Part shown: positions 1 through 64,000 of the stretch, one piece after another
Numbering within the stretch: the first letter of the stretch is position 1
Layout: each line of letters starts with the position of its first letter
Assembly (NCBI GenBank): GCA_021776735.1
Contig: JAJFFH010000040.1
Coordinates: 1 to 64,000, forward strand
Direction of reading: 5' to 3'
DNA length: 64,000 nucleotides
From: Planctomycetota bacterium
GTDB taxonomy: Bacteria; Planctomycetota; PLA2
Translations under genes and position numbers: made by a program
Notes under the pieces: model-generated
The model's database searches: none
The model's input: the letters and a program-made list of their open reading frames with translations, nothing else
What the model was told of the DNA's origin: nothing

Positions 1-2
1 AA

Positions 3-1061
3 CGGCTCCCGGTCGAACAGCGCGCTTCGTACATGGCCGACGCGCTCGCGGCCGCCGAGACTGGCCGCAGCCTCACCACGAGCCTGCTCGCCGTCAGTCG
101 CCGCGAGAGATTGCAGCCCGAGGTTCGCAGCGTCGGTGCCGGAGTGCGCAAGTTGGCGCGGATTCTGCGAGGAGTCGTCGGACCCGACATACGAATCGAA
201 TGCTCGTTGACCGGAGCCGAGGACTACGTCGCCATCGACCCCGGACGTTTCGAACGTGCGCTGATGAACCTCGCCTCGAACGCCCGCCACGCCATGCCTG
301 ACGGTGGCGCGCTCCGGTTCCGGGTCCGGCGTGTCCGCGTGTTGCCGGACCAGTGCGACCACGCGGGCCTCGCGCAGCCGGGCCGCTACATCCGTCTCGA
401 CGTGGTCGATGACGGATGCGGCATGGACGCCGAAACGCGGAGCATGGTTTTCGAACCGTTCTTCACCACGCGGCAAGGGGGAACGGGACTTGGGCTAGCC
501 ACCGTGTACGGATTCATCCGGCAAAGCGGCGGCAACATCACCGTCAACTCGGCACCGGGCCGGGGCGCGCACTTCTCGATATTCCTGCCGGTAGTTCACG
601 CGCCCGCGGAGCGAAAGCCCGTCCGGCCCCGCGTCTCCGCTGCGCCGGTTGGCGGCCTCCACGGAGTCTGCCTGTTGGCGGAGGACGACGACGCAGTGCG
701 TCCCGTCGTGAGGGCCGCTCTCGAAATGGAAGGCCTAACCGTTGTCGAGGCAAAGAATGGCCGCGATGCCCTGGCCAGCTACCGCTCTTTGCCTGACGTA
801 GCGCTCATCGTCTCCGACGTGGCGATGCCCGAGATGTCTGGCTACGAGTTCGTTGCGGCCGTGACCCCTGGTCGCCCGACGATACCCGTGCTCTACATCT
901 CGGGCAACACGGCCGGGGTGCCCGAGCCGCCGGGGGCTCATCCCATGCATTCTGACTTCCTCGCCAAGCCGTTTGGCCCGACGGAACTCCGGCGCCGCGT
1001 GCGCGCCCTGTACCTTCGGAGCCAGTGCCTCGAGCCGGCGCCCGCAGGCGGCTCCGGATGA
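3..1061 (+). CDS. Hybrid histidine kinase/response regulator, C-terminal part (HATPase + receiver); 5' end outside window
   Basis: Open frame from the window edge; HATPase N box (NLASNARHAMPDGG), DDGCGMD, GGTGLGLATVYGFIRQSGG, then receiver domain with VSDVAMPEMSG and terminal KPFGP. Confidence 0.9.
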   Translation, partial: RLPVEQRASYMADALAAAETGRSLTTSLLAVSRRERLQPEVRSVGAGVRKLARILRGVVGPDIRIECSLTGAEDYVAIDPGRFERALMNLASNARHAMPDGGALRFRVRRVRVLPDQCDHAGLAQPGRYIRLDVVDDGCGMDAETRSMVFEPFFTTRQGGTGLGLATVYGFIRQSGGNITVNSAPGRGAHFSIFLPVVHAPAERKPVRPRVSAAPVGGLHGVCLLAEDDDAVRPVVRAALEMEGLTVVEAKNGRDALASYRSLPDVALIVSDVAMPEMSGYEFVAAVTPGRPTIPVLYISGNTAGVPEPPGAHPMHSDFLAKPFGPTELRRRVRALYLRSQCLEPAPAGGSG

Positions 1062-1357
1062 TTCGTCCGGAATCTCTGGCGGGCTCCCCGCCGAAACGTC
1101 GTGTTGGTTTTGTCCGGGTGCTGCCCGCACGCTTAGCTGGTCGCGTGACCGCCTCTGGGCGCCCGCGCGCCTAGCTGGCCGGGGAGCGACGCGCAGGAGG
1201 CCGAACGGCAGAGCCGAACGGCACATTCGTAATGGGAAAAGGGGATAGGGTGGTGCGCGCCGTCTCTCCCCCGGCCAGCTCGCATCATAGACCGGGAGCG
1301 CGACCGGCGTGAGCCTAGTTGTCGCGTGTGCCCCAGCGCGGGACACGGGTCCGTGGC

Positions 1358-1680
1358 TCAAGCCCACGGGTGAACGGCTTGCCAGCGGTCGCCCTCGCGC
1401 CAGTGCTTCGGCAGGCGCCACCGCTCAGGACCACCCGTCGTCCGGCACAGAAGGGACCGGCCAGGCGCGTAGCATTCGGCTTCGATGACTGCTGGCGGCT
1501 CGTCCGGAACAGCGCCGAACCTGACCCAGTAGAGCCCAGGCAACGTGGGGCGTCCGCGTGCCGTTGGAAGTCCATCCATTCCAGGCACTCGCGGTGGACT
1601 TCGAGGCGGTGTTCGTCTCCTCGCTCCGACCGAACGTTGATGGTGTCCTGCGCATCGGACCTGCCGCATAACACGCACAC
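1358..1680 (-). pseudogene. Small CxxC protein, apparently frameshifted
   Basis: MCVLCGRSDAQDTINVRSERGDEHRLEVHRECLEWMDF in one frame, continued in another by PTLPGLYWVRFGAVPDEPPAVIEAECYAPGRSLLCRTTGGPERWRL. Confidence 0.35.
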
Positions 1681-1900
1681 TCCCTACCTCGGCGGGCTGC
1701 ACCACCGGTACACGCGCGCGGCGTGAGCGGCTGTGTGTTGCCCCTACTTGACGGTGCGACCGCGGGACCCGTCTGTCCGCAGATCACGGTACGTCGCGAT
1801 TCAGGCCCGTCGTGGCGCGCGCGGCATCCCCGCCTCCAACGTTGACGCGGTAGAATGGATACCTACGTTCGGTTGAGTCTTCGGTAGGACAAGGGACAGC
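1679..1900 (+). mobile_element. 3' remnant of an rve-type IS element (transposase C-terminus plus right end)
   Basis: Encodes YLGGLHHRYTRAA* like the C-terminus of the 4184-5029 transposase; ends with gagtcttcggtaggacaaggg, similar to the motif at 5199-5220. Confidence 0.7.
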
Positions 1901-2138
1901 CAGCCGGCGACGCTGATCGTCGTTGAGTCGGAGCCGCTTGCCCTTCAGCTGCTCCGTCAGGACGCGGTTCTCCTCGACGAGGTACGCGATCACGTCCTGC
2001 TGCTGCCGATTCATCCAGCCCGCGAGAGTCGCAAGCAGAACTCGCGGCGGATAGAAGTCGACGCTCATGCGCCTATCGTACGAGTCGTAACGTCCGACAG
2101 GTCAACGAGTTCGGGACGGCCGAGTTTTTGGATAGGAC
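1784..2138 (-). mobile_element. 5' remnant of an rve-type IS element (transposase N-terminus), interrupted near 1900
   Basis: MSVDFYPPRVLLATLAGWMNRQQQDVIAYLVEENRVLTEQLKGKRLRLNDDQRRRLAV is a typical IS/integrase-core N-terminus; frame then runs into the neighbouring IS end. Upstream motif gtcctatccaaaaactc (rc of 2122-2138). Confidence 0.65.
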
Positions 2139-2339
2139 GGGCTCCGCTACGCTCCGCCACGTCCAACCCATCCCTCAGAACTCGAATCCGCTAACATAGA
2201 AACTGGTACTGAAAACCAGACCCCCTCAAGACAACGTGCCCGGTTTGCACAACTAGTGGCGCCCGCGGCGTCATAGGGTCGATGTAGAAGCGTAACCAGC
2301 CGGTCTCGCATAGCCGGCTCACATGATGAGGAGGGATCG

Positions 2340-4145
2340 ATGCGCTCTCGCACTCTCGTCCTACTGCTGGCTGCCCTTTGTGGCATCTCCTTGTTGCTCG
2401 TGCTGATGTCCGACGACTCGAACAACGGAGATCGACGACAAGGATCCCGCCTCGACGCGTGCGGCGAAGAGGAGGCCAACCCTCCGCACGCGGACGCGGC
2501 GAACGACAAGTCCGACGAATCGTCGAGCAAGACCGCCGACCAGTCTTCCGAGGGCGACTCGCCCTCCAAGCAGAACGAATCGAGAATCGTCGTGTCTGGA
2601 ACGCTGCGCTACGAGGACGGGTCACCCGTTCCTGGCGCCGTGTTGCTTCTTTCCGGAGATCGGACCACGACAGCGGTGACCGCCAGCGACGGGAGGTTTG
2701 AGATCTCAAGCGCCGCTGCGAAGACCGGAAACCACGATCTGATGATGAAGGGCGTCGGAGACTACGACTCAATCGCCATCTCCCGAGTGCGCTTGAAAGT
2801 CGACGTGCCCAAGACCATCGAAGTGACGATCACAAGAGGACTCGAGTGGTCGGGAGTCGTTTTGGCGGAAGAGACTCGCAAGCCGATCCTTGCCGTTGTC
2901 GTCCTGAATCGAGGCGGGGCGGCCATGGCCAAGGGATGGCAAGGCTCAACCTGCATCGCCATTTGCAACAAGTCGGGCCGGTTCCGGTTCAACCACGTCC
3001 CTGCCTCCCCGTACACCGCGTCGATTCGCGCGAAGGGGTATCAATCCCGCACGATGCAGCTCGGTGAGAGCAGCTTCGAGTCCCCGGCGGAGATCCTGCT
3101 CGGTGCGGCGTCGAAGCTGCAGGTGAAGTTGAAAGGCATCGCTCCCGCCTGGACGAAAATCCCTCTGTTGATCACGATCCGAAGCACGAAGGCCGACGGG
3201 AGGCTCGATGGCAAGTTCCACGAGGCGCATCACCGCCGGGGCGAAGGCCCCTGGACGATTCCCGTTCCGCCCCCGGGCCGCTACGAAGTGGAGATTCGGT
3301 CTCCGAAGCATCGCGAATTCCCGCGTTTGTCTAGATCACTCGAGGTGGCGACGGAGACGCCCGCGCCCATGGAGTTCGAGATCGATGAGGGCATTCGCGT
3401 CGTAGGATCGGTCTCATTGCCGGATGGCACGGCGGTTCCGTCGGCCCGAGTGCGTTGGGGCCCCAACGACGCGGAGGCGAAGACGAACGAGAATGGGCGT
3501 TTCGAGTTTCCGCACGTTCCCAACGGATCGGGCACGATGCAGATCTGGAACGGCGTCTTCTGGGTCGGACTCGGCGCGTTCGAGATTCCTCGTAGCGGCC
3601 AACTCGAGACCCGTCTCCGTACACACGGCACCGGCACAATTCGCGGCCGTTGCGAGGTCGACGGAAAGCCACCGAGCGCGTCGATACGCCTGATGTTGCG
3701 CGGGCCGGACGGAAAACTGCTCGGATCGGGATTCACGAAACGGGACGGCACGTTCGCACTCCAGTGGTTGAGCGCGGGGCGTTACATGGTGTCCATCAAC
3801 CCCGCCAGCGGTGGGCCGGTCATGCGCGAGATTTTGGTCGACGCGCACGGAGAACGAGTCATGGACACAATCGCGTTAGCGGCGTTCCCCAGCCTCCCCG
3901 TCGTCATCGAGAAGAACCCGGCGGATCTGGTGGTTCCGGATCGGATTTCCGTGATCGTGCTCCCTGACGGCCACCTCGGGTGGATCCACAAAACGAAGTC
4001 CGGAACATGGACACTCGAGGGGGTGCCGGAAGGAACTCACTCGGTCCTCATCCGCGGTGATGGCATTGAGACGGAGCGCCACTCCATCACGGTTCGCACG
4101 GGTCAGGTCGAACCGGTTCGAATCCGACTGCGGGCCCAGGAATAG
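2340..4145 (+). CDS. Carboxypeptidase regulatory-like (CNA-B/SpaA-fold) domain protein, membrane-anchored/secreted
   Basis: N-terminal hydrophobic segment; repeated 'G.V.YEDGSPVPGA.V...DGRFEI' type segments. Confidence 0.75.
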   Translation: MRSRTLVLLLAALCGISLLLVLMSDDSNNGDRRQGSRLDACGEEEANPPHADAANDKSDESSSKTADQSSEGDSPSKQNESRIVVSGTLRYEDGSPVPGAVLLLSGDRTTTAVTASDGRFEISSAAAKTGNHDLMMKGVGDYDSIAISRVRLKVDVPKTIEVTITRGLEWSGVVLAEETRKPILAVVVLNRGGAAMAKGWQGSTCIAICNKSGRFRFNHVPASPYTASIRAKGYQSRTMQLGESSFESPAEILLGAASKLQVKLKGIAPAWTKIPLLITIRSTKADGRLDGKFHEAHHRRGEGPWTIPVPPPGRYEVEIRSPKHREFPRLSRSLEVATETPAPMEFEIDEGIRVVGSVSLPDGTAVPSARVRWGPNDAEAKTNENGRFEFPHVPNGSGTMQIWNGVFWVGLGAFEIPRSGQLETRLRTHGTGTIRGRCEVDGKPPSASIRLMLRGPDGKLLGSGFTKRDGTFALQWLSAGRYMVSINPASGGPVMREILVDAHGERVMDTIALAAFPSLPVVIEKNPADLVVPDRISVIVLPDGHLGWIHKTKSGTWTLEGVPEGTHSVLIRGDGIETERHSITVRTGQVEPVRIRLRAQE

Positions 4146-4183
4146 CCGGGTCGTTTCTACCGCACCACCTCGCGCCGGTATAC

Positions 4184-5029
4184 GTGGGCGTGGCCGTCGT
4201 TCACGTCCGCGGTCAGCTCGAGACGGTCATCCGCTGGCATCGCCAGGGATTTCGGTACTTCTGGCGATGGAAGTCGCGATCCAAGCCGGGCCGGCCGCCG
4301 ATCGAGCAGAAGCTCATCCACCTGGTCCGGCGCATGTCGACGGACAACCCGCCCTGGGGCGCGCCGCGCATCCGCGACGAGCTCGCGCTGCTCGGGCACG
4401 ATGTCGCCGCCTCGACCGTGGCGCGCTACATGGTCCGAGTCAAAGACCGCGAGCAGGCGCGGCAGAGCTGGCGTACGTTTCTCACCAACCACATGCGCGT
4501 GAGCGCAGCCTGTGACTTCTTCACCGTGCCGACGCTGACGTTTCGAGTGCTGTACGTCTTCGTCGTGCTATCGCACGATCGACGGCGCATCGTCCACGTC
4601 AGTGTGACGCGGCATCCGACCGCAGCGTGGACTGCTCAACAGATCACCGAGGCGTTTCCTGGCGGCGAGGAGCCGCGCTACCTACACCGCGATCGGGACG
4701 GAACGTACGGGCTTGAGTTCACGCACCGTGTCGCATCGATGGGCATCCGCGAGGTCATCCGCGCGAAGCAGTCGCCGTGGCAGAACCCATACGTTGAGCG
4801 CGTGATCGGCAGCATCCGCCGCGAATGCACCGATCACATCGTCGCGCTCAGCGAAGGGCACCTGCGGTCCGTGCTTCGCGAGTACGTCGAGTACTACAAC
4901 GCGGCTCGGTGCCACCAGTCGCTCGGCGGGAACGCACCGGAGCCGCGGCCTCTCGAAGACGGAACGAAGGCCGTCACGGCCGTTCCTTACCTCGGCGGCC
5001 TGCACCACCGATACACGCGCGCCGCGTGA
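4184..5029 (+). mobile_element. IS transposase, integrase-core (rve), likely N-terminally truncated
   Basis: VIRWHRQGFRYFWRWKSRSKPGRPPIEQKLIHLVRRM...NPPWGAPRIRDEL...YVEYYNAARCHQSLGGNAPEPR; IR-like end at 5199-5220. Confidence 0.85.
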
Positions 5030-5275
5030 GCGGCTGAACCAACGACACCCTCTCTCAAACCGAGGCTGCCGCGATACCGGTCTGCCCCGGCGCTGGTGCC
5101 TTGCGCCGCAGAGCAGTCCGGCCGTCACAGACCGCGACGTCGGGCCTTCCGCTGACGCGATAGAATGGACGCCCACACTGAGAAATCGAAGCGCGTTTGA
5201 GTTTTCGGTAGGGACAGGACAAGCCTCCGAGGGTATCTGATGGGGTTCTGAGCGGTTGGCCCCGAACGGCTCGGA

Positions 5276-5581
5276 TCAGGGCGTGGTGCCATCGCCCTCC
5301 GCAACCGCGCGCCGGCCCGCCTGGACCCGTTCCAACTCCGGCCGGTCGCCGACTTCCCGGCACAGCGTCGCGGCGCGGTCGAAGAGGCGGAGCGCCGCCG
5401 CCGTGTCGCCCAACGCAAAGAGGATTCCGGCCTGCGCGCAGAGACTGGCTTGCAGGCTCGCCGGGCCGGGCTCCGTACAGACGCCGGCCGCGCCGGCGTC
5501 GCGCAGCCGCGCGCACGCCTCCTCGTGCATGCGATAGAGACGCAGGGCGTCGGCGAGCCGTCCCTGCGCCCCGCGTATCAC
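5276..5581 (-). pseudogene. TPR-repeat protein fragment
   Basis: GRLADALRLYRMHEEACARLRDAG...ALGDTAAALRLFDRAATLCREVGDRPELERVQAGRR resembles the TPR tail of a larger protein; upstream part missing. Confidence 0.5.
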
Positions 5582-5596
5582 CGCCTGTCCCTGGGG

Positions 5597-6034
5597 TCAA
5601 TCGCCAGAAGCCGCCAGAGTCTTCTTGAGCCAGAGGGTCATCTCGTCCAAGGACATCGATCCGGACTCCAATCCCAGGCGCTTGCCCTTGTGGTCCAAGA
5701 CCAAGAACGCAGGCGTACCGTCAATCCGATGACGACGAATCAAGGCTCGATGCTGCATGAAGTTCACGCGCACGATCAAACACCGATCTCGGAACGTCTG
5801 GGCAAACTTTGCGTTGAGGAACACACCGTGTTCCACCTGATGGCAAAACGGTCACCCAGCCTGGTCGAGATAGACCAGCAGAGGTTTCTTGGCCTTGGCC
5901 GCCGCCTTCTGCGCATCCTCGAGACTGCCCGAAAACCACGTTGTGCCGCGGCCCTGGTCTCGGCAAGAGTGTCTGAACTCTGCTTCAGTGTTCGGGCGGC
6001 TTCGAGGGACATCGCCGTCCGTTTGCTTCATCAT
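5597..6034 (-). CDS. Thioredoxin-like protein with in-frame TGA at the redox motif (candidate selenoprotein, or pseudogene)
   Basis: Same frame on both sides of TGA (5852-5854): AKKPLLVYLDQAG-TGA-PFCHQVEHGVFLNAKFAQTFRD...IDGTPAFLVLDHKGKRLG. Start codon/N-terminus uncertain. Confidence 0.6.
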
Positions 6035-6167
6035 GGTTCAGCCGGGACATTGCGTCCGTTCGGTCGTCGTCCAGCCTTGAGTGACCCTAGGACGGCTGTC
6101 GCGCCCCACGGCCGCTGGGCGGGTTAGCGACAGCCCGCCCGGTCGATTTGGGTATAACGAAGCGAAC

Positions 6168-6821
6168 GTGTCGATCTCGGAAACGACCTGCTGGACCGTC
6201 ATCCGTGGCGCCGCCGCAGGCGGAGTCGATCAGCGCACCGAGTTCGCGCGCCGGTACGAAAGCGTGATCCGCGCCTACTTCTGTGCGCGGTGGCGTGGTT
6301 CCGGGCTCACCCGCGAGTTGGACGACGCGGTCCAGGACGTTTTTGTCGAGTGCTTCCGTGGCGCACTGGATCGTGCCGATCCGGATCGGCCGTTCCGGGC
6401 GTTCCTGTACGGCATCACGCGCAACGTCGCCCGCCGCATCGAGCACGACCGTCGGCGCGCCGGACTGCGGCTCGAGAGCGGTTTCGAGCTCCCCAGTGTG
6501 GAACGCTCGCTTTCCGAGATCTTCGACGAGGCGTGGGCTCGCGCGCTGATGCGGCAGGCCGCGGTGGTGCAACGGCTCCGGGCAGGCGACGAGCGCGCCA
6601 AGCGTCGCATCCGGCTCTTGCGACTGCGCATCCAGGAAGGCCTGCCTATTCGCAGGATCGCGGAACGGTGGGACGCCGATCCCGTCAAGCTGCACCGCGA
6701 GTACGCTCTCGCGCGGACCGAGTTTCGGCGCGCGCTCGAGTTGGTGGTCGCCGAGCACCATCCCGGGCCGCCCGGCGAGATCGAGCGGGAGTGCGCCCGC
6801 CTGGTCTCACTGTTTTCCTGA
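6168..6821 (+). CDS. ECF-type RNA polymerase sigma factor
   Basis: RYESVIRAYFCARW...LDDAVQDVFVECFRGALDRAD..RPFRAFLYGITRNVARRIEHDRRRAG; likely GTG start near 6168; lies directly upstream of kinase genes. Confidence 0.85.
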   Translation: MSISETTCWTVIRGAAAGGVDQRTEFARRYESVIRAYFCARWRGSGLTRELDDAVQDVFVECFRGALDRADPDRPFRAFLYGITRNVARRIEHDRRRAGLRLESGFELPSVERSLSEIFDEAWARALMRQAAVVQRLRAGDERAKRRIRLLRLRIQEGLPIRRIAERWDADPVKLHREYALARTEFRRALELVVAEHHPGPPGEIERECARLVSLFS

Positions 6822-6860
6822 AGACCGGCCGCGAAAACCCGTGCCCGCCCGAAGAGGGAC

Positions 6861-9800
6861 ATGGACGATCTTGATCGGGCGATGTTCGCGGGCTTTGAAT
6901 CCGATCCGGGCGAGAGCGTGCTCGAACGCATCGAGCGTACGGCCGGACGCAAGGCGCGGGTGCTCCTGCACGACCTCCCGCACGACGCATCACCGCTCCT
7001 GCGCATGGCCGGACCGCTGCCGAACGGGGACGAAGCCAAGGACGACAACCGGTATCACATCGTGGGCGAGATCGCCCGCGGGGGCGTCGGCATCGTCCAC
7101 AAGGCGCGCGACAAGGATCTCGGTCGCGACGTCGCCCTGAAGCTGCTGCGGGCCGAGCACGGGAACAAGCCGGAGGTGCTCGCGCGTTTCGTCGAGGAGG
7201 CGCAGATCGGCGCCCAACTACAGCACCCGGGCATCGTGCCGGTATATGGCCTCGGCCTGAACGGGGACGGCCGTCCGTACTTCACGATGAAGTTGATCAA
7301 GGGACGAACGCTCGCAGCGCTCCTGAAAGAACGCGAGAATCCGTCCGACGACGGCCGCCGCTTCATCGAGATGTTCGAACAGATCTGCCACACGATCTCC
7401 TACGCGCAGGCACGCGGCGTGATTCACCGGGATCTGAAACCGAGCAACGTCATGATCGGCGCCTTCGGCGAAGTGCAGGTCGTGGACTGGGGGTTCGGCA
7501 AGGTGCTTGGCCGGGAGGATCACCCGGCCGCGCGTTTGGCCGAGCGCACCGTCATCGCCACGGTTCGCTCCGACACGGAGGGGTCGCGGTCGCTGGCCGG
7601 CTCGGTCATGGGCACGCCCGCCTACATGCCGCCGGAGCAGGCGCTCGGCCACGTCGATGAGCTCGACCGGCAGTCCGACGTGTTCTCGCTCGGCGCCATC
7701 CTCTGCGAGATCCTGACCGGTCAACCGCCGTACACCGGCAACCCGAAGGATTTGCTCATGCTTGCGTCCCAGGCGCGGCTGGAGGACGCCCACGCGCGCC
7801 TTGAGTCGTGCGGCGCCCACGCCGGGCTCGTCGAGCTCGCGAAACGCTGCCTCGAACCGCTGCGCGGGTCGCGACCGGAGCAGGCGGGGGTCGTGGCGGA
7901 GGCGATCGAAACGCATCTGGCGGCAGCGGACGAGCGCGCGCGCGGTGCCGACCTCGAAGCGATCAAGCAGCAAGCCGAGGTCAAAGCACAGCGCCGGAAC
8001 GCGGCGTGGGCGCGGCGCAAGCGGCGCCGCACGCGACTGGTCACGGCGGCGATCCTGCTGGCGACGGCGTGCGGGGGCGGCGCGTTCCTGTGGAGTGAAG
8101 CGGACCGGGACCGGCGAGTTGCAGCCGCTCGGTCGCGAGTCGATGCCGCGATGGAACAGGCGGCGTTCCTGCGCGGCCAGCACAAGTGGGACGAGGCGCT
8201 CGCCTCCGCACGCAGGGCGCACGGCATCGCCACGACCGAAGCGGACAACGAGCTGCGACAGCGCACCGCCGATCTTGTCCGAAGCACCGAGACCGGCCGG
8301 AAAGCGCACGAACAGGCCCAGCGGCGCGCCGCGGAGGCAGCGGCATTCATCCGCGACCTCGAAGAGATCCGGCTGGCCCGTGGCGACGACATGAACAACC
8401 GCGCCACGGACCGCGCCTACGCCGCCGCCTTCCGAACGCGCGGACTTGAGCTCAGTGATTCGGGGTGTGCGGACGGTATCCGGGCACGTTTTCCCGCTGC
8501 CGTCCTCGACGTGGCAGCGGCGCTCGATGAGTGGGCCTGGCTCCGCCGCACCAAGCGACGACTGAGCGACACGGAATGGAAGCCGTTGATCGCGGTCGCG
8601 CGCGCCCTGGATCCCGACCCGTGGCGCAACGGGCTCCGGAGAGCGTCCGTGAGCGAAGACATGGACGGACTTCGCCACCTCGCGTCCGAAGCGGCCCGGC
8701 AGGGACTCCCGTTACGCACGCTCGACATGCTCGGCGTTGCCCTGGGACAAGGGGGAGACCCGGAGGCCGCCGTTGCGTTGTACCGGACCGTTCGCCACTC
8801 GCATCCCGCCGATTTCTGGGTGAATTTCCATCTCGCAGGCTTCTTGATGCTTCAGCAGCGTCCGGGGCCCGCAGAGGCGGTCCGCTTCAGCACGGCGGCG
8901 CTGGCGCTCCGGCCGGAGTCCGTGGTCGCCGTCCAACGTCTGTCCGAAGCCTTGGGGGAACTGGGCCGGCACGGGGAAGCGATCACGCGCCTTCGCGACG
9001 CGATTCGAGGGACCCCGACCAGCGCGACGCTGCACGTCGGTCTGGGTGCCGCGCTCAGCATGGTGGCGCGTTTCGACGAGGCGGTACTGGCCGATCGCGA
9101 AGCCATTGGCCTTGATCCCGACAACCTCGTCGCGCAAAACAACCTCGGATATCACCTGCTGGAAGCGGGGCATCTCGACGCGGCCGAAAACGCCTGCCGG
9201 AAGGCGATTCGGTTGGCCCCCCAGGAGGTGACACCGCGCCTCAACCTGGCGGACGTGCTGCGCCTGAAGCGGCAGTATGTCGAGGCCGAAGCCGTCTCTC
9301 GCGAAGCGGTTCACGTCGATCCGCAGGATCCGGACGCCCACGGCGGCTTGGCAGCCGTCCTCATGGAACAGGGACACCCAAAGAAGGCGCTGGCCGCGAT
9401 CCGCGAGGCGATCCGCCGCGCCCCGGGGCGTTCGAAGTTCCACTACAACCTGGGCGTATTCCTGTCCATGATGGGCCGCGAGAAGGATGCCGGGCGCGCC
9501 TGGAGCACGGCGATCGGACTGGAGCCGGCCGTCGCCGAGGCATTCGTCGGCCTGAGCTCGGTGCTTCGCCCGCGGGGAGAGTTCAAGCGCGCGGTCACGC
9601 TCTGTCGGGAGGCGATTCGCCGCAAGCCCTGGCTACCGAGCGCCCATCAGGGACTCGGCCTCTCGCTGCGCGGCCTCGGTCGCCTGGAGAAGGCCGAGGC
9701 CGCGATCCGCGAGGCCCTTCGGCTATCGCCCAACCGCGCCACGCTCTGGGCGAACCTGGCCGCGATCCTCACGGACCGTGATCGCCCGCGCGAAGCCGTC

Positions 9801-11345
9801 GAGGAATGTCGCAAGGCCCTTAGGCTCGATCCCGCGCTGGACCTGGCCCAACGGAATCTCGGAGGCGCGCTGGAGAAGCTCGGCGCGCTGGAGCAGGCGG
9901 TCGAGGCGTATCGCAAGGCCGCGGCATCGGAGCGGTACGCCTACAGCGCGTATGTCAGGCTCGGGCACACGCTAGCAAAGCTGAGGCGGTACAAGGAGGC
10001 GGCAACCGCGATACGGGCCGCGATCCGGCTGAAGCCGGAACAAGCGCTGCCACAAGCGAAACTCGCGGCGATTCTTCAGCGGCTCAACCGCCCCCGGGAG
10101 GCCATCGAGGCCTGCCAGGCCGCCCTGCGGCTCGATCCGACGTACGCGACCGCGTACCGCAACATGGTCAAGGCGTACGCGGACCTCGGCGAATTCGACC
10201 GTGCGATTCAGGCCTGCCGGGACGCGGTCCGCCTCGATCCGATCCCGGTCGACTACGAGCAGCTGGGATACCTGCTCGCCACCCAAGAAAACGACATGGA
10301 CGGCGCCTTGGCTGCCTATCGCGAGGCCGTTCGACTGGCCCCGAAGTCGGGGCGGATCTACATGAACATGGCTTCCGTGCTGATGCGCATGAACAACCGG
10401 GAGGGTGCGATCGAGGCCTGTCGTCGCGCGATCACGCTGGATCCGCGGCTCGCGCGGGCGCACGCGCGACTCGGCTGGCTCCTTTGGCGGACGGGGGCGT
10501 ACGACGAAGCGGAGCCGGCTCTGCGTGAAGCGATCCGCCTTGACCCCAAGCTGATCCAGACCCACCGCGACCTCGGCAACGTTCTCGGCGATCAAGGGCG
10601 CCACGAAGCCGCGGTCGCCGCGTACCGGGAGTACCTTCGACGCGCGCCGAAACGCGTCGATGGACACCACAACCTCGGCCTTGCTCTCGGCCGTCTGGGG
10701 CAGGTTGACGACGCCATCCGTTCCTTTCGTGAGGCGATCCGGCTGGTCCCAAGCGGAGTCGCGCATACCCAGCTGGGATTCCAACTCGTCAAGAAGGACG
10801 ACATCGAGCGCGCCCTTGCTTCGTTTCGCGAAGCGGTTCGGCTCGCACCGGGAAGCATCATCAACCAGAACAACCTCACGCACGCCGCGCACGCGTTCAG
10901 GCTTGAGTCAAAGTGGCTGGCAATCCGCGACGGGGATTCCATCCCTCGGGATCCGAGAGACGCCGCCGCGTTCGCCTGGGTAGCGCAACTCCAGGCGCGC
11001 CCGACGCTCTCGGCGCGCCTTTACGAAGTCGCCTTCGGTGGCGGCCTGAAAGCCAGCGAGCTGGACCACCTCAACGCAGCTTGCGCGGCGGTGCTCGCCG
11101 CCGAAAAAGGCAGGGCCGAGCACTGGCGTAACCGCGCCCTGGAATGGCTCCGAACCCGCCTCGGAGCGCTTTCGACAAGACCACTGGCGGCCCGGCGAAA
11201 GCGCATCGACTGGTGGCGCAAGGACCCCGACTTGGGCAGCGTGCGGACCCCTGAGGCGCTCGCGAAGCTACCGGAGGCGGAGCGCGAGCGATGGCGCAAG
11301 TTGTGGGCGGACGTCGATGCGCTCGCGAAGGAGGAAGACCGATGA
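6861..11345 (+). CDS. Serine/threonine protein kinase with C-terminal TPR array
   Basis: [42 protein letters not shown]; one TM-like segment; long run of 34-aa TPR units. Confidence 0.95.
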   Translation: [1494 protein letters not shown]

Positions 11346-14300
11346 GCGACAGCATTCTGGAGCGTCTCGCGGACCAGGGCCGCGGGGCCCCGCGCGTCGA
11401 ACTTCGCGCCGCCGTTCCGGACGACCCCGCACTCGAGCGCGCCGACGAGAGGCGCCATGGGCGCTATGAAATCCTGGGCCCGCTTGCCGAGGGTGGCGTC
11501 GGGGAGGTCATGCGCGGTCGCGACGTCGATCTGGGCCGGGATGTCGCAGTGAAACTCCTGCGCGAAGGCCATGTACGCAATGCGGATCTCGTCCAGCGTT
11601 TCGTCGAGGAGGCACAGATCGGCGGGCAGCTTCAGCACCCCGGCATCGTGCCGGTCTACGAGCTCGGTATCGAGGGCGATCGTCCGTTCTTCTCCATGAA
11701 ACTGGTGAAGGGACAGACGCTGGCCGCCCTGCTCCGGGAGCGCGCGGACCCGGCGGATGGACGGCGCCGCCTGCTCAAGATCTTCGAGCAGGTGTGCCAG
11801 ACGGTCGCCTATGCGCACTCGCGCGGCGTTGTGCATCGCGATCTCAAGCCGTCCAACGTCATGGTCGGAGCGTTCGGCGAGGTGCAAGTGCTCGACTGGG
11901 GATTCGCCAAGGTGCTCTCGCGCGGCGGCATCGCGGACGAACGTCCTCCGCCGCCCGACCGGACTCACATCGCGACCCTGCGCTCGTCGGGCGAGGGCTC
12001 CGCGTCGGTCGCCGGCTCGGTCATGGGCACGCCCGCCTACATGCCGCCGGAGCAGGCGCTCGGCGAGGTCGATCGACTCGACGAACGATCGGATGTCTTC
12101 TCCCTGGGCGCGATTCTCTGCGAGATCCTGACCGGGTTGCCGCCCTACGTCGGCGAGGATCTGATTCTCCAGGCGGCCCACGCGCGACTGGAGGACGCGT
12201 ACGCCCGGCTCGCCGGCTGCACCGCAGAACCCGTGCTGGCGGCGCTGGCGCGGTCCTGCCTGAGTCCCGTGAGAAAGGACCGGCCGCGTGACGCCAAGGC
12301 CGTCGCGACGCGAATCCACCAACACCTCGCAGCCGTGGACGAGCGGGCGCATGACGCGATCCTGGATGCAGAACGCGATCGCCAGGCTGCAAGACAGGCA
12401 GCCGCACAAGCCGGAGAGGATCGGCGCGCCCGGCGGCAAGGGCTGCTCGTGGCCGTGTCCATCCTGCTCGCGTTGATAACAGCGGGCACGAGCTACGGGT
12501 GGCTGGCCCGCAAGGCGCGCGAGCGTGAGCGGCGAGCCGCAACCGGCGCGGCGATCGCCCTGCGTGAGGCGCAAGAGCTGCGTGGTCAGGGGAAGTTCGC
12601 CGAGGCGATCGCGGCGACCGAGCGCGCCCTGGCTTTCGGCACCGGCAACGTCGCGGCCAACGCCCGGCAACTGCACGCGACGCTCTCCGCCGAGGCGGCC
12701 GACGTGCAACGCACCGCCGAGTTGCACAAGAGGGAGTCGGAGTTCCTGTCCGCTTTGGAAGAGACCCGGCTGGGAAAGGACGACATGGAACCGCGCGACG
12801 TGGAGCGGGGCTACCGCACCGTGTTCGCCGGGGCCGAGTTGTACATCGAACAGGCCGGGGCCGAGACCCTCGCGCGGGGGCTGCGCGCGGCGTTTCCGAA
12901 CGTCCTCGGCGAGATTGCGGCGTGTCTCGACGAGTGGGCCTGGTGGCGACGCAAGATCCTCAAGAACGGGGACTGGGGCAAGCTGGTCGCCGTCGCCAGG
13001 GACATCGACGCGGATCCGTGGCGCGACAAACTGCGGCTCGCGCTCCAGCGGGACGACCTGGACGGACTCCGCACGCTGGCCGCCGAGGCGTTCACGCGGC
13101 CCCGTCCGGTACAGACACTGGCACTGCTGGGCATCGCGCTGGGCTACGGAGGCGCCTCGGACGAGGCCGCAGAGCACTTTCTCGCGGCCCATCGCCGGCA
13201 CCCCGCGGACTTCTGGATCAACACGCACGCCGCGGTCTACCTGACGAGGGTCCGCCCGCCGCGCCACGCCGAGTCGCTCCGCTTCGCGACCGCGGCCAGC
13301 GTCCTGCGCCCGCAGTCCGCGGCAGCACAGAATCTTCTGGGCATCGTGCTGCGAACCAACGGTCGCTTCAAAGAAGCCCTCGTCGCCGCCCGCGCCGCGG
13401 TCCGGATGGCCCCGAACAACCTGGTGTATCGCAGCAATCTCGGCGTGAGCCTGTCGGTCCTGGGCCGCCACGACGAGGCCGTCGCCGCCGATCGCGAGGC
13501 GCTGCAGCTCGATCCGCACAGTGCCGCCGTGCATAGCAACCTCGCGTTTCACTTGCTATACCTGAAGCGGTTCGTCGAGGCCGAGACCGCCTGCCGCGAG
13601 GCGATCCGCCTGAACCCGACGCTGGTGATCGCCCGTCGGAATCTCGCGACCGTGCTGCACACCACGGACCGTCTGGACGAGGCCGAAGCCGCCGCGCGAG
13701 AGGCCATCCGGATCGCGAAAGATTCCGCCTTGGCCCACGAGGTTCTGTCCAATGTCCTCATGCATCGAGGCCGGGTCGAGGCCGGGCTCGCCTCGGCCCG
13801 GGAGGCTGTGCGACTCGAGCCTTGGGCTCCAACGTGGCACTACAACCTGGGGTCGAAGCTGGTCCGCCACAACCGGATCGACGAGGCCGTCGCCGCGCTG
13901 CGCAGCGCCATCGCGCTCGAGCCGGTGATTCCCCAGGCACTGGTCAACTTGAGCATCGCGCTCCAGATGCGCGGCGAGTTCGACGAGGCAATCGAACACA
14001 GTTGGAGGGCCGTGCGGCTGAAGCCCGGGCTCTTCAACGCGCACCAGTCGCTCGCCAACGCCCTGGAGCGCGCCGGGCTCATGAAAGAGGCCGAGGTCGC
14101 GGCGCGAAGAGCGATCGACGTTGCTCCAAAGCGATCGAGCCTGCACCGCAATCTGGCGCGCCTGCTACTCCGCCGCGACCGTCCGCAGGAGGCCGTCGAG
14201 GCCTGCGTGACCGCGATCCGGCTCGACGCGAAGTCGTCGCACGCCCATCGGATTCTGGGCGACGCGTACCGCCGGATCGGCAAGAGCGACCACGCAATCG

Positions 14301-14908
14301 AGGCGTATCGCCAGGCCGTCCAATGTCCGCGTGGCGATCACGCGCAGTACGCACTGGGACGCGCGCTCCTCGCGCGCGGAGACCTCGCCGGCGCGGCGGA
14401 CGTCTTGCACCGGGCGGCCCTCCGAGAGCCCCAAACACGCCTGCTCCAGCGCGACGACGCAAGAGCGAGGCGCATGCTCGAGATGGAAGCGAAATGGCTC
14501 GCGGTCTGCCGGGACAAAGCCAAGCCCGCCGACGGATCCGAGGCGCTGCTGTTCGCCTGGGCGGCCCACGCGCAGGCGCGGCACCCACGCGCAGCCCAAC
14601 TGTACGCGCTCGCGTTCACGGCCGGCGAGGCACCCGCCGCGCGGGACCGCTACGACGCCGCCTGCGCGGCCGCCCGGGCCGCGACCCACGGCGGCGGAGA
14701 GAGCGCCGCGCGCTGGCGGCGGCAGGCTGCGACGTGGCTCCGCGCGGAACTCGGCGTGATCCGGGGCAAGCCGCTCGTGGAGCGTCGCCGCCGGCTCGGC
14801 CGCTGGCGCACCGAGCCGGATCTCGCGCCCCTGCAATCCGCGCAAGACGACGACGATAGACGAAAGCTCTGGGCCGAGATCGACGCCGTCTTCGCGAATG
14901 GGCGCTAG
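11342..14908 (+). CDS. Serine/threonine protein kinase with TPR repeats (tandem paralog)
   Basis: [42 protein letters not shown], TM segment, TPR array; ATG at 11342 overlaps the upstream TGA (ATGA). Confidence 0.95.
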   Translation: [1188 protein letters not shown]

Positions 14909-15259
14909 GGATCTCTCTACGCCCGATGGCATCGCCGTCCGTTCTCTTTTGTTGTATTCAGCCCGAGCGCCCTTCGGGGCTGTGGCAAAACCCGGCCGGA
15001 TGGGAACCGCTCGGATCGCATCCAGCGATTCGCCGAAAACGCCGATCCCAGGCGGGATTTCGGCGCTAGGGTTCTAGGCAATCGGTTGCCGCCGTGCTCG
15101 TGGTCATCGCAGGAGTAGGCGCTCCATCGCGATCGCACGACCGAGCCGACCGCCACCCGCCTGCGTCATAGCGCCCCATGAGGACAGGCATCCGATCCCG
15201 GCCCAACCCCCCTGAATTGGCAGAGGGCCCAGCCGCGCGATCTGTGGCGTCCATGGCGC

Positions 15260-16402
15260 CTAGAACAGTATGGACACACTGACGACAAACCTATCGTTGT
15301 CCTCTTGGAATCGGTACTCAAGAGTCAGCAAGAGCGAGTAGCTCTCGTCGGGGCCACTCATCGCGAGATACGGGATGTAGGCCGGTTCACGGCCGGAATT
15401 CGTTACTTGCTCCACTCGAAAGCCGCCGACGGCTCGGATCCGCTCGTGAACGCGGGGCAAGAAATACTCGATCTCCAGGCTGTAACGGGCGCGAGTGGCC
15501 GCGCTGTCTTGCTTGTCCACACCGATTCCGCCCGTGACCTTGAGAGACTCGATGGTGATTGTGCCAAGTCCCGTCACGAGCCAGCGGTCGTCATCGACGA
15601 AACCGTGCAGACCAACGGAGTTGAACCCCTTACGGTAGAACGTCTCGAGGAAGACTCCCTTGGGTGACCCCTCCAACTCGAAGCTCGCCTCATCACGAGC
15701 TTCGGTGGTCAGCGGGATGGAAAACTCACCGGGAAACGCTAGGGTCACGAAGTGAAACAGCCCGTCGCTGGGCGATTCCCCCTCGATTGATCGAAACTCG
15801 AAGGTCACGCCCGGCGATCGCCCCGCAGGCGAGAACGATCGCAGCGACTCGAGACGCGTATTGCTCGACGGATCCCCCGCCAGGGAGGTGCCGAAGAGGG
15901 CCGGCGTGCTGAACGACAGCCTCCGTGAGACGTCAACCTGATTCAGAGCGCGATACTGACCGACGGTGAACGCGCTCCGGTCGTCGATCTGCCAAGTGAG
16001 GAAGGCGTCCTCGAAGCGGCCGCTGCGGTCGCGCAACGTCCCATCGCTGCGGCTCTGAAGGCTGACGATTCGCCACTCTATGAAGTAGGACAGGGAGTCC
16101 CCGATCGGCCCACCACTAATCAACTCCACCTTGCTCAAGTAAAGCTCGATATCGATGCGGCGCTGTTCTTCCTTCTGCGCGGTGATCCAAACCGCCAGCG
16201 GGGCCGTGTCGACCTTCTTCGCCTCGATTGCCGGAGGCATGCGGTAGCCGCGTGCCCGGAAGTCCCACCCGGTCTTGTTCAGCTGGGGAGCGACCGAGTG
16301 GCAGGTGGTGCAGCTGGTTTCGTATGCGCGGGCGTATTGCGGTGTGGCGTACGCCGGCATTGCAAGCACGGCGAGCGAGAACAGAATAGCGATTCGTTTC
16401 AT
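15260..16402 (-). CDS. Secreted/outer-membrane protein with c-type haem motif CTTCH
   Basis: Signal peptide MKRIAILFSLAVLAMPAYA followed by YETSCTTCHSVAPQLNKTGWDFRARGYRMP and beta-strand-rich remainder. Confidence 0.75.
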   Translation of the reverse strand: MKRIAILFSLAVLAMPAYATPQYARAYETSCTTCHSVAPQLNKTGWDFRARGYRMPPAIEAKKVDTAPLAVWITAQKEEQRRIDIELYLSKVELISGGPIGDSLSYFIEWRIVSLQSRSDGTLRDRSGRFEDAFLTWQIDDRSAFTVGQYRALNQVDVSRRLSFSTPALFGTSLAGDPSSNTRLESLRSFSPAGRSPGVTFEFRSIEGESPSDGLFHFVTLAFPGEFSIPLTTEARDEASFELEGSPKGVFLETFYRKGFNSVGLHGFVDDDRWLVTGLGTITIESLKVTGGIGVDKQDSAATRARYSLEIEYFLPRVHERIRAVGGFRVEQVTNSGREPAYIPYLAMSGPDESYSLLLTLEYRFQEDNDRFVVSVSILF

Positions 16403-16438
16403 GGTGTCTCTCCCTCTGGGTCATAGTATTGCGGCACA

Positions 16439-16486
16439 TGTAGCCGCGACTACATTCACTGGCCGGCAATAGTAGCCGCGGCTACA
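16439..16486. promoter_or_regulatory. Two palindromic operator-like sites, 32 bp apart
   Basis: tgtagccgcgactaca (16439-16454) and agtagccgcggctaca (16471-16486), both near TGTAGCCGCGGCTACA, just upstream of the 15260-16402 gene. Confidence 0.7.
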
Positions 16487-16836
16487 TAGACTGTCAAGGC
16501 CGTAGAAGGCCGCTGGCCCGGCCCCAAAAAGGGCAGGTTCAGAGCCGGCCGCCCGAGGTGACGATCTGACGCAAGCCCGTTCGTGCGCAAGAAAGTGGCG
16601 CGCTTCGTGGGACCGCGCGGCGAGCCGTCCTTGCCGCGGACGCAACGTCGCGACCCGCACGGAGGTCGACTACTTCACAACCGCAGGCCTCTCAGGAGGC
16701 GCGGCATTCCGCCGGGAACCAGGGGCCGTGGAGAGCGTGCCGATGCGCTGTAAGCCTGCGCGTGAACCACAACAAGGACTGTCGTCGTACAGCGGGAGGC
16801 CGCGTGGGTGGTTCTGGGACTGGGCCGCCGCCGAGC

Positions 16837-17253
16837 TCAGTGCCCAGCCGAGTCAGCGATGGCGCGCATACGCTTGAGCGTTGCCGGGCTGACGTGGTGC
16901 TCGATGCCCTCCGAGTCGATCGCCGCCACCCGTTCACTGACGCCAATGGCCAGCAGGAAACGATAGACTATGTCGTGCCGCTCGCGGCAGCGGTTCGCCA
17001 AACGCTTGCCGCTGCGCGTTAGTTTGATCGGTTTCCTCGGCTCAGTCGTCACCAAGCCGTCCCGCTCGAGGCGGCGCACGACCTTGAGGACCGTCACGTG
17101 GCTGACGCCGAACTGGGCCGCCAGCTGAGTGACCCGGCATTCCCCGCGAGCGGCAATCATGTCGTCGATGGCTTCGACGTAGTCTTCGGCGGTCTCGGAG
17201 GCATGATCGTTGCGTGTTCGCTCGAAGCCGGCGCGGGTCGGTCGTTTGGCCAA
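16837..17253 (-). CDS. MntR/DtxR-family metal-dependent transcriptional regulator
   Basis: ETAEDYVEAIDDMI...VTQLAAQFGVSHVTVLKVVRRLERDGLVTTEPRKPIKLT..G..LA...RERHDIVYRFLLAIGV....A..DSEGIEHHVS. Confidence 0.9.
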   Translation of the reverse strand: MAKRPTRAGFERTRNDHASETAEDYVEAIDDMIAARGECRVTQLAAQFGVSHVTVLKVVRRLERDGLVTTEPRKPIKLTRSGKRLANRCRERHDIVYRFLLAIGVSERVAAIDSEGIEHHVSPATLKRMRAIADSAGH

Positions 17254-17768
17254 GATTGATGTTCCCTATACCAGATGCAGGATGTATCGACGGTTCACAC
17301 CGCGTGTTCGAGTCTAATCGAACGTCCATCGCGGGTGCCGAAACAGCCAAGGCAACGCCCGAGGTCACCTCCCACAAACGCTATGTCGGCGACAGGGGAG
17401 TCGCGCGCCGGCAGGAACGACACACTCTCTACTATCGACCGACGTGCGACAAATGAAGGCTCGACTCGGTACGACATCACTGGCCTTGGACGAGAATAGG
17501 GACCTTGGCTAGATCTGGCGGTGATCATCGCTCCCACGGAGAGCAGATCGCCAACAGAACGCGGGCCGCTACGCCCGCGCGGTCACGCCGTCGTGGCCTC
17601 CCAGGAAGCCCTGCCACCGCTCGGAGAGACCGTCCAAACCACCTGCCGTCAGGTTCCCGCGCGGCACAGGGCCCTTGCATCGGAAGCTCAGGAAGATCCT
17701 CTTCGCCACGTCGCCGCCTACGTCGTTACCAGCGTTCAGTGGTGGCATCCCGCCCGATCCGAGCGTCC

Positions 17769-18523
17769 ATGGACGCCATGGCCAACGTCCTCGGATATGC
17801 CCGGGTCAGCACGGCCGACCAGGCCGAACACGGCGTCTCTCTGGCAGCGCAGCGCCACCGCATCGCGGCCTACTGCGAGGCGCACGGCCTCACGCTTGCC
17901 GGGATCGAGGAAGACGCCGGTATCTCGGCCAAGGCCACCCGGAACCGGCCGGGCCTTCAGCGCGCCCTGTCGGCCCTCAAGGCGCGCGAGACCAACGGAC
18001 TGGTCGCGGTCAAGCTGGACCGGTTGTCGCGCACCACGCGCGACGTGTTGGATCTGGTGGCCCTGTCGGAGCGGCAGGGCTGGGCGCTGCACTCAATCGA
18101 CGAGAAGCTCGACACCGGCTGCCCCCCCAGGGTCGGTTCGTGGTGACGATCCTCGGCGCGCTGGCGCAGCTCGAGCGCGAGCAGGCGGCGGAACGGACAA
18201 AAGGGGCGCTGGCCGGGCTGCGGCGGCAGGGCAAACGCATTTCCGGCAAGCCGCCGTACGGCTTCCGGTTCGAGAACGGCATGCTTGTCGAGGTGCCCGA
18301 TGAAGCAGCACTCCTTGACCGGATGCTGGCGCTTCACACCGAGGGGCTGGGCGCGAGGGCGATCCGCACGCGGCTCATCAAGGAGGGCAGCCGCAACCCG
18401 CGCACCGGGGGCGAGTGGAAGCACGGAACCGTGCGGGACATCGTGGCGCGGGCGGAGCGGACACGCGGGCTCACTCGATCATCTAAGAGTGTCGCCCCGA
18501 CGCATGCCGCGCCGCGATTGTAG
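17769..18523 (+). pseudogene. Serine recombinase/resolvase split by a frameshift at a C7 run
   Basis: Catalytic domain (VLGYARVSTADQAEHGVSLAAQ...VAVKLDRLSRTTRDVLDL) ends just after 18122-18128 (C7); FVVTILGALAQLEREQAAERTKGALAGLRRQGKRISGKPPYGFR continues in another frame. Confidence 0.8.
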
Positions 18524-19139
18524 TTGTGCAGGCGGCGACAAAGAACACCGCCCCCACAGCCAACCAAGTCCGCGACGACACGTTGCGCAGTTCGGCGGCT
18601 AAGTCTTGACCTCCACTTTCGGTGAGCACAACGGCGAGCACGATCATCGGCGGCGCGAACTGCAGCAGGACGCCGACGCACTTCCAAGTCAATCCGCGCA
18701 GTGAGAACAAATATCCACCGACGAGGATGAATACGCCGGTAAGGACGGAGAACAGCGCCTTAACGAACCGCTCTCCAGGGTAGAAGTCCTTCGCGACATC
18801 GATCATGAACCCGGCGACGATTCCGAGCAGCGGTAGCGACCAGACAAACGGCTCTTTCCGCGCGCTTCGCGTAACGTTGACTACAACCGAGTAGGCCTGA
18901 ACCGCACCCCACGCCGTGACGATTCCGCCAACGACATAGAGAGCGGCTGGCGCCACTGTGACGCCCGCGACGACTCCGGACGTTGCCGCGGCAACAACCA
19001 TGGCTGCAGCAGCTCCCACCGCGGTAATGATCTGGCATATCGCCGTCGACACGACGGGAATCAGCAACCAGAGCGCGAGCACCACCCCCGCCGTGATTCC
19101 AACAACCGCAGAGATCTTGCGTACGTCAGTCCGCGCCAC
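18483..19139 (-). CDS. Multi-pass membrane protein, unknown function
   Basis: Several hydrophobic helices in a single long ORF. Confidence 0.6.
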   Translation of the reverse strand: MARTDVRKISAVVGITAGVVLALWLLIPVVSTAICQIITAVGAAAAMVVAAATSGVVAGVTVAPAALYVVGGIVTAWGAVQAYSVVVNVTRSARKEPFVWSLPLLGIVAGFMIDVAKDFYPGERFVKALFSVLTGVFILVGGYLFSLRGLTWKCVGVLLQFAPPMIVLAVVLTESGGQDLAAELRNVSSRTWLAVGAVFFVAACTTTIAARHASGRHS

Positions 19140-19264
19140 GAGACACCCGTCCCTTCTGCTGCCGAGGTAGAGTCAGAATTCGTGTTCTGAATCCTGAAAG
19201 AAAGGCGGCGCATCCTTCCGGTTGATCAAAAACCGAAACGCCCCCAGTGGGCAGAAAGGACACG

Positions 19265-19570
19265 CCTTGAAAAAGAGCGTAGCAGCCGAAGCAGCGCCGC
19301 ACGAGGTGCGCGGCAGCCTGGACGAGATTGTGCGCTGGGGAGCCCAGAGAATGCTGCAGGCCGCGCTAGAGGTCAAAGGCGCTTCGCCAGGTCTTCCCGA
19401 TGACGATGGAGCGGCGCTGCTGGGTGCACAAGACAGCCAACATTCTCAATCGCCTGCCCATGTCTATCCAGGGTGAAGGCGAACCTGCACGAGATCTGGA
19501 TGGCGGAGACGGGCGAGGACGCGAACAGGGCGTTCGACCTGTTCGTGAGCAAGTGCGGTGCGGTCAGTCA
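19265..19570 (+). pseudogene. Decayed IS256/mutator-type transposase
   Basis: SLDEIVRWGAQRMLQAALE, then MERRCWVHKTANILNRLPMSIQG, then KANLHEIWMAETGEDANRAFDLFV across frames. Confidence 0.7.
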
Positions 19571-19941
19571 GCCGCCGTCGCGAGAGGGTGGCTGCGACGA
19601 AGCGCACGCAGGTGCTCCTCTTGGCGAGCCTGCAAGATCAGTCCCGTGTGCGCAAGATGACCAAGTCCCCCCACGGCCCGGAGCAGTGCGCCCCATAGCA
19701 CTCCGCCCAGCAGCGTTGCGATCGCGACGACGTATGCCGCAGTGCTCGCGAGGTAAATGGCTCCCGCAAGCCCGCACAACTGCACGAGTCCGCCCATGAC
19801 CGCCAACCCGTCGAAACAGGAAGGCGGGCGAGGCGAAATGGCGACGGGGATATCGCTCGGGCTCGCCCCCTCATCCGATCGTGCGTCCGGCGCAAAGGAA
19901 ATGGGTTTCCTCTTCATGACGGCGTCACTATCGGTTGTCAC
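19564..19941 (-). CDS. Small membrane protein
   Basis: Central hydrophobic segment GGLVQLCGLAGAIYLASTAAYVVAIATLLGGVLWG. Confidence 0.45.
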   Translation of the reverse strand: MTTDSDAVMKRKPISFAPDARSDEGASPSDIPVAISPRPPSCFDGLAVMGGLVQLCGLAGAIYLASTAAYVVAIATLLGGVLWGALLRAVGGLGHLAHTGLILQARQEEHLRALRRSHPLATAAD

Positions 19942-20192
19942 GGCATCAAGATGTAGAAGGTGACTTCCCGTGTCGCTGACGGGCGTCTTCGGTGCGGCCC
20001 CACGAACCGCTACCGAAGGGGGGGGAGGGTCTTATCTCTACAAGGCGGCGCCTGAAGACCGGCCCCCGGCGCGCTCTTTTTTCTCACGGGTTTCCCGGGT
20101 TTTTCCAAGACCCCATGACGCGCGGAAGACCCCATGACGCGCGCGCGAGCGTGAGGCCCCTGATGGTCCCGTTCGAGCTATAATCGGACGTT

Positions 20193-20699
20193 ATGGGCAC
20201 CCGAGGCCCCACGCCCCTCCCCCACGCCGTCCTGGCCGCTCGCGGCTCGTGGCGCGCCAGCCTCGCCCGCGACGAGCGGACACCGGTTCCCGAGGCCGGT
20301 ATCGACGACCCGCCGGAATGGCTGGACGACGAGGCCCGCGGCGCCTGGAACGATCTCTCGGCCCGGCTGCAGGCGATGGGTGTTCTCGGCACGATCGACT
20401 GGCACGCCCTCGCCTTGTATTGCCAGCTCTGGTCCCGCTGGCGGCAGGCCGAGGAGTTCCTCGATCGGCACGGGGACAGCTACGTCGTCAAGGACAACCG
20501 GGGCGAGGCGCGCGGGGTCCGGCTCTACCCACAGGTCAAGCTCGCTGGCCAGTTGGCCGAGCAGCTGACCCGGCTGGGCCGCGAGTTCGGACTCTCCCCG
20601 TCGGCCCGGACACGGGTCCAGACGATCCCGATGCCCCGCGGACCGAGCAAGTTGGACAAGTTCCTGAACCAGCCGCCGTCGGTGTCGCAAGGCTCATAA
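20193..20699 (+). CDS. Phage terminase small subunit, P27 family
   Basis: RGPTPLPHAVLAARGSWRA..., PPEWLDDEARGAWNDLSARLQAMGVLGTIDWHALALYCQLWSRWRQAEEFL, REFGLSPSARTRV. Confidence 0.88.
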   Translation: MGTRGPTPLPHAVLAARGSWRASLARDERTPVPEAGIDDPPEWLDDEARGAWNDLSARLQAMGVLGTIDWHALALYCQLWSRWRQAEEFLDRHGDSYVVKDNRGEARGVRLYPQVKLAGQLAEQLTRLGREFGLSPSARTRVQTIPMPRGPSKLDKFLNQPPSVSQGS

Positions 20700-20738
20700 C
20701 CCCGACGACTGTCGGCCCTCCGGGCATAATACCTGTAT

Positions 20739-21941
20739 ATGCAGGTACGTGACCGCATCATCGAGCTGCGCCGGGTCCGGGCGGCAGACCTTTTGCCCAA
20801 CCCGAAGAACTGGCGTACCCACCCTCGGGCACAACAGGATGCGTTGCGCGGCATCCTCGCCGAGGTCGGTGTTGCAGCAGCGCTGATCGCGCGCGAAACG
20901 GATCACGGCCTCCAGATCATCGACGGACACCTTCGGGCCGAGACGCTGCCGGACCAGGAGATTCCGGTGCTTGTCCTCGACGTCAACGAGGCGGAGGCCG
21001 ACAAGCTGCTCGTCTCGCTGGACCCGCTCGCCGCCCTTGCCGGCCGCGACGACGAGAAGCTCGAGGCGCTACTCGCCGACATCAAGACGGACTCCGAGGC
21101 ACTGAAGGATCTGTTCGACGGACTTCGACCTCTGATCGTCGGCGACGGACTCACCGATGAGGATGAAGTACCCGGGCCGCCGGAGGAGCCGGTCACACAA
21201 CCGGGCGACTTGTGGCTTCTCGGCGACCATCGTCTGTTGTGCGGCGACGCCACGAGCGCGGAAGACGTCGAGCGGCTGCTGGACGGGACGGTGCCGCTCC
21301 TGATGGCGACGGACCCGCCGTATGGCATAAACTACGATCCGACGTGGCGTCGCGAGGCGGGCATCAACCGCAACGACGGACGCATGGGGCGCGTGCCGAA
21401 CGACCACCGCGCCAACTGGGCCGAGGCGTGGACGCTCTTCCCCGGTGACGTCGCATACGTCTGGCACGGCGCCCTGCACGCAAGCGAGGTCGCAGGCAAT
21501 CTCCAGGCGGCAGGCTTCGCGATCCGCGCCCAGATCGTCTGGCGCAAGACGAGGTTCGCGCTTTCGCGCGGCGCGTACAACTGGCAGCACGAGCCCTGCT
21601 GGTATGCCGTGCGCGAGGGCCGCAAGGCAGAGTGGCGCGGAGATGCGTCGCAGTCGACCGTCTGGGACCTCGCTCTGGCCGGGGACGTCGGCGATGACGC
21701 CAAGGGCCTCGGGCACTCGACACAAAAACCCGTCGCGGCAATGCGCCGCCCGATCGCGAACCACGGCGCGCGGGACGACGATGTCTTCGATCCGTTCGTG
21801 GGGTCCGGGACCACGATCATCGCTGCCGAGCAGCTCAAGCGTCGGTGCTTCGCTCTGGAAATCGACCCGGTGTACGTCGATGTTGCCGTGCGCCGTTGGG
21901 AGAAGTTCACGGGGAAGACCGCCGAGAGGAGCGCGCAGTGA
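20739..21941 (+). CDS. ParB-like domain fused to a DNA methyltransferase
   Basis: ParB-like N-terminus (LRRVRAADLLPNPKNWRTHP..Q..ALRGIL); MTase motif DPPYGIN and C-terminal DPFVGSGTTIIAAEQLKRRCFALEIDPVYVDVAVRRWE. Confidence 0.92.
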   Translation: MQVRDRIIELRRVRAADLLPNPKNWRTHPRAQQDALRGILAEVGVAAALIARETDHGLQIIDGHLRAETLPDQEIPVLVLDVNEAEADKLLVSLDPLAALAGRDDEKLEALLADIKTDSEALKDLFDGLRPLIVGDGLTDEDEVPGPPEEPVTQPGDLWLLGDHRLLCGDATSAEDVERLLDGTVPLLMATDPPYGINYDPTWRREAGINRNDGRMGRVPNDHRANWAEAWTLFPGDVAYVWHGALHASEVAGNLQAAGFAIRAQIVWRKTRFALSRGAYNWQHEPCWYAVREGRKAEWRGDASQSTVWDLALAGDVGDDAKGLGHSTQKPVAAMRRPIANHGARDDDVFDPFVGSGTTIIAAEQLKRRCFALEIDPVYVDVAVRRWEKFTGKTAERSAQ

Positions 21942-22066
21942 ATCAAGACGTCGGACCGATCGCGCGCATCGACTTCCGGCACCGGCTGCCCGCCCAGAGC
22001 GTACTGATGTCCGTCTACGCCGGCCTCCCGGTGTACGGGTACTTCCGCTGGAGGCCGCTGCCGTGA
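21938..22066 (+). CDS. Short coupled ORF, 42 aa
   Basis: GTG start overlapping MTase TGA (GTGA); VNQDVGPIARIDFRHRLPAQSVLMSVYAGLPVYGYFRWRPLP; its stop overlaps the next GTG. Confidence 0.4.
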   Translation: MNQDVGPIARIDFRHRLPAQSVLMSVYAGLPVYGYFRWRPLP

Positions 22067-22329
22067 AGCACGAGCCGTTCCACGGTCTGCTCCCCGGGGA
22101 CGCGCTCGAGACGGCGATGCGCGTGAAAGCGCCGCGCCGTCTCCGTCCCCGGTGCGGCGCACGGACAAGGCTGGGACAACCCTGTCAAGCGCGTGCGGTC
22201 TGGGACGACGAACTCGGCCGACCGCGGAACGGGCGGTGCCGGCTGCACGGAGGGCTCTCCACCGGACCGAGGACCGAGACCGGACGGAAGCACATTCGGC
22301 AGGCGCTGCGTCGTCGGACCCGCGGGTGA
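22063..22329 (+). CDS. HGGxSTGP-motif phage-associated protein
   Basis: RCGARTRLGQPCQARAV...GRCRLHGGLSTGPRTETGRKHIRQA. Confidence 0.7.
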   Translation: MKHEPFHGLLPGDALETAMRVKAPRRLRPRCGARTRLGQPCQARAVWDDELGRPRNGRCRLHGGLSTGPRTETGRKHIRQALRRRTRG

Positions 22330-22342
22330 CACTGGAGGGACC

Positions 22343-23026
22343 ATGGTCGACAAAAACGACCAGCCCCCGAACAAACGCTCCACGCTCTCCGGCAGGATCA
22401 CGGAGGGACTTCGCTCACCACTCACCGGTGCGATCAAGTCGGGCCTGTCGAAGCGTCTCGTTGCCGAGTACGAACAAACGCAGCTCGCCGCAAGCAAGCT
22501 CGCCGAGTCGCAGGTCATGCCGAACGTCGTCCGACGAAAGAGTGTGACTGACTCCCCGTGGATCCAGGAGTCGATTCGAGCCTTTGAGTCGAAGTTGCCC
22601 GATCCTGATGAAGTCCGCGAGAACGCGAAGACGCTCCTGACGGAGGCCTTCGTCGCTGCTCTCGGCCAAGTCGGCGAGGCACGCGAGCCGGCGCCTCCCC
22701 CCAACACCGAGACCGGTGAGGAGACCCCTGCGCGGCGCACTTACACCGTCAAGAAAACCTGGGCGCTTCTGCGCGGGTCAGGCATGCAAGAGCTGACGTA
22801 CGGCGGGTTCAAGCAGTGGCGCCCTTCAGCGAAACGACACCGGCCGAGAAGCCCCATCCGGCGCCGCGTCGTCGACGCCTGGGACGAAGAGTTAGCCGCT
22901 TTCGACGCGACGGAGATCGATGCCATCTGTGACCGAATGCGCCGAAAGATCGCCGCGCACGAGCGGTCAAGCGGACTGGGCAGCGAGGATGCGGCGCGCG
23001 AGATCGCGCAGGACGGTCTCTGGTAG
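22343..23026 (+). CDS. Hypothetical protein of the mobile element
   Basis: Uninterrupted 227-aa ORF from ATG at 22343, collinear with neighbours. Confidence 0.6.
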   Translation: MVDKNDQPPNKRSTLSGRITEGLRSPLTGAIKSGLSKRLVAEYEQTQLAASKLAESQVMPNVVRRKSVTDSPWIQESIRAFESKLPDPDEVRENAKTLLTEAFVAALGQVGEAREPAPPPNTETGEETPARRTYTVKKTWALLRGSGMQELTYGGFKQWRPSAKRHRPRSPIRRRVVDAWDEELAAFDATEIDAICDRMRRKIAAHERSSGLGSEDAAREIAQDGLW

Positions 23027-23102
23027 GGACAAAGAGGTCAAACTCGGGGTAAAGAGGTCAAACGGCAGCGACGGTGGGTTGGATCGGGCCTAGAACGCCC
23101 GT

Positions 23103-23297
23103 GTGCACACGACGAACTACCTGACGCTAGACGAGGCCGCGCTCCTGCTCCGGGTTACACCGCCGACACTGGCCCGGTGGGCCTCCGCTGGCAAGGTCCC
23201 GGCCTACAAGACGCCCGGGGGCCAGTGGCGCTTCTACCAGGCTGATCTCCTGCTGGCGCTGCGGCGACCGAACCGCGACGAGGAGCGCCGGTCGTGA
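23103..23297 (+). CDS. Excisionase/MerR-type helix-turn-helix protein
   Basis: LTLDEAALLLRVTPPTLARWASAGKVPAYKTPGGQWRFYQADLL. Confidence 0.85.
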   Translation: MHTTNYLTLDEAALLLRVTPPTLARWASAGKVPAYKTPGGQWRFYQADLLLALRRPNRDEERRS

Positions 23298-24835
23298 GCT
23301 CCGCCGAGCGTCCCCTCGAGGATCGCTTCATCCAATGGGTGCTCGGAAACCTAGCCAACCGTACGTCCGCGTACGGCCGGTACAAGCGAGATGGCGGCCA
23401 GTACACCGAGAAAAGCGAACTCACCGCGGACATCATTCTGGCGCACTTTCGCGGCGAACTGACGATCGGTCTCCACACAACGAGCCTCGCGAATACCTGC
23501 CGGTGGTGCTGCTGGGACATCGACGCCCACGACGATCAGGACCGCCGGGCAACCAACTGGAAGACGGTCTTGTCACTCGTAGCGTCCCTGCAGGCGCTCG
23601 GCTGCGACCCCATCGTCGAGGACTCGAATGGCAAAGGTGGGCTTCACGTCTGGCTGTTCTTCGGCGAGCCGGTGCCGGCCGCCGACGCCTACGCCTTCGT
23701 GACCCGGATGGCGCCCGACGGGGTCGAAGCCTTCCCCAAGCAGCGCGCCGTCAGGCCGACCGAGGGGGCGCCAGGCTCGTACGGCAACTACGTGCGTCTC
23801 CCCGGGCGGCACCACAAGAATCGCGACCACTGGTCCCGAATCTTCCACAACGACGAGTGGTTCGCGTGGCCGGAGGCCGCGGAGATTCTCGTGGATCCGC
23901 CCCTCTCACCCGCGCCGTCTTCCGACGTGTCGTCGGGATGCGCCGAGGGAGTCGAGCCGCTGCCGGTCGGATCAGCGAGTCAGACGGCGAAAGCTCGCAG
24001 CCAAGACACCGTTCCGGACGGGCAGCGCAACTCGGTGTTGATTAGCTTCGCCGGTTTCATGCGGCGAGGCGGATTGCGCGAGAAGGAGATCGGCGCGGCC
24101 CTGGTCGCCGTCAACCAAGACCGGTGTGATCCGCCGCTCGAGGAATCCGAGGTTCGCAAGGTCGCGGCATCCGTGATGCAATACGACCCGGACGATCCGA
24201 TCCAATTTGCGACCGCGACGCCGGAGTCCCAAGAGGAGGGGCTCGCGACGGTCAACGGGACCCTGTTCTGCAAGCACAAGATCGTCTCGATCCGCCGTTT
24301 CGTGCGACGCGGCGGCCCTCGCGGACACGTCGATGCCGAACTCGCTGACGGTCAGGTGGTCCAGCTCGGAACGGTCTCCCAGATCCTGACGTTTGCCACG
24401 TTCCGCAAAGCACTGGCAGAGACCACAAAGATCGTGATTCCGCCGGAGCTGACGAAGAAGTGGCCGTCCATCGCGCAGATGATCCTGCATCTGATCGAAG
24501 AGGAGGGCGGGGAGACGGTTGACGACGCCCTGCACGAACTCCTGGAGTCGCTGCACGAGGCTGATCCGCCGCTCGACGCGGACGACCCGGACGAAGCCGC
24601 CGAGATCCCGCAGCAGCGCCGCAAGCCGTTCTTCCAACGCGGCGGCAAGCTCTACCTGCGATCGGAGCCGTTCTTGAACGCTGTGCGGCAGCGCACCCAG
24701 ATTCGACTCGACCAAGGCGGGCTGGCCGCCTGGCTCGGCCGTAAGGGCTGGGCGTTCCACAAGCTGAGCTTCGGATCGCGAGAGACACGGCGCCGCGTGA
24801 CTGCGTACGAGGCACCGGACGGGTGGTGCCGATGA
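23294..24835 (+). CDS. Primase-polymerase (AEP/TOTE-like) with PriCT-like domain
   Basis: WCCWDIDAHD metal-binding motif, VEDSNGKGGLHVWLFF, RLPGRHHK, then NSVLISFAGFMRRGGLREKEIGAALVAVNQDRCDPPLEESEVRKVAASV (PriCT-like). GTG overlaps upstream TGA. Confidence 0.85.
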   Translation: MSSAERPLEDRFIQWVLGNLANRTSAYGRYKRDGGQYTEKSELTADIILAHFRGELTIGLHTTSLANTCRWCCWDIDAHDDQDRRATNWKTVLSLVASLQALGCDPIVEDSNGKGGLHVWLFFGEPVPAADAYAFVTRMAPDGVEAFPKQRAVRPTEGAPGSYGNYVRLPGRHHKNRDHWSRIFHNDEWFAWPEAAEILVDPPLSPAPSSDVSSGCAEGVEPLPVGSASQTAKARSQDTVPDGQRNSVLISFAGFMRRGGLREKEIGAALVAVNQDRCDPPLEESEVRKVAASVMQYDPDDPIQFATATPESQEEGLATVNGTLFCKHKIVSIRRFVRRGGPRGHVDAELADGQVVQLGTVSQILTFATFRKALAETTKIVIPPELTKKWPSIAQMILHLIEEEGGETVDDALHELLESLHEADPPLDADDPDEAAEIPQQRRKPFFQRGGKLYLRSEPFLNAVRQRTQIRLDQGGLAAWLGRKGWAFHKLSFGSRETRRRVTAYEAPDGWCR

Positions 24836-25107
24836 CGTGGCCCCGTGGTCCCCAATGCCGCGCCAACAGGGGCCCGTGGTCCTCGTGGTCCACGCCCAGT
24901 GGGCCCGTGGTCCTTGTGCCCGCGGACCACGGGCCGTGTCAGCGGACCACGGAGCCGGGCGAAAACGCCCGAATCATAGGGATTTCAGGGCCGTGGTCTC
25001 CGTGGTCCCCGTGGTCCGGCCCTGCGCAAAACGGCGTCAGGTCGAAGTGCCGGGACCACGCGGACCACCAGGACCACGGAGACCACGAAGCGAGGCGGCG
25101 GTCATGA
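24832..25107 (+). CDS. Small low-complexity ORF (91 aa) with ATGA overlaps at both ends
   Basis: MTWPRGPQCRANRGPWSSWSTPSG...SGPWSPWSPWSGPAQ...DHADHQDHGDHEARRRS*; ATG at 24832 overlaps prim-pol TGA; TGA 25105-25107 overlaps helicase ATG at 25104. Confidence 0.45.
   Translation: MTWPRGPQCRANRGPWSSWSTPSGPVVLVPADHGPCQRTTEPGENARIIGISGPWSPWSPWSGPAQNGVRSKCRDHADHQDHGDHEARRRS
24844..25087. repeat. Iteron-like array of CGTGGTCC/GGACCACG (13 copies, mostly 9-bp phased)
   Basis: Forward copies start 24844, 24875, 24884, 24906, 24992, 25001, 25010; reverse copies 24924, 24944, 25053, 25062, 25071, 25080 (a few with one mismatch). Confidence 0.85.
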
Positions 25108-26762
25108 CAGCCCCTCGCGGTACCCGAATCCTGCTCGGCCCTCCCGGGACCGGCAAGAGCCACTACCTCGCGAACCGGGTCCCGAAGATCGTCAAGGCAT
25201 CGGGGCGCTTCCCCAATAACGAGAGTTCGCCGATCCTGATCTGTTCGCTGACCCGCGCCGCAGCCGGCGAGATCGGCTCGAGGCTGCGACACCTCCCGAC
25301 CACGGTCGCTCGGACCGTCCATTCCCACGCCTATCGAAACGGCTGCGCGGACCGCCGAGTCATCGACCGTCCGCTCGTCGCCGACTGGAACCACGAGCAC
25401 CGCTCGGTCGCTCTGACGCCGCCGAAGCCACGCCGCAAGGACGCCGTCCCCGACGACATCGCCCCCGCCCACAAGGGCGACCAGCCCGGCGACGAGGTCG
25501 CTGCGCAATACGACCTGCTTCGGCACCGGCTGGTGCCCACGGACCGGATGCCGCCGCGGATTCGGCGCTTCGCGCAGCGCTGGGAGTCGTTCAAGCGCGA
25601 CAACGGCTGCCTCGACTTCACGGACATGCTGATCCACGCGGATACGGCCGCGCCCCTCGGCGCCGAGGTGATCATCGTGGACGAGGCCCAGGACCTCTCG
25701 CCGCTGATGTGGAAGGTCGTGCTCGCGTGGGCCGACAGCGCCGGGGGGCTGATCGCGGTGGGCGATCCCTGGCAGGCGCTCTACGACCCGTGGGCCGGCG
25801 CGTCGGCCGCCGAGTTCCTCCGGCAGTTCGACCAGGCCGACGACCACGCGATCCTCTCACAGAGCTGGCGTGTTCCTGCCGCCGTGCACCGCGTCGCGAT
25901 GCGGTTTGCGCACGAACTCTCCGACTACCGGCCGATCGAGTACGACCCGCGACGCGAGTCCGGGTCCGGATCGCCAATCGTCGAGGGGCGGGTCGTGCGC
26001 TGCGACGCCACGTGGACCGACCCCGAGCGTGCGATCGATCAGGCCGAGGAGCTCGCCGCCGCGGGGAAGCGCGTGCTGTTTGTGTTTTCCGCCAACTACA
26101 TGACGAAGCCGCTCTGCCAGGCGCTCCGCGAGCGCGCCACGGTGTTCTCCAACCCGTGGCGCCTCGACGAGCCGATGTGGAACCCGTTCCGTGGCGGAAT
26201 GGGAGACGCCGCGGCGGCGTTGCTCGATCCGCGCCAGCGCTGGACCGCCGCCGGGATTCACGAGTGGACAAGGCCGCTCCGGGCGACCGGGCTGCTGCGG
26301 CGTGGCATGCGTGCGGAGATCGAAAAACACAAGCACAAACGCCGCCACATACCCCCCGAGCAGCTGCGGAAGTGGTTCGCGGACGATGCGCGGAACGAGA
26401 TCGCGCGCCTCGCTTCACAGGGCTCGGACGCCGCGGTCCTTGGGTGGTGGCGCGGACGCCTCGCGACGAAGTATCGCGAGTCGGGGCACTACGCTGCCGC
26501 CCTGATTCGAGCGCACGGGGTCGAAGCGCTGGTAGCCCCGTCGCTCCTTCACCCGAGCACGATCCACGGGTGCAAAGGCGGAGAGGCAGACCATGTCTTT
26601 CTGTTTCCGGATATCTCGCCGATGGCCGAGGAGGCGTGGTCGGCCGGCGGACGGTACCGCGACCCCGTCGTGCGAGCGTTCTATGTGGGAATCACGCGGG
26701 CCCGGGGGTGCCTGCATGTGTGCGAGCCCGCGACACGCCGTTTCGTGGAGCTTCCCCGATGA
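25104..26762 (+). CDS. SF1 (UvrD/Rep-like) helicase
   Basis: Walker A GPPGTGKS, Walker B IIVDEAQDLSPLMWK, GDPWQALY, LSQSWRVP, STIHGCKGGEADHVFLFPD, RAFYVGITRARGCLHV. Confidence 0.93.
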   Translation: MTAPRGTRILLGPPGTGKSHYLANRVPKIVKASGRFPNNESSPILICSLTRAAAGEIGSRLRHLPTTVARTVHSHAYRNGCADRRVIDRPLVADWNHEHRSVALTPPKPRRKDAVPDDIAPAHKGDQPGDEVAAQYDLLRHRLVPTDRMPPRIRRFAQRWESFKRDNGCLDFTDMLIHADTAAPLGAEVIIVDEAQDLSPLMWKVVLAWADSAGGLIAVGDPWQALYDPWAGASAAEFLRQFDQADDHAILSQSWRVPAAVHRVAMRFAHELSDYRPIEYDPRRESGSGSPIVEGRVVRCDATWTDPERAIDQAEELAAAGKRVLFVFSANYMTKPLCQALRERATVFSNPWRLDEPMWNPFRGGMGDAAAALLDPRQRWTAAGIHEWTRPLRATGLLRRGMRAEIEKHKHKRRHIPPEQLRKWFADDARNEIARLASQGSDAAVLGWWRGRLATKYRESGHYAAALIRAHGVEALVAPSLLHPSTIHGCKGGEADHVFLFPDISPMAEEAWSAGGRYRDPVVRAFYVGITRARGCLHVCEPATRRFVELPR

Positions 26763-27040
26763 GGGAGGACGCGCCGCTTCGCCCCGGCGACCTCCTCACC
26801 GTGGCCCAGGTCCTCAAGATCTTCCCCGTGGGCAGGAGCACGATCTACGCCCTCTGCAGCTCCGGCCAACTCCCCCACTACCGCGTCCAGGCGCTCGGTT
26901 CCCGCTGCGGGCGCATCTTGGTCGGCCGCGACGACTTGGCCGCGTACCTCGAATCGACGCGACAAACGGCCACACGGGCGCCCGTGCGGGTCGATGTGGA
27001 CGACCTTCTGGCGAAAGTGCGGAGCGCATCGAAAACCTAG
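26759..27040 (+). CDS. Helix-turn-helix/excisionase-like DNA-binding protein
   Basis: LLTVAQVLKIFPVGRSTIYALCSSGQLPHYRVQALGSRCGRILVGRDDLAAYLES; ATG overlaps helicase TGA. Confidence 0.85.
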   Translation: MREDAPLRPGDLLTVAQVLKIFPVGRSTIYALCSSGQLPHYRVQALGSRCGRILVGRDDLAAYLESTRQTATRAPVRVDVDDLLAKVRSASKT

Positions 27041-27077
27041 TGGATGTGTCCGAAACTCAATGGCTCCATGTGTCCCG

Positions 27078-28226
27078 ATGAGTACGACGAAACGAAAGCC
27101 CCGACGACGCTTCGGTCAGGTGTTCCGTCGGCCCCAGGGTCGCGGCTGGCTGGCACGGTTCCCTGATCCCAGCGGCGGCCGGACAGCCAGCGGGCGACCG
27201 AAGGTCATCACACGATCCGTTGCTTCGAAGGCCGAGGGCGACAAGCTGCTGAAGGAGGTCCGGCAAGCGATCCTCCGCGGGTCGTTCGCGCCGAAGCCCG
27301 AGGCGCCGACCTGCGACGTGACCGTGCTCGAGGCGATCGATGGCCACCTCGCCGCGATGGAGGGGCAGGGCAAGTCGAGATCTACGATGCAGCTGTACGA
27401 GTACTCCAAAAAGCCGCTGAAGAAACAGGGCCTCGGGCACAAGCGCGTCGTCGATGTCACCGTCTCCGATGTGGAGAAGTACCTCGGTTGGCGCTGCACG
27501 AACGTCTGGAGGACGACATGCCGTCCGGGTGAGACGCCGAAGGCGGTCCGCGTCAAGGGCGGCCGTGCGTCGACGTCTACCGTCGCTCGGGACCGCGAGC
27601 TCTTGAGCGTCGCCTTCAACCGCCTCGTCCGACTCGGCCAACTCGCCGAGAACGTCGTGGCGAAGGTGCCCAAGCCGAAGCGGCGGAAGAGAAAGCGCGT
27701 CGTTCTCTCCAAGGATGAGGTCGCCCGCCTGATCGACTGCTGCGGCAAACACCTCCGGTCCGTTGTTCTGACGTTGGCCTACACGGGCGCCCGGAAAGGT
27801 GAGGTGCTGGGGCTGCGGTGGCGGGACGTCTGCCTCGCGACCGGAACGATCGCGCTCTTCCGCAGCAAAACGGGGAGCGCGGACGCGATTCCGCTCAACC
27901 CAGCGCTGGCCGCGGAGCTGAAGCAGCTCCGCGCGGCGCGACCGAACGCTCAACCGTCCGACCACGTCTTCCTGAGCAGACTTGGGCGGCCGTACAAGAC
28001 GATCCGGACCGGGTTCCTGTCGGCGGTGCGTCGCGCCGGGCTCGAAGGCCGAGGCGTCACGCCGCACGTACTGCGGCACTGCTTCGCCTGCCACTTTCTG
28101 AGCGGCGGGGCGGCGATCACGGACCTGCAAGGGCTGCTCGGGCACGCCTCGCTGGCGACGACCCAGATCTACGCGAAGATGATCGACAAGCGGACTCGGG
28201 CGAGCGTGGAAGCGATGCGGTTCTGA
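27078..28226 (+). CDS. Tyrosine recombinase (phage-type integrase)
   Basis: Catalytic region TLAYTGARKGEVLGLRWRDV...VTPHVLRHCFACHFLSGGAAITDLQGLLGHASLATTQIYAKM. Confidence 0.95.
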   Translation: MSTTKRKPRRRFGQVFRRPQGRGWLARFPDPSGGRTASGRPKVITRSVASKAEGDKLLKEVRQAILRGSFAPKPEAPTCDVTVLEAIDGHLAAMEGQGKSRSTMQLYEYSKKPLKKQGLGHKRVVDVTVSDVEKYLGWRCTNVWRTTCRPGETPKAVRVKGGRASTSTVARDRELLSVAFNRLVRLGQLAENVVAKVPKPKRRKRKRVVLSKDEVARLIDCCGKHLRSVVLTLAYTGARKGEVLGLRWRDVCLATGTIALFRSKTGSADAIPLNPALAAELKQLRAARPNAQPSDHVFLSRLGRPYKTIRTGFLSAVRRAGLEGRGVTPHVLRHCFACHFLSGGAAITDLQGLLGHASLATTQIYAKMIDKRTRASVEAMRF

Positions 28227-28273
28227 GCGGGAGCGCCACGCAGGTGCGCGGGAAGGTGCGGATGCGAGGCTGC

Positions 28274-28289
28274 GTTTTTGGATAGGACG
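28274..28289. repeat. Solitary copy of IS-end-like motif gtttttggataggacg
   Basis: 16-bp identity with 2124-2139. Confidence 0.6.
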
Positions 28290-28469
28290 TGGTCGTAGCG
28301 CCCGGTCTTGCCAACTCGCTCGGACTCAGCGTATGCCCGGCCACGCGACAATGATGTCAATTTTCCCGCAGAAAATTAACTCGTCGAGAAGATTGCAATG
28401 CGCTGCGCGCGCCAGCACTCTCTTTATCGTGGCGACCCGGTTTCGAGGTTCTCAAGGAGGGACCGCACC

Positions 28470-30473
28470 ATGCGCATCGTCGTGCTGATTCTGATCGTGT
28501 CGGTTGGGACCGCTTGCGGTGGCGGCGGAGGGGGAACGGACGACGATGTCTCCGGATCGGCGCCGACGCCGGTCTTCCAGTCCGCGGCCTTGCGGGTGAC
28601 CTTTCCGCCCGGCGGGAGCACAACCGATGCCGCGGCGACGATGGTCTGCGGGCGGGTCAGCGGCGGTCCGGTCGATGCGGTTTTCGTCAACGGACATCCG
28701 GCGCAGTCGAGCGATGGTTACCGGACATGGGTGTGCGAGGTCCCCCTTGACCCCGGATTCAACGACATCGCGATCGAATGCGTTGAGCCCGACGGCGACC
28801 GCATCGCCGAGGCCGGTCCCCGCGTTTACCGCGGGGTCGTGGATCTCGTCGCGCCGACCGACGCCGCGGCCTTCTCCGGAGGCATCGCCGTCCTCGACTT
28901 GAAGTCCGATACCGTGCTGACCTTCGACATCGAGAGCGGTGCCGGCCGCCTAGTGTCGGGCGCCGGCGTAGGCGGTGGCGTGGATTTCGTGGAACCGCGA
29001 TTCCTGACCGTTTCGCCGGACGAGACAACCGCAGTCGTCTTCGACGCGGAACAGAGTCGCGTCGTCTCCGTGAACATGGCAACGGGCGCGCGCATGATCG
29101 CCAGCATCTTGACCCGCGGAGCAGGGCAGCGCATCACCGGGATCGCGACCGACGGCGTGCATGCGTACTTTCCCATTGGCCGTACGATGATCCGAGTCGA
29201 TCTTCGATCAGGGGTGCGCGAGCCGCTGTGGGAGGCGCACCGGCCGTGCAGCCAGAACGGCGTCGGCGTCCTGAGCGGTTTCGCCCTGGATCGAGGCACG
29301 GGACGATTCATCGTCGTCGACGGGCTCGCAAACCAACTCTGGATGGTGACCAACGACGGAGTCCACGACCTCGTTTCACCGGCAACCAAGGGGGCGGCGT
29401 TCTCGCAGAGCGGCCTGGTCGCTCTGACGGACCGTGGCTCCGCGGTCGTGGATGGCGGCCACAGCATGCTGATCGAAGTAGACCTGCGCAGCGGTGCGCG
29501 CCGATTGATCACGTTGGATCCGGGTGCGGTCCTCGAACCGACGTCTCTGTCCTGGCACGACGGCCGGCTGCTGGTGGCGGAAGCGTCACGCGGGCTCGTG
29601 CACCGCGTCGATCTCGCTTCCGGTTCCGTCGAGACCGTCCTGTCCGCAGCACCGGTCATAGCGCTCGCTCCGGCCGTCGGCGCGGTCGATTCCGGGTCGC
29701 TTGTGGTGGACACGTCGAACTCGACCGTCGTCGAGGTGGACTACGAGACCGGGCTGCCCACGATCGTGGCCGAGATACCCCGTGGCGTCGTCGACGGAAC
29801 CTTCCCAGCGATCGACCGCGACGAGCAGTCCGGTCAGGCGCTTCTGCTCAATCCTGGTACCGGGCTCATTCTGGTCGACGTGGAAGACGGTTCGGCGACC
29901 GTTCTGGACGGGGGGTCCGCGCACCAGCCGGCGGCACTCCGCGTGGACGAGACCAACAACCGGGGCATCGTCCTGGACACGTTCGCGTCGACAGGCTCGA
30001 TCGTCTCCATCGACCTCGAGTCGGGCGAGCACGAGATCCTGGTACCCGCGCCTGCCGGGCCGCGCGTGTTTGAGTTCGGCCACACCGGCGGTCTGGCCCT
30101 CCATCCCGACGGGGACACGGCTTTCGTCGCGCGCCCCGACGCGGTGCTCGAGAGCGTCGATCTCGTTCGCGGAACGCGAAACCCCGTACCAGTCGTCGGC
30201 CCATCGCTGAGCCGGCCCACCGATGCCGCCTACGACCCGACGGGACGATGCGTACTGGTGTTGGACGAAGGGCGGCGCGGCATCATCGCCGTCGATCCGA
30301 CCAGCGGCGAAAGCCGGATCGTCTCGGGAATCGGGCACGGCATGGGACCGGCGTTCGAGGCGCCGAGGAGCATCGCCGTGGATCCGACGCGCAACATCGC
30401 ACACGTCGTCGACGGGAACCGCATGCTGGCGGTGGAGTTGGAGACGGGCGCGCGCGTGATCACGGTCCGATAG
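28470..30473 (+). CDS. Lipoprotein with beta-propeller/NHL-like repeats
   Basis: MRIVVLILIVSVGTACGGGGGG lipobox; repeated V.D......V.VDL.SG....; aaggagg RBS upstream. Confidence 0.8.
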   Translation: MRIVVLILIVSVGTACGGGGGGTDDDVSGSAPTPVFQSAALRVTFPPGGSTTDAAATMVCGRVSGGPVDAVFVNGHPAQSSDGYRTWVCEVPLDPGFNDIAIECVEPDGDRIAEAGPRVYRGVVDLVAPTDAAAFSGGIAVLDLKSDTVLTFDIESGAGRLVSGAGVGGGVDFVEPRFLTVSPDETTAVVFDAEQSRVVSVNMATGARMIASILTRGAGQRITGIATDGVHAYFPIGRTMIRVDLRSGVREPLWEAHRPCSQNGVGVLSGFALDRGTGRFIVVDGLANQLWMVTNDGVHDLVSPATKGAAFSQSGLVALTDRGSAVVDGGHSMLIEVDLRSGARRLITLDPGAVLEPTSLSWHDGRLLVAEASRGLVHRVDLASGSVETVLSAAPVIALAPAVGAVDSGSLVVDTSNSTVVEVDYETGLPTIVAEIPRGVVDGTFPAIDRDEQSGQALLLNPGTGLILVDVEDGSATVLDGGSAHQPAALRVDETNNRGIVLDTFASTGSIVSIDLESGEHEILVPAPAGPRVFEFGHTGGLALHPDGDTAFVARPDAVLESVDLVRGTRNPVPVVGPSLSRPTDAAYDPTGRCVLVLDEGRRGIIAVDPTSGESRIVSGIGHGMGPAFEAPRSIAVDPTRNIAHVVDGNRMLAVELETGARVITVR

Positions 30474-30759
30474 GAGCCTGCCCTCACCAAGCACACACCT
30501 CCACGCTTGCTTCCGCGCTTTGTCACGCGGTCCGGCGACGAGTTCTGTCGGGCGCCTGCTCGCCTTGGCAGCCCGGCGACCTCGGGAAGAGGTCGCGGCC
30601 ACTCCGGTCTACGCGAGCACGTCGAGGGAGGCCCACCCCCGGCCTCTTTTGGAGTCTCTCGACCAATAAGAACCACGATGCTCTGGCCCGGCGACCGCCA
30701 AAAGAAAATAGAGGCATGCCGGCAACGCGACACCCTCCCGAACGTAACGGGACTCTAGA

Positions 30760-32229
30760 CTAGATCGACGGCTCGGACCCATCAAGATCATCCGTGTCGC
30801 GCAGCCCCGGCCAAAAACCCGCTACGCGACCATCGTCGGGTGCCCATAGCGAACCGAGCGGCCCGTCTTCCGAGGGATCAACGGCGACCCCGGGTCCGCG
30901 ACGCGAGCCGAGCCTCTTCAGCAGCAACTTGTCGAGATCACGCCGGGCCGCGCGCTGGACAGGCTTCCAGATCAGCCCGGCATTGCCCGACATAGACATC
31001 GGCATGGACATGAACATCGCCATGTCCGCCGCACGAGTGGCTTGGTTGAACTTCCGCACCCTCGCGAACGCAACGACTTGTGCCGCCACCATGGCCGCGC
31101 TTGCCCACTCGTGCTTCATAGACGCGATCGCTGATACCGACGCCTCCGCACCGTCGCCGGCGCCCCCAATGGCGTACCGCTCCGCTACCCGAAGCGCTGC
31201 TTCCATTCGATTCCCGAAGTGGAAGCGGGGGGGCCCAGGGCCGGAATCGAACATCCTGTATAGCGGCTGAACTCTACGTCCGATCCGCGCAGTCCAGGCC
31301 GCGAGCGCCCTCATCGGCAGGACTGCGAGATCAGCAAAGTGAAGCTTGCTGCCGTCGAGCTTCTCTTCCGGCGGAATCACTTCGGGAACGGCAACAACCT
31401 CGGCTGTAACAGGAGGCTTGTTGGCAGCACTTCGGACGAGACAGGCGATGTGACGCTTCCCTCCGATTTGGACGTACCCGCGAGCAATGTCAACGCCAGG
31501 GCCATACTGCCCCGGCTCCAGCTCGATATTAAGGAGCTGAGGCGTGATCGTCGCCTCGTAGGCCAGGGAACGTAGATACCGCGGTGCGCACTTGTGATCC
31601 ACGAGGTGAATGCCGTCGTTGAACTTGATCATCCCTCGACTCAGCTCTCGGGACGAACGAGTACGAGGCCCCGCCGCGATTTGCCGCGCCACGTTGGCTT
31701 CGACCAACATCTCGATTGTCCCGATTGGGTTTTGGTCCGCGTCATGGATGAGGGCGCTCGCGATGTCTGCGCCAGAAAGCGGCTGGTCGTCGGCGTGCTT
31801 TACCTGCACGGTCTGGACATGGATCCTGAGCTCAAAGAACTCGAAGTTCGTCACGACTTTGGCCCAGTCTTCCGTGGTCACATCGCTAAGGGACCAAGCC
31901 ACGACGTTGTTTGCGCGCGCTTTCTTGAGCGCGTTCTTTGAGAACCCTGACTTGGAGACCAGCACGAGTCTGTCGGTCGGAAGGGAGCGGTGCTTTCCGA
32001 TCATCGAATCGACCCAAGGCCGGGTGGCGCGCCTCTTCTCCTCCACGACCTCAACGGAGATCAGAACGTCGTGAGGCCCCTGCTCGCCGTGTATGACAAC
32101 GTCCACCTCGACGCCGTCCTCGGTGTCCGCGCAAGGCAACATCTCGGACTCGACAACGCGCGCGTCCGGCGATAGCTGTGTCTCGATCGTGGCGACGAGC
32201 CGCTGGAACTCCGTGGTTCGTTTAGGCAC
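30760..32229 (-). CDS. Putative PD-(D/E)XK nuclease-fold protein with C-terminal extension
   Basis: VESEMLPCADTEDGVEVDVVI...HDVLISVEVVEEKRRATRPWVDSMIGKHRSLPTDRLVLVSKSGFSKNALKKARANNVVAWSL resembles Mrr-like domains. Confidence 0.6.
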   Translation of the reverse strand: MPKRTTEFQRLVATIETQLSPDARVVESEMLPCADTEDGVEVDVVIHGEQGPHDVLISVEVVEEKRRATRPWVDSMIGKHRSLPTDRLVLVSKSGFSKNALKKARANNVVAWSLSDVTTEDWAKVVTNFEFFELRIHVQTVQVKHADDQPLSGADIASALIHDADQNPIGTIEMLVEANVARQIAAGPRTRSSRELSRGMIKFNDGIHLVDHKCAPRYLRSLAYEATITPQLLNIELEPGQYGPGVDIARGYVQIGGKRHIACLVRSAANKPPVTAEVVAVPEVIPPEEKLDGSKLHFADLAVLPMRALAAWTARIGRRVQPLYRMFDSGPGPPRFHFGNRMEAALRVAERYAIGGAGDGAEASVSAIASMKHEWASAAMVAAQVVAFARVRKFNQATRAADMAMFMSMPMSMSGNAGLIWKPVQRAARRDLDKLLLKRLGSRRGPGVAVDPSEDGPLGSLWAPDDGRVAGFWPGLRDTDDLDGSEPSI

Positions 32230-32432
32230 TGGGCATCGAAGATAGCTGAGCGCGAAGGATGCGCCACTGGCTCAGTTCCGCCCGCCGTTGAACGCGGACA
32301 AGCTCGTCGGCCCGGCAACGAGGCGAGAAACAAGCGCATCAAGATGCGCATCACCCGCCGCGCCGGCCTCCGGACACACCGACGGCCAGCCGAGGGTGCC
32401 GTCATAACCCCTTGGCTGGCCGTGGTTTATGG

Positions 32433-32518
32433 TACCGGGGAAGAGATTCGAACTCTTACTTCCAATAAAGGAAACTAGGCCCTCAACCTAGCGCGTCTGC
32501 CAGTTCCGCCACCCCGGC
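32433..32518 (-). tRNA. tRNA-Leu (anticodon GAG)
   Basis: Minus strand gccggggtggcggaactggcagacgcgctaggttgagggcctag...agagttcgaatctcttccccggta with encoded CCA (32430-32432); long variable arm; anticodon stem ctagg/cctag around ttgaggg. Confidence 0.95.
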
Positions 32519-32663
32519 TTTGGGTGTTTCTTGTCTTCTTTTCTGGCTCTCTGAGGGAGTCGCGCTTTTTACCACGCGGCCTCTGGATTCGCAATTCCCG
32601 CGCGGATTGGGGCTCGTGCGCTGGGCGTTTCGGCACGACGGCGTCGCTGCGTCCCCACGTTGC

Positions 32664-33050
32664 CGGAAGAACTGTGCACTCGGGCACCGTGTGAGGCCTC
32701 CACGTCGGAACGTTCGAGCACTCGGCTCGCGTGCTCGCACCGCGCGGGTGGAAGATTCGTGCACTCGGACGCCGCACGCGCCCCCGCGCCTTCGGACTAT
32801 TCGTGCACTCGGCCGGCACCTCGTGCCACGCGAGCGGAACATTCGTGCACTCCGGGGCACCGCGGCCGCCTCACTACACCCGAAGATTCGTGCACTCGCA
32901 CGCCGCACCCGTCCCCGCTTTCGGAACCTTATGCATTCCGGCGCCGCCGGCGCCCCGCATGACCGGAAGATCCGTGCACTCGGCCGGCATCTCGCGACCA
33001 ACGCGGGCGGAACATTCGTGCACCCGGCTCATGCCGAGGCGCCCCTTCAC
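32664..33050. repeat. Degenerate tandem array, ~9 units of 42-45 bp
   Basis: Core cGGAAnATTCGTGCACTCGG begins at about 32664, 32706, 32749, 32793, 32835, 32880, 32922, 32964, 33008. Confidence 0.85.
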
Positions 33051-33157
33051 AGAAACATCGCCGTCCGTCCCTGCCCTCATGGGGGGCGCGTCCCAGCGCC
33101 GCAGGCGCGGCGCGCGCCGGACTAGCGAAAATCGCCCATGGCGAGGTTTCGCAGGGG

Positions 33158-35224
33158 CTACTCGGCCCCACCATCCCGCGCCCGCACCTGGGCGAACCCG
33201 CGACCGCGCACGCCCATGTGCGGCGGAACCCCGAGGTTCGCGCCGAAGGCGATCGTATCGAACGCGCGAAGGGGGGCCAGTCCGGCGAGGAACTGGTTGC
33301 GGAAGTCCGGGTAGGTGCGTTCGATGTAGCTGCGCACCGCCTCGGCGACTTGCCGGTCAAGATCGGGATCGTTTTCCTTGATGCCGGTTGCGATCAGCTT
33401 CTTGCGGGCGCGGGTTGCTTCGCCGTCGGGGTCGTGGGCCGGCTCGTATTCGATGCGGACCTGGTCCGACAACGCGTCCGCGATTGCGTCGCCGAAGGCC
33501 AGCAGCGCCAGGGTGCCCGTCGGCTGGATCTTTTGGACCGCGGCGCGGGTGGCGGGCTCGCGGATCTTTTGCTGGTTTTGGTTTTCCGCGGCGTCGAAGA
33601 CCGCGGTCGCCGCCTCGATGTGGGTCGAGAAGACGAAGTACGGCTGCTGGCCGCTCATCGCGCCGTACGACGGCCTGACGAGGACGAGTTCACCGAAGTC
33701 TTCGAAGGGCTGAGCCAGATGGAAACGGCCACTCGGATCCGTGGCCCCCGCCCCCCCCATTTCCGGATTGCCCGGTTTCAAACCGAGAGCCGAGAGGAAC
33801 TTCGTCATCGTGCGGCGGATGGCGTCGGGGGCGACGCCGTCCTGCACGCGACTGACCAGCGTGTAGTGCAGGCGGGGCTCCGGCGTAAACGTCGCGTCCG
33901 CCGGCATGTTGTCGTCGTTCTCCCTGTACAGGTGGAACGGGGCGCTCTTGAAAACCTTCGGGCGGTGCACAATGATCAGGTGCTCGCGGCCGAGGCGCTT
34001 GATCAACTCGTCGCGGAACAGGCGCTCGAAGCCGCGCGGATAGCCGTTGCTCTTGGCCTGCTCCTCGAGGAGCTGCCGCTCGTCGGGCGTGAGGATCGAC
34101 ATCACCAGGCCCGCGAGCTCGCCGGGTTGCGCGCACAGGACGGCGGCGGCGACAACGTCGTCCTTCGGGATGAAGCGCGCGATGCCGTTTTCGGAGAGGT
34201 GCGCGCGCAGGTCGCCCTTTTCCGCCTCATAAAGCTGGCGGACGTAGTCGTGCGACGCGGGATCGAGTTTTTGGTAGCCCCCCGGAGGCGGGTTGTTGTC
34301 GAATTCCAGGCCGATGCCGTTCGGTTGCGGATCGATGCGCAGCGCGACCTCGCCGGTCAGGTTCACGGGAAGGACCTTGGCCAGCGCGGCGAGCGGGCCG
34401 TGTGCGTCCGGGCCTTCGCCGTGGCGCAGCATCATGTTGCCCGAAAAACTGGGCCGCAAGAACACCTCGACGCTCTTGCCGCCGATCGAGTTGCGCGCGA
34501 ACTCCGTCTCGAACCACGGGTCCGCGGCGAGCGTCTGGTTGCGGCCCAGGATTGCGTGGTCCATCCAGTCCGCGTTGTCGCTGATGATCAGCACGTCCTT
34601 GACGCGGCCGAGATAGATGATGTCGGGCTCGTCGCGGGCGCGCACGCTGCGCAGCGGCTTGAGCGACTTCATCTCCTCCGGCGTCAACCGGACGCGGACG
34701 TAGTACCCCTTCTCGGGTGAGATGCGGTCGCGCACGTCCGGGGGCAGCTTGTCGCGGATAAACCCGCGCTGGAGCGCCGAGATGAAACGACCGTAATACG
34801 CAATCCGGGTCAGGAAGATGAAGTTGTCGGCGCGCGGCTTGGAGTAGTCGGTGAAGATCGTGCCGGCGAACGCCCACTCTTTCGCGAGAAAGTCGCGGTT
34901 GAAGTCGACCTCGACCATGTCGAACGGAATCTGCGCCTGCTTCGCGATCGACTCGGTCAGCTCGAGCAGCCGCACCCGCGCATCCTCGATCGCCTCGAAT
35001 CCGGGACGGCCGGCCAGATCGTCGGCGAGATCGGTTTTGAGCGTCCCGGTCCCCGCGCAGCGCACGAAGAAGTGGACGTCCTTGCTCACCAGCTCCCACA
35101 GGTGGTCGGCGTCGCCCTCGAACGGGTTCACACCGAGGACCGGCCAGATGACGATCAGAAGTGCGACGGCGACGATCGCCACCAGAATCAGGATCCACTT
35201 GAGGAGTTTGCGGACGAATGTCAT
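33158..35224 (-). CDS. Hypothetical membrane-anchored protein
   Basis: MTFVRKLLKWILILVAIVAVALLIVIWPVLG N-terminal TM then a long soluble ORF; ATG at 35224. Confidence 0.7.
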   Translation of the reverse strand: MTFVRKLLKWILILVAIVAVALLIVIWPVLGVNPFEGDADHLWELVSKDVHFFVRCAGTGTLKTDLADDLAGRPGFEAIEDARVRLLELTESIAKQAQIPFDMVEVDFNRDFLAKEWAFAGTIFTDYSKPRADNFIFLTRIAYYGRFISALQRGFIRDKLPPDVRDRISPEKGYYVRVRLTPEEMKSLKPLRSVRARDEPDIIYLGRVKDVLIISDNADWMDHAILGRNQTLAADPWFETEFARNSIGGKSVEVFLRPSFSGNMMLRHGEGPDAHGPLAALAKVLPVNLTGEVALRIDPQPNGIGLEFDNNPPPGGYQKLDPASHDYVRQLYEAEKGDLRAHLSENGIARFIPKDDVVAAAVLCAQPGELAGLVMSILTPDERQLLEEQAKSNGYPRGFERLFRDELIKRLGREHLIIVHRPKVFKSAPFHLYRENDDNMPADATFTPEPRLHYTLVSRVQDGVAPDAIRRTMTKFLSALGLKPGNPEMGGAGATDPSGRFHLAQPFEDFGELVLVRPSYGAMSGQQPYFVFSTHIEAATAVFDAAENQNQQKIREPATRAAVQKIQPTGTLALLAFGDAIADALSDQVRIEYEPAHDPDGEATRARKKLIATGIKENDPDLDRQVAEAVRSYIERTYPDFRNQFLAGLAPLRAFDTIAFGANLGVPPHMGVRGRGFAQVRARDGGAE

Positions 35225-35319
35225 GAGAGTCAGCGAGGGTATCAGGGAAGCGACATTTCGACGCCGCCGACCCCGCCGGGATTCCAAACCAAGCCGCCCA
35301 ACCCGTACTATGGCGCGAC

Positions 35320-36507
35320 ATGCTAAAGCTCAGCCGCCGCGCGGGAAGCCTGGAAGAGTCCGTGACCTTGGCCATCAGCGCGAAAGCGAAGGCCATCGCC
35401 GCGACAACCGAAACCGAGCGAGCCGAAGAACGGGTCATAAAGTTCGGCGCGGGCGAGCCCGACTTCGACACCCCGGAGCACATCAAGGAGGCCGCCCGCC
35501 GCGCGCTCGACGGCCGCGTGGGCAGCTACACGCCGGTTGCGGGCACGCCGGCCATCCGCAAGGCTGCCGCGGCAGCGTACCGCGACTCCGGCATCGACAC
35601 GGAACACGGCCGCGTCCTCGTCTCCTGCGGCGCCAAACACTCGCTCTTCAACGCCCTCGCGGTCCTGCTCGACGACGGCGACGAAGCGATCCTCCCCGCC
35701 CCGTACTGGGTCTCGTATCCGTCGATGATCCACGCCGCGGGCGCGCGCGCCGTCATGATCGACACCCGCCCCGACGGCTGCGTCCTCACCCCCGAACGCC
35801 TCGAAGCCGCCATCACCGACAAGACCCGCGTTCTCGTCTCGGTCAGCCCCGGCAACCCCACCGGCGTCACGCACACGCGCAAGCAACTCGCCGCCCTCGG
35901 CGAAGTCCTGGAGCGGCACAAAAACATCACGGTGGTGAGCGACGAGATCTACCAGCACCTGGTCTACGCCGGCACCGAGTTCACGCCCTTCGCGGTCGCC
36001 TGCCCGAACCTCGCCGACCGCGTCATCACGGTGCGCGGCATGTCGAAGAGCTGGGCCATGACCGGCTGGCGCATAGGCTTTTCAACCGGCCCCGCGGAGG
36101 TCATCGGCGCGATGATCCGCTTCCAGTCCCACACCACGTCGAACCCGACCGCGATCGCCCAAGCGGCCACGGTCGCCGCGCTGAACGGCCCGCTCGACGC
36201 CGTCCGCGAGATGCACGCCGCCTTCGACCGCCGCCGCCAACTCATGACGCGGCTGCTCGAAGAAATCGACGGCTTTCTCCTCTACCCGCCGACCGGCGCG
36301 TTCTACTGCTTCCCCGACATCACCGCGCGCCTCAGGGGCCGCACCGCGATCGAGTTCGCCGACGAGCTGCTCGAAAAAGAACGCGTCGCGACGGTCCCCG
36401 GCGAAGCCTTCGGCGCTCCCGCGAACCTCCGCCTCTCCTACGCCTGCGCCGACGAGGACATCGAGGAAGGCTGCCAACGGCTCAAGAGATTCGTAGACAA
36501 TCTTTGA
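35320..36507 (+). CDS. Aspartate-type aminotransferase (class I/II)
   Basis: KFGAGEPDFDTPEHIKEAA, SPGNPTGVTHTRKQL, SDEIYQHLVYAG, RGMSKSWAMTGWRIGF. Confidence 0.95.
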   Translation: MLKLSRRAGSLEESVTLAISAKAKAIAATTETERAEERVIKFGAGEPDFDTPEHIKEAARRALDGRVGSYTPVAGTPAIRKAAAAAYRDSGIDTEHGRVLVSCGAKHSLFNALAVLLDDGDEAILPAPYWVSYPSMIHAAGARAVMIDTRPDGCVLTPERLEAAITDKTRVLVSVSPGNPTGVTHTRKQLAALGEVLERHKNITVVSDEIYQHLVYAGTEFTPFAVACPNLADRVITVRGMSKSWAMTGWRIGFSTGPAEVIGAMIRFQSHTTSNPTAIAQAATVAALNGPLDAVREMHAAFDRRRQLMTRLLEEIDGFLLYPPTGAFYCFPDITARLRGRTAIEFADELLEKERVATVPGEAFGAPANLRLSYACADEDIEEGCQRLKRFVDNL

Positions 36508-36916
36508 GACAGCAAACGGACGGCGATTTCCGGTCGCCGCCTGCACGAAGGACGTTCAAGTAGCACGCGGGCGCGGCGCTGATCCCGCTCATCCATTTCG
36601 TCCCTTTCTTCCATCCCTCCTCTTCCTTCCTTCGTGCCCCCCGCGTCCTTCGCGGTGACCCTCTTCCTCTCATCCTCTGTGAACCTCTGTGCCCTCTGTG
36701 GCTCTTCTCGATCGCGCGACGGCTGTTCGACCTCGACGCGCGCGGTCGCGGTAGGCAGCAAGCGCTACGTGAACGTCGCTCGTGAACGGGGTTCGGGCTC
36801 GGGGGTCGGGGTCGGGAATGAACTCGCACGCCCGCACCGAGTCGCTGCGTCCAGATGATGCCTTCCCCCGTTTCGGGGCTGGAGTCGGGTCGCGTCCACG
36901 CGGCGCCCCCGCCCCC

Positions 36917-38044
<1,128 letters not shown>

Positions 38045-38115
38045 GGGCCAATTCTACGCGGACCCCCGGCCTCCGCCACGGGGGCCACGCGGGCCGCGGG
38101 CGAAGCCAACCCGAA

Positions 38116-39183
38116 CTAGCCGGCCGCGGTCGCCTGGGCCTTGACCTCTTCGACGAGGATGTCGCCGCACTCGTCGGTCGGGATCGCGCCCGCGCGCAGG
38201 GAGGGGATCTTCTTTTTGCCCAGCGCGCTGGCGATGGCCTTGTCGATCAGGCCCGCGCCCTCGGGGTCGCCCATGTACTCGAGCATCAACTGCACCGCGT
38301 TCACGGTGGCGACGGGACACGCCGCGTTCTTGCCCTTGTACTTCGGCGCAGAGCCGTGGATCGGCTCGAACATCGACACCTTCCCGGGGTGAATGTTCCC
38401 GGACGCGGCGATGCCGAGTCCGCCCTGCAGCATCGCGCCGAGGTCGGTGATGATGTCGCCGAACAGGTTGTCGGTCACGATGACGTCGAACCAGTCGGAG
38501 TTCTTGATCAGCCACATGCACGCGGCGTCGATGTAGGCGTGGTCGCGCTCGATCTCGGGAAACTCCTCGCCGACCGCAGCGAACGCGCGCGTCCAGAGAT
38601 CCATGGGCCGGATGGCGTTGGCCTTGTCGACCAGCGTGACGCGCTTGGCCTTGCCGCGCTTTTTCGCCAGCTCGAACCCGTAGCGGATCACGCGCTCGGT
38701 TCCGGAGCGCGTCCAGACCATGTTGCAGATCGCGACCTCGTTGTCCGTCTGCTTTTTCATGATCCCGCCGAGGCCGACATAGGCGCCCTCGGTGTTCTCG
38801 CGCACGACGACCAGATCGAGCTGCGCCGGCGTCACGCCCTTGAGCGGGCAGAGGTGTTCGGCGTACAGCTTGATCGGCCGCAGGTTGACGTACAGATCGA
38901 GGCCGAACCGGACGCCGCCGATGATCGCGCGCTCCAGCATGCCGGTCTCGACGCGCGGATCGCCGATGGCGCCGAGCAGGATCGCGTCGTGATCCTTCAT
39001 CGCGCGCAGCGCGCTGTCGGGGAAGGTCTCCCCCGTCTTCAGGTAGTGCTCCGCACCGTAGGGATAGTGCTCGAGCGTGTATTTGAAACCGGTGACGGCG
39101 GCGACGGTCTCCAAGACCTTGAGGCCCTCGCGGACGACCTCCTCGCCGATGCCATCGCCCGCTAGGACGGCAATGGATCGCAT
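38116..39183 (-). CDS. leuB: 3-isopropylmalate dehydrogenase
   Basis: [67 protein letters not shown]. Confidence 0.93.
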
Positions 39184-39198
39184 AGAGCGGGGACTATA

Positions 39199-39492
39199 TC
39201 ACCGGTCCGCGGCGGGCCCGACTTCCGGCGCGGGCGCACCAGTCAGGGCATCGACGAGCCAGATTTGGCGCATGATTCCGAGCAACGCTTCGGCGGTGCT
39301 GCGTCCCCTCGCGCGGTAAAACCCGCGCTCCGGGTGATAGACCTCCTGCTGGACGGTGTCACCGTGCTCGAGACAGGAGTAGAGCCGGTAGTCCCGGTCC
39401 TGCAGGTGTTTGCGCAGCGCCGGAGCGGCCACGCTACCGATTTGTTCGTCGAGCCAGCGGACGAACCTCGCGTTGAGATCCATGCCGCGCAT
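39199..39492 (-). CDS. Hypothetical protein
   Basis: 97-aa ORF between leuB and methyltransferase genes, same strand. Confidence 0.5.
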   Translation of the reverse strand: MRGMDLNARFVRWLDEQIGSVAAPALRKHLQDRDYRLYSCLEHGDTVQQEVYHPERGFYRARGRSTAEALLGIMRQIWLVDALTGAPAPEVGPAADR

Positions 39493-39564
39493 TATGGAGA
39501 CTGCCTGCCGGTCGCGCTACGGTTCAAGCAGGAATTCGAAAAAGGTTTTCGCGAAACGGGACGT

Positions 39565-40227
39565 TTACTTTTTTGAACGTGTCGATTCGGCGGGACGGCG
39601 GGCGACCATGAGAATCGACTTGGCCCAGTCGATGCCCAACGCGCGGTGCAACGGTTGCAGGAAGCGGCGCGCCAGGCCCTTGAGCCACGCGTCCTTGTGG
39701 CAGCGCACGACTTCATCGACCGTCAGCCCCGCGCATATGGCCAGCCCGCCCAACTCGTCGTAGCAAAACGGGGTCTCATGGGTCGCCGAGCGCAGGTAGG
39801 ACCACGGATGGTGAATATTGGGAGTCGATATGAAGAGCAGCCCGTCCGGCTTGAGCACGCGGACGATGCCGGCAAAGACCGCGCGCGCCTCGTCGAACGT
39901 GACGTGCTCGATCATCTCGAAGCACGCCACAGCGTCAAAAGCATCGCCGTCCGTTACCGCGTCAAAATCCGCATAGTCCGCCCCCACCCGGGGATCGATA
40001 TCGAGGGTCTTGTAGTCGACCCCCGTGAGCCGCCGGCCAAAGCGCCCGTCCGACGCGCCGACGTCGAGCACGCGCCAGCCCGACTGGATTCGCGCCGCCG
40101 CGTAGCGCATCGACCGCGGCACGACCGGAAGGTTCCAGTTCGTGGCCCAGCGCGCGCGAATTGCCCGCCGCGCCTCGTTCAGCTCCGACCAACTCGCCTC
40201 CGCCTGCACGCCCCCGGGCCCCCTCAA
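39565..40227 (-). CDS. SAM-dependent methyltransferase
   Basis: WRVLDVGASDGRFGRRLTG, DAVACFEMIEHVTFDEARAVFAGIVRVLKPDGLLFISTPN. Confidence 0.88.
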   Translation of the reverse strand: MRGPGGVQAEASWSELNEARRAIRARWATNWNLPVVPRSMRYAAARIQSGWRVLDVGASDGRFGRRLTGVDYKTLDIDPRVGADYADFDAVTDGDAFDAVACFEMIEHVTFDEARAVFAGIVRVLKPDGLLFISTPNIHHPWSYLRSATHETPFCYDELGGLAICAGLTVDEVVRCHKDAWLKGLARRFLQPLHRALGIDWAKSILMVARRPAESTRSKK

Positions 40228-40234
40228 GAACCGG

Positions 40235-41020
40235 CTAGCGGTTCTTGTACTCCACGTGGCGCTTCTCGACGAACGCCTTGAGCCCCGCGTGCATGTCCTC
40301 GGTCGCTGCGACGAGGCCGAACAGGTTCGACTCCAGCGCGAGTCCCTCGCTCAGCGGCTGCGAACTGCCGCGCAGCACGGATTCGAGGGCGAGCCGCACG
40401 GCGATCGGGCCGTTGCGCGCGATCGTCGCCGCGATCTCGTTCGTCTTCGCCATCAGCTCGTCGGGCGCGAAGACGTGGTTGACGAGGCCGCACGCCCGCG
40501 CTTCCTCGGCGTCCATCATGCGGCCGGTCGTGATCATCTCGAGCGCCCGGCCGACGCCGATCGCGCGGGGCAAGCGCTGTGTGCCGCCAAAACCCGGAAT
40601 GATGCCGAGGGTCGTCTCCGGCAGACCCATCTTGGCATCGGCGCTGGCCACCCGGAAGTGGCAGGCGAGCGCGAGTTCGAGCCCGCCGCCGAGCGCAAAG
40701 CCGTTCACCGCCGCGATCACCGGCTTGCCGAGACCCTCGATCAGGTCGCACAGCCCCTGTCCGAGCCGCGACCGCTCCTTCGCCGTCATCGGATCCTGGT
40801 CCGCCATCTCCGCGATGTCGGCGCCCGCGACAAACGCCGGCCGCTTCGCCTCGCCGCCGGTGAGGATCACGCAGCGAATATCCTCGTCGCCGGCCAGCTC
40901 CGAAAACGCCTCGGTCAACTCGACCAGGGTTGCGTCGTTGAGCGCGTTGAGCTTGCTCGGCCGCGCGACAAACACCGTCGCGACAGCGCCCTCGCGCTCG
41001 GTTCTCGTGTTCTCCGCCAT
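40235..41020 (-). CDS. Enoyl-CoA hydratase/isomerase family protein
   Basis: FVARPSKLNALNDATLVELTEAF, AFVAGADIAEM, KPVIAAVNGFALGGGLELALACHFRVAS, PETTLGIIPGFGGTQRLPRAIG. Confidence 0.95.
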   Translation of the reverse strand: MAENTRTEREGAVATVFVARPSKLNALNDATLVELTEAFSELAGDEDIRCVILTGGEAKRPAFVAGADIAEMADQDPMTAKERSRLGQGLCDLIEGLGKPVIAAVNGFALGGGLELALACHFRVASADAKMGLPETTLGIIPGFGGTQRLPRAIGVGRALEMITTGRMMDAEEARACGLVNHVFAPDELMAKTNEIAATIARNGPIAVRLALESVLRGSSQPLSEGLALESNLFGLVAATEDMHAGLKAFVEKRHVEYKNR

Positions 41021-41151
41021 GCGAGCCAAGATATCCGCCCGGCGAACAAAGCCCAAACGGGGGGTCAGGGGGCTCGGGGGCACTGGGGCGCCGTCGATCG
41101 GGCAAAACCGAGGCTAAACCGGGAACCCGGATTGGGTCGATAGACGAATCG

Positions 41152-42042
41152 ATGCTGGTCAAGTGCGTCTGCGCCAACTGCGGCCATTCCTACCTCTCCG
41201 ATGACGGAGCGGGTGACCTGAGCTGCCCGCGCTGCGGCATCGACAACGAGGAATCGCGCAACGCGTCCGACATCCCGGACGCGCCGGCGGGCGTCGAGCC
41301 GGGCCTCTACGACGATCAGGCGCCGATCCTCGACGAAGACGAACTCGGCTTTTACGACGAGGAGCCGCAATTCGACCCCGAAGCGCCGCCGCCGATGTTT
41401 GTCACGACGGACCGGATGGTGCGCGCGATGATCTTTGGCGGCATGGCTGCGCTCGGGACCGGTGCGGTCGTCGGCGCGGCCCTGGCGGCCACGAAAATCG
41501 CCGTGCCCGGTGTCCTCGCAGTCGTATTGTCGCTGGTGACCGCCGCGGCTTGCCGCGCAAGCTTCGGCGGACGCTCCACACCGCAGACAGTGAGACGCGC
41601 CCAGATCGCCGCCGGCGTGGCGATCTTTTTGGGCATCCTCGGCTTCATCATCGGCTCGTGGACCGTGGACCGGCTGACCGCGGAACGCGCGGCCGAGACG
41701 CGCCAGAATCTCGAACAGGGCCTGGAGGGGCTGACCGAACAAGCTGCCGCCACGTCGGACGAGGGCACCAAGCTCCTCATGGAGCACCGCATCAACGAAG
41801 TGCGCCGGCTCCAGGGCATGAGCGACGCCCGCCTCGAGGACTACCTGTTCCGCCAAGAGGCCCAGGTCAACGTGGCGATACTCGCCTACGCCAAGCTGCG
41901 CGTCACCGACGGTCCCTCGATCCGGTTCGGGCCCGACAACGACCCGGTCGAGATGCCCGCCGCCGTCATCGCCGGCCTCTTGCTGGTCGAGTTGGCGCTA
42001 GCCACGTGGCTCACCACCCGCGGCTGCACCGCCAAGGTGTAG
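41152..42042 (+). CDS. Zinc-ribbon membrane protein
   Basis: CVCANCGHSYLSDDGAGDLSCPRCG N-terminal ribbon; hydrophobic segments downstream. Confidence 0.75.
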   Translation: MLVKCVCANCGHSYLSDDGAGDLSCPRCGIDNEESRNASDIPDAPAGVEPGLYDDQAPILDEDELGFYDEEPQFDPEAPPPMFVTTDRMVRAMIFGGMAALGTGAVVGAALAATKIAVPGVLAVVLSLVTAAACRASFGGRSTPQTVRRAQIAAGVAIFLGILGFIIGSWTVDRLTAERAAETRQNLEQGLEGLTEQAAATSDEGTKLLMEHRINEVRRLQGMSDARLEDYLFRQEAQVNVAILAYAKLRVTDGPSIRFGPDNDPVEMPAAVIAGLLLVELALATWLTTRGCTAKV

Positions 42043-42067
42043 GTCTCGGGTCTCGGCCCCAACCCGG

Positions 42068-42724
42068 TCACCCGCGAAGCAGGAGCGGCAGCGTCGCCAC
42101 GGCTAGGACGGCCGGCAGCAGCGCGTGACCCCAAAACAGGTGCCCCGGATCCACGACGGGACAGTGGACTTGGAGCACCAGATTGCCGGCCACGCCGGCG
42201 AGAGCGATCCCCAGGAGGACCGTCTCGCGCGACAGCGTCGCCGCCCGGTCCACGGCGGCCAAAAGTGCCAGGAGCGGCACGCCCATCAGCCCGCCCCACA
42301 AGAGGCACTTGCCCGCGGATCCCCAAAACGCGGCGCTCCATAGCTCCGGAGGCGAGGCCACGTCGCGGGCCGCCGGCAACGCCGCCAACCCGACCGGAAG
42401 GGCAAACGAGGTAAACAGGATGGCCCCTCGCGCCGAAACGGCGCCCGGTCTCCCGGGGGCGACCAGGGTCGCGGTCAAAATGAGGCTGGCCAGGATGAAA
42501 AAGCCAAGGACGGCGATGCCCATCCGTAGCGCCGGGTAGGAAAACCAGTCCTGCCGGCGAAAAAACAGGAAATTGAGCGCCACCGGCAGCAGGAACAACA
42601 CTCCGACGAGCAGACGCCGATGCCCCGTCGAACGCTCCCGCAGCCAAATCCGCCACGCCGGGCCCGTTTGCCGCGCCAGCCGGACCGAGTCAAGGAGGGG
42701 ATCGCCGTCCGGCGTCGCGTCCAT
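42068..42724 (-). CDS. Multi-TM protein, possible NrsF/DUF1109-type anti-sigma factor
   Basis: About six hydrophobic segments, LQVHCPVVDPGHLFWGH near C-terminus, divergent from an ECF sigma gene. Confidence 0.5.
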   Translation of the reverse strand: MDATPDGDPLLDSVRLARQTGPAWRIWLRERSTGHRRLLVGVLFLLPVALNFLFFRRQDWFSYPALRMGIAVLGFFILASLILTATLVAPGRPGAVSARGAILFTSFALPVGLAALPAARDVASPPELWSAAFWGSAGKCLLWGGLMGVPLLALLAAVDRAATLSRETVLLGIALAGVAGNLVLQVHCPVVDPGHLFWGHALLPAVLAVATLPLLLRG

Positions 42725-42834
42725 GAAGTATATCTACCCAAAACCGGACCCGGGATTGCTCCGGATAAGTCAGCATGCCGAACAAGCGTCGAGAACTGCC
42801 CGCTTCAGAGCATCGCCGTCCGTCTGCTTCCTAT

Positions 42835-43359
42835 ATGGGGCAGTTTTCCGACGAGACCCTCATGGCGCGCTACTCCGCGCTGCGAGACGAAGCCTCGTTC
42901 ACGGAACTCTTCTCTAGATACGCCGTCTTGCTGCGAAAGTTCCATGGACGGGGCCTTTGGGTGGCGGCGGATGCCGAGGACTTGACGCAGCAGACGTTTG
43001 TACAAGTCCATCGGGCGCGGCGCGACTTCGACTCCGGGCGGTCGTTTCGGACCTGGGTCTTCGCCATCGCGCTCAACGTGAAGCGGGACTACCTGCGGCG
43101 CGAGGGGCGGCGGTTGCGGCCGGTAACGCTCGAATCGGACGTGGCCGAGCCGCCGCCCGGCGAGCCGGCGACCGTGGCCCGAGACACCGTTCGCGGCGCC
43201 CTGGCGCTGCTCCCGGCGGCCCAGAGCGCGATTCTCCAGGCCCGCTGGATCGATGAAAAGCCTTACGAGGCCATTGCTCGCGAGTTCCGAACAAGCGTGG
43301 GCGCCGCCAAGGTCCGGGTCCACCGCGCCCTCAAGCGTCTCCGAAAACTCCTCGAGTAA
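42835..43359 (+). CDS. ECF-type RNA polymerase sigma factor
   Basis: YSALRDEASFTELFSRYAVLLRKF...DAEDLTQQTFVQVHRARRDFDSGRSFRTWVFAIALNVKRDYLRRE...KPYEAIAREFRTSVGAAKVRVHRALKRLR. Confidence 0.95.
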   Translation: MGQFSDETLMARYSALRDEASFTELFSRYAVLLRKFHGRGLWVAADAEDLTQQTFVQVHRARRDFDSGRSFRTWVFAIALNVKRDYLRREGRRLRPVTLESDVAEPPPGEPATVARDTVRGALALLPAAQSAILQARWIDEKPYEAIAREFRTSVGAAKVRVHRALKRLRKLLE

Positions 43360-43482
43360 GAGAGCGCCAACCGCGAGACCCGCCCCCCCGCCGGTCATCG
43401 CTTGGCGGTTCCTCCGCCCTCCGCGCCGATTCATCGCTTAGCGGTTCCTCCGCCAAGCGAATACCCCCTCCCGCACCACAAT

Positions 43483-43506
43483 CCGCCACGGCGTCAGCCG
43501 TGGCGG
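43483..43506. terminator. Perfect 10-bp-stem hairpin between convergent genes (bidirectional terminator-like)
   Basis: ccgccacggc-gtca-gccgtggcgg. Confidence 0.55.
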
Positions 43507-43561
43507 CCAGAAAACACTGCGTGTCCCCAAAAAAATCGCCGTCCGTACGCTCCCGCCGCGC

Positions 43562-43810
43562 TCAATCCGAAGCCAAGCCCGCTTCGTGGGCCGCTTCCAG
43601 GACTTGGTCGTGCGAGGCACGCTGAAGATCCGTGCCCATCTTGCGCAGCGTGTCCTGAAAGCGCAGGACGCCATCGACCATGCCGCCGTGGGTCTGCTCT
43701 GAGCCCCCCATGAGCATGAAATCCTCACCCTTCGTGATGCGGGTGTGCTCGTCGTTGTCGAAGCCGAAGCCCATCAGGAGGCGCGAGGAGTCGGGCGTGC
43801 GATCTGCCAT
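43562..43810 (-). CDS. Small hypothetical protein (82 aa)
   Basis: MADRTPDSSRLLMGFGFDNDEHTRITKGEDFMLMGGSEQTHGGMV... Confidence 0.6.
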   Translation of the reverse strand: MADRTPDSSRLLMGFGFDNDEHTRITKGEDFMLMGGSEQTHGGMVDGVLRFQDTLRKMGTDLQRASHDQVLEAAHEAGLASD

Positions 43811-43879
43811 GTTCGTCCCTCGATTATATCGGCTGCGGGCACTTGCGGTTCGTTTTAGCCGCAAGCTAGACTCGCGGGA

Positions 43880-44956
43880 ATGAGCCGCCGCGACGACTTC
43901 CTGAAGGAACTGACCGAAGCTTTCGGCCCGCCCGGTCTTGAGGACGATGTCGCCACAATCCTTCGTCGCCGCGTCGAGGGGTTTTGCGAAGTGTCGCGGG
44001 ACAACCTGGGCTCGCTCATCGCGACCAAGCGCGGTACTTCGGACGCGCCGCGGATCATGGTTGCCGGCCACATGGACGAGGTCGCCTGGATGGTGACCGA
44101 CATCGAGCCGGCGGGCTACCTGCGCGTTCGGCCGCTAGGCGGCTGGTGGCCCCACGTCATGCTCGGCCAACGGGTGAAGCTGCGGACGCGCAAGGGCGAG
44201 TACCTCGGTGTGATCGGCAGCAAGCCACCGCACGAATTGAAGGACGAGGAGCGCAAGAAGGTTCTCGACTGGGACAACATCTTCATCGACCTCGGGGTCG
44301 CGGAGGGCTTCGACGTCGTCGAGGCCACCGGTGTTCGCCGCGGCGATTTTCTCGTGCCCCACGCGCCGTACGAGTCGCTGGCCAACGAGAACCTCAAGGT
44401 GGTCAAGGCGTGGGACAACCGCGTCGGGTGCGCCCTGTCGGTCGGACTTCTGGAAGAACTGCGCGAACAGGAGCACCCGAACACGGTGTTCGGCGTCGCC
44501 ACGGTGCAAGAGGAAATCGGCCTGCGCGGCGCCGCGACCAGTGCCGCGACGGTGAAGCCGGACATCGCGATCGCCGTCGATGTCGGGCTCGGACGGGACA
44601 TCCCCGGTTTTTCGGGCGCCGATCGCAACCCGGAGCGCCTCGGCGGCGGCGCCACGCTGCTGTTACTCGAGGGCCGCTGGGTCTCGCACCCGCGCCTGGT
44701 CCGTTTCGTTGCCGATGTCGCGGAAGAGGAGGGCATCCCGCACCACTTCTCGACGATGGACCGCGGCGCCACGGACGCGAACCGTTTCGCGATCAGCGGC
44801 GAGGGCATCCCCTCGATGGCGATCTGCGTTCCGTCGCGCTACATCCACAGCCACAGCTCGGTGATCGACCACCGCGACTATGAAGCGGCCCTGAAGCTTT
44901 TGGTCGCGGTTGTGACGCGCCTCGACCAAGCGACCGTCGCGCGCCTCCGCGGCTAG
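43880..44956 (+). CDS. M42-family metallopeptidase
   Basis: VAGHMDEVAWMVT, ATVQEEIGLRGAATSA, AIAVDVGLGRDIPG, RYIHSHSSVIDHRDYEAALKLL. Confidence 0.93.
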   Translation: MSRRDDFLKELTEAFGPPGLEDDVATILRRRVEGFCEVSRDNLGSLIATKRGTSDAPRIMVAGHMDEVAWMVTDIEPAGYLRVRPLGGWWPHVMLGQRVKLRTRKGEYLGVIGSKPPHELKDEERKKVLDWDNIFIDLGVAEGFDVVEATGVRRGDFLVPHAPYESLANENLKVVKAWDNRVGCALSVGLLEELREQEHPNTVFGVATVQEEIGLRGAATSAATVKPDIAIAVDVGLGRDIPGFSGADRNPERLGGGATLLLLEGRWVSHPRLVRFVADVAEEEGIPHHFSTMDRGATDANRFAISGEGIPSMAICVPSRYIHSHSSVIDHRDYEAALKLLVAVVTRLDQATVARLRG

Positions 44957-45009
44957 GGTCCGGGTTCGCGCTGGCAATTCTGGGGTCCAGCCGCCGTATC
45001 CTTTGGGTC

Positions 45010-46371
45010 ATGAAGACCTTGAGAAACTGGGCGCTCGCCGGCGTCCTCTTGGCCGTGGGCTGCTCCTCCGGCAGCTCGGCCACCCTTGAGCAAATCCAAC
45101 AGGCCCTGCAGGGCTGCACGCAAACCAGCGTGCTCGACCTGCTGAGGCTCTTTATCGTCCTCGCCGATGCCGCCGACGTCGCGTCGGGAGGCACCTCCGA
45201 TGGCGTCGCCGTTGTGCCGTCGACGGACGTCACCGACCCGGCGAACACGTTCGACGTCACCTCCACGTTTGCCGCGCTGGGCAACGGCCCCGACGACACG
45301 ACGTTCACCGGCAAGGTCACCTTCGGCGCCGATCCCACCGACGGAATCGAGGACGGCGATACGTTCACGCTCGCAGGAGTCGTCACATCGAACGGCGGCC
45401 CGCTGTCCGGCACCTTGGATATCCAGGGAACCATTGGCCAGTCGGTGCTGACCGGAGACACGGGGCCCCCGGTCGCGGAAGAAGTCTTCGCCTTGACCGG
45501 GACGATCAACCTGACCAACAGCCTCGACAACTGTGTCATCGCAGCGACCATCGAGACCCCGTTCGTCGTCGATTTCGAGGCCGGCTCACGGACCCAGGCG
45601 CGCATTCTCGGAATCGAAATGTTCGGGTCGTTCCAGCTCGCCTTGACCGCGCTCGGCAACACCCTCACGTCCACGATCAACATCCCGGTCGGTGCCCAGA
45701 CCGCGCAGATCGATGGTCAACTGCTCGGCCAGGACTTCGACTTTTTCTCGGACTTGTTCCCGCCGGAGGCGGAGGTCATCGCCGCCGCCGACTGCTTCCA
45801 GCTCCATACGTCCCTCGTCGATGCGGTGCAGGACGCGCTGAACGAACTCCCCGACGCCGTCCTCAACCCGAAGATTCATCCCGACGTCATGATCACGCAG
45901 GGCTCCGCGCTCGGCCAGTTCGACTACGTCGTGACCCGTGACAACCTCATGGTGTCGGGCGAAGCGTTCATCCCCGTCACGGGATTCGGCACCGGAACCT
46001 TCACCTTCAACCTGACCGGCGGCATGCTCGTGGGCCTCAACCTGCCGCCGGTCACAGGCATGAACATCAACGGCCCGCTCACATTCACACTTGTGGAAGG
46101 CGCCGTGGAGTCGTTCTACGGGGCCATGGAATTCATGACCACGGGTGACGGCTGCAAAACCACCGTGACCATTCCGGAGTCCGACCCGGCGACCGCCGAC
46201 TTCGACGACGGCACGATCAACATCGTGGTCGTCCTCGGCGACGTCACGCTGGCCTTCGTGATCGACCTCGGTGCCAACGACGGAAACGAGGGCTTCGTCT
46301 CGGCCACGGTCAACGGCCTCCCGGTTCCGGCCGAGGCGCTGTTGGGCTTCTTCTTCAACCAGGACCGCTAG
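45010..46371 (+). CDS. Lipoprotein, paralogous family member A
   Basis: MKTLRNWALAGVLLAVGCSS lipobox; LEQIQQALQGCTQTSVLDLLRLF resembles 59499 and 62213 lipoproteins. Confidence 0.75.
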   Translation: MKTLRNWALAGVLLAVGCSSGSSATLEQIQQALQGCTQTSVLDLLRLFIVLADAADVASGGTSDGVAVVPSTDVTDPANTFDVTSTFAALGNGPDDTTFTGKVTFGADPTDGIEDGDTFTLAGVVTSNGGPLSGTLDIQGTIGQSVLTGDTGPPVAEEVFALTGTINLTNSLDNCVIAATIETPFVVDFEAGSRTQARILGIEMFGSFQLALTALGNTLTSTINIPVGAQTAQIDGQLLGQDFDFFSDLFPPEAEVIAAADCFQLHTSLVDAVQDALNELPDAVLNPKIHPDVMITQGSALGQFDYVVTRDNLMVSGEAFIPVTGFGTGTFTFNLTGGMLVGLNLPPVTGMNINGPLTFTLVEGAVESFYGAMEFMTTGDGCKTTVTIPESDPATADFDDGTINIVVVLGDVTLAFVIDLGANDGNEGFVSATVNGLPVPAEALLGFFFNQDR

Positions 46372-46469
46372 CTAGTCGCAACCCGTTCGCCAAGCGGCAA
46401 CGGGGATATCGCCGTCCCGCCTTCGCTCCTCACGGAGCTTCGGCGCGGGCAAACCCGTTTGCTTTTCTC

Positions 46470-46495
46470 AGGGGCCGTCCAACGGCCCCTTTTTC
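46470..46495 (+). terminator. Rho-independent terminator
   Basis: aggggccgt-cca-acggccccttttt. Confidence 0.9.
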
Positions 46496-46534
46496 GTGCG
46501 CGCTCCTACCCCGCATGGCCATGAACAATGCGGG

Positions 46535-48121
46535 CTACCGGCGCGTCTGGGTCAGGGGCGACACCGTCGCGCGCTTGAGGAACAGAAGCGCGAACGCCGT
46601 GTCCACCTCCGCGGCGCCAAAACGGCCGCCCTTTCTCTGGATGCCCATCAGGAGTTCGGCCCCCTCGCGGTACCAGTCGCGCGTGCCCAGGTAGCGCTGA
46701 TCGAGCAGAACGCCGACGCGCTCGATGTTGAAGAGGTAGTACGTCCACCAGTCGCGGCCGCGAAACGGATTCTTCGTCAGGTCGTAGTACTCCTCGAGCC
46801 ACGCGAGGGCGTCGCGGACGGCCCGCCGCGTTCGCTCGCGAAACGGACGGAAGCGGGTGCGCGAGCCGAGCGCGGCCTGGCACTGGATCAGGGCACACAG
46901 TCCCGCCGAGGTCATCGAGCCCGTCGGCGGCGTGTTGAGCTGGTAGCCGAAGCCGCGCGCGAGGGCCCGCTCGGTGCGCCGCCGCATGAATTTCCCGGCG
47001 CGAAAGTAGCGCGAGACCGTGACCTTGGGCCCCTCGACTTCCTGCGCGCCGAGCAAGAAGCGCAGCGTCGGCAGCCACACGTCGGAATGCGGAACGCCAC
47101 AGCGCCGCGCCGCAGCCAGTCCGAACAGGGCGTACTGCGTGCACGACAGGTCGTAGCCGCCCCGCGGATACCGCCACACGGGATTGAGCGCGCCCTGGCC
47201 CTTGGGGAATCCGGCGCCCTGTTGTTGCGCGAGCCAATCCGACGCGCGCCGCAGCCACACCTGGTCGGCTTCCGAAATCACCTTGACCGCCCGACGCGGC
47301 GTGGCGCCTCTCGGAAAGTACGCCGCCTCGATCGCCATCAGGAGCACCGCGACCGCGTACGTCGAGCGCAACGGCCGGCCGCGCAGATACGCGAGCGCGC
47401 GCACCATGGCCGGTTCGGTACGACGCACCCCCGCCTTGAACAACGCCAGCGCGACGAGCGCGGTCGTGCCGTCGCGATGCGAAACATGGTTCTTCCACGA
47501 CCCGTCCGGCTCCTGCACGTGCAGCAGATACCGGACCCCCGCGTCGATCGCGCGGTTCACCTTGCGCCGAAACGACGCGGGATAGGCCTGCGGCGAGAAC
47601 GGCGCCGACACCGACCGAAAGCGCGCGGGATCCGCGCCGTGCAGCCCACGCAACCGTCCGCCCAACCAAGCCGCCCGGCCCTTGCCGTGCGCCACCAGCT
47701 CCAGCAGGACGACGTCCGACACGTCCAGGTCCAGCGCGACCGGCGCCTGCCCCGCAAACAGCGGCGGCGTGGCGACCAGCACGCGACCGTCCCCGCGCAC
47801 CTCGAACCGGACGGCGCCTCCAGCATGAGGGTCCGCGCCGTTCCCGTCCGGCACGGCAACGTCGATCGTCAACCGTCGAAACGCCTTGTCCAACTCGAAC
47901 CCGACGCGGCCAGGCGCGTGAAACATCAGACCGCGATACCGCTGGCCGCCGATCCAAAGGCCCGCCTTGTTCCGCGAGCGACTGCGATACAACGGACTCT
48001 GCGCCTTCACGAACCGCGGCCTCAGGTCACGCAGCGGAACCGGCGCGTTGCCCTGGGGCGCACCGGGAGCCCATGACAAAAAAAGCGTAAGGACGGCGAT
48101 GCTCTTGAAACCCACGCGCAT
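46535..48121 (-). CDS. Prenyltransferase/squalene-cyclase-like repeat protein, secreted
   Basis: AIDAGVRYLLHVQEPDGSWKNHVSHRDGTTALVALALFKAGV, WRYPRGGYDLSCTQYALFGLAAARRCG; hydrophobic leader. Confidence 0.75.
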   Translation of the reverse strand: MRVGFKSIAVLTLFLSWAPGAPQGNAPVPLRDLRPRFVKAQSPLYRSRSRNKAGLWIGGQRYRGLMFHAPGRVGFELDKAFRRLTIDVAVPDGNGADPHAGGAVRFEVRGDGRVLVATPPLFAGQAPVALDLDVSDVVLLELVAHGKGRAAWLGGRLRGLHGADPARFRSVSAPFSPQAYPASFRRKVNRAIDAGVRYLLHVQEPDGSWKNHVSHRDGTTALVALALFKAGVRRTEPAMVRALAYLRGRPLRSTYAVAVLLMAIEAAYFPRGATPRRAVKVISEADQVWLRRASDWLAQQQGAGFPKGQGALNPVWRYPRGGYDLSCTQYALFGLAAARRCGVPHSDVWLPTLRFLLGAQEVEGPKVTVSRYFRAGKFMRRRTERALARGFGYQLNTPPTGSMTSAGLCALIQCQAALGSRTRFRPFRERTRRAVRDALAWLEEYYDLTKNPFRGRDWWTYYLFNIERVGVLLDQRYLGTRDWYREGAELLMGIQRKGGRFGAAEVDTAFALLFLKRATVSPLTQTRR

Positions 48122-48438
48122 GTTCCGGCTCCAGTGTCGCACGAACGCGCCGTCAAGTTGATCGTGTAGGATCCCCGTGTCGTGCCCCTCAACTCCGAAA
48201 CCGCCAGAACCGACCGCGTCCGCGGGCTCGTGGCGGTGCCCCTTCGAACGCAGAATCGCCCGATCGAGATGGACTGTTTGAAGGAATGCTTACAGATGAT
48301 TGGAAGAAGCGGCAGAGGTCAGGTTGATGCCTGGGGCGTAACAAGCCCATGCAGACGGGCGGCGCTCTCGACCACCGCCGTTCGGCTAGGCGTTGGGCCG
48401 ACGGAGCGCGGCGAGGTCGAACGGTGACACGGGTGACA

Positions 48439-48792
48439 ATGAAGGGCGTTCCTATCCTGCGTGTGGGGGATGTCGAGACAGCCAAGCGGTTCTACGGTGA
48501 GTTTCTCGGCTTCGATCTCGACTGGGAGCACTACTACGAAGCCGGAGCCCCGGCGTACATGCAGATGTCCCGTGACGGTCTCGTTCTCCACTTGTCTCAG
48601 AACAGCCGTTTCAAGGAGGCCACAATTGTCTTTGTGGAGACGGCCGGCCTGGATCAGCTTCAGGCTGAGTTGTCCCGCAAGAACAGCCCATGGGAGACAC
48701 CAGAGGTGTCTGCTACACCCTGGAAAACGAAGCAGATGGAAGTTCCCGACCCTTTCGGCAACTTGCTGCGATTCAACGAGACTCAGGGATGA
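48439..48792 (+). CDS. Glyoxalase/bleomycin-resistance (VOC) superfamily protein
   Basis: VPILRVGDVETAKRFYGEFLGFDLDWEH...MQMSRDGLVLHLSQ...MEVPDPFGNLLRFNE. Confidence 0.88.
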   Translation: MKGVPILRVGDVETAKRFYGEFLGFDLDWEHYYEAGAPAYMQMSRDGLVLHLSQNSRFKEATIVFVETAGLDQLQAELSRKNSPWETPEVSATPWKTKQMEVPDPFGNLLRFNETQG

Positions 48793-48920
48793 CGACGACC
48801 GACTGCCGAAGGCCAGGTCCGGAGGACTGGTCGGCCATTCGCTTGGCGGGCGAGGCGATCGGAGATGCGTTCTCAGGTATTGCGACCGAGCCGGTCAAGT
48901 AGGCTACGGATACCAATACG

Positions 48921-49412
48921 ATGGATGATCCTCACTACTCCGCGATCATCTCCGAATTCGAACTGCGGGTCCGCGAGGAGTTCGCCTACCTCGAAGTCGA
49001 ATTCGGTTTCAATGCTCGTCCGCCGCGGGCTCGCGATCTCGATGAGCCTCGCGACGCGGTCGTGTCGATTCGTTACGAGACTGATGCCGTCAGCATTGAA
49101 ATCGGAATGTCGCTGACCGGCGACGGCATTGCGGTCAACTTCAAGAATAAAAACTGGCGCGATGCCCCAAGAGGCCAGCGTGTCAAATGGGTATCGCTGG
49201 ATTCCGTTATCGCCTTTCGAACCGACGGCGCGGCGAAAACCCTTCTTCATGAACTGACTTCATCGCGTCACAAGTACTGGCCGCACGGGTTTCTGCTCAA
49301 ACAAATGGAATGGGCGATCCGGACACTGGCCACTCGGACAAAGCAGCATGCTATCGAGATACTTCGCGGTGACCTGACCTCCCTCGCGAACATCGCTGGA
49401 AACAACGAATAG
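48921..49412 (+). CDS. Hypothetical protein (163 aa)
   Basis: Intact ORF with plausible composition. Confidence 0.5.
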   Translation: MDDPHYSAIISEFELRVREEFAYLEVEFGFNARPPRARDLDEPRDAVVSIRYETDAVSIEIGMSLTGDGIAVNFKNKNWRDAPRGQRVKWVSLDSVIAFRTDGAAKTLLHELTSSRHKYWPHGFLLKQMEWAIRTLATRTKQHAIEILRGDLTSLANIAGNNE

Positions 49413-49595
49413 TCGGCCAATACGTGGGGTTAAGGCGACGAGCACGGGATCGCGGTCATGGACCTTCTTGAAGCGCAGGCTCGGGTGCTCCCGGTCCTCA
49501 CGAAAAAGCCGGTAGGCCTTCTGGGCTGCGTTCCGTACCGGCAGCGGCAGTTGGTGATACGCAGCCCAAAAGCGCGGAGTGCAACGCGACCTCAC
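49260..49595 (-). CDS. RelE-like toxin ORF, C-terminus apparently altered/truncated
   Basis: RCTPRFWAAYHQLPLPVRNAAQKAYRLFREDREHPSLRFKKVHDRDPVLVAL resembles RelE-type toxins; expected C-terminal part not recognised; GTGA coupling to upstream antitoxin-like ORF. Confidence 0.55.
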   Translation of the reverse strand: MRSRCTPRFWAAYHQLPLPVRNAAQKAYRLFREDREHPSLRFKKVHDRDPVLVALTPRIGRLFVVSSDVREGGQVTAKYLDSMLLCPSGQCPDRPFHLFEQKPVRPVLVTR

Positions 49596-49810
49596 AGTTT
49601 GTCGGGGTCGAACTCGGACACCCGACCAGCTGTTCGGTCCGCCCGAGCTTCCTCTGCAAGTCGGCCAAGTACGTTCTGTGACGCGCCGAACCGCTCCGCC
49701 CAGGCCTCTTCGTCGCGGAGCTGCTCAAGAATCCACCTGCCAACGCGTTCCTGCTCCTGCGGAGGCAGTGCCGCCAGCTTGGCGATCGCGGTGTCGAGCG
49801 TGCTCGTCAT
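49592..49810 (-). CDS. Antitoxin-like protein
   Basis: MTSTLDTAIAKLAALPPQEQERVGRWILEQLRDEEAWAERFGASQNVLGRLAEEARADRTAGRVSEFDPDKL, stop overlaps GTG of toxin ORF. Confidence 0.65.
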   Translation of the reverse strand: MTSTLDTAIAKLAALPPQEQERVGRWILEQLRDEEAWAERFGASQNVLGRLAEEARADRTAGRVSEFDPDKL

Positions 49811-50191
49811 GGCTGGAAGGATACCACGCGATGGCCGAGCGGCGGGCACCCGTCACGCGCGCGCGGTACCATGAGGGCCGCCGCTCGCGGCCAAGCGGCA
49901 TCGAGTTAGGCCGATAATGCGCGGGGTAGGTGGGGCCGTAGTCTCCGTGCCCAAAGAGAGTGAGAAAAGAACGGTAGGGACAGCGACAGACCGGAAGACG
50001 AAGCGTGGAGGCGCGCGCAGGGGCGGTGGCTCTTCATCGTCGTTGGGGTGTTGCTTGCCTTGATGGCCGGGGTCGTCGTGTGGGCTATCACCCTCTCTCA
50101 GATCAGACTCACGGACGCGGAAACGCGGCCCGGCGCCATCGCGCCGTCGTGCGCCATAGCCGCGGCCCTTCTGCGTTTCTGCGGTGAAAGC

Positions 50192-52849
50192 CTAATGCGC
50201 CTCGAGCCAGTTGTCGCCTACCCCGACATCCACGACGATCGGAACCTCTAGCTTCAGGGCGCCGGCCATCTCCTTTTTGACCATCGCCGTGACGCGGTCG
50301 AGTTCGTTTTCCGGGCTCTCCGGGACCTCGAAGACGAGTTCGTCGTGGACCTGGAGCAGCATGCGCGTCTTGTAGCTTCCGTCGCACAGCCGCTTGTGGA
50401 TGCGGATCATCGCCACCTTGATCATGTCGGCGGCGGTGCCCTGGACGGGCGTGTTCTTGGCCATGTTTTCGGCCTGCGCGCGCATGCCGCGTCCGCCGCC
50501 GCGCAGCTCGGGAATGTAGCGACGCCGGCCGAGCAGTGTCGTGACAAAGCCCTTCTCGCGTGTTTCGCTCACCGCGTGGTTTTGAAACTCCTTCACGCCG
50601 GGGAACTCGCGGAAGTACGCCGCCAAGAACTCGCGCCCGTCCTGAAACGAAATCTTCAGGTCGCGCGCGAGCCGCTGCGGCCCCATGCCGTAGAGGATGC
50701 CGAAGTTGATCGCCTTGGCGCTGCTGCGCTGGTCGCGCGACACCATGTCGATCGGGATGCCGAACATGCGCGACGCCGTCTCGGCATGGATGTCGCCGTT
50801 CTTCTTGTACACCTCGCACATGCCGGGATCGCCGCTCAGGTGCGCCATGAGGCGCAGCTCGATCTGGCTGTAGTCCGCCGCGAGCAGTTTGTGTCCGGGT
50901 GATGCGACAAACGCCTGCCGGATACGCCGGCCCATCTCGGTGCGCACCGGAATGTTTTGCATGTTCGGGTCGGCACTCGACAGTCGCCCGGTCGCCGCGA
51001 CCGCCTGATGGAATGTCGAATGAACCCGCCCGGTGGCAGGCGAGACCAGTTTCGGAATCGCATCGACCCAGGTCGACTTGAGCTTGGTGACTTCGCGGTA
51101 CTCGCGAATCTTGGCCACGATCGGATGCGCGGCGTAGGACTCCAACGACGTCACGTCGGTGGCGTACGCACCGGTCTTCGGAGTCTTCTTGGGCTTTTTT
51201 CCGGTGCCCTCCTGGATCGCCAGCTTCTCGAACAGGATCGGCCCAAGCTGCTTGCCGGAGTTGATGTTGAACACCTCCCCCGCAAGATCGTGAATCTCAC
51301 CGACGAGCCTCGTCGCCGTGTCCTCCATCTCGCGCCCGATCCCCGCGAGGTAGTCGGTATCGACGCCGATCCCCGCGTCCTCCATGGCGGCCAACACCGG
51401 CACGAGTGGCATCTCGACCTCGAAAAACAACTTCTCGAGTTCCCGCTCCTTGAGCAGCGGACGGAAGTGCTCGACAAGACGAAACGCGCAGTCCGCATCC
51501 TCCGCGGCAAAGCGTGCCACCTTCTCGATGTCGATGTCCGCAAGACTCCGCCGGTCCTTGCCCTTGCCGACAAGTTCCTCCGCCGGCGTCATCCGAATGC
51601 CCAGCCAGTGCAGCGCCATCGCATCGAGCGTGTGGGTTGCGCGACCGGGGTCGAGAACGTAAGAGGCGAGCATCGTGTCGAACCGTAGCCCACGGACGGC
51701 GATGCCCTCGGCCGACAAGACGTGGCTCAGGTGCTTGAGATCCTGCCCGCCCTTCGTGACCTTGTCGTCCTCCAACAGCGGCTGGAGCAGTTTTCTCGAA
51801 GCGTCGGTCCACGGCACGTACGCGGCGTCGCCCTCCGCCCAGCACAACGCGACGCCCAAAAGGCGGTCGTCGGTCTTGACCCCGAACACAAAAGACCCGC
51901 GCCCGCGCAAGTCCTTCACGAGGGCCGCCAAGGCATCGCCGTCCGTCAGCTTTTGGTAGCCCTCGTTGCTCGCCGGCTTGGCCCCCGCGGTCGCGACTTC
52001 CTTGAGCAGATCGCGGAACTCGAAGCGCTCGTACATTTCCGCAAGCCGATCGTTGTCGCGCGCCTCGGCATCGTACGGAGTGAGCGGGGTCTCGATGGCG
52101 ACATCGGTCTTGATGACGACGAGGTCGCGGGACAGGCGCGCCTGGTCGGCGAACTCGACGAGGTTGTCGTTGGTCTTGCTCTTCTTGGCCTGCGGAGCGG
52201 CGGCGAGGACGGCCTCGAGTGAACCGAATTCGCGAATCAGCGCCGCGGCTTTCTTGGGACCGACGAGCGGGACGCCCGGCACGTTGTCGGACGCGTCGCC
52301 CATCAGCGCGAACATCTCGACGATCTTGTCCGGCGCGACGCCGAACTTCTCCACGACCCCATCCTCATCGATCGTGACCGGCCCGCCGCGCTTGCCGATG
52401 TCGAGCACCTTGATCGTTTCGTCGACGAGCTGGAGCATGTCCTTGTCGCCCGAAACGATGCGCACCTCGTGGCCCGCCTGCGCCGCCTGCAACGCCGCCG
52501 TGCCGATGATGTCGTCCGCTTCGAAGCCCTGTTTTTCGAGCACCGGGATGCCGAGCGCGATCGTCAGCTCCTTGATCGGGGCGAACTGCGCCTTGAGCTC
52601 CTCGGGCGCCTTCGCCCGCGTGGCCTTGTACTCCTTGTACATCTCCGAGCGGAACGTCTCGCGGCTGACGTCGAACGCCACGGCGATGAGATCGGGCTGC
52701 TCCTCGCGCAGGATCATGCGCAGGGTGTTGACGTAGCCGAAAATGGCCGACGTCTCCTCGCCCTTTGAGGTGCGCAACGGATTCTTGATAAACGCGAAGT
52801 GCGACCGGTAGGCAAGCGCCGTCCCGTCAACGAGGTAATAGATGCTCAT
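50192..52849 (-). CDS. polA: DNA polymerase I
   Basis: YLVDGTALAYRSHFAF...ADDIIGT (5'-3' exo), C-terminal VAATGRLSSADPNMQNIPVRTEMGRRIRQAFVAS, DYSQIELRLMAHLSGD, LLQVHDELVFEVP. Confidence 0.97.
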   Translation of the reverse strand: MSIYYLVDGTALAYRSHFAFIKNPLRTSKGEETSAIFGYVNTLRMILREEQPDLIAVAFDVSRETFRSEMYKEYKATRAKAPEELKAQFAPIKELTIALGIPVLEKQGFEADDIIGTAALQAAQAGHEVRIVSGDKDMLQLVDETIKVLDIGKRGGPVTIDEDGVVEKFGVAPDKIVEMFALMGDASDNVPGVPLVGPKKAAALIREFGSLEAVLAAAPQAKKSKTNDNLVEFADQARLSRDLVVIKTDVAIETPLTPYDAEARDNDRLAEMYERFEFRDLLKEVATAGAKPASNEGYQKLTDGDALAALVKDLRGRGSFVFGVKTDDRLLGVALCWAEGDAAYVPWTDASRKLLQPLLEDDKVTKGGQDLKHLSHVLSAEGIAVRGLRFDTMLASYVLDPGRATHTLDAMALHWLGIRMTPAEELVGKGKDRRSLADIDIEKVARFAAEDADCAFRLVEHFRPLLKERELEKLFFEVEMPLVPVLAAMEDAGIGVDTDYLAGIGREMEDTATRLVGEIHDLAGEVFNINSGKQLGPILFEKLAIQEGTGKKPKKTPKTGAYATDVTSLESYAAHPIVAKIREYREVTKLKSTWVDAIPKLVSPATGRVHSTFHQAVAATGRLSSADPNMQNIPVRTEMGRRIRQAFVASPGHKLLAADYSQIELRLMAHLSGDPGMCEVYKKNGDIHAETASRMFGIPIDMVSRDQRSSAKAINFGILYGMGPQRLARDLKISFQDGREFLAAYFREFPGVKEFQNHAVSETREKGFVTTLLGRRRYIPELRGGGRGMRAQAENMAKNTPVQGTAADMIKVAMIRIHKRLCDGSYKTRMLLQVHDELVFEVPESPENELDRVTAMVKKEMAGALKLEVPIVVDVGVGDNWLEAH

Positions 52850-52906
52850 GGGGTGTGGGAGCGCGCCCGGGATGGCCCGCTACGCCCTGAGGGTAGCATT
52901 GGCGCG

Positions 52907-53596
52907 ATGCGGTTTGATGGCGTGATCTTCGACTTCGGCAACACCCTTGTGCCCTGGACCGACCAGCAGACGCTCGCGCTGAGCGAGGCCCTGCGCCCGC
53001 CGTTTCAGGCCGCGCTTGGTCCGCAGCCGGACTTCGTCGAGCACGCAGCCAGGGTGCACCGGCGACTGTGGGCCGAGCGTGCGGAGACGACGATGCGCGA
53101 AGTCACCGTGGCCGAGTGGGTCGAGGGGATCTGTGCCGGCACACCGCCGACAGGGCTCGTCGATGAGGTCATGCGGGCATTGCACGACGCCTTCGTGTCG
53201 CTCTGCACCATGCCGCCCGGCCTGCGGGCGGCGCTGAAACCACTCGCCGCACGCGTGCCGCTCGCGGTGCTCTCCAACTTCTCGCTCGCGGACGCCATCC
53301 TTGAGGTGCTCGACCGCGCGAATCTCGCGGACCTGTTCGTCCACGTCGAGGTGTCCGCGATGCGCGGCTTCGCCAAGCCGCATCCCGAACTGTTCGAGGT
53401 CGTCCGCGAAAAACTGGGCACCCCGATGGAACGCACCCTGATGGTCGGCGACGACTTCTGGAACGACATCGTGGGCGGCCACCGCGCGGGCCTCCTGACG
53501 GCACTGACGCACGAGCACGTGCGAGGCCCCGAATCCGATCCGCGGGCCCCCGAAGTCGTGCCGGACCGAATCATCAAGTCGCTCGCGGAGCTGTAG
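52907..53596 (+). CDS. HAD-superfamily hydrolase
   Basis: VIFDFGNTLVPWT, VLSNFS, KPHPELFEVVREKLG, MVGDDFWNDIVGGHRAGL. Confidence 0.93.
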   Translation: MRFDGVIFDFGNTLVPWTDQQTLALSEALRPPFQAALGPQPDFVEHAARVHRRLWAERAETTMREVTVAEWVEGICAGTPPTGLVDEVMRALHDAFVSLCTMPPGLRAALKPLAARVPLAVLSNFSLADAILEVLDRANLADLFVHVEVSAMRGFAKPHPELFEVVREKLGTPMERTLMVGDDFWNDIVGGHRAGLLTALTHEHVRGPESDPRAPEVVPDRIIKSLAEL

Positions 53597-53680
53597 AACC
53601 TCCGATCGGTAGCACACGGACGGCGATGCACCGGGATGAAAATCGCCGTCCGTACGCTGTGTCGTGTTCGTGCCCGTTCA

Positions 53681-54604
53681 CTAGAACACCGATGCTTCGG
53701 GATGGCGGTTGCTACCGACGCGCCATTCGGCCTTGCACTTGTTGCAGCGTGCCTCTCGAAACCAGAAGTCCTTCCCGCCCACGCTGCGGGAGCCGCACGC
53801 CGGGCAGATGACGTCGAAGTAGCGGCGCGCGCGACGCGTCAGGAGCAACGCTGCGGTCAGCAACAGGCAGGTTCCCGAGACGACCAACGGCCACAGGCGT
53901 CCGGTCGTGACTAGCCCGAGCGCAACGAAGGTATTCAACGGCAAGTAGAGGTGCGCGGCCTGAAAGACGAGGGCGTGTCCCCGGCAAAACAGGACGACGG
54001 CAATGCTCGCCAGGATCGCCAGAAGTGCGGCCGCGATCGGAGCGTCGGCAAACAGCAGCCACAGGAACGCGCCGGACTGCACGGCGAGCAGGGCGGCGGC
54101 GACGACCACCGTCCACGGCGGCCGCGTCGGGCGCGGTGCCCATCGAGCCTCGGCGCTGTCCGGTACCTTGCGAGTGCGGGGGTCGTAGAACGGGGCGGCC
54201 GTGGATCCGCAGGACGGCCAGGTCGCGCCGCAGTTGGCGCAGCGGGCGGTGCGAAACAGAAAGTCGTTTCCGGCGACGCGGTTGGATCCGCAAGCCGGAC
54301 ACACATGCTTGAAGTAGCGGCGCGCCGGGCCGCTCAACACCAGGGTCGCGACGAGAACCAGACACGGCCCCGAGATCGCGAGGGGCCACGGCGAAAGACC
54401 GACGAAGAGAATGTACGCGGACACAACCGCCGCGACCGGAAGCAGGAACAACGCCGTCTGGAGGGCCAGCGCGCGCCCGCGCCAAAACTGGACGAGACAG
54501 GCGACAAGCAGCATCCCCAGGATCACGGCGGCCCATGCGGCGACATGAAACAGTGCCCAGACCGAGAGGCCCGCCTGCACCGCGAGTACAACGGTCGCCA
54601 GCAT
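53681..54604 (-). CDS. Zinc-ribbon membrane protein, duplicated (two TM + ribbon modules)
   Basis: Two modules: RRYFKHVCPACGSNRVAGNDFLFRTARCANCGATW and RRYFDVICPACGSRSVGGKDFWFREARCNKCKAEW. Confidence 0.75.
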   Translation of the reverse strand: MLATVVLAVQAGLSVWALFHVAAWAAVILGMLLVACLVQFWRGRALALQTALFLLPVAAVVSAYILFVGLSPWPLAISGPCLVLVATLVLSGPARRYFKHVCPACGSNRVAGNDFLFRTARCANCGATWPSCGSTAAPFYDPRTRKVPDSAEARWAPRPTRPPWTVVVAAALLAVQSGAFLWLLFADAPIAAALLAILASIAVVLFCRGHALVFQAAHLYLPLNTFVALGLVTTGRLWPLVVSGTCLLLTAALLLTRRARRYFDVICPACGSRSVGGKDFWFREARCNKCKAEWRVGSNRHPEASVF

Positions 54605-54656
54605 GACCGGAGCCGGCGGACGGCGAGCGGTCTTCCCGTGTTCGGCTGCGGGACGA

Positions 54657-55121
54657 TCAGTCGAAGGCGGTGAGATCGCTTCGCTCCTCGTGCGGTTTCC
54701 ATTCGCGGCCGCATTCGCGGCAAATGATTCGGCGGCACAAGACGCCGCGGGGACGCACGCGGCTGTCCTGACAGGTGTAGCAGTGCAGGTCGAAAAAACG
54801 CCTCGCCGTGGAATTGGTCAGTCCGACCACGACCGCCACGGAAACCGGAACGAGGCGGGCGCGCACGACCTCACCGTCGAATACGGCCCACGCGCCCAGC
54901 AGCAGCGCCCCCCAGGCCGCGAACAGCGCGACACGGCGCGCGAGTGGGTGGCCGCATGTCAGCCACAGAAGGAACGCGGCACATACGGCCGCGAAAGCGA
55001 ACGCCCCGACGAGGACGTGGAGCAGGACGTAAAGCCCGAGCACACCGATGGCGAGGCCAACGCCGCTCGGCATCGCCAACCTTCGTCCCGCATTCGTGCT
55101 CGCTGACTTGGCCGTGCGCAT
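54657..55121 (-). CDS. Zinc-ribbon membrane protein paralog
   Basis: RRFFDLHCYTCQDSRVRPRGVLCRRIICRECGREWKPHEERSDLTAFD. Confidence 0.7.
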   Translation of the reverse strand: MRTAKSASTNAGRRLAMPSGVGLAIGVLGLYVLLHVLVGAFAFAAVCAAFLLWLTCGHPLARRVALFAAWGALLLGAWAVFDGEVVRARLVPVSVAVVVGLTNSTARRFFDLHCYTCQDSRVRPRGVLCRRIICRECGREWKPHEERSDLTAFD

Positions 55122-55128
55122 GGTCCTC

Positions 55129-55659
55129 TCATTCGAACACGTCGGACTCGGGATGCGGTGCTCCGACCTGCCACACGCTCTTGCAGCGACCGCAGTGCGC
55201 TTGGTGAAACAGCACATCGACGCCAGACACGCGGCGGGAACCACATGCGGGACAGATCAGGCCGAAAAACACGCGCGAACCGCGCCCCATCAGCCCGAGA
55301 GCCGCCACGCCCAGGCACGGCGCGGACACCACGAAGAATCCGAGGCCGCCATCCAAGCTCCAAGGAAACCAAGGCTGGTCCACGCCACCCATGATGTGGT
55401 TGACCAGGAGGGCCGGGGAGACCAAGACTACGGCCACACAGGCCCACGCCAGCGCTGCTTGCCGTGCAATCGTGCGGCCCCGAAAGAGGTAGAAGACCCC
55501 GACCACACTGCCGATCGTCAACAACGCCGAGATTGTCGGGGCGCCGTTCCATAGGTTCCCGGCGAGGATTCCGGACTCCGCGGCGAGGGCGCCACCCGCA
55601 GCAACTACCGGCCACGGCGGCGAACGGCGAGGGCCAGCGGAACGATCAGTCGAACGCAT
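55129..55659 (-). CDS. Zinc-ribbon membrane protein paralog
   Basis: RVFFGLICPACGSRRVSGVDVLFHQAHCGRCKSVWQVGAPHPESDVFE. Confidence 0.7.
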   Translation of the reverse strand: MRSTDRSAGPRRSPPWPVVAAGGALAAESGILAGNLWNGAPTISALLTIGSVVGVFYLFRGRTIARQAALAWACVAVVLVSPALLVNHIMGGVDQPWFPWSLDGGLGFFVVSAPCLGVAALGLMGRGSRVFFGLICPACGSRRVSGVDVLFHQAHCGRCKSVWQVGAPHPESDVFE

Positions 55660-56158
55660 TGAGATCCATGCCTTCCTCGCGGTGGTTCCAGACGTGCTTG
55701 CACGTTCGGCAGCGGAGCTTGTTGTCCAAAAAACCCGCGGCGCGCACACTATCGCTCCGGCAGGCGTCGCAGTGGAGACCGAAATGCGCCCGCGCGCTGC
55801 TGGTGCGAAGTCCGAGGATCAACGCCGCGGACGCGGCGAGGAAAACGACTCGTCCGAGCAGCCACCCCAAGCCGTCGCTCGGAAGGTTCGCGCGCGCCAA
55901 AAACGCGGCGAGGGTGCCGAGAAGAACCACCCAAGCGAGAGCCAGCGTCCAATGTCGCGCGAGGGGATAGCCGCCTCTCAGAAACACGATCAGCGTGAGG
56001 GGCACCGGCAGGAGAAACGACGGGCCCGGCGGAACCCCACCCAGCAAACCGGCTCCCATGTACGCGGCGAGCAGTCCGAGGACGACCACCGTCATGCGCA
56101 CACCGGACGGCATCGGATTCCTGTCGGCGGCCGCTCCGGCATGTCTTCCCGTGGTCAC
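55646..56158 (-). CDS. Zinc-ribbon membrane protein paralog
   Basis: RAHFGLHCDACRSDSVRAAGFLDNKLRCRTCKHVWNHREEGMDLNAFD. Confidence 0.7.
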   Translation of the reverse strand: MTTGRHAGAAADRNPMPSGVRMTVVVLGLLAAYMGAGLLGGVPPGPSFLLPVPLTLIVFLRGGYPLARHWTLALAWVVLLGTLAAFLARANLPSDGLGWLLGRVVFLAASAALILGLRTSSARAHFGLHCDACRSDSVRAAGFLDNKLRCRTCKHVWNHREEGMDLNAFD

Positions 56159-56225
56159 AACGGATCAGAATAGCGGCGCTGAACCAACGGTCGCAAGGGC
56201 GTTCCGCTGGTATCTTCGGCGCCCC

Positions 56226-57344
56226 ATGGCTCCGCCCGTCAACGCCGAATACCGGCTCCTCAATATCAAGCGCAAGCTGCGGGACCTGCTCATGGGGCAA
56301 CGGTTGTCCGCCGATCCCGAGCGCACCGGGGTTGTTTCGCTCGGCGACTTCGGGTTGAAGTGCGACAAGCTCGCGGCGTTCGCGGGCGAGAGCGTCGCCG
56401 AGCTTGCGTCGGTCCGTTCCGCGGAGGGCCGTTGCGCGCTGCGGCTCTGCGAAGAACTTGAGCTGGCGGCGCGCACGTCCGCACTGCTCGAAACACTGCC
56501 CAAGAGCCGCGCGCGGGTCGGCCTGCAATGCGACCTGCTCGAGGAAGTGCAGGTAAGGGTCCTTGCGGCGCTTGAAAACGAGGGCCGGCTACCCGAAGAC
56601 ATCGCCGTCCTGGGGCTGACGTCCCTTGCAGGCGACGAACGCGAACTGTTCGCTCCGTTTCTCGAATTCACGGGCGAACTCGCGGCCGCACGCCCCGGCC
56701 AAATCGATGCGGGCCATGTACGCCGCCGGCTACGCCGCGCGATTCTCGAGCACATCGAGCACGGCGAGGGTCCGTTCGAGATGACGGTCGATGGGGACGG
56801 GACGCTGCGGTTCTCGACGTTTGAGTTTCGCGCGGAGCCGGTGCTGGGCGGCGGCAAGTTCAAGCGGTCCGCCCACGAGCCGCCGGAAGTCAAGAAGGTT
56901 CTCGACATGCGCGACCAGGCGCCCGACGAGGGGCTCGCCGACTTCCTGCTGGTCAAGGCCGTGGACGAGGCGTTGCTCGCCGTCTTGCAGCCGCACCTGG
57001 CCGGCAACGCGCTGCCGACGAAGGCGCGCGCGTTCCCGCGGCGGCCCGGGAAGCGCTTCTCGGTCCGGCCCGAAGCCGTGACCCTCGACATCCCCGGCTG
57101 GGATTCGGAAATGGCGGCGCGCGGCGTCGAAAAAGTCGCGGCGCGGCGGGCTGGCCCGGAGTGGGCGCGGTTGCCGAAGGGCGCGTACCTGCTCCGGCTG
57201 TTGTTGGGCGCGGACGACCCGCTGACCACCGACCTGCTCGCCCTGGGACCGGCCCTGGGGCGCATGCAAAAGGGCGAAGCGGTCCCGGACACGCGCAAGC
57301 GGGCCGAAACGACGCTCCATGCGCTGCTTTCGCGCTTGGCGTGA
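56226..57344 (+). CDS. Hypothetical protein
   Basis: Long ORF from ATG at 56226 with typical high-GC codon use; no motif recognised. Confidence 0.6.
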   Translation: MAPPVNAEYRLLNIKRKLRDLLMGQRLSADPERTGVVSLGDFGLKCDKLAAFAGESVAELASVRSAEGRCALRLCEELELAARTSALLETLPKSRARVGLQCDLLEEVQVRVLAALENEGRLPEDIAVLGLTSLAGDERELFAPFLEFTGELAAARPGQIDAGHVRRRLRRAILEHIEHGEGPFEMTVDGDGTLRFSTFEFRAEPVLGGGKFKRSAHEPPEVKKVLDMRDQAPDEGLADFLLVKAVDEALLAVLQPHLAGNALPTKARAFPRRPGKRFSVRPEAVTLDIPGWDSEMAARGVEKVAARRAGPEWARLPKGAYLLRLLLGADDPLTTDLLALGPALGRMQKGEAVPDTRKRAETTLHALLSRLA

Positions 57345-57373
57345 GTGTTACGGGTGAGTGTTAGGCTGACGCG

Positions 57374-57943
57374 ATGCCGGAAGCGGACAACCAACTCACG
57401 CGTCGTCTCCAAGACAAGCTGCTCGAGCAGCGGATCCTGATCCTGTCCGAGCCCGTCATGTCGGAATCGGCGGAGCGGCTCGTCTCGCAACTCCTCTACC
57501 TCGACGCCGAGGGCCCGAAAAAGCCCATTCGCTTTTTCATCAACACCCCGGGCGGCTCGGTCAGCGACGGCTTCGCCATCTTCGACGCCATCCGCATGAT
57601 CTCCGCCCCGGTCACGACCATCTGCACCGGCATGAGCGCGTCGATGGGCACGATCCTTATGCTGGCGCCGCGCGACAAGAAAAGCCGCGTCGTCACCCCG
57701 AACACGCGCATCATGATCCACCAGCCCTCCGGCGGCTACCGCGGCTCCGCATCCGACATCGAGATCGGCGCCAAGGAAATCCTGAAGCTGCGCGACCGCC
57801 TCATCCAGGTCTACGTGGACGAGTGCGGCGTCGATCACGAGCGCGTCCGCAAGGATCTGGGCCGCGACTACTGGATGACCGCCGAAGAATGCGTCGAGTA
57901 CGGCCTGATCGACCGAGTTGTCTCGAGCATGAAGGACCTCTAA
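57374..57943 (+). CDS. clpP: ATP-dependent Clp protease proteolytic subunit
   Basis: RILILSEPV...LVSQLLYLDAEGPKKPIRFFINTPGGSVSDGFAIFDAIRMI, TICTGMSASMGTILMLA, NTRIMIHQPSGGYRG. Confidence 0.96.
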   Translation: MPEADNQLTRRLQDKLLEQRILILSEPVMSESAERLVSQLLYLDAEGPKKPIRFFINTPGGSVSDGFAIFDAIRMISAPVTTICTGMSASMGTILMLAPRDKKSRVVTPNTRIMIHQPSGGYRGSASDIEIGAKEILKLRDRLIQVYVDECGVDHERVRKDLGRDYWMTAEECVEYGLIDRVVSSMKDL

Positions 57944-57950
57944 GGCGTCA

Positions 57951-58022
57951 GCAGACGGACGGCGATACCTGCGAAAACCCGCTACGCGTCTTTTCGCTAA
58001 GACGCGCGCGCCGCGCCACCAT
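57951..58022 (-). repeat. ~70-bp dispersed hairpin repeat, copy B
   Basis: rc: ggcgcggcgcgcgcgtcttagcgaaaagacgcgtagcgggttttcgcaggtatcgccgtccgtctgct aligns to 58165-58238. Confidence 0.8.
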
Positions 58023-58164
58023 GACCATGAAATGAACCGGCGTCCGTACGCCGCGAGCCGTCCAACACCAAGCGACCGCACCGGAACGGCCCAAGACACC
58101 GGGAACCGGCCGACTTCGCCGAATCGGCCCCCGTCACTCATGCCTCGGGTGCGCGACACGCGCC

Positions 58165-58238
58165 GACAGGCGCGGCGTGCGCGGACTATCGAAAATCCGC
58201 AAAGCGGATTTTCGCAGCGCATCGCCGTCCGTACGCTA
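58165..58238 (+). repeat. ~70-bp dispersed hairpin repeat, copy A
   Basis: caggcgcggcgtgcgcggactatcgaaaatccgcaaagcggattttcgcagcgcatcgccgtccgtacgct with internal inverted repeat gcgaaaatccgc/gcggattttcgc (imperfect). Confidence 0.8.
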
Positions 58239-58246
58239 TCTGCCCC

Positions 58247-59452
58247 ATGCGGTGGGCCTTCCTCGCTCTCCTCGCGGCCACCCTCGCTCTACGCTGGTGG
58301 CTCTCGATCCGTCAGGAGCGGCACGTTCTGCGGCATCGGAGCGCCGTGCCGGAGCCGTTTCGGATTCCGCTCACAGCGCACCAAAAGGCGGCCGACTACA
58401 CGATCGCGCGAGTGCGGCTTGGACGCGTGTCCATGCTTGTCGATGCCGGGCTGCTTCTGGCATTCACGTTCGGGGGCGGGTGGCGCTGGCTTGCCGGCGC
58501 GATCGGGACCGGGACGATGGCGCGCGGGACGCTGTTCCTCGTTGTCGCTTTCGCTGCTTCCGACGTCGCCCGTTTGCCGCTGCGGATCTGGAGCACGTTC
58601 TTCATCGAGCGGAAGTTCGGCTTTAACCGAACAACGCTGTCCACGTTCGTCTTGGACCTCGCAAAGCAGGCGGCGCTGGGCCTCGCGATCGGCGGGCCGC
58701 TCGCGTGGGGTGCGCTCTTTCTTGCGACGAGAGGCTGGTGGGTGCAGCTCTGGGCCGGCTGGCTCGCGGTCTCCATTTTCTTCGCCTGGGCCTGGCCCGC
58801 CTGGATCGCACCCTTGTTCTGGCGTTTTCGGCCCCTCGCCGATCGCTCGCTCGCGGCGCGGCTCGAGGATCTGCTGCGGCGGACCGGCTTTGAGTCCGGC
58901 GGGCTGTTCGAAATGGACGGCTCGCGCCGGTCCCGCAAGGCCAACGCGTTTTTCTCCGGCTTTGGACGCAGAAAACGCGTCGTTTTGTTCGACACCCTCA
59001 TCGACCTGATGACGCCGAGCGAGATCGAGGCCGTGGTCGCCCACGAACTGGGCCACTTCAAGCTGCGCCACATCGCGAAGGGCCTGCTCGTCGGCGCCGC
59101 GGTCGGCGCGCTGTCACTTGCCGGGCTCGCCGCCTCGCTCTCGTGGTCGGCGTTTCACGAGGAGCTCAACGTGCCGCACAGCACCGCTCCAGGCCTCGTG
59201 CTGTTTGCCTTTGTCGCGCCGCTCCTACTCCTCCCCCTGCGCCCCCTCCTCGCTTTCTTGTCCCGCAAACACGAATACGAAGCCGACGCGTTCGCGGTCC
59301 GCGAAGTCGGTGCTGTCCCCATGGCAGCGGCCCTCGTCAAGCTGTACGAGCACAACGCGACCACGCTCACCCCCGACGCGCTCCACTCGGCTTTTCACGA
59401 CTCCCACCCTCCCGCGCCGCTTCGTATCGGAAAGATTTCAGATCCCGGTTAG
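58247..59452 (+). CDS. M48-family (Ste24-like) metallopeptidase
   Basis: Multi-TM; VVAHELGHFKLRHI (HExxH); EYEADAFAV. Confidence 0.93.
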   Translation: MRWAFLALLAATLALRWWLSIRQERHVLRHRSAVPEPFRIPLTAHQKAADYTIARVRLGRVSMLVDAGLLLAFTFGGGWRWLAGAIGTGTMARGTLFLVVAFAASDVARLPLRIWSTFFIERKFGFNRTTLSTFVLDLAKQAALGLAIGGPLAWGALFLATRGWWVQLWAGWLAVSIFFAWAWPAWIAPLFWRFRPLADRSLAARLEDLLRRTGFESGGLFEMDGSRRSRKANAFFSGFGRRKRVVLFDTLIDLMTPSEIEAVVAHELGHFKLRHIAKGLLVGAAVGALSLAGLAASLSWSAFHEELNVPHSTAPGLVLFAFVAPLLLLPLRPLLAFLSRKHEYEADAFAVREVGAVPMAAALVKLYEHNATTLTPDALHSAFHDSHPPAPLRIGKISDPG

Positions 59453-59498
59453 GCTTTCGTTTGGAGCTCTTCCCTTTCGTTCGGAGATTCAAACCGAG

Positions 59499-60266
59499 AT
59501 GCGATACATCTGCGTTCTTCTGACTGCCGGACTTCTCGCCTGCGGAGGCGGCGGTGGCGGAGGCGGCGGCAACCCGGGCGGACCGACCAACGCCGAAATC
59601 GCTCAGGCCATCCTCGACGCGTGCGGCCAGACGTCGCTGAACCAGCTTCTCGAGCTGCTGGATGCCTTCGAGCCGCTGCTCAACCCCGGCAGTACGAAGG
59701 TCGCGCCGGCCTACAACGTCGATGGCGCCGACCCGGGCAGCGGGGTCATCGTTTGGCAACTCGACCTGGACGGCGATATGGCCCCCGACATCGGCGGTCA
59801 GATCGGATTTCAGGATGCCGCGGACCAGCCCACGGCACCGTTCGACTTCAGCCAGCTCGCCCCTGACTTGAGCAACCTCGCCACGCTGCTCGGCGGCGCG
59901 CCCGACGGGACGCAGGTGGTCATCCAGTTCAACGACGCGGGCGGCAGCCTGGTGAGCCGCAGCGGTCAGATCGACGCCACCTACCAGGGCGGCGCCGCAG
60001 GCGCCTTGACCGGGGGGGTCGCCTTGAACGACGGCAACACGAGCTGCGGTGCGTCGTTCGAACTCGATGCCGTGGCTCTCGCCGCCCTAGCCGGCGCGAT
60101 TCCTGGGGCACCGTTCGGCGGCCAGGTGACCAACGAAGACGGCACGGCCGACGGCACGTTCACGTTCGACAGCACGAACAGCGTCGGAGTGACCGTAACC
60201 GTCAACGGCGAAGCATCTGACTTTGTTGTCGATCTCGCGAGCGGAACGGTCACCCCCTCGCGTTAG
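59499..60266 (+). CDS. Lipoprotein, paralogous family member B
   Basis: MRYICVLLTAGLLACGGGG lipobox; AEIAQAILDACGQTSLNQLLELLD; C-terminal DFVVDLASGTVTPSR. Confidence 0.75.
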   Translation: MRYICVLLTAGLLACGGGGGGGGGNPGGPTNAEIAQAILDACGQTSLNQLLELLDAFEPLLNPGSTKVAPAYNVDGADPGSGVIVWQLDLDGDMAPDIGGQIGFQDAADQPTAPFDFSQLAPDLSNLATLLGGAPDGTQVVIQFNDAGGSLVSRSGQIDATYQGGAAGALTGGVALNDGNTSCGASFELDAVALAALAGAIPGAPFGGQVTNEDGTADGTFTFDSTNSVGVTVTVNGEASDFVVDLASGTVTPSR

Positions 60267-60329
60267 CCTCAAGGATGAGTTTCGCGGGCGAACTCGCGTA
60301 GACACAGCGCGTGATCGTTCGCTGTGGTT

Positions 60330-60404
60330 TCGTCCCGATGCGGGGCGGGACAGTGGTTGTCTCGTCCCGATGCGGGATGGTGGTTTGTTTCGTCCCGATG
60401 CGGG
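60330..60404. repeat. Three direct copies of tcgtcccgatgcggg, each hairpin-forming
   Basis: Starts 60330, 60362, 60390; third copy cgtcccg-atg-cgggacg is a 7-bp stem. Confidence 0.8.
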
Positions 60405-60535
60405 ACGGTGTATGGAGGTTTCGGCTCACAGTCGCCGCCCCCCGACGTCGATAGACGCGCTGGAGGGCTTGACCGGAGTCGAGGTGTGTCCGCACGCGGA
60501 CGCACCGAATACAAGAAAGCACACTGGAGGTAACC

Positions 60536-61954
60536 ATGTCGCTGGCCAAGCTGCTACGAGTGCTGGCTCTCGGTCTCGCCATCCTGTTCGTTCCCGGCTG
60601 TCCCATGTCCATCCTCGATGCGACGGACACAGCCGAGGAACCCGAGGTTCCGGCCGAGGAAGAGCCGCCTGCTGAAGACCCCCCCGCCGAAGAGCCCCCG
60701 GCCGAGGAGGAACCCCCTCCCGCCGAGGAGCCGCCCGTCATCAACGACGGCAACGGCCCCACGCTCGATCCCGGCTTCAACGAATCGACCAACCTGATCG
60801 AGGTCTTTTTCGACAACGCCAAGAGTGAACGCGAGAACGGGTCCAACCTGCGCTCCGTGCTCCAGAACGCCGAGCCCGGCGATCTCATCCGCATCCACGG
60901 TGGTCGGTACGAGGTCAACAGCTCGTTTCGCGTCAACCTCGACGGCACCGAGGCGAACCCCATCACGATCGAGGCCGCCGAGGGCGAGACCGTCCACGTC
61001 CACCAGGCGACGAACAAGCAGAACCTGATCGATGTCGATCGCGGTTCGTGGTTCACGATCCGCGGCCTGGAGTTCACGTGCACGGGTCTCGGCCTGCGCC
61101 TGCACGACGTGCACCACGGCTACGTCGTGGGCAACCACATCCACGACACGGGCGGCACCGCGGTCGCGATGAACTCGCGCGACACGCACCACATGTATTT
61201 CGTGGACAACCACATCCACGATACGGCTGTGCACGGCGAGGGGTTCTACCTCGGCGCCAACAACGCCCAGTACATCACGCACCACACCTACGTCGTCGGC
61301 AACCACATCCACGACACGAAGAACTCGGACCAGGGCGACGGCATCGAGATCAAGGAAGGCTCGTACGCCTGCGTGATCTCGGACAACGTCATCGAGAACA
61401 CGCACTACCCCTGCATCCTCGTGTACGGCACCCGGGGCAACCCGGAGCGCAACATCATCGAGAGAAACATCTGCATCGGCACGGACGACTACTGCATCCA
61501 GGCCGCCAGCGACGCGATCGTCCGCAACAACATCCTCATCGACGGCAAGAACGGGTGCATGGCCGTGCAGCCGCACCAGAGTTCGAGGCCGATGAACATG
61601 ACCATCGTCAACAACACGATGATCAACAGCGGCATCTGCCTGCAGACCCGCGCCTGGAACGAGAGCTCGACCGTCAACATCCTCGTTGCCAACAACGTGA
61701 TGGTCTCGACGAGCGGCAGTTTCATCGCCGGCAACCTCGGCAACTCCGAGCTTGTCTTTCGCGCGAACCACCAGGCGGAGTCCCTCACGGGCCTCTTCGT
61801 CGATCTGAACCTGACCGGCACCAAGCGCGATGCGACGCCGAAGGCGGGCTCCCCGCTGCTCAGCGCCGGCAACGCCGACGACGAGCCGGACGACGACTAC
61901 AACAAGAAGGAACGCACAGGCGGCGTCGAAATCGGCGCGGTCGACGTGGACTAG
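60536..61954 (+). CDS. Right-handed beta-helix (pectate-lyase-like) lipoprotein
   Basis: Lipobox FVPGC; Pro/Glu linker; GDLIRIHGGRYEVNSSFRV...; repeated VGNHIHDT/VDNHIHDT rungs. Confidence 0.88.
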   Translation: MSLAKLLRVLALGLAILFVPGCPMSILDATDTAEEPEVPAEEEPPAEDPPAEEPPAEEEPPPAEEPPVINDGNGPTLDPGFNESTNLIEVFFDNAKSERENGSNLRSVLQNAEPGDLIRIHGGRYEVNSSFRVNLDGTEANPITIEAAEGETVHVHQATNKQNLIDVDRGSWFTIRGLEFTCTGLGLRLHDVHHGYVVGNHIHDTGGTAVAMNSRDTHHMYFVDNHIHDTAVHGEGFYLGANNAQYITHHTYVVGNHIHDTKNSDQGDGIEIKEGSYACVISDNVIENTHYPCILVYGTRGNPERNIIERNICIGTDDYCIQAASDAIVRNNILIDGKNGCMAVQPHQSSRPMNMTIVNNTMINSGICLQTRAWNESSTVNILVANNVMVSTSGSFIAGNLGNSELVFRANHQAESLTGLFVDLNLTGTKRDATPKAGSPLLSAGNADDEPDDDYNKKERTGGVEIGAVDVD

Positions 61955-61989
61955 CCCCCGGTTAGAACCGAATCCTGTTTCGCTATTCA

Positions 61990-62019
61990 ACGGGTCGGCC
62001 TTCGGGTCGGCCCGTTTTT
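61990..62019 (+). terminator. Rho-independent terminator with TTCG tetraloop
   Basis: acgggtcggcc-ttcg-ggtcggcccgttttt. Confidence 0.9.
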
Positions 62020-62036
62020 CGTGGCGGAAGCGGATC

Positions 62037-62090
62037 GGAAGCAAGCGGCCGGCGATACCCCGAACACCCGCTGCGCGGTCTTTCGTGAAT
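62037..62090 (-). repeat. Degenerate copy C of the ~70-bp hairpin repeat
   Basis: gcaagcggccggcgataccccgaacacccgctgcgcggtctttcgtg aligns to gcagacggacggcgatacctgcgaaaacccgctacgcgtcttttcgc at 57951. Confidence 0.65.
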
Positions 62091-62212
62091 TGAAGGTTGG
62101 ACGGGCCCGATTCCCGGCTCCGAGATGGCGTCCGACGGGCTTGACCGCCCTAAAACGTGAAAAATCGGCGCAGAGGGGGCCGCAGGAGGGTGAAAGCGGA
62201 TAAGATCAGCTC

Positions 62213-63040
62213 ATGCTCCGAAACATCGCCGTCCGTTCCTGTCTCGTCGTTTTTTCGTTGGTGCTCGCGGTGGGCTGTAGCTCATCGAAGCGCGAACCCT
62301 CGCAGGATGAGGGCAGCGGCGACAGCGCCACCGCGTTGACGGCGCAGGATCTTTTGGAGAACTGCGTCACGGCTGATCTGCCGGATTTCGCGGCGATCCT
62401 GGACGTGCTGCAAAACCTGTTGGCTGAAGACGCCGAACTGCCCCAGCCCGAGCTGGATCTGCTCCGATTGATTATCGACGGGACCGTCGGTTTCTCGCTC
62501 GACGCCGACCAGGACGGCACCGTCGATATCAGCGGCTCGTTCGGCTTCGAGAACGCTTCAGGGCAGCCCACGATTCCGGTCAGCGCGCAGGTGATCCAGG
62601 ACATCATCAGCCGCGGCGATGTCGATCTTCAGGCGATTCTCGACGGGCTGCCGGCCGGTACGACGTTCAAGCTCGACTTCGATGTGCCGAACATTCCCGG
62701 CTCGACCGTGCAAGGTGGCATCGCGCCGGCGGGTTCGATCTCCTTCGCGATCGGCGACAACGGTCTCGCCACGATCTCGGGAGCCGGCTCGTTCAGCTCG
62801 GGCGACTGCACCTTCGACTTCGACTTCTCCGACATCGGCGACTTCAACACCGGCCTCGACGGCTTCCCCGTCGCCTCCCTCGGCTTCGATCTGTCCGTGG
62901 GCAACACCGACGGCCTCGGCGGCTCGATTGACCTGGACGGCACGAACAACGCGATCATTCGCGCCGTGCTCGACGGCGGACTCCCGGAGTTCTTCAATCT
63001 CGATCTCGAAACCGGCAGCCTGTCGCCCTCGGACGACTAG
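62213..63040 (+). CDS. Lipoprotein, paralogous family member C
   Basis: SLVLAVGCSS lipobox; SLDADQDGTVDISGSFGFENASGQPTIP parallels member B; C-terminal FFNLDLETGSLSPSDD. Confidence 0.75.
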   Translation: MLRNIAVRSCLVVFSLVLAVGCSSSKREPSQDEGSGDSATALTAQDLLENCVTADLPDFAAILDVLQNLLAEDAELPQPELDLLRLIIDGTVGFSLDADQDGTVDISGSFGFENASGQPTIPVSAQVIQDIISRGDVDLQAILDGLPAGTTFKLDFDVPNIPGSTVQGGIAPAGSISFAIGDNGLATISGAGSFSSGDCTFDFDFSDIGDFNTGLDGFPVASLGFDLSVGNTDGLGGSIDLDGTNNAIIRAVLDGGLPEFFNLDLETGSLSPSDD

Positions 63041-63150
63041 GTCAATACGCGCGGCCTGACGCGAGGATTCTCCAGCGCGACCCCGGACCCGGGATCCAAG
63101 TGCTGGCTTGTAGCCGCGATACGCTAGACTGCTCGTCGCGGAGGAAGCGT

Positions 63151-64000
63151 ATGCAAACCTGGTTGGCTGGAGCAGCCCTGCTCCTTTTTAGCGTCGCCGT
63201 CCAAGCTCAGGACGACGACGCGCGGCGGCTCGAACAGTTCGAGCAGGCCATGGACGCGGTGCGTCAAAACTACTTCGAGAAGACGGCGGGCAAGACGCTC
63301 ACCGAGCACATGCGACTGATGTACGGCGCGTTCACGACAGTGAGCGGCCTGGTCGTCGATGACGAGGACGGCGGCTCACGCGTCCTGCGCCAGATCGACT
63401 CGCGCCTCTGGGGCCAGGTACAGGTGGGCGGCCACATGTTCTTCGGCCGGCTCCGCTTTCGGTACCGCGACTTCAATACCGGCGACGGGTTCGACGGCGA
63501 GGACAACAACCTCACCGAGCCGATCGGCGATCGGTACTGGTACCGGTTTGACTGGCGGACCGAGCAGCGCGCCGAGGACGGCACGGACACGCCCTGGAAC
63601 TGGTGGGTCCAGATCGGCCGCCAGCATGTCCACTGGGTTTCCGGGCTGGTGCTCAGCGAACAGCTCTACGCGGCACGCGGCGGTATCGATCTCCAGAAGT
63701 GGAGATTCGGCTTCATGGTCGGGCAGACCCCGAACACCGGGCCGATCGACTTCGACGCATCGCGGCCGGATTTCGCCGACGACGTGGAGCGGGTCTTTTG
63801 GGCCTTCTCCATCGAGTACCGGGGCATCCAAGGGCACGCGCCCTACGTGTACGTCGTTCGCCAGGAAGACGAAAACGACACGGTCCTCGGCGGCGGTATT
63901 CGCCTCGGCTACGACTCGCTCTACGTTGCCGTGGGCAGCACCGGCCAGATCGTGACCGGCGAATGGCTGTACCGCACCGAGTTCATCTACGAATCCGGCC
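63151..64000 (+). CDS. Outer-membrane beta-barrel-like protein, 3' end beyond window
   Basis: Signal peptide MQTWLAGAALLLFSVAVQAQ; alternating strands WGQVQVGGHMFFGRLRFRYRDF... open to window end. Confidence 0.75.
   Translation, partial: MQTWLAGAALLLFSVAVQAQDDDARRLEQFEQAMDAVRQNYFEKTAGKTLTEHMRLMYGAFTTVSGLVVDDEDGGSRVLRQIDSRLWGQVQVGGHMFFGRLRFRYRDFNTGDGFDGEDNNLTEPIGDRYWYRFDWRTEQRAEDGTDTPWNWWVQIGRQHVHWVSGLVLSEQLYAARGGIDLQKWRFGFMVGQTPNTGPIDFDASRPDFADDVERVFWAFSIEYRGIQGHAPYVYVVRQEDENDTVLGGGIRLGYDSLYVAVGSTGQIVTGEWLYRTEFIYESG

Follow-up and report, generated by a model that had tools for sequence, protein, structure and literature searches.

We analyzed a 64-kb stretch of Planctomycetota DNA (64,000 nt of contig JAJFFH010000040.1, hereafter the window) in which a prim-pol gene and a UvrD-like helicase gene are separated by a dense array of short repeats. 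The features considered here are the following, with coordinates counted from the first letter of the window:

20193–20699, + strand: terminase small subunit (Pfam Terminase_4, E 7e-21; PHROG 83, E 8e-31), of phage or satellite affiliation
23294–24835, + strand: prim-pol gene, 513 aa (Pfam AEP-TOTE primase domain PF22548, E 6e-18; PriCT-1 PF08708, E 4e-15)
24521–24832, + strand: winged-helix-like C-terminal part of the prim-pol, residues about 410–513 (AlphaFold model), candidate iteron-binding domain
24832–25107, + strand: 91-aa open frame spanning the array, overlapping both neighboring genes by ATGA; unlikely to be a protein gene
24844–24951, no strand assigned: iteron set 1, with 4 forward (24844, 24875, 24884, 24906) and 2 reverse (24924, 24944) CGTGGTCC copies
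24961–24988, no strand assigned: less GC-rich stretch between the iteron sets, read directly from the sequence, putative melting site
24992–25087, no strand assigned: iteron set 2, with 3 forward (24992, 25001, 25010) and 4 reverse (25053, 25062, 25071, 25080) copies at 9-bp spacing
25104–26762, + strand: UvrD-like superfamily 1 helicase of the replication module (Pfam UvrD-helicase, E 2e-15; PHROG 1967, E 2e-43)
26759–27040, + strand: HTH_17 protein, excisionase-like (profile matches)
26994–28226, + strand: tyrosine integrase of the element (Pfam, E 5e-28; PHROG integrase, E 6e-62)

The neighborhood of prim-pol, helicase, excisionase-like, integrase and terS genes is an integrated phage-like or satellite-like element, and relatives of its UvrD-like helicase adjoin primases in phages. 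Upstream of the prim-pol lies a gene for a methylase with a ParB-like N-terminal part. No near relatives of the prim-pol were found in the viral and genome contigs searched, and its plasmid and phage matches were remote only. Of the features of a PICI (integrase, excisionase, a replication module with ori, and terS without capsid genes), an integrase, an excisionase-like protein, a prim-pol, a helicase and terS were found. The search for element ends (attachment sites) found none; the sole 16-bp flanking repeat, the direct repeat GTTTTTGGATAGGACG (2124–2139 and 28274–28289), is dispersed in the genome, where it has 10 exact copies, several of them paired 3.7–6.6 kb apart on one contig, and it was set aside as a candidate for att sites on this basis. 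The search for a SaPI-type Rep initiator helicase was also negative, the helicase of this module being UvrD-like, and since neither that helicase nor the element ends were found we do not file the element as a PICI. Elsewhere in the window, two adjacent genes encode very large proteins of 1494 and 1205 aa (6861–11345 and 11291–14908) that match protein kinases, the 1494-aa protein also matching TPR repeats, and a transposase-like gene is found at 4184–5029.

The array itself consists of multiple phased copies of one short word, far above chance. The word CGTGGTCC/GGACCACG occurs in 10 exact copies, on both strands, between 24844 and 25078. The original prediction, which was made from the sequence alone, had counted 13 copies; this total holds at 24844–25087, but three of the copies carry one mismatch (CGTGGTCT at 24992, GGACCACC at 25062 and AGACCACG at 25080). 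The copy order given there (four forward, two reverse, three forward, four reverse) and the exact 9-bp spacings were both correct on re-scan. When the whole 64-kb window is scanned, the array at 24844–25087 is the densest short-repeat cluster, with 12 copies of CGTGGTC in its 300 bp versus 6 at the next best place. Dinucleotide shuffles of the interval contained a mean of 2.6 copies, and 12 copies were reached in 0/200. The second-best cluster of the window, at 32758–33017, contains CGTGCAC six times at a spacing of about 42–84 bp. Genome-wide, CGTGGTCY is found at 870 sites versus 447 for the reversed control; these sites are scattered and the head-to-tail pair CGTGGTCCNCGTGGTCC occurs only once, at the array, so that a genome-wide family of dispersed CGTGGTC arrays was dropped from consideration. 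The less GC-rich stretch that had been noted between the array halves is present at 24961–24988 and has lower GC than its surroundings, yet its A+T-richness is moderate; the array is GC-rich. No Rfam families matched the array stretch, and no sigma-70-like promoter or terminator was found around it by a scan restricted to these types.

To compare this arrangement with related replication modules, helicase relatives were gathered from phage records, viral contigs and genome contigs, and 17 modules, hand-chosen from the results, were scored. Whether homologous prim-pol/helicase pairs keep a similar phased array with a different sequence had been proposed as a check on the array, and related modules do keep such arrays, in the same slot. 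In six of the 17 modules the primase-helicase interval holds an array whose copy number was reached by 0/200 shuffles: the window, Meiothermus phage MMP7 (TGTGACA, five copies), Thermus phage Riverbug (TAGTCAG, nine), Meiothermus contig L158 (TGACTAG, five), Desulfobacterales contig L155 (TGACTTA, five) and viral contig L074 (GTTACGC, five). The same count was found elsewhere in the respective locus in 0, 0, 3, 0, 0 and 1 windows. L158 and Riverbug are related and therefore not fully independent cases. Three further intervals have weak arrays (L153, L075 and L073), and eight of the 17 have none (L154, L157, DSL-LC04, 023Pt, Pan1, R5C, HTVC023P and MW202510). The slot of phage DSL-LC04 (L033, 4754–5011) is occupied by an 85-aa frame annotated as a protein, without an array. 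Riverbug carries a second array away from the primase (L030, 8772–8904), with TGGTGAA 12 times at a spacing of about 9–12 bp. Matches to AT-rich marine phages were set aside as low-complexity noise.

A second survey started from the primase instead of the helicase. PriCT-1 was searched in 294 genomes of the phylum, yielding 25 loci with sequence past the primase stop, and the strongest 8-mer array of each locus (about 10 kb) was located blind to position, allowing one mismatch on both strands within 260 bp. With the window excluded, 8/24 loci have their strongest array no more than 200 bp from the primase stop, where 0.93 would be expected, and in 16/24 it is not at the primase end. The corresponding Poisson-binomial sum, p about 2e-6, is approximate because the null assumes uniform placement along the locus and independence among loci, the 200-bp cutoff was set after the table was seen, and tied maxima were scored at the first listed window. 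Array words differ among the loci (AATAGGTC, TGCGTCAC, ACCGAAGG, ACTTATTG, CGAATATT and others), and arrays 3' of primases recur with or without a helicase gene next to them, in loci of differing gene content. Among arrays located elsewhere, one in L044 (5303–5513; CCTTCAC, eight copies) lies about 4 kb upstream of the primase stop and not at its 3' end, and the best arrays of three loci from one genome (L057, L058 and L059) lie about 1.5 kb downstream of the stop, the word being AGCGGAAA in two of them and TGGAACTT in the third.

Across these families the copies cluster in groups of 2–4, mostly with an 8–9-bp period, and the groups often alternate in orientation about 20–70 bp apart. With forward and reverse copies written as F and R, the order is FFFF RR FFF RRRR in the window, R FF RR FF in L040, FFF RR F RRR in L036 and FF RRR in L037, while the copies of L155 have one orientation only. 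An A/T-rich stretch separates the F and R clusters in L035 and L040. By eye, these two loci (L035, 4700–4800; L040, 7840–7940) have different words and common flanks (C runs, TGTATA..GCGACCCCCT) around their R and F clusters. An array beside the initiator gene, with a changed word, is thus found in 8/24 PriCT-1 loci and in six helicase-paired modules, some relatives being without one. This recurrence of position with changing words supports the reading of the array as a replication origin that had been proposed from the window, and we consider it likely that the array is an origin bound by the element's own replication protein.

The comparison also bears on which property of the DNA is functional. 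The forward and reverse groups of set 2 form an inverted repeat with 27-nt arms (93% complementary) and a 42-nt loop, in line with the inverted-repeat folding that had been noted as possible, and the array DNA folds strongly (z -6.4 and -7.9), as do the arrays of Riverbug and L158. Such a hairpin could be the functional element in place of the iterons, as in pRN1, which depends on a stem-loop immediately downstream of its prim-pol gene (ORF904) and whose 21-nt stem and 58-nt loop it resembles (PMC4234260). The likeness extends to the position and size of the pRN1 origin element, which is about 100 bp long, stem-loop-capable and directly 3' of the prim-pol gene (PMC4234260). However, strong folding is absent in MMP7 (z -1.1), L155 (+0.5), L074 (-0.1), L153 (-0.3) and L075 (+1.1) while the repeats persist, with L155 having them in a single orientation, and the copies at 24844–24951 fall outside the large stem of the window. 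A conserved large stem-loop 3' of the prim-pol gene, of the pRN1 type, was therefore not found: the stem is present in the window and not kept in the relatives. Because the repeats are kept and foldability is not, iterons bound by a protein are favored over a DNA structure of the pRN1 kind, where one stem-loop is relied upon, and a functional hairpin is very unlikely here.

The array is also covered by an open reading frame, and the original prediction had described a candidate coding origin within a 91-aa frame seemingly built of the iterons themselves. The frame is present at 24832–25107, with ATGA at both ends, and a 74-aa frame in MMP7 is joined to its neighbors in a similar way. Both would speak for a true gene encoding a small repetitive protein, the DNA repeats being a by-product of its amino-acid repeats. 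The coding status of the 91-aa frame is nevertheless unsupported. The codon score of the frame is -0.17 per codon, close to wrong frames (at most -0.18) and below real genes (at least 0.09), and that of the MMP7 frame is also non-coding-like (-0.31). The 91-aa protein has no Pfam match. Because the repeats occupy both strands and do not keep to one frame, no single peptide repeat is encoded; the arrays of L155, L074, L153 and L075, moreover, have no frame of this type. A given frame would be open by chance in 38% (0.38) of shuffled versions of this GC-rich stretch, and the openness of the frame says little because the helicase frame is likewise open across the array, from the GTG at 24837. The 91-aa frame is thus probably not a protein gene, and the notion that the repeats merely reflect a repetitive protein is almost certainly wrong. 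The frame is perhaps kept open for translational coupling. In Riverbug and L158 the arrays coincide with the end of the primase frame, which is less likely to be open by chance (0.009 and 0.007), and an open frame that would let ribosomes pass from primase to helicase through the candidate origin is a possible reason in some members. In phage lambda, the origin iterons are inside a real replication gene, whose protein O binds them. The parallel to lambda O drawn in the original prediction holds in that the iterons lie in a replication gene region, but the frame over the window's array does not look like a gene, and the fit is looser than to SaPI/PICI or pRN1, where the origin sits just 3' of the initiator gene.

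Regularly spaced short repeats, both inverted and direct, inside a replication operon would also suit an operator through which the operon is repressed or timed by a regulator or by a replication protein. This is an unlikely alternative to an origin: the array lies mid-operon, a scan for sigma-70-like promoters found none nearby, 13 copies over 245 bp exceed usual operators, and the position 3' of primase genes recurs with or without a following helicase gene. Iteron initiators often autoregulate as well, and the operator and origin roles are not exclusive. The nearby methylase with its ParB-like N-terminal part and the small terminase subunit could instead point to a role of the array in partition, as a parS-like site, or in packaging, since sites of both kinds can be repeat arrays; this is very unlikely given that the array travels with primase genes, being found 3' of primases in loci of varied gene content.

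For the replication origin favored here, a candidate binding protein is the prim-pol itself. The region that follows PriCT-1 (residues about 300–513) aligns across related modules, and its MMP7 counterpart (hhalign 99.4%, E 4.5e-21) stands alone as a 215-aa protein whose gene immediately precedes the array. Between Riverbug and L158, identity in this C-terminal region is 64%, and the two have a common word core, TAGTCA/TAGTCG. AlphaFold models the C-terminal segment with two better-supported parts (mean pLDDT 74 and pTM 0.47 for the segment), the last of which (about 410–513; block pLDDT mostly 75–88) has a helix-strand-strand-helix-helix-strand-strand order as in winged-helix domains. The winged-helix reading is one of topology only, as the C-terminal model has no significant fold match in the PDB; the first AlphaFold model was also without a meaningful PDB match. 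Low-ranked winged-helix PDB matches (replication terminator protein, TFIIE, PadR-like) were non-significant and are not counted as evidence. In a viral library, the best fold match (E 2e-11) is a 215-residue protein, equal in length to the MMP7 protein, and the other two significant matches are annotated as primases. For AEP proteins, a terminal winged-helix domain has been suggested to recognize origins (PMC5862659), while in SaPI and SCCmec the origin is bound by the helicase and not the primase (PMC7581432), so that in this module the role could also fall to the helicase or to some other protein. The chances are roughly even that the winged-helix-like C-terminal region of the prim-pol binds the iterons.

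From these patterns we infer the following course of replication. Once the small phage-like or satellite-like element had excised, the array would serve as its oriV. The element's replication protein, most likely the prim-pol via its winged-helix-like C-terminal region, would bind the 13 iterons downstream of its own gene and open the less GC-rich stretch that the two iteron sets flank, which would be the melting site. Loading of the UvrD-like helicase, encoded by the next gene, may then enlarge the bubble, and the first primers would come from the prim-pol.

Such a layout may work like the origins of SaPIs and PICIs by analogy. PICI origins are located immediately 3' of the replication gene and have two iteron sets around an A+T-rich region (PMC6092414); the array resembles them in its short iterons just 3' of the initiator gene, its two sets flanking a putatively easier-melting stretch and the integrase and small terminase of its element (PMC6092414). 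It differs in having an AEP-TOTE/PriCT-1 primase and a separate UvrD-like superfamily 1 helicase, with the array between both genes, and in that the SaPI Rep helicase, which recognizes the origin by its C-terminal domain (PMC7581432), was not found. SCCmec elements similarly have a replication operon and a putative origin whose short direct repeats are recognized by the element-encoded helicase and serve as a priming site (PMC7581432), although there the binder is the helicase Cch2, the repeats follow the operon, and the polymerase and helicase types differ. The oriV of SGI1, an integrated element, is an iteron origin immediately downstream of the initiator gene rep (PMC7433901), but its iterons are 17 bp long, its initiator is of the RepA_C type and it has a putative DnaA box, in contrast to the 8–9-bp units and prim-pol found here. 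The open-access literature searched did not describe iteron origins in the slot between an AEP prim-pol and a UvrD-like helicase, which is not proof of novelty.

To our knowledge, few origins are known for elements with archaeo-eukaryotic-type primases. AEP-type primases are common in integrated elements (PMC5862659). The array may, as an extension that we hold only tentatively, exemplify a class of origins widespread in phages and satellites, each with an AEP prim-pol that brings a rapidly changing origin-binding domain of its own and with a private iteron word immediately downstream of the prim-pol gene, partly together with a UvrD-like superfamily 1 replicative helicase and with some arrays kept open for ribosomes. 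If so, the rule of a phased array of a private 7–9-bp word just 3' of a primase gene would find many origins from sequence alone. A C-terminal domain that changes along with its word would allow the evolution of origin specificity, and the way elements avoid cross-recognition, to be tested directly, and the UvrD-like helicase would be worth testing as a replicative helicase.
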